Positions 1-32,200 of a DNA stretch of 32,200 bases are shown here, piece by piece. Source of the DNA: Candidatus Bathyarchaeota archaeon (lineage in GTDB: Archaea; Thermoproteota; Bathyarchaeia; Bathyarchaeales; SOJC01); NCBI GenBank assembly GCA_020354575.1, contig CP070649.1, positions 1,666,874 through 1,699,073 of the forward strand, given 5' to 3'. Under the pieces are notes generated by a model. The model was not told where the DNA came from. It saw only the letters and a list, made by a program, of their open reading frames with translations, and ran no database searches. How positions within the stretch are numbered: position 1 is the stretch's first letter; each line of letters begins with the position of its first letter. The translations under genes were made by a program, and so were the position numbers.

Positions 1-261
1 TACAATCTTGAAAGACTTTTTAATGTGCGAGAAGGACTAACAAGAGCCAATGACAATCTCCCAAAACGCTTATTAGAGGAACCATTGCCTGAAGGCCCAG
101 CTAAAGGACAAGTTGTTAATCTGAAACCTCTCTTAGATGCTTATTACGAGTTTCGCGGATGGAATAAGATGGGCATCCCAACGCCTGAAAAATTAGATGA
201 ATTGGGATTAGACTGGACCTTGAGAGAGTTAGGCTCTATAAAGATCAAGTCAAGTAGTTGA
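1..261 (+). CDS. Aldehyde:ferredoxin oxidoreductase, C-terminal end (partial)
   Basis: The reading frame is open from the window edge and ends in TGA at 259-261, so only the last 86 residues are seen. They match the C-terminal end of the tungsten-pterin AOR family: FNVREGLTRANDNLPKR, then EEPLPEGPAKGQ, then YYEFRGWNKMGIPTPEKL and a closing LDELGL helix. AOR enzymes oxidise aldehydes to carboxylic acids with ferredoxin as electron acceptor, or run in reverse, in the cytoplasm. The acyl-CoA ligase gene starts only six bases after this stop, so the two are probably co-transcribed: AOR makes (or reduces) an acid and the ligase activates it. The substrate class cannot be told because the active-site part lies outside the window. 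Confidence 0.93.
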   Translation, partial: YNLERLFNVREGLTRANDNLPKRLLEEPLPEGPAKGQVVNLKPLLDAYYEFRGWNKMGIPTPEKLDELGLDWTLRELGSIKIKSSS

Positions 262-267
262 AAATCC

Positions 268-1956
268 TTGACTAAAGAAGTTGATTATTCGGATAAACCT
301 TGGCAGAAAAGCTATTTCATCGGTCCTTTCAAACTAGCAAAGACAAATGAACCATACCCTAAAATTCCAGTTTCAGATTTTCTAGATACTGCCGCTGCTA
401 ATTACCCCAATCAAATTGCTTGTGTATATCTAGGCGAGGAAGTCACCTATCGCGAGTTGAAACTTAAAGTAGATAAATTGGCAGCAGCCCTTACAGATCT
501 AGGTGTTAGAAAAGGTGACAGAGTCGCTACAATATTGCCAAATTGCCCTCAGTTTATCATTAGTGATTACGCGATCATGAAGGTAGGAGCAATACACGTT
601 CCAATTAGTATATTGCATAAGGCTCCTGATCTGCTCTATGAACTAGGCGAATCAGCAGCTAAAACTATAATTTGTTCCTATCGACGCCTTGATCGAGTGA
701 TTTCTATCAAAGATAAGACTAGCCTTAGAAACATAATCTTTACGTTAGTTCCAATTTTTCCGGATTATTCTTTACCAGAAATCGGAGAAACTTCTGGAGC
801 ACTTCGGCTAGAAGAACTATTAGAGAAGTATCCACCTGATCCTCCCGAGGTTGAGATAAATCCAACCACAGATCTGGCGTTGTTACCATTTACTGGTGGC
901 ACTACTGGAGTCCCAAAAGGGACAATGCTAACTCACTTCAACATTACTACAAATGTGATACAGGGACTTCAGTGGATGATGAAGCCTTTAGCGGGGGGGA
1001 TCAAAGGAAAATCCTCTGTTGTGATTTGCGTTCCTGCTTTTCATCAATTTGGACACTATGGCGTGCACGCCTCAATTTCTTGGGGGTTACGAATGTTTTT
1101 GGTAGATCCAAGAGACATTGACTCTATTGTGAACATAATAAATGAACGTCGGCCTTTCATGGTTATGGGTGTCCCCACGCATTACATGCTCTTGTTAACT
1201 AAAAACCTTCGCAGAATGCAGATATTCTGCTATTCCGGTGCTGCTGCTCTTCCTCAAGAAGTGGCCGAGAAGATTGAGAAAAAGATTGGCGTTCCAATGG
1301 GGGAGGGCTATGGTTTGACAGAGGCAACAGCAGCTACTCATCTCAATCTTTCTGCCTTTTCAAAGGTAACAGGTTTCATGACTAACGTGAAAAGATCGAT
1401 TGGCGTTCCAATTCCAGATACGGATGTTACAATCATCGATCCTGAGACTGGTGACGAGGTTCCAGCTGGTAAAACTGGAGAGTTGCATATACGCGGTCCG
1501 CAGGTGATGAAGGGCTATTGGCCTACACCTGGCAAAGGTTTAAAAGATGGCTGGCTTGCCACAGGAGATATTGCAAGAATGGATGAGGATGGGTATTTCT
1601 TCATTGTTGATCGAATCAAGGACATGATCAATGTATCAGGAATGAAGGTTTACTCTAGACTCATTGACGATATTTTGTATGAACATCCTGCAGTTAATGC
1701 AGCAGGGGCTATAGGCCTTCCTGACCCTGAGCGTCCTGGAAGTGAAAGAATAAAAGTTTTCATTGCGTTGAAAGGGGAATTTGATGGAAAAGTGACGCCT
1801 AAGGACATAATTGAGTATTGTAGAAAAAAGCTTCCACCATATGCTGTGCCAAAATTTGTGGAATTTCGGGATAAATTACCTTTGACTCTGGCAATGAAAA
1901 TTTTCAAGAGAAAACTCAAGGAAGAAGAGTTGGAAAAAATTAAAGCAGCGACGTAA
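268..1956 (+). CDS. AMP-forming acyl-CoA synthetase (FadD-like, ANL superfamily)
   Basis: A complete 562-residue adenylate-forming acid:CoA ligase starting at TTG 268, six bases after the AOR stop. The ATP/AMP loop TGGTTGVPKG is at residues 209-218, the second adenylation motif YGLTEA at 348-353, the TGD aspartate motif near 432-434, and the hinge region DRIKDMINVSGMKVY at 448-462. The C-terminal catalytic lysine is probably K544 in AMKIFKRKL, where the usual glycine before the lysine is methionine. The family makes acyl-AMP and then acyl-CoA with release of AMP and pyrophosphate. The chain-length or aryl specificity cannot be read from sequence. Coupling to AOR suggests activation of a fatty, branched or aromatic acid derived from an aldehyde. 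The hinge reads YSRLIDD where YPxEIE is common, a modest deviation. Confidence 0.93.
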   Translation: MTKEVDYSDKPWQKSYFIGPFKLAKTNEPYPKIPVSDFLDTAAANYPNQIACVYLGEEVTYRELKLKVDKLAAALTDLGVRKGDRVATILPNCPQFIISDYAIMKVGAIHVPISILHKAPDLLYELGESAAKTIICSYRRLDRVISIKDKTSLRNIIFTLVPIFPDYSLPEIGETSGALRLEELLEKYPPDPPEVEINPTTDLALLPFTGGTTGVPKGTMLTHFNITTNVIQGLQWMMKPLAGGIKGKSSVVICVPAFHQFGHYGVHASISWGLRMFLVDPRDIDSIVNIINERRPFMVMGVPTHYMLLLTKNLRRMQIFCYSGAAALPQEVAEKIEKKIGVPMGEGYGLTEATAATHLNLSAFSKVTGFMTNVKRSIGVPIPDTDVTIIDPETGDEVPAGKTGELHIRGPQVMKGYWPTPGKGLKDGWLATGDIARMDEDGYFFIVDRIKDMINVSGMKVYSRLIDDILYEHPAVNAAGAIGLPDPERPGSERIKVFIALKGEFDGKVTPKDIIEYCRKKLPPYAVPKFVEFRDKLPLTLAMKIFKRKLKEEELEKIKAAT

Positions 1957-1989
1957 ATGGCTAAGGGGTAGGCCTTTGCATTTGTGAAA

Positions 1990-3156
1990 TTAGAATTCTA
2001 CTCGATCTCCATTATAAGCTGAAAGGAAGAGTCTTCTAAGGTCCTCTGTGCTGGGAACGCGAGGGTTTACGAAAACGCCAGTGGAACTTGCTGCTCTTTT
2101 TATTAAATCATCAAGCCTCTTTTCAAAATCCTCCTTGTTTATTCCTAATTCTTTGATAGATGAAGGTTCTCCCAATTGATGATTAAGCTGCCGTAGTTCT
2201 TTGATCAACTTTTCTGTGGCATCTTCGTCTACCCTCGCTTCAATGCCTACTGCTCTGGCAATTTCGGCATATCTGTGTCTAGCTTCAATGGCACTAAATT
2301 CCATCGAATATGGTAACAATATACCTACCGCTTTTCCATGATAAATATTAAAAATGATTCCAAGAGAATGCCCCATCGCATGGGCGACACCCACCTGTGA
2401 ATTACTAAAGGCCATACCCGCCATCGTAGCAGCATTATGCATCTTCTCCCTCGCCTCTTTATCATTTGGATTCTTGTACGCTCTAAGAAGATAAGTGAAA
2501 ACAAACTGAATTGCCCTCAACGCCAAGGCATCAGTGAAATCGTTACTCCATTGTGAAACATACGCTTCCACAGCATGAGCCAAAACATCCAATCCGGTGT
2601 GGGCCCTCAGCTCTTGAGACATCGATCTCGGTAGCTCTGGATCAATGATTGCGACATCAGCAACCAATTCTCTTGAAGGCAACTCTAATTTCATCTCGTT
2701 CTTTGTATCTGTAATTATTGCTGCCCAAGTAGCTTCAGATCCGGATCCACTGGTTGTTGAAATGCAGATTAATCTCGCTCTTTCTCTTAAGCCAAGGCTG
2801 GCAAATGGGTTGATCTCCTCTACCTCAATGTCAGGGTTCGCATACACCACCCATATGGCTTTTGCTGCATCCATACAACTCCCTCCACCTAGCCCGATAA
2901 TCCAATCCGGTTCAAAACGGCGAGCAACTTTAGCTCCTTGCATTATCGTCTCGATACAGGGTTCAGGTTCTACGTCATCAAATACACTAATTGCTAACCC
3001 AGCTTTTGCCAAGTGCCCGGCAACCCTTTCCACGAAGCCAAGTTTTTGAATGATCTTATCTGTAATTATCAACGCTTTTTGACCCTCAATGTTTTCCAAA
3101 TATTCGAGAGCCCCATCACCCAATACAATTGTTCGAGGAAATGTTAACTCCCACAT
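1990..3156 (-). CDS. Iron-containing alcohol dehydrogenase
   Basis: A full-length 388-residue group III (iron-dependent) alcohol dehydrogenase starting at ATG 3156. The nucleotide-binding glycine stretch GLGGGSCMDAAK is at residues 88-99, and STTSGSGSEAT near 133-143 is the family pattern. The metal ligands are visible as D190 and H194 (in LDVLAHAVEAY), H259 (in GVAHAMGH) and H273 (in YHGKAVG), with the 14-residue spacing between the last two histidines seen in FucO-type enzymes. It should interconvert an alcohol and aldehyde or ketone with NAD(P). It converges on the AOR and acyl-CoA ligase genes, so an alcohol-aldehyde-acid route is plausible. The exact substrate is unknown. Confidence 0.93.
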   Translation of the reverse strand: MWELTFPRTIVLGDGALEYLENIEGQKALIITDKIIQKLGFVERVAGHLAKAGLAISVFDDVEPEPCIETIMQGAKVARRFEPDWIIGLGGGSCMDAAKAIWVVYANPDIEVEEINPFASLGLRERARLICISTTSGSGSEATWAAIITDTKNEMKLELPSRELVADVAIIDPELPRSMSQELRAHTGLDVLAHAVEAYVSQWSNDFTDALALRAIQFVFTYLLRAYKNPNDKEAREKMHNAATMAGMAFSNSQVGVAHAMGHSLGIIFNIYHGKAVGILLPYSMEFSAIEARHRYAEIARAVGIEARVDEDATEKLIKELRQLNHQLGEPSSIKELGINKEDFEKRLDDLIKRAASSTGVFVNPRVPSTEDLRRLFLSAYNGDRVEF

Positions 3157-3174
3157 GATCTTTTCATCTCACTT

Positions 3175-3327
3175 TCAAGCAAGCAAACTAATGTCATATC
3201 CCAATGTCATAACAGCTTGCTTTGCTGGTAACTCTATTTCAACATATATGCTATCATCATCTGCATAAATGGATATATCTTCCTTCGGAGTTATGCGAGT
3301 GCCCAAATGGAAATTGGCTCGTGACAA
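3175..3327 (-). CDS. Candidate small protein upstream of the alcohol dehydrogenase
   Basis: The minus strand is open upstream of the alcohol dehydrogenase start, from a TTG at 3325-3327 (or 3304-3306) to TGA at 3175-3177, about 50 residues. The product contains ITPKEDISIYADDDSIYVE followed by IELPAKQAVMTLGYDISLLA, which has a protein-like alternation of charged and hydrophobic residues suggesting beta strands. I do not recognise a family. The stop lies 18 bases before the dehydrogenase ATG, so it could be the first gene of that operon. It could instead be a remnant or a chance open frame. No ATG or GTG start is available. Confidence 0.35.
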   Translation of the reverse strand: MSRANFHLGTRITPKEDISIYADDDSIYVEIELPAKQAVMTLGYDISLLA

Positions 3328-3331
3328 AACA

Positions 3332-3341
3332 CTTATTTTAA
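3332..3341 (+). promoter_or_regulatory. Possible TATA box for the winged-helix gene
   Basis: An A/T-rich stretch (CTTATTTTAA) lies about 64 bases before the ATG at 3400. That would place transcription start near 3363 and leave a leader of about 37 bases. Support is base composition and position only. Confidence 0.3.
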
Positions 3342-3399
3342 TAATGGGTCTACTTCTTTGTGTTCATGCAAATCGACCCATTGATCAAGCTGAGAACCA

Positions 3400-3744
3400 A
3401 TGTCATTAAAAGAAACATTGAAGAGAATTGAGAAAAAGCTAGAAAAGATCGAAGCTGATATTAGAGAAATCAGGCATCACATGCTGGAAGTTAATACAGC
3501 GAATGCAAAGTCCTTTATCCAATTGCCAGACCATTTACGTAAGACCGCAATCGGACTTCTGAAGATTGGACAAGGAACAGCAGGGGAAGTCAGCAAACTC
3601 ACTGGACGCGCACGGGCAGTGGAGAGCGATTACTTGAACCAATTAGAGCGGCAAGGATTCGTTACAAGCTTCAGAAAAAGCAGACAAAAGATCTTTTTAA
3701 TGGAAAGGGACCTACGCCCAAATTCTGATATTAGGAAGAGCTAG
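3400..3744 (+). CDS. Winged-helix (ArsR/MarR-like) protein with N-terminal coiled coil
   Basis: A 114-residue protein starting at ATG 3400; an in-frame TGA sits directly upstream, which fixes this start. Residues 4-30 form a charged heptad-like helix (LKRIEKKLEKIEADIREIRHH), probably a dimerising coiled coil. Residues 45-100 read as a winged helix: LRKTAIGLLKIGQGTAGEVSKL fits helix 1 and the recognition region, followed by ARAVESDYLNQLERQGFV and a short basic beta wing (FRKSRQKIFLM). It is probably a DNA-binding transcription regulator. The same fold also occurs in non-regulatory archaeal proteins. It is transcribed divergently from the alcohol dehydrogenase, which is a possible target. Confidence 0.7.
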   Translation: MSLKETLKRIEKKLEKIEADIREIRHHMLEVNTANAKSFIQLPDHLRKTAIGLLKIGQGTAGEVSKLTGRARAVESDYLNQLERQGFVTSFRKSRQKIFLMERDLRPNSDIRKS

Positions 3745-3864
3745 TTTCTAAATTCAAATCTTAATCAGATATTATTTTCAATAAAGATAGATCAATGCGT
3801 GCATTTCTATGTGCTTCAAAAAGCTTATACGCACAAAGGCTAGTTAAGGCATTTTAGGTGTCAT

Positions 3865-3954
3865 ATGGAGGTGAAAGGCGAGTTGGAAGAAGAAGAATGG
3901 GAAGATGATTGGGAAGACGATGATGATGAAGACTGGGAAGACGAAGAAGAATAG
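3865..3954 (+). CDS. Tiny ultra-acidic tryptophan-repeat protein
   Basis: A 29-residue open frame from ATG 3865 to TAG 3952-3954. A better supported start may be TTG 3883, nine bases after a strong GGAGGTG ribosome site at 3867-3873, giving 23 residues. After the first lysine the chain is almost only E, D and W, with three regularly placed tryptophans (EEWEDDWEDD, then EDWEDEEE). The ribosome site argues that it is translated. I know no family for it. Acidic tails of this kind can mimic nucleic acid or bind basic proteins, but that is inference. It lies between a DNA-binding protein and a membrane protein. Confidence 0.5.
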   Translation: MEVKGELEEEEWEDDWEDDDDEDWEDEEE

Positions 3955-4048
3955 CGCTCCTCTCTGACACTTTGAATAAGATGAATTCTAATAGTTGATA
4001 TAGCAGTCTTCTTGCTCATGCATACATATGTAAAAAATATAAAATCAA

Positions 4049-4513
4049 TTGGATAATGGTCTAGAAGAATGCAAACGAAGAGTGTTCCTATTGATTGGAC
4101 TAAAGAAAGAAAAAGCTAGAGATGCTCTTGTGCAAGGTAGTGTAGCCATCGCAGCTGGCGTTATAATATTTACTGCATTATTTCTACCTTGGTTATCCAC
4201 AGAATATCCAGGAATTTCAGGATTGATCCATCCTAAAGACCAAGCAGCCTTGGTCATTCCTATGACCTTAATTCTCATCACAGTCTTGAATATCTTTGGT
4301 GGGGCAATACACATTTTGGGATATACTGTGGGCATCCAACTCGCTACGGTCACATCAGCCATAGCGTTTTTTATTTCAGTAATGGTAATTGTGATCACTG
4401 TTGCCAGTGCAGACAATTTCGAAGGCAGTACGCTTGATCTCTTAATTGGCCCGTGGATAAGTGCTGCTGGTTCAATCTTTGGTGCTATTAGTTCAAAACT
4501 TGAACGAAACTAA
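4049..4513 (+). CDS. Small multi-pass membrane protein of unknown function
   Basis: Up to 154 residues from TTG 4049, but an A/T-rich TATA-like stretch (4031-4044) lies directly before that codon. The true start may therefore be GTG 4082 or TTG 4091. Three or four hydrophobic helices are evident: SVAIAAGVIIFTALFLPWL, LVIPMTLILITVLNIFGGA, TVTSAIAFFISVMVIVITVA and a weaker LLIGPWISAAGSIFGAIS. The N-terminus is basic and the C-terminus ends in KLERN, consistent with cytoplasmic ends. No catalytic motif is visible and I do not recognise the family. Confidence 0.7.
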   Translation: MDNGLEECKRRVFLLIGLKKEKARDALVQGSVAIAAGVIIFTALFLPWLSTEYPGISGLIHPKDQAALVIPMTLILITVLNIFGGAIHILGYTVGIQLATVTSAIAFFISVMVIVITVASADNFEGSTLDLLIGPWISAAGSIFGAISSKLERN

Positions 4514-4575
4514 GAACCAAAGTGCGTGTGTTTTTTGGTCAATATACAATTGAAGTGAATTTTGTCAAGAATACT

Positions 4576-4587
4576 AAATTTAAATAG
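4576..4587 (+). promoter_or_regulatory. TATA box for the small basic protein gene
   Basis: The stretch AAATTTAAATAG is centred about 36 bases before ATG 4617. That predicts transcription start near 4608 and a leader of about nine bases, typical of archaeal short-leader mRNAs. Confidence 0.5.
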
Positions 4588-4616
4588 TCTCAAACTAGTT
4601 CTATAACTGAAAATCC

Positions 4617-4739
4617 ATGAGTGGAAGCATGAGAGGCGAAACTCGAGAAAAGAAACCTAAGCCTCTAACTAAGAAAGAAAGAAAGGAAAAGAGGAAAAAA
4701 AGAAGACTCGCAAGAATGCAAAGGCAAAGAAGCGAGTAA
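4617..4739 (+). CDS. Tiny highly basic protein (40 residues)
   Basis: An open frame from ATG 4617 to TAA 4737-4739 behind a good TATA-like box. The product is mostly K, R and E in one predicted helix (PLTKKERKEKRKKRRLARMQ). Such short lysine/arginine-rich proteins usually bind RNA, DNA or the ribosome; that role is inferred from composition only. It converges with the ACD gene, whose stop begins nine bases downstream on the opposite strand. Together with the acidic protein at 3865 it makes a pair of oppositely charged tiny proteins either side of one membrane protein gene. Confidence 0.55.
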   Translation: MSGSMRGETREKKPKPLTKKERKEKRKKRRLARMQRQRSE

Positions 4740-4747
4740 AACTTATG

Positions 4748-7417
4748 CTAACTAAGATCTAGTCCCGCTCTTATCATGTCCTCATCTAACGGCTTAATAC
4801 TAAAACCCTTCTTTGTGCATAATCCCAGCATTCTAAGATTTTGGGAAAGAATATCTCCATGTATCGTTTTTAGTTTCATATCTTTGCCTATTTTAACTAT
4901 ACAGTCTACTAATTTGGACCCAAGACCAAGCCCTTGCCATTGATCACTTACGACAACGGCAAACTCTCCGGCTTTCTGCCCAGGTAGGATGATGAGTCTG
5001 ACAACACCAATGATTTTTCGTGCATTGTCATCTTCAATTTCGGCTATTATAGCGATTTCTCGGTTATAGTCGATATTACAATATCTAGTTAATGTCTGGT
5101 GGGTCATTTCTTTAATAACCTGAAAAAATCGAAAGCGCATGGTTTCTTCGGAAAGAGAGTGAAATAACTCACCAAGGAGGATTTCATCTTCGGGCTTTAT
5201 GGGGCGAAGAAGCGTTTTAACATTATTTTTCAGTTTCCACTCAGTGGAATGCTTCTTGGGGTAAGGTGCAATTACAAGCTGTTCATAGGGCTTGGCTTGC
5301 GTTAGAATCTTATCTGGATCTATCACTATACGAGCGTCCACTGCTACCGCATCTTTTTTATCAATAATAAGAGGGTTCACATCCATTTCTTTTATTTCTG
5401 GAAAATCCATTACTAGCTGAGAAAATTTCACCAGGATCTCTTCGAGAAGTTTGAGATTGATCTGGCAATCATCTGTATCTGAAAAGAGGGAGTATATTGA
5501 TGTTTTTTCCATCAGCCTTCTGGCAAGCACCTGATTTAATGGGGGGAATCCGATGCTAACATCTTTTAATAATTCAGCAGCCACTCCGCCCATACCAAAT
5601 ACGATGACGGAGCCAAATTGTGGATCCTTCTTGGAGCCAAGAAGCAGCTCATACCCCCTTTTCTTGACCAAGGGCTGAAGAATTGTACCATTGAATTTTG
5701 CTTTTCTGTATTTTTTAATCCTTTGAGCCAAATCTTGGAAACGTTGCTTAACTTCCGTTGCTGAGCGAACATCCAGAATAACACCTCTAGCTTTTGATTT
5801 GTGAGTTATTTGTGGCGAAAGCGCCTTCATTACAATTGGGTATCCAATCTTTGAAGCAAACTCCACTGCCTTTTCAGGAGTTTTTGCTATAACAGATTCT
5901 GTTATAGGGATTTTGTATGCTTGCAAAAATTGCATTGATTCTGGTTCTGTTAAAACAGTGCGTCCCTCAGCATAGACTTTCTTCAATGTCTTTCTCAGAG
6001 ATGCTGGAATTGACAACTCTAAAGAGAGCTCTTCGGGTGTCTCATAGAGAAGTTCTAGGTTCTGTGCATAACTCCACATGTACATAAAAGTAGAAACAGC
6101 TTGCTCTGGAGTCATAAAAGAGGGGATACCTTTCTTGCGTAATATCTTTCTAGCCTCTCTGCAACCTTCTTCACCCATGAATGAAGTGAGAATGGGTTTT
6201 GCGGTATTTTCAGACAGCTTTACAATTGCTTCTGCGGTTTTGGCAGGGTCAGATGCACCTTGCGGAGTATAAATTACTAAAAAACCATCACTGTTGGGAT
6301 CTTTAAAGCAAATTTCCATAACTTTCCGGAATCTATCTGTAGTTGCTTCTTCCAATATATCAATAGGGTTTAAATTACTACAATAAGGAGGTAGAATCTC
6401 ACCTAAGGCTTGAAGGACTTCATTGCTTAGTGATGAAAGTTTTCCGCCTTGAGCTATCAAGGAATCTGTTGCCATTATTCCAGGTCCTCCAGCGTTTGTG
6501 ATGATAGTAAGGCTGGAGCCCTTTGGATTTGGCTGCATAGCCAGCGCTTCAGCGCAGTTGAAGAGGTCACTTATGGCCTCAACACGTACAATTCCAGCAC
6601 GTCGGAAGGCAGCATCATAAATTGCATCTTCCCCGCATAATGCTCCCGTATGACAGATAGCGGCTTCAGCGCTCTCACTAAATTTGCCAGCTTTCACTAC
6701 AATGATCGGTTTTGCACGAGCAAAACCTCTCGCAGCGCTTAGGAATTTTCTTGCATTTTTAATTGATTCAATATAGAGAATAATGCTCTTTGTCTTAGGA
6801 TCTGTCCCAAAATAGTCAATCAAGTCTCCAAAGTCCACATCCAGCATTGAACCAATGGAAACCAACGCACTAAATCCAACTTGAGCTTCAGAAGCCCAAT
6901 CCAAAACAGAAGCGCAAAGAGCTGCGCTTTGTGAAATAAAGGCTATTTTCCCTTCTTTGGCTGCTTTATTCGCAAAAGTAGCATTCAATTTTTCACTAGG
7001 ACGCATAGCACCTAAGCTGTTGGGTCCTATTATGCGCATATCATACTGATTTCTAATTTCAAGAATTCGCTTCTCAAGCTTTTCTCCTTCTTCTCCAGCT
7101 TCCCTAAAGCCAGCTGAAATAATAATGATCGCGGATACTCCTGCCCTTCCACACTCCTCAATGATTTGAGGTATTGTGTGAGCTGGTGTGGCTATAATTG
7201 CAAGATCTACTTGTCGAGGGACCCTTTCAATTGTCGGATAAGCTGTAATCCCCTGCACGGTGGGTCTGAATGGATTAACAGGGTAGACTGCCCCTTTGTA
7301 ACCAACACCAATTAAGTTTCGTATCAGCTTGGCGCCTAATGTTTCCTCTTTATCACTTGCTCCTATAACGGCTATTCTTCGGGGATGAAAAATCTTATCG
7401 AGGTTTTCAACACCCAA
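4748..7417 (-). CDS. ADP-forming acyl-CoA (acetyl-CoA) synthetase fused to a GNAT acetyltransferase domain
   Basis: An 889-residue protein starting at TTG 7417; a TAA lies just upstream in frame. Domains in order: CoA-binding Rossmann domain (about 1-130, IAVIGASDKEETLGAKL), succinyl-CoA-ligase-like domains (about 150-450), ATP-grasp (about 480-710) and GNAT (about 720-889, QWQGLGLGSKL acetyl-CoA loop). The phosphohistidine site is intact: H256 in ICHTGALCGEDA. The ATP-grasp histidine motif ITHKSKARGV is also present. The enzyme should convert acyl-CoA, ADP and phosphate to acid, CoA and ATP, the ATP-yielding step of archaeal acetogenesis. The fused GNAT resembles the architecture of the bacterial protein acetyltransferase Pat/PatZ, where the synthetase part is reported inactive; here it looks active. 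Its neighbour is the C1 enzyme Mtd. Confidence 0.93.
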   Translation of the reverse strand: MGVENLDKIFHPRRIAVIGASDKEETLGAKLIRNLIGVGYKGAVYPVNPFRPTVQGITAYPTIERVPRQVDLAIIATPAHTIPQIIEECGRAGVSAIIIISAGFREAGEEGEKLEKRILEIRNQYDMRIIGPNSLGAMRPSEKLNATFANKAAKEGKIAFISQSAALCASVLDWASEAQVGFSALVSIGSMLDVDFGDLIDYFGTDPKTKSIILYIESIKNARKFLSAARGFARAKPIIVVKAGKFSESAEAAICHTGALCGEDAIYDAAFRRAGIVRVEAISDLFNCAEALAMQPNPKGSSLTIITNAGGPGIMATDSLIAQGGKLSSLSNEVLQALGEILPPYCSNLNPIDILEEATTDRFRKVMEICFKDPNSDGFLVIYTPQGASDPAKTAEAIVKLSENTAKPILTSFMGEEGCREARKILRKKGIPSFMTPEQAVSTFMYMWSYAQNLELLYETPEELSLELSIPASLRKTLKKVYAEGRTVLTEPESMQFLQAYKIPITESVIAKTPEKAVEFASKIGYPIVMKALSPQITHKSKARGVILDVRSATEVKQRFQDLAQRIKKYRKAKFNGTILQPLVKKRGYELLLGSKKDPQFGSVIVFGMGGVAAELLKDVSIGFPPLNQVLARRLMEKTSIYSLFSDTDDCQINLKLLEEILVKFSQLVMDFPEIKEMDVNPLIIDKKDAVAVDARIVIDPDKILTQAKPYEQLVIAPYPKKHSTEWKLKNNVKTLLRPIKPEDEILLGELFHSLSEETMRFRFFQVIKEMTHQTLTRYCNIDYNREIAIIAEIEDDNARKIIGVVRLIILPGQKAGEFAVVVSDQWQGLGLGSKLVDCIVKIGKDMKLKTIHGDILSQNLRMLGLCTKKGFSIKPLDEDMIRAGLDLS

Positions 7418-7556
7418 TTAATACTGCCCCACTTCATAAAACGCTTCGTCGTATCTAAAAATGTAAACCCGCTTAATAAATTCCATTTTAATAAAGCTAG
7501 TCAACTGTAAGCTCCCTTCGTTATATTTGCGAGAAAAAGCTGAATCAAAACCTGTG

Positions 7557-8402
7557 TCATTTCCCTGGTGTTTCAGGGGATGACAACAATTTCTCTTTGA
7601 TTTTAAGCCTACCATCCTTAGCATGTGGTGTTCTTAATAATTTATCACTAGATTTTTCTATCTCTCTTGCAGCATCAGCAAGCTCAGCGCTTGTTTGAGC
7701 TATTTCATGGGCACACGCCACAAGAGGAATATATTTCCCTTTATCTTTTTCAACGAAACATGCCTTTGCATTGATTTCTGCAGCCTTCTTCAACAGCTCA
7801 TAAGCTGCCATAGCTTTGGCCATTGCATATGGATTTCGAAAATTCTGGGACTTCCGGATATAATCTGTATCAATGACTAACTTTGGCAGAGAGAGCTTCG
7901 ATTCTGCTTTCAAAGCATAAATTAGCTTATCAATTTCTTGAAAAATCAGTCGAAAAACTCCAGTGCATGCTAGAACTTTGATGACATTGGCGTTGAAAAT
8001 GGCCATCTCAATCGGGTCAAGAAATTCCTTTCGTGCTCCAATGAGAGGATCCCCCATAATTATCATGTAGCCTAACCCTTGCTCATCAATCTCAGCTTTT
8101 ACACGTCTTCCAGGTCCATCTGTCAAAATGATTGTTGGCAATTCTTTTTTTGACAGGATCTCTCGTGCTTTGGCAGGTCCAGGAGCAGATGTGTTAGGTG
8201 AAATAAGAAGCAAAATATCAGAGTTAAATTCAAGAATTTTCCCTATAGAATTCTCTATAGCTTCAACATCCATTTTTGATCCAGTTGTCACAGTTCGGAC
8301 AATTATATCTTTGCGATCAGCCAATTCATCCAAAAGTAACTCCAATATGGGGGCTGTTCCGATATTGCCACATTTAAAAACTCCTACGCAGACTTTGTCC
8401 AT
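7557..8402 (-). CDS. mtd: F420-dependent methylene-tetrahydromethanopterin dehydrogenase
   Basis: A 281-residue protein, the normal length for Mtd, starting at ATG 8402. The N-terminus VGVFKCGNIGTAPILELLLD, the stretch ISPNTSAPGPAKAREIL, the pattern EQGLGYMIIMGDPLIGARKE and FLDPIEMAIFNANVIKVLA are all characteristic of this family, which has few look-alikes. It transfers hydride between methylene-H4MPT and methenyl-H4MPT with coenzyme F420 in the cytoplasm, one step of the archaeal methyl branch. It has its own TATA-like box and lies between the Mer operon and ACD, all on the same strand, so C1 reduction and ATP formation from acetyl-CoA are encoded side by side. Confidence 0.96.
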   Translation of the reverse strand: MDKVCVGVFKCGNIGTAPILELLLDELADRKDIIVRTVTTGSKMDVEAIENSIGKILEFNSDILLLISPNTSAPGPAKAREILSKKELPTIILTDGPGRRVKAEIDEQGLGYMIIMGDPLIGARKEFLDPIEMAIFNANVIKVLACTGVFRLIFQEIDKLIYALKAESKLSLPKLVIDTDYIRKSQNFRNPYAMAKAMAAYELLKKAAEINAKACFVEKDKGKYIPLVACAHEIAQTSAELADAAREIEKSSDKLLRTPHAKDGRLKIKEKLLSSPETPGK

Positions 8403-8432
8403 ATATTCACCAACTCAACAGTAACGACTAGA

Positions 8433-8442
8433 ATATATTAAA
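8433..8442 (-). promoter_or_regulatory. TATA box for mtd
   Basis: Minus-strand TTTAATATAT is centred about 36 bases before the mtd ATG at 8402. That predicts a transcript starting near 8411 with a leader of about nine bases containing a short GGTG. Confidence 0.5.
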
Positions 8443-8475
8443 TTTAAGTTGATAAGGTAAAAGCATGAACACATA

Positions 8476-8742
8476 TTAAGTAGCGTTTTGATACTTTTTT
8501 CTCTTTGGAGGCTCTTTGGCTACAATCATTGTGGTCGTCATTGTTATATGAGGAATTCTCCGGAGAACATCATAGATGAATGCATTCAGTTCTTCTAGAC
8601 TATCTGTTCGAGTTTTCACAACTAGGTCATATTCACCATAAACTAGGGTTACGTCTCTAACCATAGCTAGCCTTTTCATTCTCTTGTAAACCACCACATT
8701 TTTTGGAGGAGAAATTTTAACCAATGTAAAGGCAGAAATCAT
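8476..8742 (-). CDS. Stand-alone Lrp/AsnC ligand-binding (RAM) domain, downstream copy
   Basis: An 88-residue protein starting at ATG 8742. It is made only of the alpha/beta ligand-sensing domain of Lrp/AsnC regulators: SAFTLVKISPPKN, then VYGEYDLVVKTRTDSLEELN (the family's G-x-Y-D core) and a final TTTMIVAKEPPK strand. There is no DNA-binding helix-turn-helix. Such domains form dimers or octamers and bind amino acids or other small molecules. It is the last gene of the mer operon, 12 bases after the CBS gene. It could modulate a full-length Lrp protein, such as the one at 11052, or act on enzymes directly. Confidence 0.85.
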   Translation of the reverse strand: MISAFTLVKISPPKNVVVYKRMKRLAMVRDVTLVYGEYDLVVKTRTDSLEELNAFIYDVLRRIPHITMTTTMIVAKEPPKRKKYQNAT

Positions 8743-8754
8743 CTTGGGCTCTTC

Positions 8755-9195
8755 CTAACTGGTTTTTAGCAAAGGTCTAAAAGAGATAATCACATGGAAA
8801 GCAAGAGCACGGAGGAGGTCTCTCTGGGTGACTATCCCTAGAAGTTTTTTTTCTTCCATAATTAAAAGCCGGCGAATTTTTTCTTTTTGCATCTTTCGAA
8901 TTGCATCAATTATCGGCAGGTCCACAGGAATTATATTTAATGGTTGACTCATAATCTCGCCAATTCTTGCCTTTGAAGCTTCGAGTCCCTTAGCTACAAC
9001 CCGTTTTACCATGTCTCGCTCGGTCACAATGCCTACAGGTCTCCCTTCGTGTGTAACTACGATTGATCCCACATTTTTTCTGCTCATCAGCTTGGCTGCT
9101 TCTCGCACTGAGCTTTCTATATTGATTTTTACTACTGGTTTGCTCATTACACCTCGGACTGTGGAGGGAGGGCGTTTGCTTTCCAATTTGTTCAC
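8755..9195 (-). CDS. Protein of two CBS domains
   Basis: A 146-residue protein with GTG 9195 as start, overlapping the TGA of the preceding gene (GTGA), which indicates translational coupling. Two CBS repeats are clear: residues about 14-70 (VRGVMSKPVVKINIESSVRE to GRPVGIVTERDMVKRVV) and about 77-135 (IGEIMSQPLNIIPVDLPIID to KLLGIVTQRDLLRAL). Each ends in the GIVTxRD motif that contacts the ribose or phosphate of adenosine nucleotides. CBS pairs sense AMP, ADP, ATP or S-adenosylmethionine. Its position between two Lrp-type sensor domains downstream of mer suggests energy or cofactor sensing of the C1 pathway, which is inference. Confidence 0.9.
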   Translation of the reverse strand: MNKLESKRPPSTVRGVMSKPVVKINIESSVREAAKLMSRKNVGSIVVTHEGRPVGIVTERDMVKRVVAKGLEASKARIGEIMSQPLNIIPVDLPIIDAIRKMQKEKIRRLLIMEEKKLLGIVTQRDLLRALAFHVIISFRPLLKTS

Positions 9196-9440
9196 CTAGC
9201 ATTATTAGGGGGTTCAATGACGATCAAGGTTGTTGTCCTCTCTACGCCCTTGATTGTGCGGACAGTATCAAAAATTAATGCGTCTAAGGCCTCCATGGTT
9301 TCCACTTGAATCTTCATCAACAGATCATATTCTCCATATACAGTGTCCATTTCACTTACTTGCTGCAATTTCTGAACTGATCGCAAAACGGACCTATCCG
9401 TGCCTGGTTTAATTCTTAAGAGAATATAGGCTTCAAGCAT
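9192..9440 (-). CDS. Stand-alone Lrp/AsnC ligand-binding (RAM) domain, upstream copy
   Basis: An 82-residue protein starting at ATG 9440, overlapping the end of mer by eight bases. It consists only of the Lrp/AsnC effector domain: LEAYILLRIKPGTDRSVL, DTVYGEYDLLMKIQVETMEA and a closing RTTTLIVIE strand. No DNA-binding part is present. It is clearly similar to the protein at 8476-8742 (shared VYGEYDL and TTTxIV elements), so the pair probably arose by duplication and then the CBS gene was placed between them. The tight overlap with mer suggests a role tied to the amount of Mer protein or its substrate. Confidence 0.85.
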   Translation of the reverse strand: MLEAYILLRIKPGTDRSVLRSVQKLQQVSEMDTVYGEYDLLMKIQVETMEALDALIFDTVRTIKGVERTTTLIVIEPPNNAR

Positions 9441-10449
9441 ATTGTTTATCCTCTTTCTCTCTGAAATGGGGGAATACTTCAGCAGCGATCATATTGATTG
9501 ATTTTCGAATATTGGGTCCAATAGGAGAACCCGCTACTAGCTGGGTAGTTCCCACTCTAATCAGTTTGCTAATTTTCTCTGTAACTATTTCAGGAGAACC
9601 ACAAATCGAGAAAGCTTCTATCATTTCATCAGTTATTTGCGAAAAGGCTTCTTTCCATTTGCTCTGAATTATGGCTTGGCGGATTTTGGTGGCAGTGTCC
9701 ATAGAGATATTGTGTTTCTGGAGAATGCTCTCAGGACATCCGGCAACGATATAAGCTACAACTGGCACAACTGCTTTTTCTGCCTTTTTTTGGTCTTTTG
9801 CAACACAGAATGATGTGTAAGCTGCTATTTCAACATCGGTCAATCTTTTACTAGCTTTGTCAACGCCGATGTTGATGAACTCAATGGCTTTTTCTATATC
9901 ATTAGGGTGGGAAGCATTGATCAATATACCATCGCCAACTTCCGCCGCTAATGCTAGCATTTTGGGTCCTTGTGCTCCAACAAATATGGGGATTCCGCTT
10001 GTTGTTTTGAAGTTTAACTTGGCACCTGAGATGGAAAAAATCTTGCCCTCCATTTTGAGATTCTCTCCAGAAGTAATTGCCCGAATTATCCTAACTGATT
10101 CTCTTATTGTCGCTAGTGGTTTTGAGGGTTTCAGGTTGACCATCTCTAGTGTTGTTCTATCTCCAACTCCTAGCCCACATACCACCCTACCAGGAGCGAT
10201 CTCGTTCAGTGTTGAGACAGCTTGGGCAGTCACTATTGGATGTGCCATATAGGGATTTGTTACTCCTGGGCCAAACTTTATTTTTTCAGTATAGGCTGAA
10301 ACTATTGCCAAAGATACGTAGACATTTCTGTTGTTAAAATGATCCGTGATCCATAGAGTATTAAATCCATTCTTCTCCGCTTGAATTGCGTAGAAGGTCG
10401 TTTTCCAATATAGATCACGAGGTACGAACTCGATGCCGAACTCAACCAT
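9433..10449 (-). CDS. mer: F420-dependent methylene-tetrahydromethanopterin reductase
   Basis: A 338-residue luciferase-fold enzyme starting at ATG 10449. The N-terminus MVEFGIEFVPRD, the ITDHFNNRNVYVSLAIVSAY region, IKFGPGVTNPYMAHP and VFVGAQGPKMLALAAEVGDG-type glycine turns match Mer closely, as does DGILINASHPNDIEKA. Mer reduces methylene-H4MPT to methyl-H4MPT with reduced F420, or the reverse. A ribosome site AAGAGGAG lies nine bases before the ATG and can pair with an upstream CTCCTCTT, so it may sit in a hairpin. It is the first recognised enzyme of an operon that continues with two sensor domains and a CBS protein. The same window also encodes MetF and MetV for the equivalent reaction. 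Confidence 0.93.
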   Translation of the reverse strand: MVEFGIEFVPRDLYWKTTFYAIQAEKNGFNTLWITDHFNNRNVYVSLAIVSAYTEKIKFGPGVTNPYMAHPIVTAQAVSTLNEIAPGRVVCGLGVGDRTTLEMVNLKPSKPLATIRESVRIIRAITSGENLKMEGKIFSISGAKLNFKTTSGIPIFVGAQGPKMLALAAEVGDGILINASHPNDIEKAIEFINIGVDKASKRLTDVEIAAYTSFCVAKDQKKAEKAVVPVVAYIVAGCPESILQKHNISMDTATKIRQAIIQSKWKEAFSQITDEMIEAFSICGSPEIVTEKISKLIRVGTTQLVAGSPIGPNIRKSINMIAAEVFPHFREKEDKQYA

Positions 10450-10458
10450 TTAAGAAGT

Positions 10459-10484
10459 CTCCTCTTATTCTTTCTGAAGAGGAG
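10459..10484 (-). promoter_or_regulatory. Hairpin covering the mer ribosome-binding site
   Basis: A perfect eight-base inverted repeat: CTCCTCTT at 10459-10466 and AAGAGGAG at 10477-10484, with a ten-base loop. On the minus-strand mRNA the 3' arm is the purine-rich ribosome site of mer. Folding would hide it. The preceding gene stops at 10504, so a translating ribosome could open the stem (coupling). Confidence 0.45.
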
Positions 10485-10503
10485 CGCTTTAATCTTATCG
10501 AGT

Positions 10504-10782
10504 TTAGGAGCTTTCAAGAACTGTTACTAGTTCTTCAAACCCGAGCTCTTTCAAGACTGCAATTGTTTTATCGGGATCGATCATAACAGAAGCTTCAAGG
10601 AGTCGCTGCAAGCCAATTTCAGTGGCAAGCTGATCTCTCTGCCAGTAATATAGAATAGTTTTCGCTAAGCCACTAGGCATTTTTTTGGCATCTGGTGAGT
10701 TAAGCACTATATCGATGAGTTTTTCCGAAGTAATCTCCCACGAAGATGATGGAATTTTCCTGACGATTTTCTCTAAGGCCAT
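10504..10782 (-). CDS. Small protein of unknown function upstream of mer
   Basis: A 92-residue, probably all-helical soluble protein starting at ATG 10782. Visible parts are LEKIVRKIPSSSWEITSEKL, PSGLAKTILYYWQRDQLATE and a closing KTIAVLKELGFEELVTVLES. There is no signal peptide, membrane segment or metal motif. I do not recognise a family. It is on the same strand as mer with 54 bases between them, including the inverted repeat over the mer ribosome site, so it is likely the first gene of the mer operon. A role with Mer is suggested only by position. Confidence 0.7.
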   Translation of the reverse strand: MALEKIVRKIPSSSWEITSEKLIDIVLNSPDAKKMPSGLAKTILYYWQRDQLATEIGLQRLLEASVMIDPDKTIAVLKELGFEELVTVLESS

Positions 10783-10968
10783 ATCAAATACTCCATTAAT
10801 TCTATGCGCAAAAACATATATGTAATTGATGGAAAATAAGCTTTTTGCTAATCAAATTCGTCATTTCACTAAGAAAATCTGCAATAATTCATCCACAAAA
10901 GAGGATATGTATAAAAAATTCAAGCGATTATGTCAACATTTTTAGATACTTTTAAGTAAAAGATTCTT

Positions 10969-10980
10969 GCATATAAATAT
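10969..10980 (+). promoter_or_regulatory. Possible TATA box for the Lrp/AsnC regulator
   Basis: GCATATAAATAT lies about 77 bases before ATG 11052. It would start a transcript near 11001 with a leader of about 50 bases. Support is composition and position. Confidence 0.35.
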
Positions 10981-11051
10981 GGGAAACCACTGCGGAAAAC
11001 GTATATTTGGATTAACGAAATGGCGATTTTTCGCATGATGGGTGATAAAAA

Positions 11052-11501
11052 ATGTCCATTATCGACGCATTAGATATGAAGATTATTAGGGCGTTGCAGA
11101 CTGACGCGCGAAAACCAATAGTGGGGATAGCAAAGGAAGTAAATGCAAATGAAGCCACTGTCAGAAGAAGAATCGACAAGCTTTTAAAGGATGGAATTAT
11201 TGAGCGTTTCACCGTAGTTTTAGATTATCACAAGCTAGGCAGAGTCATAAAGGCTTTCATAGGCTTGCGAGTGGAACCTGCAAAGCTAAAGACAATCGCC
11301 GAACATCTTGCGAAACATCCAGATACACAAGTAGTTTATAGAACAAGTGGTGACACCGACATAGTTACGGAAGTCATCCTAGAGAAAATGGAAGACTTGA
11401 ATGCCTTCCTCGAGGAAGAGTTGAAACTTGAAGGTATTTTGGGAACCATCGTGACTATTGTGATCGGTCCTTACAAAAGATGCCCATGGACAGGGTTATA
11501 G
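11052..11501 (+). CDS. Lrp/AsnC family transcription regulator
   Basis: A full-length 149-residue regulator with GGTGAT as ribosome site eight bases before ATG 11052. Residues 4-50 are the helix-turn-helix (IDALDMKIIRALQTDARKP, then EVNANEATVRRRIDKL). Residues 60-145 are the RAM effector domain (VIKAFIGLRVEPAKL, TSGDTDIVTEVILEKMEDL, TIVTIVIGPYKR). These proteins are oligomeric DNA-binding sensors of amino acids or other metabolites. It is divergent from the mer operon, which contains two stand-alone RAM domains, so it is the natural candidate to control that operon and to exchange subunits with them. This link is an inference from position. Confidence 0.92.
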   Translation: MSIIDALDMKIIRALQTDARKPIVGIAKEVNANEATVRRRIDKLLKDGIIERFTVVLDYHKLGRVIKAFIGLRVEPAKLKTIAEHLAKHPDTQVVYRTSGDTDIVTEVILEKMEDLNAFLEEELKLEGILGTIVTIVIGPYKRCPWTGL

Positions 11502-11516
11502 CTATATTTTCCAATT

Positions 11517-12050
11517 TCACTCTTTCTTCTCTTTCATACCGACAAAGATCATAGTATTTTGAGCTGGAAAAACTTGGTAACTGAACTGATATCCAAACAT
11601 CCCTTCGAAATATCCTTTTAAGTAAAATGCAGGGAGTATACAGGCCTCTACTTGAATTTCATTACGAGATCTTGAGAACTTGCCCCAACCCATTATTTCC
11701 ATTTCTCTTAAGACTAAAGACCAATTATCGGGTCGTGAAAAGTCAATATCTTTGAAAAACGGGTTGGTCACTTTTCTTTTCAGGGCCGATGTTCGAGCGG
11801 CATTAAGAATTTCTTCGTTGGTTAACAAGTGCAGGAAATCCAATATCGTAGTGGTATCCATCAACATAATTCGCCCACCACCCATGCGGTAGGCGAAAGG
11901 AAGCCAATCATGCATTGCCAACATTCTATAAAACTCTAAAGCTGTGTTCAAAGTATCTTCTCTATTCTTGACAAAACGAGATTTTTCCAAGAAGCTTAGG
12001 TAGCGGTGTAGATCATCGGATATTGCAAACGTCACTTCTTTCAACATCAT
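11517..12050 (-). CDS. Protein with N-terminal ribbon-helix-helix-like region; unknown C-terminal domain
   Basis: About 177 residues from ATG 12050 (or the adjacent ATG 12047), preceded by AGAGGG. The frame is open to 12116, but that upstream ATG lies within an A/T-rich TATA-like stretch, so the shorter form is more likely. Residues 2-45 (MLKEVTFAISDDLHRYLSFL, then FVKNREDTLNTALEFYRML) look like a strand followed by two helices, as in ribbon-helix-helix DNA-binding proteins. The remaining 130 residues include a GWGKF turn and a hydrophobic YLKGYFEGMFGYQF stretch and match nothing I recognise. It may be a ligand-sensing regulator. It lies between the Lrp gene and the metVF operon. Confidence 0.65.
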   Translation of the reverse strand: MMLKEVTFAISDDLHRYLSFLEKSRFVKNREDTLNTALEFYRMLAMHDWLPFAYRMGGGRIMLMDTTTILDFLHLLTNEEILNAARTSALKRKVTNPFFKDIDFSRPDNWSLVLREMEIMGWGKFSRSRNEIQVEACILPAFYLKGYFEGMFGYQFSYQVFPAQNTMIFVGMKEKKE

Positions 12051-12134
12051 CCCTCTTTCGCAGAGTTTTGCCGGAAAAATAATCTTTGGAAAACTTAAGT
12101 ATTTTTTAATATTCATACGGAACCTGCGAGAACA

Positions 12135-12449
12135 TTACGAATGATTTTCTGGAACTTTGCGGGTTAGAATGCAAAGCCATGCTTTGTCTCTCCAAAATTT
12201 CGATGTTAAATTTTTTTCCAATAGCTCCTTCCCTTTCCAATCGATACTTGTAGCTGTTAACTTTATAGATTTGACTTTCTCTTGAATAGCCATTTCCCAT
12301 TTAGCCCCACAGTTCTCACAGAGAATGAAATCATGATCTCGCTCTGGTTGTACATCGATTTTTATATTTTCAAAACAGCAAAAGGGACACCATGGAAAAC
12401 TCTTAGATACTTGAAGCCTGGCCTCCTTCTCTGAAATCTTGCCGAGCAT
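12135..12449 (-). CDS. Small zinc-ribbon protein
   Basis: A 104-residue protein starting at ATG 12449. It has two cysteine pairs, WCPFCCFEN near residues 20-28 and LCENCGAKW near 43-51, the spacing of a zinc ribbon. The C-terminal half is basic and helical (KGKELLEKNLTSKFWRDKAW). No enzyme motif is visible. It could bind nucleic acid or a protein partner. It ends 85 bases upstream of the start of the ribbon-helix-helix-like gene on the same strand. Confidence 0.65.
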   Translation of the reverse strand: MLGKISEKEARLQVSKSFPWCPFCCFENIKIDVQPERDHDFILCENCGAKWEMAIQEKVKSIKLTATSIDWKGKELLEKNLTSKFWRDKAWLCILTRKVPENHS

Positions 12450-12530
12450 CGAATATCCTCATTCTTGATTTAAACGTGAGGTATTAAAACGTTGAGTTAG
12501 TTGCCCTCAAATACAGGAAGGTCTGCAAAT

Positions 12531-13445
12531 TCAAAGCCCAGCCCGCTCTATTATTTTGGGAACAATCCATTCGAAGCCAATTGCCATCGTGTGTATGCCT
12601 GCAGCAGTTGTCGTTTTTCTAATTTCCTTCAGCATTTCTCCGAAAATCTCAACATTCGCCTCATACACTGCTTGTTTTCCCCCAATCTTCTTGGCTTTGC
12701 GCAGGATCTCTTCAATTTCCTTTGGAACCTTTATGCCTGGGACAAATTTGATCATCCAATCCATCATGGAGATGGATTTAAAGGGGGCAATACCAATGAG
12801 TATTGGCGTTTTCAAGAATGAGGCTGCTTCTAAGAAATTTTGAGCTTGTTCAGCACTATAGACGCATTGAGTTTGTATGAAGTCTATTCCCAAATCGACT
12901 TTCCTTTTAATTTTTAAGAGTTCTGGTTCTAATGGGTCAGCATTTGGGGCAGCAGCAATGCCAATGCTGAATTTTGGTGGATCCTCGATCTGATTATTAT
13001 TAAGATCTACACCTTCATCCATCATTTTCCGCAGCATATATACAAAAGTAGCTGAATCTAGATCAAAAACTGGTTTTGCCTGGGGCGTATCCCCAACAGT
13101 GGTATGATCCCCAGTCAAAGCCAGAATGTTTTTAATTCCCAAAGCTCCAGCAGCTAGTACATCCGAAATCAAACCCAAACGGTTACGATCTCGAGTTGTC
13201 ATTTGATAGACAGCTTCGACTCCTGCTTCTCTCTGAATCATATAAGAAGGAACAAGAGCGTTCATATAGCCAAAAGCGGTGGGATTATCAGTGATGTTAA
13301 TGGCAACAACGTGATCTTTTAAAATTCTTGCACCTTCTATAACCTCGTCCAATTTTGTCGTTTTCACTGGTTCAAGTTCACCAGTGAACACAAAATTTCC
13401 TTCGTTTATTTGTTTCATTAATTTGCTATGAGCTTCCCGTCTCAA
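12531..13445 (-). CDS. metF: Methylene-tetrahydrofolate/pterin reductase MetF-type
   Basis: A 304-residue TIM-barrel reductase. It starts at TTG 13445 and overlaps the metV stop by four bases (TTGA), a sign of translational coupling. E23 in FTGELEP fits the catalytic glutamate position, LTGD is at 110-113, and FIQTQCVYSAEQAQNFLEAA marks the later barrel. It binds flavin and reduces methylene to methyl on a tetrahydropterin; whether the carrier is folate or methanopterin cannot be read here. MetF paired with the zinc/iron-sulfur protein MetV is the acetogen-type enzyme. Electrons probably come from the divergently encoded flavoprotein and FrhB-like protein. Mer, for the same chemistry, lies three kilobases away. 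Confidence 0.9.
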   Translation of the reverse strand: MRREAHSKLMKQINEGNFVFTGELEPVKTTKLDEVIEGARILKDHVVAINITDNPTAFGYMNALVPSYMIQREAGVEAVYQMTTRDRNRLGLISDVLAAGALGIKNILALTGDHTTVGDTPQAKPVFDLDSATFVYMLRKMMDEGVDLNNNQIEDPPKFSIGIAAAPNADPLEPELLKIKRKVDLGIDFIQTQCVYSAEQAQNFLEAASFLKTPILIGIAPFKSISMMDWMIKFVPGIKVPKEIEEILRKAKKIGGKQAVYEANVEIFGEMLKEIRKTTTAAGIHTMAIGFEWIVPKIIERAGL

Positions 13446-14128
13446 GTTTTTCCCTCCTCGTTTTCCTTCTCACCACCTAATTCACGCGGATGTCCTGAAA
13501 CTCGATAATCTCTCGGCATTCGAAACTTTCCGAACAAGTCTAACTGGTTTCGAGCTTTGAGCCGATTATAAATAAGCACCCAAGCGCAGTCGTTCTGCCA
13601 GCCACCTACTTCACATTTGCCACTTGCCTGCCCTCCACAGGGTCCATTAAGTAGACTCTTCGCGCACCTTGTCAGTGGACAGACACCGCCAGTTTCAAAA
13701 AGTAGACAGTCTCCACAAGCCAAACACATCTCGTAGAACTTCTCTGCTTTAGTGTCATGCATTCCAAGGAAATGGGTATTAATAGCAGGAATAATCAATT
13801 TGCCTTTATATAAATCTGCAATAGTCTGAACTCCAACACCGCAGCTAAGAGAAACGACCGCGTCATACTCTGCTATTATGGGATCAAGCGACGATGTCGC
13901 AATTTGTCGATCACATTGACGAAGGATCGATATCGCCTGTGCTTTGAGCTTTCCATTTCCTTTTATCTTCTGTCCCATCTCTAGAAGCAGTTTCAAGATT
14001 CTTGCTTGTCTTTCGCCACCCACTTGAATAATTGATGCGCATCCATCACAACCCAAGATTAGAAGCTTTTTAAAGTCTTTGGTCATTTCAAGAATTTCTT
14101 CCAAAGGCTTTCGTTTGACTATAATCAA
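13442..14128 (-). CDS. metV: MetV, partner subunit of MetF
   Basis: About 228 residues from TTG 14128, nine bases after an AAGGAG ribosome site. The frame is also open from TTG 14170, but MetV proteins normally begin with a short strand followed by KPLEEILEM as here. The N-terminal half has LLILGCDGCASIIQVGGE and an LSCGVGVQTIADLY motif. The C-terminal cysteine cluster (CLACGDCLLFETGGVCPLTR, then SLLNGPCGGQ and GKCEVGG) is the diagnostic MetV zinc/iron-sulfur domain. MetV binds MetF and passes electrons to its flavin in acetogenic bacteria. It is the first gene of a two-gene operon with metF and is divergent from the GltD-MvhD and FrhB genes, sharing a 140-base control region. Confidence 0.9.
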   Translation of the reverse strand: MIIVKRKPLEEILEMTKDFKKLLILGCDGCASIIQVGGERQARILKLLLEMGQKIKGNGKLKAQAISILRQCDRQIATSSLDPIIAEYDAVVSLSCGVGVQTIADLYKGKLIIPAINTHFLGMHDTKAEKFYEMCLACGDCLLFETGGVCPLTRCAKSLLNGPCGGQASGKCEVGGWQNDCAWVLIYNRLKARNQLDLFGKFRMPRDYRVSGHPRELGGEKENEEGKT

Positions 14129-14137
14129 TCCAACGTA

Positions 14138-14149
14138 CTCCTTAAGGAG
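14138..14149. promoter_or_regulatory. Palindrome CTCCTTAAGGAG over the metV ribosome site
   Basis: A perfect 12-base palindrome. Its left half on the minus strand is the AAGGAG ribosome site of metV, and its edge coincides with the predicted metV transcription start near 14149. It could be an operator or a small RNA structure; chance cannot be excluded. Confidence 0.35.
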
Positions 14150-14170
14150 GGTCAGTGAAAGGCTGATCAA

Positions 14171-14180
14171 TAATATAAAA
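14171..14180 (-). promoter_or_regulatory. TATA box for the metVF operon
   Basis: Minus-strand TTTTATATTA is centred at about 14176. It predicts transcription start near 14149 and a leader of about 20 bases holding the AAGGAG site before TTG 14128. This spacing supports the shorter metV start. Confidence 0.55.
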
Positions 14181-14226
14181 ATTCCTATGAAGGATACCTG
14201 GGCTCTCTTTTATCGCACATGCATAA

Positions 14227-14238
14227 GTTTAATATTAT
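14227..14238 (+). promoter_or_regulatory. TATA box for the GltD-MvhD gene
   Basis: GTTTAATATTAT is centred near 14232, predicting a plus-strand start near 14260. That is just before ATG 14267, which would be a near-leaderless start for the flavoprotein gene if a frameshift near 14300 is accepted. Confidence 0.45.
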
Positions 14239-14304
14239 TGTTTCCTTTCCTTTTAGGATTCTCACAATGAATAAAATCCGCTATAAGTACAGGAGGACTG
14301 GAAT

Positions 14305-16401
14305 ACGACCACTATTTCTGAACTGAGCCCGACTAGATATCCTCCCTGCCGTAAAGCTTGCCCAGCAGGAATTAATGTTCAAGCGTACATCGCCCTTATT
14401 GCTCAAGGAAAATTCAAAGAAGCACTGGAGATTATCAGAGAATCAATTCCTTTTCCTTCTGTTTGTGGCAGAGTATGTTTTAGTCCCTGTGAAGACGCCT
14501 GTACAAGAAACGATATCGACGAACCAGTAGCCATTCGTGCTCTTAAGCGGTTCGTGGCTGATTATGAGACTTTAGCTGGAATGAAAGAAAAACCAAAATT
14601 AATACCAAAGAGCCATGATGAAAAGATAGCCATAATTGGCTCTGGTCCTGCAGGACTGACTGCAGCCTTCGAACTAGCTAAAAATGGATATCCAGTAACT
14701 GTCTTTGAAGCTTCAGCAAAGCCTGGCGGAAGCCTGCGAGATTGTATCCCCAAATACCGGTTGCCTGAAAGGGTTTTGGAAGAAGAAATCGCCTATATCA
14801 GAGGAATTGGAGTTGAAATTCGTACCCTCACAAAGATTGGCAGAGATACGACCATTGAAGACCTAAAGAAGCATGGGTATGAAGTAATCTTCATAGCAAC
14901 GGGTGCTCATCATTGTATTGATCTCAATATAGAAGGCGAGGAGTTAGATGGCATTCTTCATGCCCTTGAATTCTTAAAAGAAGTTCATGAAAAATCCTCT
15001 GTAAATCTCGGGAAAAAAGTCAGCGTCATTGGAGGAGGAAATGTTGCTATGGATGCTGCACGAACCGCTATACGTCTTGGGGCTGAAGAGGTGAAAGTAA
15101 TTTACAGACGATCTGAGAAAGAGATGCCTGCCAACAAACGTGAAATAGATGAAGCCAAGCAAGAAGGCGTCAGATTTATTTTTCTTACATCGCCTAAGAG
15201 ATTTCTGGGAAAAGATGGCAAGATTATTGGTATAGAGTGCATAAAGAATATTTTAGGTTCACCAGACGCTAGTGGTCGAAGGCGCCCTATGCCAGTTGAT
15301 GGCTCAGAGTTTACCATCGCCGTAGATTCTGTTTTATTGGGCATTGGCGAAATGCCAGATATTTCTTTCATGCCAAAAGAAATCGAAATTGCACGAGGAA
15401 ATAGAGTTGTAGCAGATGGAGTTACTCTCGAAACGAACATTCCAGGTATTTTTGCTGGAGGCGACGCTGTTACTGGACCTGCCTCGGTAATTGATGCTAT
15501 TGCTGCGGGCAAACGAGCAGCAATTTCCATTGATCGCTATGTTAAAAGAGTTGATCTCAGAGCTGGACGAAGTGAAGAAATTTCGGAAACGACATGGGTT
15601 TGTAAGAAAAACGATTTGGTGAAAAAGGCGAAAGAGAGAATGCCTAGTCTTGAACCGGAAGTACGAGCGACCTGTTTTGAAGAAGTGGAATTGGGGCTAA
15701 CAGAAAAAGCAGGATTGATTGAATCTCATCGATGCGTCTTTTGTGGTCCATGTGCAGAATGCTTAGAGTCAAAAGGTGTTTGTGAAGAGGACGAAGCTAT
15801 AGTGGATGAAGATAGATGTATTGCTTGCGCCAACTGTGAAAAAGTCTGCGAGTTTGGGGCAATAAAGGTTCAGAAATCCGTAGCAAAAGTGGATCCAATC
15901 TTGTGCAAAGGATGTGGGACCTGCATTGTGGAATGCCCAGCAGACGCAATTGCCATGATGAAACTCTCTGATAAGATAATTTCAACCCAGCTGAAAGGTG
16001 CTCTCGCTTCGTGGGTATCTAAAAGCGAACCCAAAATGCTGACTTTTATTTGCAAGTGGTCCCATAAGGAAAATGCGCTTCTGGGACCAAAAAATTTTCA
16101 CATCATTCCTGTAAGATGTAGCGGTCGGATTGATCCAATCCATGTTCTCCATGCTTTCATGCTCGGAGCTGATGGAGTACTAATTATAGGCTGTGAACCT
16201 AGCGATTGCCATTACGTTTTTGGCAGCAGTATAACTGAGAAACGCTTCAAACATGTGAAGGACTGGCTTCAAGCTATAGGAGTTGATCCTAAACGTCTTT
16301 CATTAAAACGATCCTATGTAGGAAATAGCCAGCATCTGACTAAGATTCTTACGAATTTCAAGACAGAGTTGGAAAAACTTGGTTCAACTCCATTCAAGTA
16401 A
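14305..16401 (+). CDS. GltD-like FAD/NAD(P) oxidoreductase fused to 4Fe-4S and MvhD modules; 5' end uncertain
   Basis: Coding sequence is clear from about 14305 to TAA 16399-16401, about 698 residues. The N-terminal iron-sulfur region (CRKACPAGINVQAYI, then VCGRVCFSPCEDAC) is typical of GltD-type proteins. Next come an FAD loop (AIIGSGPAGLTAAFELA) and an NAD(P) loop (SVIGGGNVAMDAARTAIRLG). Then follow CxxCxxCxxC at 15738-15767, two ferredoxin clusters (CIACANCEKVCEFG, CKGCGTCIVECPAD) and an MvhD-like domain (16030-16380) with VRCSGRIDP and IGCEPSDCHY. The usual first MvhD cysteine pair is reduced to one cysteine (CKWSHKE). It is probably an electron hub for MetVF and FrhB. No ATG, GTG or TTG lies in frame before GTG 14554, so the gene has a non-standard start, or begins at ATG 14267 with a one-base shift near 14300. 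Confidence 0.88.
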   Translation, partial: TTTISELSPTRYPPCRKACPAGINVQAYIALIAQGKFKEALEIIRESIPFPSVCGRVCFSPCEDACTRNDIDEPVAIRALKRFVADYETLAGMKEKPKLIPKSHDEKIAIIGSGPAGLTAAFELAKNGYPVTVFEASAKPGGSLRDCIPKYRLPERVLEEEIAYIRGIGVEIRTLTKIGRDTTIEDLKKHGYEVIFIATGAHHCIDLNIEGEELDGILHALEFLKEVHEKSSVNLGKKVSVIGGGNVAMDAARTAIRLGAEEVKVIYRRSEKEMPANKREIDEAKQEGVRFIFLTSPKRFLGKDGKIIGIECIKNILGSPDASGRRRPMPVDGSEFTIAVDSVLLGIGEMPDISFMPKEIEIARGNRVVADGVTLETNIPGIFAGGDAVTGPASVIDAIAAGKRAAISIDRYVKRVDLRAGRSEEISETTWVCKKNDLVKKAKERMPSLEPEVRATCFEEVELGLTEKAGLIESHRCVFCGPCAECLESKGVCEEDEAIVDEDRCIACANCEKVCEFGAIKVQKSVAKVDPILCKGCGTCIVECPADAIAMMKLSDKIISTQLKGALASWVSKSEPKMLTFICKWSHKENALLGPKNFHIIPVRCSGRIDPIHVLHAFMLGADGVLIIGCEPSDCHYVFGSSITEKRFKHVKDWLQAIGVDPKRLSLKRSYVGNSQHLTKILTNFKTELEKLGSTPFK

Positions 16402-16499
16402 ACTCTGGAAAGCAGACAATGAGCATCTTCATCTAAAGCACATTTCTCCGAGAAATTTATGTAGATCTTTCTTCAACACATAATCCTTAATGAGCGAAT

Positions 16500-17546
16500 A
16501 TGCAGAACCAAAAATTGGGTTTTGAAGAATCGTTGGGGAGAGAAGTTGTTAACTCTGGGCGCTGTATAGGTTGCGCTACGTGTGTCGTTGTTTGTCCCTT
16601 CAACTGTTTAGAGTACCAAAAGGAACAGCCAGAACTTGTGAAGGCTTGTGAAAAGTGTGGTATATGCCCGAAAGTCTGCCCAAGATATGATTGGTCACAG
16701 TCAAGCGTAGAAGAGTTTGTGTTTGGAAAGAAAAGAGACGCGAAAGAGGATTATGGCATATACCGTCGGACTATTGTGGCACAAGCCACTGACAAAAAAA
16801 TACTTCAGAGATGTCAAGACGGAGGTGTCGTCACTTCTCTTCTGATTCATGCCCTGCAAAATGATCTAATTGAAGGTGCAGCCATATCAGGACTTAGCAC
16901 AGACGAACCGCTGCATCCGATGCCTATTATGGCAACGATACCTGAGGAAGTTCTTAAGCATGCCGGAACTCGCTATGCCTACTCACCTAACATCCTAGCC
17001 CTTCAGGAAGGAGTCAGACAGAAAAAGAAAAGCTTAGCATTTGTAGGCACACCCTGTCAGATTCATGCAATTAGGAAAATTCAGATGTTTCCATTGAAGA
17101 AATATTCAAACCCGCTGCAGTTCACAATTGGATTGATGTGCACTGAAAGCTTCACATATGACGGGCTTTTCGAGCAACACCTTCAGAAAAACATGGAAAT
17201 TCCCTTGAAAAATGTTGTGAAGATGAATATAAAAGGAAAAATCCAGGTCTATTTGAAATCGGGCAAAGTAGAGAGTATTCCATTATCTGAAGCAAAGCAA
17301 TATGCAAGGGCAAGCTGCCATCTTTGCGGGGACTTCAGCGCAGAGCTAGCAGATATTTCAGCAGGAGGGCTGGGTCTCAGCGGCTGGACCTTCGTGATTC
17401 TTCGAACTAGAAGAGGAGAAGAAATTTTCGATGATGCAAGTAAAGCAGGAGTGTTACAAGTAAGATCAGCTGAAGAGGAGCCTTTTGCACAGTCTCTGTT
17501 AGTCAAGCTTTCGAAGAGGAAGAGAAGAAACGCTCAGGAAAAGTAA
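16500..17546 (+). CDS. FrhB/FdhB-family F420-binding iron-sulfur protein
   Basis: A 348-residue protein starting at ATG 16500. The first 65 residues carry two 4Fe-4S motifs (GRCIGCATCVVVCPFNC and ACEKCGICPKVCPRYD). The rest is the FrhB fold: QDGGVVTSLLIHAL, GTRYAYSPNILALQEGV, LAFVGTPCQIHAIRKIQ, TIGLMCTESFTYDGL and CHLCGDFSAELADISAGGLG. This family binds FAD, an iron-sulfur cluster and F420 and passes electrons between F420 and partner subunits, as in Frh, Fpo and formate dehydrogenases. It follows the GltD-MvhD gene by 98 bases and faces metVF, which suggests F420H2 as donor or acceptor of the complex. No hydrogenase large or small subunit is present. Confidence 0.9.
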   Translation: MQNQKLGFEESLGREVVNSGRCIGCATCVVVCPFNCLEYQKEQPELVKACEKCGICPKVCPRYDWSQSSVEEFVFGKKRDAKEDYGIYRRTIVAQATDKKILQRCQDGGVVTSLLIHALQNDLIEGAAISGLSTDEPLHPMPIMATIPEEVLKHAGTRYAYSPNILALQEGVRQKKKSLAFVGTPCQIHAIRKIQMFPLKKYSNPLQFTIGLMCTESFTYDGLFEQHLQKNMEIPLKNVVKMNIKGKIQVYLKSGKVESIPLSEAKQYARASCHLCGDFSAELADISAGGLGLSGWTFVILRTRRGEEIFDDASKAGVLQVRSAEEEPFAQSLLVKLSKRKRRNAQEK

Positions 17547-17603
17547 TGTGCTTTACCTTATTTCCCATGTATTCTACAAGTTTGTCTAGTGGAGTGATGG
17601 TCA

Positions 17604-18395
17604 ATGAAGATTAATCCAACTATAAAGACTATACTTGATCACAAGTCAATCCGGAAATATACTGAGGAAAATCCTTCAGACGAGATTGTCGAGAGTATTG
17701 TGAAAGCGGGGCAACAAGCACCCTTTGCCTATCAATGTTATAGCCTCTTGCTGTCACGTAATAGGAAGCGTAATCCTTGGAATGCCCCACTTCTGTTCAC
17801 GATTTGCATAGATCTTCATAAATTCGAACGCATTATGGCAAAGCGACAATGGAAATTAATCATCAATGATCTTGCCTTGCTACTTCTAGGAATCCAAGAT
17901 GCATCCTTGATGGCGGAGAACATGGTTGTTGCTGGGAGAAGCCTAGGACTGGGGAGTTGCTTTCTTGGCAGTGCCATATGGAGAGCTGAGAAGATTGCAG
18001 AAGAGTACAAATTGCCTAAAAGAGTATTTCCACTAGTACAACTAGTAATGGGCTACCCTGCAGAAAACCCTCCGACAAGACCACGCTATCCTTTGGAGTT
18101 TACTCTTTTTGAAGAGGAATATCCAAAATTCGAGAAAGAGACAATCTCGAGAGCTATGCATCAGATGGATTCAGGGTATCTAGCCCAAAATTATTATCGG
18201 AAACTAAAGGCAAAGATCCCTCTTGATGGAACTCGCAAAGAGACATTTACGTATGATGACTATAGTTGGACGGAACATATCAGTAGAAAACTAGGCCAAT
18301 GGGATCCAGATCCAAACAATTTGCTTGAGCAACTCACTAAGCGAGGGTTTGATCTCACAAGGAACAGGTTAAAAAACCCCGAAGATTCTGAATGA
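17604..18395 (+). CDS. Nitroreductase-family flavoprotein with C-terminal extension
   Basis: A 263-residue protein starting at ATG 17604 with a GGAGTG ribosome site. The FMN-binding N-terminus is standard (ILDHKSIRKYTEENPSDEIV, then AGQQAPFAYQCY). LLLGIQDASLMAENMVVAGR and SLGLGSCFLGSAIW match the dimer core, and PLVQLVMGYPAENPPTRPR closes the domain near residue 160. The following 90 residues (tyrosine-rich, FEEEYPKFEKETISRAMHQM onward) are an extension seen in some archaeal members. The family reduces quinones, nitro groups or flavin-linked substrates with NAD(P)H or F420. The true substrate is unknown. It lies 57 bases after the FrhB-like gene on the same strand and could belong to that transcript. 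Confidence 0.87.
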   Translation: MKINPTIKTILDHKSIRKYTEENPSDEIVESIVKAGQQAPFAYQCYSLLLSRNRKRNPWNAPLLFTICIDLHKFERIMAKRQWKLIINDLALLLLGIQDASLMAENMVVAGRSLGLGSCFLGSAIWRAEKIAEEYKLPKRVFPLVQLVMGYPAENPPTRPRYPLEFTLFEEEYPKFEKETISRAMHQMDSGYLAQNYYRKLKAKIPLDGTRKETFTYDDYSWTEHISRKLGQWDPDPNNLLEQLTKRGFDLTRNRLKNPEDSE

Positions 18396-18521
18396 ACGCT
18401 GCTTGCATACAATATAACAAAATACTGGTCTGTGTTACAATGTTTCCGCTAGAATTGTAGGTGCAGAGGTTTCAAGTGTTCTTTGGCTACAAAGTTGCTT
18501 GTAGGCCAATAAGCTTGCTCG

Positions 18522-19280
18522 TTACTTCCCATTTTCACTGAATGAGGGTTTCCCAATTGGACAAGCCTCAATGCATATTGAGCATTCAATATAGCTGTTT
18601 GGAGTCGGTCTTTGAACTAGTCTCTTCTCTATTTTCCGTATATCGTCTGGAACATCTTGTGCCCGAGGTTTTTCTGCTGCGTATGTCAGACAACGGTTGA
18701 TCACAATCTTATATGGTTCTAATGCTTTTGTAGGGCAAGCAATGATGCATTTCTCACACTCTCCACATAAATCGTCCTTGCATGGTTTATCTGTGTCAAG
18801 TTCCGCTGCTGTCAGCACCGAAATTAATCGTATTCGAGGACCATATTCGGGAGTAATCAGAAGTGTATTTTTTCCTTGGCATCCAAGGCCGCTTCTCACC
18901 GCTGCTGTCTTTAGAGGGATAGCGAGCGAAAACCGAGATTCATAACCTTTCTGTATAAGGTAGTTAACAATCCTCCATGCTTTGTTTTTCAGGACTTCAT
19001 AGTATAGTTGGTAGCTTTCCATTGGCACCTCTGGCACGTACGTGTCACGACTCCAAAGATAAGTCGAATCTACAGCTAAGTTGAAGGATTTGTCCCAGGC
19101 ATAGTAACCCATTAACATCACTGATTTTGCAGTCGACAATTCCTCTTCCGGTGAACGCAAGTTGCAGACAGTGCTCACCCATCCATGGGGCAAGCCCTGA
19201 AGCATGTTTGGGCTGGAAATGCCAACAGAAACGAACCCCGCTTCTTTCGCCTTTTTCTTAAGATCTTCAGTTATGGTCAT
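18522..19280 (-). CDS. QueG-like protein with two 4Fe-4S clusters
   Basis: About 252 residues from ATG 19280, preceded by AAGGAAG. The frame is also open to TTG 19316. The N-terminal domain (KKKAKEAGFVSVGISS to the YYAWDKSFNL region) and AAVRSGLGCQGKNTLLITPE belong to the epoxyqueuosine reductase/reductive dehalogenase superfamily, which binds cobalamin. Two iron-sulfur motifs follow: LCGECEKCIIACPTKALEPY with INRCLTYAAEK, and ECSICIEACPIGK. Bacterial QueG makes queuosine in tRNA. Archaea make archaeosine instead, so this homologue probably acts on something else, perhaps another reductive step with cobalamin or corrinoid proteins. It converges with the nitroreductase gene. Confidence 0.83.
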   Translation of the reverse strand: MTITEDLKKKAKEAGFVSVGISSPNMLQGLPHGWVSTVCNLRSPEEELSTAKSVMLMGYYAWDKSFNLAVDSTYLWSRDTYVPEVPMESYQLYYEVLKNKAWRIVNYLIQKGYESRFSLAIPLKTAAVRSGLGCQGKNTLLITPEYGPRIRLISVLTAAELDTDKPCKDDLCGECEKCIIACPTKALEPYKIVINRCLTYAAEKPRAQDVPDDIRKIEKRLVQRPTPNSYIECSICIEACPIGKPSFSENGK

Positions 19281-19406
19281 TCTCGAGCTTCCTTTCAATT
19301 CTACTTTAACTGCCAAGTCTCTTGCTTAAAAACCATCATAGGCTGTCCACCTTTTAATCAAGATAGGAGAAGCAGTCATGAAGGGTTTTGCGTTCACATG
19401 TTGGTT

Positions 19407-20204
19407 TTAGCACTGCATATTAAAAGCCTTATACAGTTCGGGCTTTGATAATTCGATTGTTGGAACCAGTTTTTGGGCGTTTTCTATCTCCTTTCTGTCA
19501 AGCTCTATAAAAAAACTTGTTTGTCCTTCTCCAAGTTCTTGGATTGCATATCCAAAAGGTGATGCACCCATACTATGTCCTATGAAAAAGGGTTTTGTTT
19601 GGTTAATGGCAACTAGAAACGATGTGTTTTCATGAGCCCTGGCTTTAACTAAGATCCGCCATTGTTCAAGCTTGTGTTTGCCCAGGTACCATGCTGATGG
19701 GACGATGAAGAGTGAAACCCCTCTATAAGCCATTTGTCGGAAGAGTTCTGGAAATCTTAGGTCAAAACAGACTGCTAAACCCACTTGGAATCCTTTAAAT
19801 TCTGTTGTTGCCATCTCTTTTCCAGGGGCAAATAATTCTGACTCTCTATACCCAAATGCGTCGAAAAGGTGGATTTTTTTATATACTGCTTTTATCCGTC
19901 CAGTTTCGGCAAGTATTGCTGCATTGTAGACTACACTTCCTTCTCTCAGGAACATCGTGAAGACTGCTGAGGATTGTTTTTGCGATGTTTTCTCTAAAAT
20001 CTTTGTAACAAACTCCCCATCCAATGGTTCAGCATTTTTTTGGATGTATTCTTTGTTAAGCCCCTCTGGGGGTACTCCCATTGCATATTCAGGAAAGACA
20101 TCGAGGTGAGCATCAGAATCTTCCATGATGCTAAGCATTTTGTTTAGGTTTTCAGCTTTATTTGGAATAAATGAAAGCTGATGGCCTCCAATTGGTAGTG
20201 CCAT
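19407..20204 (-). CDS. Carbon-nitrogen hydrolase (nitrilase superfamily)
   Basis: A 265-residue hydrolase from ATG 20204. The frame is open to TTG 20243, but a TATA box (20227-20236) lies 28 bases before the ATG and inside that extension, so the ATG of a leaderless mRNA is preferred. The catalytic triad is visible: E39 (DVFPEYAMG), K110 (VYKKIHLFD) and C146 (GLAVCFDLRFPELFR). The second glutamate region (RAHENTSFLVAINQ) and GHSMGASPFG also fit. The family cleaves amides, nitriles or carbamoyl compounds; FGYREsELFAPG is like omega-amidase and related branches. The substrate is not determined. Confidence 0.9.
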   Translation of the reverse strand: MALPIGGHQLSFIPNKAENLNKMLSIMEDSDAHLDVFPEYAMGVPPEGLNKEYIQKNAEPLDGEFVTKILEKTSQKQSSAVFTMFLREGSVVYNAAILAETGRIKAVYKKIHLFDAFGYRESELFAPGKEMATTEFKGFQVGLAVCFDLRFPELFRQMAYRGVSLFIVPSAWYLGKHKLEQWRILVKARAHENTSFLVAINQTKPFFIGHSMGASPFGYAIQELGEGQTSFFIELDRKEIENAQKLVPTIELSKPELYKAFNMQC

Positions 20205-20226
20205 AAACTTTCGTATTGTGTTAATC

Positions 20227-20236
20227 CTTATATCTT
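20227..20236 (-). promoter_or_regulatory. TATA box for the nitrilase-family gene
   Basis: Minus-strand AAGATATAAG is centred 28 bases before ATG 20204, the spacing of an archaeal leaderless promoter. Confidence 0.55.
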
Positions 20237-20324
20237 TATGCAAGCTCTAGAGACTTGCATATATGCATCGTATGCGTGTGGATTGCCGTTAAATTGATTT
20301 TTCGAAACATGAATGCATGCGATG

Positions 20325-20792
20325 TTACTTCTCTTCAAGTCTCCTGCTGACCATTACTGCAGTTTCCCAACTTGCAACATCCTCTTCCCTTTGGTTTTTA
20401 ACAGCGTTCTTAAACTTCAATATTCCCGCGCGAGGCCTACTCTCACTCGGTCTTGCCTCTATCACTTCTGACTCGACCTTGATTGTGTCGCCGATTAAAA
20501 CGGGAGCTTTGAACCTCACATTATCGATTCCCAGAAATGCCAAGACGTCAATAGGGGGTGTTCCTCTTGTTCGCAATGCGAGTCCATAGGATATGCTTAG
20601 GATCAGCAATCCATGAGCTATTCTCTCTCCAAATAAACTATTCTTCATGTACTCAGCGTTCGTGTGAAGCTCACTCCAGTCTCCTGATAAGGCAGCAAAC
20701 ATGACTATATCAGCCTCTGTAACCGTCCTACCTGGTGAGGTCGCCATTTCGCCTACCGTAAAATCCTCGAGATAACTCTTTTCAACGCTCAT
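20325..20792 (-). CDS. MaoC-family (R)-specific enoyl-CoA hydratase-like protein
   Basis: A 155-residue hot-dog-fold protein starting at ATG 20792. The hydratase motif is clear: FAALSGDWSELHTNAEYM with the catalytic aspartate and histidine, followed by RIAHGLLILSISYGLAL. FKAPVLIGDTIKVESEVIEA is the usual central strand region. It probably hydrates an enoyl-CoA or dehydrates a hydroxyacyl-CoA; some archaeal members act on other thioesters. The leader contains two tandem copies of a purine-rich ribosome site (AGGAGATTAGGAGATTAGGG) and a TATA box at 20824-20834. No other beta-oxidation gene is adjacent, though the acyl-CoA ligase at 268 could feed it. Confidence 0.9.
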   Translation of the reverse strand: MSVEKSYLEDFTVGEMATSPGRTVTEADIVMFAALSGDWSELHTNAEYMKNSLFGERIAHGLLILSISYGLALRTRGTPPIDVLAFLGIDNVRFKAPVLIGDTIKVESEVIEARPSESRPRAGILKFKNAVKNQREEDVASWETAVMVSRRLEEK

Positions 20793-20823
20793 CCCTAATC
20801 TCCTAATCTCCTAGTCATACATC

Positions 20824-20834
20824 CTTATATTTAT
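20824..20834 (-). promoter_or_regulatory. TATA box for the MaoC-family gene
   Basis: Minus-strand ATAAATATAAG is centred about 37 bases before ATG 20792, predicting a start near 20803 and a short leader containing the ribosome site. Confidence 0.5.
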
Positions 20835-20919
20835 CACCAATTGCAGCCATGCACACTGGGTAAAGAGATGACTTCACAAGTTTTATCTGGCAGGCTATTG
20901 CTGCTTTACAGGGATATCA

Positions 20920-22159
20920 ATGAAGAAAAGGTCTTTTGAGTTGTTGACGGTGCTTTTGATCGGATTATTGGGGCTGACATTCACATCTGCCACAAGATTC
21001 ACGCAAGCTAACGTCGGTTGGTCCATCGAAACCGTCGACAACACGGGAGATGTGGGAACCGATACGTCATTGGGAGTTGGATAGCAATGATCACCCCCAC
21101 ATCAGCTATCGTGATTATAGCAATGGTGATCTGAAATATGCATACTACAACGGGAGTTGGTCCATCGAAACTGTCGACAGCGCTGGAAATGTGGGAGGCT
21201 GGACCTCTTTGGCGTTGGATAGCGCAGATCACCCCCACATCAGCCACTGTAGTTTCAGCAACGGTGATCTGAAGTATGCCCACTACAACGGGAGTTGGTC
21301 CATCGAAACCATCGGCGGCGCTGGAAATGTGAGACGCCATCCATCCCTGGCGTTGGATAGCAATGATAACCCGCACATCAGCTATGATGATATCACCAAT
21401 GGTACGCTGAAGTATGCATACTACAACGGGAGTTGGTCTATCGAAACTGTCGACAGCGCTGTAGGCTGGTCCTTCTTGGCGTTGGATAGCGCAGATCACC
21501 CCCATATCAGCTATTGTAATTTCAGCAATGGTATGCTGATGTATGCTCGCTACAACGGAAGTTGGAAAATAGAAACTGTCGATAGTGCAGCACCGACGGG
21601 TCAATTCGCGTCTTTGGCGTTGGATAGCGGAGATAATCCGCATATCAGCTACTGTGACATTGGTAACCTTGACCTGAAGTATGCATACTACAACGGAAGC
21701 TGGACTATCGAAACCGTCGATAGCGCTGGAAATGTGGGAAGCGATACGTCCTTAGTGCTAGATAGCAGTGATAACCCCCACATCAGCTACTATGACATTG
21801 GTAACCTTGACCTGAAGTATGCATACTACAACGGAAGCTGGACTATCGAAACCGTCGATAGCGCTGGAATTGTGGGGTATTTTACATCGATAGCACTGGA
21901 TAGTGGTGATAATCCCCACATTAGCTATCGTGATTATAGCAATTTAGATCTGAAATATGCTAGCAAGGCATGCATGCTTCCATGGGATGTCACCGGTGAC
22001 GATTGTGTCGACGTTGACGACATTGCAGGTGTTGCTGAACATTTTGGCTCCTTTCCAGGAAGTCCAACGTGGGATCCTAAATGCGATGTGACAGGTGAGG
22101 ATTATGTCGGTATTGATGATATCGTGGAGGTCGCTGAACACCTCGGCAGCAGCTGCTAG
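20920..22159 (+). CDS. Secreted repeat protein with dockerin-like tail; frameshifted near 21073
   Basis: A secreted protein whose reading frame is broken once. ATG 20920 (AGGGA ribosome site) begins a signal peptide (MKKRSFELLTVLLIGLLGLT) and the first repeat, stopping at TAG 21082-21084. The rest continues in the next frame to TAG 22157-22159. Compared with other repeats, about 21073-21076 has one extra base. The body has about seven 46-residue repeats, consensus WSIETVDSAGNVG, then LALDSxDNPHISY and LKYAYYNGS, likely blades of a beta-propeller or similar beta structure. Residues after 21970 form a dockerin-like pair of calcium loops (WDVTGDDCVDVDDIAGVAEH and CDVTGEDYVGIDDIVEVAEH). It is probably an exported surface-bound protein; the lesion may be a mutation or an assembly error. 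Confidence 0.75.
21017..21970 (+). repeat. Tandem 138-base coding repeats
   Basis: The CGGGAGTTGG / CGGAAGCTGG element recurs at about 21151, 21289, 21427, 21556, 21694 and 21832, spaced 138, 138, 129, 138 and 138 bases. The units at 21694 and 21832 are nearly identical at DNA level, so recent duplication or gene conversion is likely. These are coding repeats of the secreted protein. Confidence 0.85.
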
Positions 22160-22311
22160 AAGCCGGCTTTGAATTTGTGTTGCGAAAAGGCATGCGTGCA
22201 GAAAGAAGGTTTGCTTTGCTTCCGCAAACACCTCTGAAAATTCTATAACACACGCCAGAAATGCAGAATTAATACGTGTCATACATCAGTGGAGATATCC
22301 CTGGCACTATC

Positions 22312-22321
22312 CCCTTTTTTT
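22312..22321 (+). terminator. Possible oligo-T terminator after the repeat protein gene
   Basis: CCCCTTTTTT followed by further T lies about 150 bases after the stop of the repeat protein. Archaeal transcription often ends at such T runs. There is no strong hairpin. Confidence 0.3.
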
Positions 22322-22337
22322 CCATGCACACAAGGAA

Positions 22338-22664
22338 ATGTTGAATAGCGATAGATCCGCATTAATAAAGGGGGAAGTCGCGACAACGTATGAGCAAATG
22401 CGCCATGCGCGAAGAAAGAGGAAGAAGAAATCCCGCATGACACGGTTCCGTATGGTCATAGGTGCAGTAGCCATTAGCTTTGTGATATTCTTTATTTCTT
22501 ACCTTAGCATAGTGCAAGGTTTCCACGAAGCCAGTCTTCGCAAGTTTGCGGAAGACGAAGAACATGAAATCCCTCCTTTAAATTTAGAAGAATATATGCC
22601 TGGAGCAACAGTAGTGGGATTCATGGCTGCAGTGGTTGTAGCTATACTTAGAACTTGGTGGTAG
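22338..22664 (+). CDS. Small membrane protein with two helices
   Basis: A 108-residue protein starting at ATG 22338. It has a strongly basic cytoplasmic segment (RHARRKRKKKSRMTRFR), a first membrane helix (VIGAVAISFVIFFISYLSIV), an acidic middle (FAEDEEHEIPPLNLEEYM) and a second helix at the C-terminus (VVGFMAAVVVAILRTWW). No motif identifies a function. It is the first of a tightly packed cluster: the next gene begins nine bases after its stop. Its upstream region has a C/T-rich run at 22312-22321 that may end the preceding transcript. Confidence 0.7.
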   Translation: MLNSDRSALIKGEVATTYEQMRHARRKRKKKSRMTRFRMVIGAVAISFVIFFISYLSIVQGFHEASLRKFAEDEEHEIPPLNLEEYMPGATVVGFMAAVVVAILRTWW

Positions 22665-22673
22665 AGGCGATCC

Positions 22674-22877
22674 TTGAGGTATCGATTTGATTTAGAAAGC
22701 GCTTTAGTTTCCGCTTCTATTGGCTTTCTAGTAATGTTTTTCGCGGTTGGCATGATGTTCGGTTGGACCGATAGGTATCAGTATGAGAAACTCCGTGATT
22801 TTTATGGTTCTGGAGATGAACCCCCCATTAGTCCGAATGCGACTTCGATGATGATAGGGTTTGAGCTTTATGGCTGA
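22674..22877 (+). CDS. Small single-helix membrane protein
   Basis: A 67-residue protein starting at TTG 22674, six bases after GAGG. It has one clear membrane helix (LVSASIGFLVMFFAVGMMFG) and a polar C-terminal part (YEKLRDFYGSGDEPPISP). The last eight bases overlap the start of the next gene, so the two are likely coupled in translation. I do not recognise the family. Together with the upstream two-helix protein it may form a small membrane complex. Confidence 0.65.
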   Translation: MRYRFDLESALVSASIGFLVMFFAVGMMFGWTDRYQYEKLRDFYGSGDEPPISPNATSMMIGFELYG

Positions 22878-23259
22878 TGTATTCCTCAAAGGTGCAGTAT
22901 GGCAAAAGTTCACACAATTGGAAAGTGAATTTATAAGCGCAATTCATTATTTTCCGCTTGAAAAGAGTTTTAGCCAAATATGGTCAAAGTTTTTCGGTGA
23001 TTTACTTGTTAGAATTGGCAATTCTGTTGATAGTTTATTCCGTCTAATGATTAAAGATGAGTCATTTGATTCGTATCCACATGTTAAAGATCTTAAAGCA
23101 ACCCGAAGAAGTCGAAACATAAATTTCTTCCGGGATTTCTTTGAACCGATCTATGAGCTTTCTGGTGTTGATGTAAAAATCGCCTATGAACATGTAGTAT
23201 ATGATGAACAATCGTATCCTTTTGAAGAATTTAAAAATGGTGAAAATCCTGGTTGGTAG
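22870..23259 (+). CDS. N-terminal part of a helical protein interrupted by an in-frame TAG
   Basis: A 129-residue frame from ATG 22870 (overlapping the previous gene by eight bases) to TAG 23257-23259. It is soluble and helical, with FTQLESEFISAIHYFPLEKS, IWSKFFGDLLVRIGNSVDSL and RSRNINFFRDFFEPIYEL. The reading frame continues without shift past the TAG into 23275-23598, and the joint context NPGW-(TAG)-TSYNHVKHEEFE looks like a conserved WWxxYNxxKH element in which the second tryptophan codon TGG has become TAG. So this is probably one gene of about 242 residues with a nonsense codon, or with readthrough. The helical make-up is compatible with a HEPN-like fold, a tentative suggestion only. 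Confidence 0.6.
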   Translation: MADVFLKGAVWQKFTQLESEFISAIHYFPLEKSFSQIWSKFFGDLLVRIGNSVDSLFRLMIKDESFDSYPHVKDLKATRRSRNINFFRDFFEPIYELSGVDVKIAYEHVVYDEQSYPFEEFKNGENPGW

Positions 23260-23274
23260 ACCTCATATAACCAT

Positions 23275-23598
23275 GTGAAGCATGAGGAGTTTGAAAGCAT
23301 CAAAGAAGCAACACTTGAACATACAATTAAAGCCCTTGCTGGACTTTTTATTCTAAATATTCTGCATTGGCGAAATCAAATTTATGTGGTTAGGCAAACC
23401 GATGTTTTCTATGCGGAGTATATGAGAAGGGAAGATATGGAAATTTATCTTAAAGAGTCAATGATAGGGGTCCCTAAATCATTGAGTCATTGGCGAATTG
23501 AAGCGAAAACTCCTTTGCTTGCCCATCTGTTAAGAGTAGATGAATCCACAGAAGGAAGCCCCCTAATGCTTGATGACGACAATTCTCATGATGGATAA
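23275..23598 (+). CDS. C-terminal part of the TAG-interrupted helical protein
   Basis: A 107-residue frame in the same phase as the preceding gene. GTG 23275 is available as a separate start but has no clear ribosome site. It begins with VKHEEFESIKEATLEHTIKA and LAGLFILNILHWRNQ, a helical stretch that reads as the natural continuation of the upstream part. The remainder (QTDVFYAEYMRREDMEIYLK and a polar acidic tail) shows no known motif. It could be made separately as a short product, made by TAG readthrough, or not made at all. Confidence 0.5.
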   Translation: MKHEEFESIKEATLEHTIKALAGLFILNILHWRNQIYVVRQTDVFYAEYMRREDMEIYLKESMIGVPKSLSHWRIEAKTPLLAHLLRVDESTEGSPLMLDDDNSHDG

Positions 23599-23843
23599 TT
23601 TAGCATAGAGCAAGCATGCATTCAAACCTTTTACCATGAAAAATTCGATGAGTTATTACCTAAGTAATCACTCAAAAACCATGCATAACAGCCTTCTACT
23701 TATCTTGTTAGCTAGAATTCCGGACTCTTTACAATACTATTACATACCAATACGGTAGTAAAAACACCATCACATGCGTGCTTGCAGCCTATCAAAAACC
23801 GAAGATATAGATAGAGCATAAGAATTAGATTATTTCGAGGACA

Positions 23844-25838
23844 ATGAGAAGAATAGCGTCATCACTTGCTTCACTGATGCTTTTTCTTAGCGCCATCAGC
23901 TTTCTATCGAATATGCAAGTAGCTAGAGCATCTGGCACCATTTATATCCGATCTGATGGCAGCATTGAGCCTGTAACAGCAGATATTCTGACGTTTGATA
24001 ATAAGACGTATTTTTTAACTGACAGCATTAATGATTGTATAGTGATTGAACGAAGCAACATCACACTTGACGGCAATGGACACAGCATTAAGGGACGCGG
24101 CACAGGCATTGGAATCCTCTTATCAGGAGAACATAATATCACAATTAAAGACACGTTCATCAGCGACTTTGACTATGGTGTTTCCATTGATTCTCCAAGA
24201 AGCACAATTAGCGGAAACAACATTACATGCGGCATTATTATCAATTCAGCTTACAACACCATCTCCAATAATGTATTGGACGGCAAGGGTATATCTAGTT
24301 CAATATGGTGTTACTACGGATCCGCAAACACGATAGTCAACAATGATATCAAAGACGGTGTTTACTTCGGGGGGAGTGGAAACAAAGTTTATGAAAATAG
24401 AATTACAGGCCTAGGCATCACCTGCAAAGCTTCTTCCAACAATATTATTCAGAGAAATCTATTCTTTGCTTGCTGTGATGCGGGCATTATATTGCAAGCA
24501 ATCACTTATACAAGGCCCTACCAGTATCCCCAAAATAATCTGATTGTGGAAAATCAGATAGTTCACTGCACGACAGGAGTCTCCTTAGATTCAGCCAGAT
24601 ATACCACAATCTATCATAATAATTTCATCAATAATACAAACCAGGTTTCTGGTGGTGGTGTTTCTACGTCCTGGGATAATGACTACCCTTCTGGTGGCAA
24701 CTATTGGAGTGACTACATAGGAACAGATCTTTACAGCGGAGTTCATCAGAATGAAACTGGAAGCGATGGAATAGGAGACACACCTTATCTAACAAACGCT
24801 AACGATCAATATCCACTAGTTGAAAGACACAACCTAACTTTCTGGCAGACTCAACGACTCAATCCCCAAGCCCAATTCACTGTCACTGTTGAGACTTCAC
24901 GTCCAGCAGCCATATTCGATGCTTCAGCATCAATACCGGGGTGGAATGGCACACATTTAGCTTATCTCATGGAATATAATTGGCAATTTGGAGACGACAA
25001 CACCACATCAACCACGTCAATCAGCACAGCCCACATCTATCCATCATCAGGAATCTATACAGTATCCTTAACAGTAACAGATCGTCAGGGTTTCAGTGGA
25101 TCAAACTTCCGTCAAGTTTCTATTGTGATGCCGACAACCGTCTCAATTCAAACGAATACCCCATCATCACCACTTGGATTCACAGTTAACATCAATGGCA
25201 CTTTGCAGGATTATTATGGAAATGGCTTGAAGAACCAAGAGATCGTAGCCTACTATACTTTTGCAGGAATTGACACATGGATACCAATTACTTCAGATTA
25301 TACCGATACGACTGGAAACTATGCCTTTGAATGGATCCCATCAGCAACTGGGTACTTCACAATCAAAATTTCGTGGAATGGAAACATCACGCACTTTAGT
25401 GCGAACAATACAGCGTCTTACGCCTTAACAACTCATGAAGAATATTTCATAGCTGTAGAATCGAATAGTACAATATCTGATTTGTCCTTTGATGCTCAAA
25501 ATCGAACGCTAATCTTCACAACCATTGGGCAAAACTACACAGATAGCTATACTAGAGTTTCCATTCCAAAGGTTCTGGTTTCAGATATTAATAGGGTTGA
25601 AATCTTTATAGATGGAGTCAAGACCCCCTACAGCTCAAAACTTCTAGAAGACTCATGCATTCTTGAGTTTGTACACACCAATAGCCTTACCAAAATAGAG
25701 ATTCAACTGCCTTTTGGGACTAGTGGATTTTTAGGATTGGATCTATGGGTTTGGGCGATCGTGATATCTGCGGGAATTGCAGTGGTACTTGCCACCTCAA
25801 CCTTAATAATTAGCCGTCGAAAAAGCAAATCATCATAA
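23844..25838 (+). CDS. Surface-anchored NosD-like beta-helix protein with PKD and Ig-like domains
   Basis: A 664-residue exported protein starting at ATG 23844 after GAGG. Residues 1-30 are a signal peptide (SLASLMLFLSAISFLSNMQV). Residues about 40-330 form a right-handed parallel beta-helix of the NosD/CASH type (IVIERSNITLDGNGHSIKGR, GIGILLSGEHNITIKD, NNTISNN-type turns) ending with YWSDYIGTDLYSG. A PKD domain follows (about 340-430, YNWQFGDDNTTSTTS to YTVSLTVTDRQG). An Ig-like beta-sandwich is at about 435-535, then a polar stretch, and a final membrane helix (LWVWAIVISAGIAVVLATST) with a basic tail. Beta-helices often bind or cleave polysaccharides; PKD and Ig-like modules are spacers or binding parts. 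Function is otherwise unknown. Confidence 0.87.
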   Translation: MRRIASSLASLMLFLSAISFLSNMQVARASGTIYIRSDGSIEPVTADILTFDNKTYFLTDSINDCIVIERSNITLDGNGHSIKGRGTGIGILLSGEHNITIKDTFISDFDYGVSIDSPRSTISGNNITCGIIINSAYNTISNNVLDGKGISSSIWCYYGSANTIVNNDIKDGVYFGGSGNKVYENRITGLGITCKASSNNIIQRNLFFACCDAGIILQAITYTRPYQYPQNNLIVENQIVHCTTGVSLDSARYTTIYHNNFINNTNQVSGGGVSTSWDNDYPSGGNYWSDYIGTDLYSGVHQNETGSDGIGDTPYLTNANDQYPLVERHNLTFWQTQRLNPQAQFTVTVETSRPAAIFDASASIPGWNGTHLAYLMEYNWQFGDDNTTSTTSISTAHIYPSSGIYTVSLTVTDRQGFSGSNFRQVSIVMPTTVSIQTNTPSSPLGFTVNINGTLQDYYGNGLKNQEIVAYYTFAGIDTWIPITSDYTDTTGNYAFEWIPSATGYFTIKISWNGNITHFSANNTASYALTTHEEYFIAVESNSTISDLSFDAQNRTLIFTTIGQNYTDSYTRVSIPKVLVSDINRVEIFIDGVKTPYSSKLLEDSCILEFVHTNSLTKIEIQLPFGTSGFLGLDLWVWAIVISAGIAVVLATSTLIISRRKSKSS

Positions 25839-25849
25839 ACGCATACAGG

Positions 25850-25863
25850 ATGCATGCATGCAT
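25850..25863. repeat. (ATGC)3.5 microsatellite-like alternating motif
   Basis: ATGCATGCATGCAT lies between the convergent beta-helix and flavodoxin genes. The same 14-mer occurs at 29938-29951 next to an inverted repeat copy. Confidence 0.7.
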
Positions 25864-25864
25864 T

Positions 25865-26338
25865 TCACACTGTTTTGAGTATGTCGCACCACTCAGCGAT
25901 TTTCCTTTTCGCCTCTTCCTTGTTCTCAAACGCTTTCGCAGGCAAGGCTAACTCGCCGACAAAGGTGGAGTTTGGCATCAACGCTTTGGTCTTCTCTATG
26001 GCTTTCCCCAAATTCGAATCCGAGAAGAACAACGCCACTTTCTTCCCCGACAAGTCATTCTTGTTCACATATGTTCTGATTGCTGGCGTTGGACTCCCAG
26101 CCCAGACGGGTTGTCCGATAATTATGAGATCATAGTCAATGGCATTTCTACTCGTTTGGGCAATCTCGGTTTCTTTTCCTCGCAAAGCATCCCTGCCAGC
26201 GGGTAGATAGGCGAGTCTGCCTTGACGTTTCTTTAAGTCAATAACCTCGTCTATTTCTGCTTCAAGTTCTGCTGCAATTGTTTCAGCCGCGAATTTCGTG
26301 TTTCCAGTTCGGGTGTAGTAAACTACCAAAGTTTTCAT
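25865..26338 (-). CDS. Flavodoxin
   Basis: About 157 residues from ATG 26338, seven bases after a GAGG ribosome site; ATG 26344 is the alternative. The FMN phosphate loop is LVVYYTRTGNTKFAAETI at the N-terminus. The isoalloxazine loops are visible as IIIGQPVWAGSPTPAIRTYV, with the tryptophan that stacks on the flavin, and VALFFSDSNLG. The length and order fit the long-chain flavodoxin/flavodoxin-like family. It probably carries electrons or reduces a partner in the cytoplasm. Its TATA-like box abuts one copy of the 76-base inverted repeat. Confidence 0.92.
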   Translation of the reverse strand: MKTLVVYYTRTGNTKFAAETIAAELEAEIDEVIDLKKRQGRLAYLPAGRDALRGKETEIAQTSRNAIDYDLIIIGQPVWAGSPTPAIRTYVNKNDLSGKKVALFFSDSNLGKAIEKTKALMPNSTFVGELALPAKAFENKEEAKRKIAEWCDILKTV

Positions 26339-26377
26339 TGTCATGCCTCAATGGTTAGAGTGGTCTTGAATAATAGA

Positions 26378-26387
26378 CTTTTATATA
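26378..26387 (-). promoter_or_regulatory. TATA box for flavodoxin
   Basis: Minus-strand TATATAAAAG is centred about 45 bases before ATG 26338, predicting a leader of about 19 bases with the GAGG site. Half of the box lies in the 76-base repeat copy. Confidence 0.5.
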
Positions 26388-26458
26388 TTTTGATAATTTG
26401 CGTGTGATTCTATTTGTTCGCTTTTTTGTTGAGCGAGAGTTATTCCGAGCATGCATAC
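26383..26458 (+). repeat. 76-base inverted repeat, copy A
   Basis: This stretch is the exact reverse complement of 29864-29939, all 76 bases by eye. It contains a small internal hairpin (TCGCT ... AGCGA). It covers the 3' end of the two-helix membrane protein gene at 26440 and the TATA region of flavodoxin. Confidence 0.9.
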
Positions 26459-26703
26459 GTGCGCGCGTAGGAAAAGTAGCTTTGTGATTTGTGGAAAAAG
26501 CGATAGAGAGAGATGCAGATCAAGAAGAAACAGATGATAAGCACAATCAGCAATGAACCAAATTGGGCTCCAATCCAAAAGACATCTGCATGAGTCGGAT
26601 AGTCTGTTGTAAGGAAAGTCCACACGATTAAGATGCTAAGAAAAAATAAGAAAACTATGATAGCCACACGACCATATGCTGACGGCCCCCCTTCTTGCAT
26701 CAT
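26440..26703 (-). CDS. Small two-helix membrane protein
   Basis: About 87 residues from ATG 26703; GTG 26709 or ATG 26700 are also possible. Two membrane helices are clear: RVAIIVFLFFLSILIVWTFL and FGSLLIVLIICFFLICISLY. The short loop between them (TTDYPTHADVFWIGAQ) and the cytoplasmic tail carry no known motif. The last six codons lie inside inverted repeat copy A, so the present C-terminus (TYACSE) was supplied by the repeat; the gene may have been longer or differently ended before the repeat arrived. Confidence 0.6.
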   Translation of the reverse strand: MMQEGGPSAYGRVAIIVFLFFLSILIVWTFLTTDYPTHADVFWIGAQFGSLLIVLIICFFLICISLYRFFHKSQSYFSYARTYACSE

Positions 26704-26769
26704 CCTCACATTAAAACTACAGCCTTGATTCAGCTAAACTTTTCGCATGTATACAGAAGTCTGTTACGC

Positions 26770-27099
26770 TCATTTTTTCAGTTTAACTGCGGTTCCATAG
26801 GCCGTGACGAGAATGAAGCCTTCAAGGATCTCAGCAGTTTCAAAATCAATCGCGAGTACTCCGTTTGCTCCCAGCTTCTTAGCTTCCTTTTTCAAATCTT
26901 CGAGAGCCTCTTTTCGTGCTTTCTCAATCTCCTCTGCGTATGCTGTGCCTTTTCCTCCTGTCAGCGATTGCAGCCCTGAGATGAACCGACCTCCCACTCC
27001 TCTAGTCCTCGTACTAGACCCATAAATGACCCCGAGAACCTCTTCAACTTCATATTTCGGAATCGAAGGCATCGTCGCTAAAATCAGATCTTCCCCCAC
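26770..27099 (-). CDS. YbjQ/UPF0145 family protein
   Basis: A 109-residue protein starting at GTG 27099, five bases after GAGGTGA. The family features are clear: VEEVLGVIYGSSTRTRGVGG, then EIEKARKEALEDLKKEAKKL and GANGVLAIDFETAEI with an ILVTAYGTAVKL end. Members form pentamer-like rings and are often labelled heavy-metal-binding or of unknown function; the biochemical role is not settled. Length matches the family (about 105-110 residues). Confidence 0.92.
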   Translation of the reverse strand: MGEDLILATMPSIPKYEVEEVLGVIYGSSTRTRGVGGRFISGLQSLTGGKGTAYAEEIEKARKEALEDLKKEAKKLGANGVLAIDFETAEILEGFILVTAYGTAVKLKK

Positions 27100-27200
27100 A
27101 AACTCACCTCAACTAATTTCTACCTATTCTAATCTTAATTCTTCCCCGTTTCATAAGGCTTCTTTGTTTTGCATGCGTGCGAATAGAAAGGTCGCATGGT

Positions 27201-28346
27201 TTAGATGGATTCTCCGAAGTGCTCAGCTACTGAAACAATGTCATCGATGCCTATGTAACCATCAATATTTATGTCACATAATGGATTCCATCTTGGATGC
27301 CCTGGGTAGCTAGCAAAGTGTTCTGCTACAAGGACAATATCCTCAATCCCCACGTATCCATCCAAGGTTACATCCCAAGGAGAGTAGTTTATTGGAGCCA
27401 TGAGGGGATACTGGTCTTGGTAGTATGGGGTGTCAGCTATGCCATCACTGCCAGACTCGTTCTGATAGGGCCCACTGAACATGTCCGATGCATTGTGGTT
27501 GCTCCAATAATTCCCACCACTAGGATAACCATTATCCCACAAGTTGATCTCCCACCCCTCCAAAACACTTGTCTCAACGTCAATCAGGTTGTTATGGTAG
27601 ATTTCACATTCAGTGGGATCGTACATGGAATCATGCAGAGAAAATCCGTAGGTGCAATTAATTATGTTGTTGTTCGTGAAGACTTCATCTCCCCACGAGT
27701 GGATGGTGACGATGGCATATTCACCGTGAAGCATGGTGTTGTTGGAAACTAGATTCTCACTCCCTTCACTTATTGCGATGCCAACTGAGTTATAGATGAA
27801 AACGTTGTCTATGATGGAAAGATTAATGGCTATTCTTCCTGCACTGATGCCAAATATGTTGTCTGCTATCAAGTTACCAGATATCACATTATTGATTGAT
27901 GGCCTATGTAGCCGAATTCCCCCTCCACAGTCTTTTATAATGTTTCCTGAGATAGCCCAGTAGTAATTGCTGCTTTCTATACTTATGCCACGCCCACGAG
28001 TTCTGTTACTGTTCTGAAGGGTGAACCCACAAATAGTAACATTATCGACTTCATAATCCCCAGTTACAACATTCCCTGTTCCATTCCCATCAATAATCGT
28101 TGCTTCCTTACTCTCTCCAACAAGCGACAGGGATTTGTTTATGAACACGTTTTCAATGTAGGTTCCATTTCTCACGAAAACCGTGTCTCCACTACTTGCT
28201 GCGTCAATAGCTTCTTGGATCGTTAGATACTCATCTGGAACGATAATCGTAATAGGCTGTGTTCTAACAGGTTGAGTATTCATAGAAAAAGCAAAAAGAC
28301 TGGAAAGAAGCAGCGTCAACATAAACGCTGAACCCCGTCTTCTCAC
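27201..28346 (-). CDS. Secreted NosD-like beta-helix protein with dockerin-like tail
   Basis: A 381-residue exported protein starting at GTG 28346 shortly after GGGGGAG. The signal peptide is SAFMLTLLLSSLFAFSMNTQ. Residues about 35-310 are a right-handed beta-helix: YLTIQEAIDAASSGDTVFVR, NVFINKSLSLVGESKEATII, NNVISGNLIADNIFGISA and similar turns, ending with GGNYWSNHNASDMFSGPYQN. The last 60 residues are a dockerin-like pair (WDVTLDGYVGIEDIVLVAEH and CDINIDGYIGIDDIVSVAEH) close to that of the repeat protein at 20920. It probably attaches to a surface partner or calcium-dependent complex and binds a carbohydrate. No membrane anchor is present. Confidence 0.87.
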   Translation of the reverse strand: MRRRGSAFMLTLLLSSLFAFSMNTQPVRTQPITIIVPDEYLTIQEAIDAASSGDTVFVRNGTYIENVFINKSLSLVGESKEATIIDGNGTGNVVTGDYEVDNVTICGFTLQNSNRTRGRGISIESSNYYWAISGNIIKDCGGGIRLHRPSINNVISGNLIADNIFGISAGRIAINLSIIDNVFIYNSVGIAISEGSENLVSNNTMLHGEYAIVTIHSWGDEVFTNNNIINCTYGFSLHDSMYDPTECEIYHNNLIDVETSVLEGWEINLWDNGYPSGGNYWSNHNASDMFSGPYQNESGSDGIADTPYYQDQYPLMAPINYSPWDVTLDGYVGIEDIVLVAEHFASYPGHPRWNPLCDINIDGYIGIDDIVSVAEHFGESI

Positions 28347-28540
28347 TTACTCCCCCATGAAACGGGGAGGCAACGATAAATAAACATTTTGCACCTAACC
28401 GAAGAATAGTGCGGGCAATATTGGATATTCTCCCTTTGAAGTTTGCACTCTTGGCGTATCATAAGCCTAATTGGAGGTGAGTTGATTGTGTGCAGTAGTG
28501 CATGCAAGCTTCGCGCGCGCTTACAAACATGTGTAATGGA

Positions 28541-29791
28541 TTACTCTTCCCTTCTCTCTGGTTCTTTCACCAATATTAGCGTCAGCAAAAATGAAGGCAC
28601 TACTGTCGCTATAGCAAGCATAAACGGCGATTGGGGAGATATGTACTCGTAAAGATATCCACCCAGTAAGCTACCCGAAGCCAGGATTATGTAATTTGCA
28701 AAATTGGTGAACCCACTTACTTTTCCTCTCTGATCTTTAGGAGTTAGATCTGTCTGAAGTGCTCCAAAAGCCGCATTTAGCATTACATTACCTGCGCCTA
28801 AAAGAATTAGAGACAAGATAACCCTTGCAAGGTCTCCGTTTACGAAAATCCACAGGGCTAATCCGAAAATCAGCATTGAAGCAAGGATGGGAATTTTCCT
28901 TCTAACCTTGTCCACAAGTTTGCCCACGGGCATAGCTAATATTATGGTAGTTACAGGAACAAATGCACCTATGAAAGCCCAAACGACCTCATCTATTAGT
29001 ATCACTTTTGTAGCGTAGATAACCATGAAGAGGTTGATGGTTGAGAACCCGAATATGGCGACGGCGAAGGATAAGAACAGATAGAGCATTGATCTTGGAA
29101 CCTTTTTCCAGACGCTGAAGCTTTCTTTTAGAGCTGTCGGGTAACTATTAATTATTTCATTCAAGCGCGGTTTAGAAGAGGTTATCACGGTTTCTTTCAA
29201 GAAAAATAACCTGAAGAATGCTGCCATTAAGAAAAGGGCAATCACTATGCCATAAGATACCCGCATACCTTCGATTAAGCCGAGGTTTGCGCGCAATAGA
29301 CCAGCGACGGCTGGAGCTGGAGTTGTAGAAGCCGCTGAAATAAGCATAACGATGCTGAATCCCATTCCTCTTCTTTCAGGAGGTAATGAATCAGAGATCA
29401 TTGCGCTGAGTGCTGGTTGGTAGACCGAGTTGAAAATGCCCATTAAGACCGCGCCCACGAGGATAAAGTGCCATGAAGGTGCAATTGCAAATAACACAAA
29501 ACTAATCCCTACACCAAAGGTCATTGTTGAAATTAGCCATTTTCTCCCATATTTATCAGCTAAGTATCCCCCAGGAAACTGCATTGATGCTAGCGCAAGG
29601 AATTGCGAAAGACCTATAACGCCCAGAAGGGTTTCCGTTGCACCAAGTTTCAATACATAGAGTCCATAATAGGTTGCTGGTAATTCAACGGCGAAGTCTA
29701 CAAGTATCCAACTTAAGACTAAAATCGCGTAGTTCCCCTTTATGAAAGCAAATTCTCGCCTGATAGTGTCTAAGACTGTCGTGTCCTTCAC
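28541..29791 (-). CDS. Major facilitator superfamily transporter
   Basis: A 416-residue membrane protein with about 12 helices starting at GTG 29791. The MFS signature loop between helices 2 and 3 is GGYLADKYGRKWLISTM, and a weaker counterpart is in the second half (MPVGKLVDKVRRKIPIL). A central cytoplasmic loop follows helix 6 (FLKETVITSSKPRLNEIINS). It is most like drug or sugar efflux transporters, but the substrate cannot be told. The ribosome site is poor. It lies next to inverted repeat copy B. Confidence 0.9.
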   Translation of the reverse strand: MKDTTVLDTIRREFAFIKGNYAILVLSWILVDFAVELPATYYGLYVLKLGATETLLGVIGLSQFLALASMQFPGGYLADKYGRKWLISTMTFGVGISFVLFAIAPSWHFILVGAVLMGIFNSVYQPALSAMISDSLPPERRGMGFSIVMLISAASTTPAPAVAGLLRANLGLIEGMRVSYGIVIALFLMAAFFRLFFLKETVITSSKPRLNEIINSYPTALKESFSVWKKVPRSMLYLFLSFAVAIFGFSTINLFMVIYATKVILIDEVVWAFIGAFVPVTTIILAMPVGKLVDKVRRKIPILASMLIFGLALWIFVNGDLARVILSLILLGAGNVMLNAAFGALQTDLTPKDQRGKVSGFTNFANYIILASGSLLGGYLYEYISPQSPFMLAIATVVPSFLLTLILVKEPERREE

Positions 29792-29863
29792 CTTCTAGCG
29801 ACTTATGCCTGATCACACTAGTTCAATGTTATGTTAAAAAGTGGCCACCTAGTTGACCACAGT

Positions 29864-29939
29864 GTATGCATGCTCGGAATAACTCTCGCTCAACAAAAAA
29901 GCGAACAAATAGAATCACACGCAAATTATCAAAATATAT
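29864..29939 (+). repeat. 76-base inverted repeat, copy B
   Basis: Exact reverse complement of 26383-26458. The two copies face each other across 3.4 kb that carries the two-helix protein, YbjQ, the dockerin-tailed beta-helix protein and the MFS transporter. Copy B is in a non-coding gap and is followed at once by ATGCATGCATGCAT. Confidence 0.9.
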
Positions 29940-29951
29940 GCATGCATGCAT
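29938..29951. repeat. (ATGC)3.5 alternating motif
   Basis: The same 14-mer as at 25850-25863, adjoining inverted repeat copy B; a further GCATGC follows at about 29958. Confidence 0.7.
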
Positions 29952-30009
29952 CGATGGCATGCTCATTCCATAACTTTTAAGAAAGTCAATTATTAACATA
30001 GAACAGAGA

Positions 30010-30261
30010 ATGAGGAAGGAATGGACAAATCCGATGAGTCAACCTGACGAAATTCCTTTGGATAAAATCCGTGTTGCACGAATATTTAAAAAAATCCTTA
30101 AGATTCTTCAGAGAGAGGCAAAATCTTCTGCTGAAGCTCTCGCAATCTTAAGATTTGGGGTAACCTTTTTTGAGACTCGTGTTGGTGTTGATGTCATAAG
30201 CGATTCGGAAATCAAAGACTTTGTTAATGATGTGAGGAAGGATTTGCTGCGATTCGAGTGA
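30010..30261 (+). CDS. Small helical protein of unknown function
   Basis: An 83-residue protein from ATG 30010, or 75 residues from ATG 30034. It is charged and helical (RVARIFKKILKILQREAKSS, AEALAILRFGVTFFETRVGV, EIKDFVNDVRKDLLRFE), with no signal or membrane segment. I do not recognise it. It converges with the transglutaminase-like gene. An A/T-rich box (CTTTTAAGAAAG) about 30 bases upstream may be its promoter. Confidence 0.6.
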   Translation: MRKEWTNPMSQPDEIPLDKIRVARIFKKILKILQREAKSSAEALAILRFGVTFFETRVGVDVISDSEIKDFVNDVRKDLLRFE

Positions 30262-30306
30262 AAGTTATTTTCAGAATGAATGCAACATAGCATGCATACA
30301 TGTAAA

Positions 30307-30963
30307 CTAGACTTTCGTTTTTGTATGCATATAATGTTCGCTGAAGGCTTGCATAATCTCGCTAAACGGGAGATCTGGGAATGTCCCACGAGATCTTATA
30401 TATTCTATATGGAGTTCTCCCTTCTCATCTCTATTATGAAGAATCGAGTCGGAAACACCATCAAATTCAACAGGTTTAAGACCCAATTTCTCGCACATTT
30501 CAATATTGAAAGCGGGTGTTGCCTTTATCCACTTATCGCCTAGCCAAAACTCAGAATACCCATGATAAACAAATATGTTTGTTCCCATCATTTCTCTGAG
30601 TTTCTCAGGAGCAGGGTGGTTTATTACATCAGCAAACCCTAATCTAGCAGGTATGTTAACTGCTCTTGCTAGCGCAGTTAAAGCCACAGCTTTTTGAATG
30701 CAGTAACCATCCCCTCTTTTCAATGTTTTACTTGCGCAATAATCCGATATGTCCAACGAATCAAAAGCGCGATAAGGATTGTATTTTATCTCATCCCTCA
30801 CAAAGTAGAATAGCTTTTTAGCCCTATCTTGTGGCAAGTTGCATTTTTCTGTAAGTAAAGCAGCTCTTTCTTTTATTGTGGCTGAATCAGAATCAATAAC
30901 AAAAGTAGGTTGCAGGTAAAGACTGAAATTGTGCCTTTTTGGAGTTATTTCTCCAATATTCAT
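30307..30963 (-). CDS. Transglutaminase-like cysteine protease-fold protein
   Basis: About 218 residues from ATG 30963, placed 27 bases after a TATA box, a leaderless start; TTG 30984 would fall on the promoter. The transglutaminase core has the catalytic cysteine in KRGDGYCIQKAVALTALARA and the histidine in VYHGYSEFWLGDKWIKATPA. The expected aspartate position after the histidine strand is threonine (KATPAFN instead of xxDPT), as in one archaeal/bacterial subgroup. Members act as proteases, amidases or have lost activity. The target is unknown. There is no signal peptide, so it should act in the cytoplasm. Confidence 0.87.
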   Translation of the reverse strand: MNIGEITPKRHNFSLYLQPTFVIDSDSATIKERAALLTEKCNLPQDRAKKLFYFVRDEIKYNPYRAFDSLDISDYCASKTLKRGDGYCIQKAVALTALARAVNIPARLGFADVINHPAPEKLREMMGTNIFVYHGYSEFWLGDKWIKATPAFNIEMCEKLGLKPVEFDGVSDSILHNRDEKGELHIEYIRSRGTFPDLPFSEIMQAFSEHYMHTKTKV

Positions 30964-30984
30964 ATCTACTTTGCTAAATTTCAA

Positions 30985-30994
30985 TCATTATAAA
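30985..30994 (-). promoter_or_regulatory. TATA box for the transglutaminase-like gene
   Basis: Minus-strand TTTATAATGA is centred 27 bases before ATG 30963, ideal for a leaderless archaeal transcript. A GCGCATGCGT element lies just upstream (31001-31010). Confidence 0.6.
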
Positions 30995-31088
30995 CATTAT
31001 GCGCATGCGTCTAATTTTAATGAAACTGAGCAGATAAATGATAATTTAAAAGAGGAAAAATGTGAAAGATACGAGGGGAAAGGGGCAC

Positions 31089-31682
31089 ATGCAGATAACT
31101 TTTACAAGCAGGGGTGAGACATTGACGGCAACACTTTATGCAAACTCATCCCAGGGAGTAATTCTGTGTCCACCTCATCCTTTGTATGGAGGAACCAGAA
31201 ATGATACCAGAATCGTTAGGGTTGCAAGAGAGCTTGCCTCAAGTGGTATTTCTGCCTTGTGTATAGATTATGGAAATTATGGCAAGGGGATTGAGGAAAT
31301 TCAGAATGTATTGGATGCGGTTTCTTTCATGGGCAAAAAAGTTGATTGTTTGGGATTGTTAGGATATTCCTTTGGGGCTATAGTTGCATCCAATGTAGCG
31401 AGACAAACCGAGATTGACGGTTTTGTTGCCATGTCTATTCTTAAGAGGATAAATAGCATCGATGCCATTTCAGACTTCGCATGTCCCAAACTCTTTATTC
31501 ATGGAAAACGTGACAACATAGCACCATACTCAGATTTTAAACAGCTCTATAAGGAAGCAAACGAAAGAAAAGAGAAACTTGTTTTAGACACTGACCATTT
31601 CTATATGGAAGACTATCCAACTATCATTGATTTAGCGTCAAAAAGAATTTGCAAATTCTTCGCTAAGATATTTTCAAGATAA
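31089..31682 (+). CDS. Alpha/beta hydrolase (dienelactone hydrolase-like)
   Basis: About 197 residues from ATG 31089; GTG 31062 in frame would give 206. A TATA-like box (31037-31050) and GAGGGG nine bases upstream favour the ATG. The fold markers are clear: VILCPPHPLYGGTRND with the HP oxyanion motif, the nucleophile serine in LLGYSFGAIVAS, the acid in LFIHGKRDNIAPY and the histidine in DTDHFYME. It is a soluble esterase or thioesterase-like hydrolase with unknown substrate. It is divergent from the transglutaminase-like gene. Confidence 0.9.
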   Translation: MQITFTSRGETLTATLYANSSQGVILCPPHPLYGGTRNDTRIVRVARELASSGISALCIDYGNYGKGIEEIQNVLDAVSFMGKKVDCLGLLGYSFGAIVASNVARQTEIDGFVAMSILKRINSIDAISDFACPKLFIHGKRDNIAPYSDFKQLYKEANERKEKLVLDTDHFYMEDYPTIIDLASKRICKFFAKIFSR

Positions 31683-31704
31683 ATATGCATGTATTATCAG
31701 GAGT

Positions 31705-31741
31705 AGTGGAGAGATCTCCCGCACACCTCCCATTTTTTTCA
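31705..31741 (+). terminator. Hairpin and T run after the alpha/beta hydrolase gene
   Basis: GGAGAGATCTCC can form a short stem and is followed within 20 bases by a run of seven or eight T, 23 to 58 bases after the hydrolase stop. Confidence 0.35.
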
Positions 31742-31752
31742 GAGTTCTCATC

Positions 31753-32200
31753 TTATTTCGTCAGTATCTTGGGTTCTTTCCATTCTTCTCGAAGTATTCC
31801 GAGAATGCAAGCGTCTGCATACTGACCCCAGGTGAATCCACCCTTTCGAATTATTCCCTCTTTCTTAAAACCTGCTTTCATAGCAACTTTTATACTGGCT
31901 GCGTTTCGAGCATCTGTATTAATCATAATTTTAGGAGTTCCCTTAAGGAGAAAGAGATAGTCAACCATCAGTTGAATTGCTTCAGTGCCATATCCTTTGC
32001 TTCTTTCCTTAGGAATTATGGCAAACCCTATTTCCAACCATCCATGTAATGGGCAGGTTCCATATCCGATGTGTCCAATTTTGGTTCCATCTTTCTTCTC
32101 TATTAGGAACTCGTGATTATCCAGAGCGACCGGGTTCTCGAGGTCCTTTTGCCAATCTGTTCTAGATTTCTGCGGGTTTGTGAAGTATTCACCTTGAAAC
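31753..32200 (-). CDS. GNAT-family N-acetyltransferase (partial, runs off the window)
   Basis: The frame is open from the right edge to TAA 31753-31755, so at least 149 residues are present and the start lies outside. The upstream part reads TDWQKDLENPVALDNHEFLI and EKKDGTKIGHIGYG. The acetyl-CoA loop is PKERSKGYGTEAIQLMVDYL, followed by NTDARNAASIKVAMKAGFKK, the standard RimJ/RimL-type pattern in which an asparagine and a K-x-GF element close the site. It acetylates an amine on a small molecule, peptide or protein; the target is unknown. Confidence 0.9.
   Translation of the reverse strand, partial: FQGEYFTNPQKSRTDWQKDLENPVALDNHEFLIEKKDGTKIGHIGYGTCPLHGWLEIGFAIIPKERSKGYGTEAIQLMVDYLFLLKGTPKIMINTDARNAASIKVAMKAGFKKEGIIRKGGFTWGQYADACILGILREEWKEPKILTK

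Follow-up and report, generated by a model that had tools for sequence, protein, structure and literature searches.

Organization of the locus

Ever since MetF was put forward as a substitute for Mer in ANME-1 (PMC9012536), it has been asked which carrier supplies or withdraws the electrons of the archaeal enzyme; the locus described here names a concrete partner set. We analyzed a window of 32,200 nucleotides, positions 1,666,874-1,699,073 of the 1.84-Mb contig CP070649.1 from Candidatus Bathyarchaeota archaeon. In this window, metF and metV on the minus strand diverge from a gltD-flpD fusion on the plus strand, which is followed by an frhB-like gene (Table 1). Pfam domain matches and the recurrence of this order in relatives bore out the positions and identities that a preliminary description had given the four genes. 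Our analysis indicates that the MetVF core is probably a methylene-H4MPT reductase wired to an exchangeable GltD-FlpD donor module, which takes the place of HdrA(BC).

Table 1. Coordinates of the features of the locus within the window
Feature	Position	Strand	Description
metF	12531..13445	-	304 aa, TTG start; methylene-tetrahydropterin reductase, TIM barrel, flavin; PF02219 E 1.6e-32
metV	13442..14128	-	228 aa, TTG start; Zn/Fe-S partner of MetF; PF12225 E 3.1e-31
Divergent intergenic region metV/fusion	14129..14304	.	176 bp; TTTAATAT-like element and GGAGG
gltD-flpD fusion	14305..16401	+	698 aa, probable ACG start; Fer4_20, Pyr_redox_2, two Fer4, FlpD
frhB-like F420 oxidoreductase	16500..17546	+	348 aa; PF04422/PF04432; N-terminal two-cluster ferredoxin domain
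mer, F420-dependent methylene-H4MPT reductase	9433..10449	-	NF002619 414 bits, cut-off 276

Several relatives have the TTTAATAT-like element at a similar position in the gap that separates metV from the fusion, and the region may have a regulatory role. Genes for a nitroreductase-family protein (17604-18395) and a QueG/RDH-like Fe-S protein (18522-19316) adjoin the unit. Farther downstream, the window encodes a protein with repeated HISY..DLKYAYYNGSW units and, as judged by eye, a dockerin-like C-terminus (21050-22159).

Conservation across genomes

Genomes are labeled G and loci L; f1 is the window genome's own family and f7 the second fusion-bearing family. Co-conservation of the four genes, named beforehand as the test that might refute the proposal, was examined and held in all ten metV-bearing f1 genomes. 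A search of 61 genomes using the fusion revealed ten full-length f1 matches; in every case a divergent metF-metV pair lies upstream and FrhB follows downstream. Because this order is the same in all ten genomes, which span eight genera, it is not due to chance. Two records labeled "Candidatus Bathyarchaeota", CP070730.1 and DAOWHM010000022.1, contain this cluster as well.

A MetV search found metV in 67 of 257 Bathyarchaeia genomes; within f1 it was present in 10 of 13, exactly the ten with the fusion. The full fusion was found in 15 of the 257 genomes, all 15 with metV, and metV adjoins it wherever contigs allow. Besides the ten f1 genomes, metVF is adjacent and divergent to the fusion in G175, G178 and G187. 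In two f7 genomes counted among the 15, G176 and G186, contig ends break up the fusion, and only the N-terminal GltD part is in view beside metVF in G176. A profile search using the fusion gave 13 full-length matches, ten in f1 and three in f7, all scoring over 1165 bits; among the next matches, at 878 bits or less, are GltD and FlpD genes in tandem and further GltD proteins. By random draw, the 15/15 co-occurrence has p ~5e-10, a value that is only a guide since the genomes are related and the counts, from two families only, are not independent. Among 398 genomes drawn from the phylum, no full fusion was found outside the class Bathyarchaeia. In the f1 genome G001, which has no metV, the FrhB, sister to that of G010, lies at a contig end, and the absence of metV may be an assembly gap.

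The GltD-FlpD fusion

The fusion consists of Fer4_20, an FAD/NADP(H) domain (Pyr_redox_2, E 3.7e-36), two 4Fe-4S ferredoxin domains and an MvhD/FlpD tail (FlpD, E 2.3e-30). These matches upheld the earlier statement that one fused flavoprotein supplies the flavin, cluster and MvhD parts, and at the locus it apparently replaces HdrA. Its best solved relatives are NfnA (9n5u, E 1.3e-128) and StnC (8oh5, E 2.5e-112). The FAD motif GSGPAG is found at 112, YRLP at 151 and GGGNVA at 243. The Arg of YRLP aligns with Arg201 of Pyrococcus furiosus NfnL and is invariant in all rows of our alignment A2, as are all ferredoxin cysteines (sets 477-493, 505-515 and 534-544) and the FlpD cysteines (583, 605, 630 and 635). 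In the f1 FlpD tails, Ser replaces the second Cys of the usual motif, giving CxWS, whereas the f7 genome G175 keeps CxWC; the four FlpD cysteines are still invariant. The GxGxxA pattern is taken to favor NADP(H) (PMC7483475), whereas archaeal type III HdrA has GxGxxG, with proposed NADH use (PMC12054007). Because GGGNVA fits GxGxxA and the Arg201 equivalent is invariant, NADP(H) is a better guess than NADH for the cofactor of the fusion.

The first ATG, GTG or TTG in the frame of the window fusion (14554) lies downstream of the true start. At the aligned start codon, seven of ten orthologs have ACG (the window, L032, L033, L034, L036, L037 and L039), one GTG and two ATG. In the window, GGAGG is located 8 nt upstream of ACG 14305; in G012 and G006 a TAG lies just 5' of the start, and no alternative start precedes the conserved Fer4_20 cysteines. 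The window fusion probably starts at this conserved ACG. Selenocysteine or pyrrolysine recoding was considered and rejected: the in-frame TGA/TAG codons in L012, L013 and the window genome's own HdrA-FlpD coincide with boundaries between adjacent genes that had been read through and are not stops within the f1 fusion, and the TAG in G012 and G006 precedes the real start. A structure model of GltD-FlpD, built from a three-sequence alignment, was discarded (pLDDT 39).

Elsewhere, the window genome has an operon of the order GltD - FlpD - HdrA - FlpD - HdrC - HdrB (L106:5717-13237), which possibly encodes an NAD(P)H-linked Hdr complex; similar operons occur in G009 and G041. Derivation of the whole fusion from this operon was rejected: the GltD part is about 49% identical, but the operon's FlpD falls in another clade.

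Exchange of the donor module

The preliminary description had regarded HdrABC as absent. This holds at the locus, where HdrA and HdrB were not seen within 6 kb in the f1 loci and HdrC was not seen among the listed neighbors, but not genome-wide: the window genome has several hdrA/B/C operons elsewhere, and 14 FlpD domains. In f7, metV-metF is one gene, divergent from GltD-FlpD (L074, L227 and L229) and mostly without an adjacent FrhB. Within genus g68, the fused metVF has GltD-FlpD beside it in G187 and HdrA-FlpD in G188. At other Bathyarchaeia loci, metV neighbors HdrA-FlpD with HdrBC, or a polyferredoxin-FlpD of 318-404 aa; the latter, an HdrA-free partner type, is directly beside metV in L081, L089, L091, L092, L102, L231, L232 and L235. 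Some Bathyarchaeia metV loci have no FlpD within 6 kb. The metV neighbors in Thermodesulfobacteriota are mostly HdrA and MvhD genes.

In a tree of 56 FlpD rows, the tails of GltD-FlpD group together (100/99) and are nested in a larger clade of 20 rows (95/87), whose remaining members are HdrA-FlpD from metVF loci and one f6 HdrA-FlpD. No other sampled FlpD of the window genome falls inside this 20-row clade. From this kinship and the difference in modules at metVF loci, the FlpD tail is apparently a MetVF adaptor on which the flavin module was exchanged, HdrA for GltD. The MetVF donor module thus appears to be exchangeable on a common FlpD adaptor.

MetF and MetV

The features of a MetVF-type reductase are present: a MetF barrel, an adjoining MetV and conserved MetV cysteines for Zn and Fe-S. 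MetF is 83-88% identical among f1 orthologs, and the invariant columns of alignment A1 include E23, G112 and D113; E23 aligns by eye with the catalytic Glu28 of Escherichia coli MTHFR. metV overlaps metF by 4 bp, and its TTG start (14128) was set by ortholog comparison, most orthologs beginning with MII. Twelve MetV cysteines are invariant across 18 sequences, and a sequence search revealed no solved-structure relative of MetV.

Natural single-gene MetV-MetF fusions occur in f7 and f18 (L129:4652-6265, L074:6930-8555, L227, L229, L231 and L232). The L129 fusion was modeled with confidence (pLDDT 86.6, pTM 0.86), and a fold search using this model gave only MTHFR barrels among the best 50 matches. 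The model agrees with a close packing of MetV against MetF. Compact proteins, including these natural fusions, suit testing of the partner set.

The FrhB neighbor and F420

FrhB contains two 4Fe-4S clusters followed by FrhB_N (7.7e-22) and FrhB_C (6.4e-42). The suggestion that it links the reductase to F420H2 was only partly sustained: it directly follows the fusion in each of the ten f1 loci and adjoins the unit in one genome of another family, but many metV-free genomes have close homologs, a linked copy is broken and the nearest relative of solved structure is an F420 reductase that belongs to CODH. The broken copy, in G004, lies in two parts about 110 kb apart (C1:198788-199252 and 87261-87956), owing to rearrangement or misassembly. 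We discarded the idea that this FrhB is exclusive to MetVF: a first tree gave one metVF clade, and wider sampling placed unlinked FrhB inside it. Since FrhB is widespread without metV and a linked copy is broken, F420 coupling of MetVF through it is plausible only; FrhB may be a subunit here, a partner of CODH or an independent ferredoxin:F420 enzyme.

As a true subunit, FrhB would sit on the FlpD tail or the ferredoxin domain of a full four-part complex, which would connect the methyl carrier with both F420 and NADP(H) and let electrons move between these pools. In addition to its constant place in f1, FrhB lies near metVF in f6 without GltD-FlpD (L093, L094, L096, L098 and L103) and in the f7 genomes G178 and G155, and FrhB/FdhB-type subunits are known to attach to Hdr complexes (PMC12054007) and to CODH or Fwd (PMC11493965). 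However, FrhB is not adjacent to the unit in G175 and G187, and the metV-free homologs and the split G004 copy also count against this arrangement, which we consider possible but on balance doubtful.

The closest solved match, 8riu_B, is the zeta F420 reductase of CODH, and covers residues 12-344 (E 4e-58; PMC11493965). FrhB might therefore serve CODH as in Ethanoperedens, with the reductase made up of MetVF and GltD-FlpD only. CdhC shares a contig with metV, at a distance of about 8-15 kb, in G002, G003, G006, G008 and G012. However, FrhB is immediately 3' of gltD-flpD, outside the CODH operon, and cdhC of the window genome is far from the unit (position 60794), so that we regard this assignment as somewhat unlikely.

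Substrate and pathway

Among the 13 f1 genomes, Mch was found in ten, CdhC in ten and FolD over the cut-off in none; CODH/ACS subunits adjoin the unit in G002 and in the f7 genome G175. The presence of Mch, the absence of FolD and the CODH/ACS context suggest that the most likely reaction is methylene-H4MPT/methyl-H4MPT in the Wood-Ljungdahl pathway. H4F was rejected as the carrier on the absence of FolD over the cut-off in f1.

Mer is over the cut-off in nine of the 13 f1 genomes, and mer lies in the same neighborhood in five f1 genomes other than the window's and in the f7 genome G178. G011 and G012 have metVF without Mer over the cut-off (the G012 homolog scores 270 bits against 276), G003 has a partial Mer match only, and G009 has Mer without metVF. 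Given this distribution, MetVF may back up or replace Mer, as was suggested for ANME-1 (PMC9012536); in Alkanophaga it was found beside Mer (PMC10322722). The mer gene, a gene for a 92-aa protein without a Pfam match and one for an AsnC-like regulator (window 9433-11501) are kept together beside the metVF unit in two families (L034, L035, L036, L038 and L227). G012 has five Mch homologs on contigs C2, C26 and C13, one of them beside the diverged Mer-like gene.

The nearby mer also bears on a division of the locus into two enzymes that would lie together because each serves the methyl branch, in which MetVF would work on soluble ferredoxin and GltD-FlpD with FrhB would form a ferredoxin/NADP(H)/F420 oxidoreductase feeding F420H2 to Mer. 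Bacterial MetVF takes reduced ferredoxin without partners (PMC9430772), an FrhB that begins with a ferredoxin domain is similar to enzymes of the FpoF type, and where bathyarchaea that have an acetogenic pathway obtain their F420H2 is a question on which the locus bears (PMC7886697). Nevertheless, the fusion tracks metV rather than FrhB (not adjacent in G175 and G187) or Mer (none over the cut-off in G011 and G012), and its FlpD is kin to metVF-linked HdrA-FlpD, which makes two separate enzymes rather unlikely.

Proposed mechanism

The preferred reading remains a MetVF core with a GltD-FlpD donor. The comparisons above establish the gene identities, the motifs, the co-conservation, the module exchange, the FlpD kinship and the H4MPT context; for the physical complex, docking, NADP(H) specificity, direction and F420 role, we infer the following route. 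A hydride would pass between NADP(H) and the FAD in the GltD-like part, and electrons would travel through the 4Fe-4S clusters of the fusion to the 2Fe-2S site in its MvhD/FlpD tail; this tail would dock on MetV or MetF. MetV would hand electrons to the MetF flavin, where methylene-H4MPT would be converted to methyl-H4MPT for CODH/ACS, or the reverse. The GltD-FlpD module would thereby stand in for HdrA(BC) as found in the Moorella-type complex. FrhB, next to the fusion, may provide a second entry or exit through F420H2, a role to which we give somewhat less than even weight.

Methylene-H4MPT has a potential near -320 mV, the same as that of NADP. The downhill branch that would have to drive the reduction of ferredoxin is thus nearly absent and bifurcation from NADPH to ferredoxin is energetically weak, so that bifurcation, which the preliminary description had mentioned for acetogenic bacteria, was not supported here for NADPH as donor and methylene-H4MPT as acceptor. 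Simple electron transfer or, if the enzyme runs oxidatively, confurcation would be more probable. For comparison, published values are about -200 mV for methylene-H4F (E0'; PMC9430772), -340 mV for F420 and -420 mV for ferredoxin (PMC10667645). Of the electron hub proposed earlier, the replacement of HdrA by a co-conserved GltD-ferredoxin-MvhD fusion stands, and the F420 part is weaker.

Sporomusa offers a precedent, since MetF was recovered in pull-downs with MvhD, and HdrA in pull-downs with MetV; on the other hand, no stable co-purification of its Hdr/MvhD proteins with MetVF was seen, which counts against a complex (PMC9430772). Also against it are the divergent transcription, by which metVF and the fusion share no operon, the Ser at the second CxWC position of the f1 FlpD and the low score of the GltD-FlpD model.

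Comparison with known systems

The MetF types of acetogens are MetF, MetVF, MetVF-RnfC2 and MetVF-HdrABC-MvhD (PMC9430772). We found no paper in the open-access literature that pairs MetVF with a GltD-FlpD fusion, and the cluster is apparently a real variant of the Hdr-type MetVF reductase that was not described before. It suggests an enzyme pair that draws electrons from NADP(H) and not via the usual Hdr complex.

The locus shares with the Hdr-type MetVF of Moorella thermoacetica and Sporomusa ovata the MetF and MetV core and an MvhD/FlpD link to a flavin/Fe-S module, and a GltD domain is found even inside the Moorella HdrA (PMC9430772). However, it has no HdrA, HdrB or HdrC but a GltD-like protein with two ferredoxin domains and FlpD, an H4MPT background and an FrhB neighbor. 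Judged by its genes, the cluster looks as if it works like the Hdr-type MetVF, yet lacks the HdrABC feature at the locus. MetVF-RnfC2 has an added subunit that reacts with NADH (PMC9430772), whereas the module here is GltD-like with an FlpD tail, not RnfC-like, and no RnfC family was found among the neighboring genes scanned.

ANME-1/Syntrophoarchaeum-type MetF belongs to the same archaeal MetF group by the published tree, with a proposed Mer replacement acting on H4MPT (PMC9012536); those loci have MetV alone, or HdrA and MvhD, and no GltD-FlpD was reported there. FrhB matches the zeta F420 reductase of CODH (8RIU) in its ferredoxin and F420-reductase domains over nearly the whole length, but is located here outside any CODH or hydrogenase operon. 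The fusion has the same Fer4_20 clusters, FAD, GxGxxA and Arg201 equivalent as NfnL/SudA and StnC, but has C-terminal ferredoxin and FlpD domains and no NfnS/NuoF-type partner at the locus. Type Ia HdrA, an HdrA-MvhD fusion (PMC12054007), is likewise a flavoprotein with ferredoxin domains and a C-terminal MvhD, and the FlpD tails of the metVF-linked forms are kin, but here a GltD core is found in place of the HdrA core.
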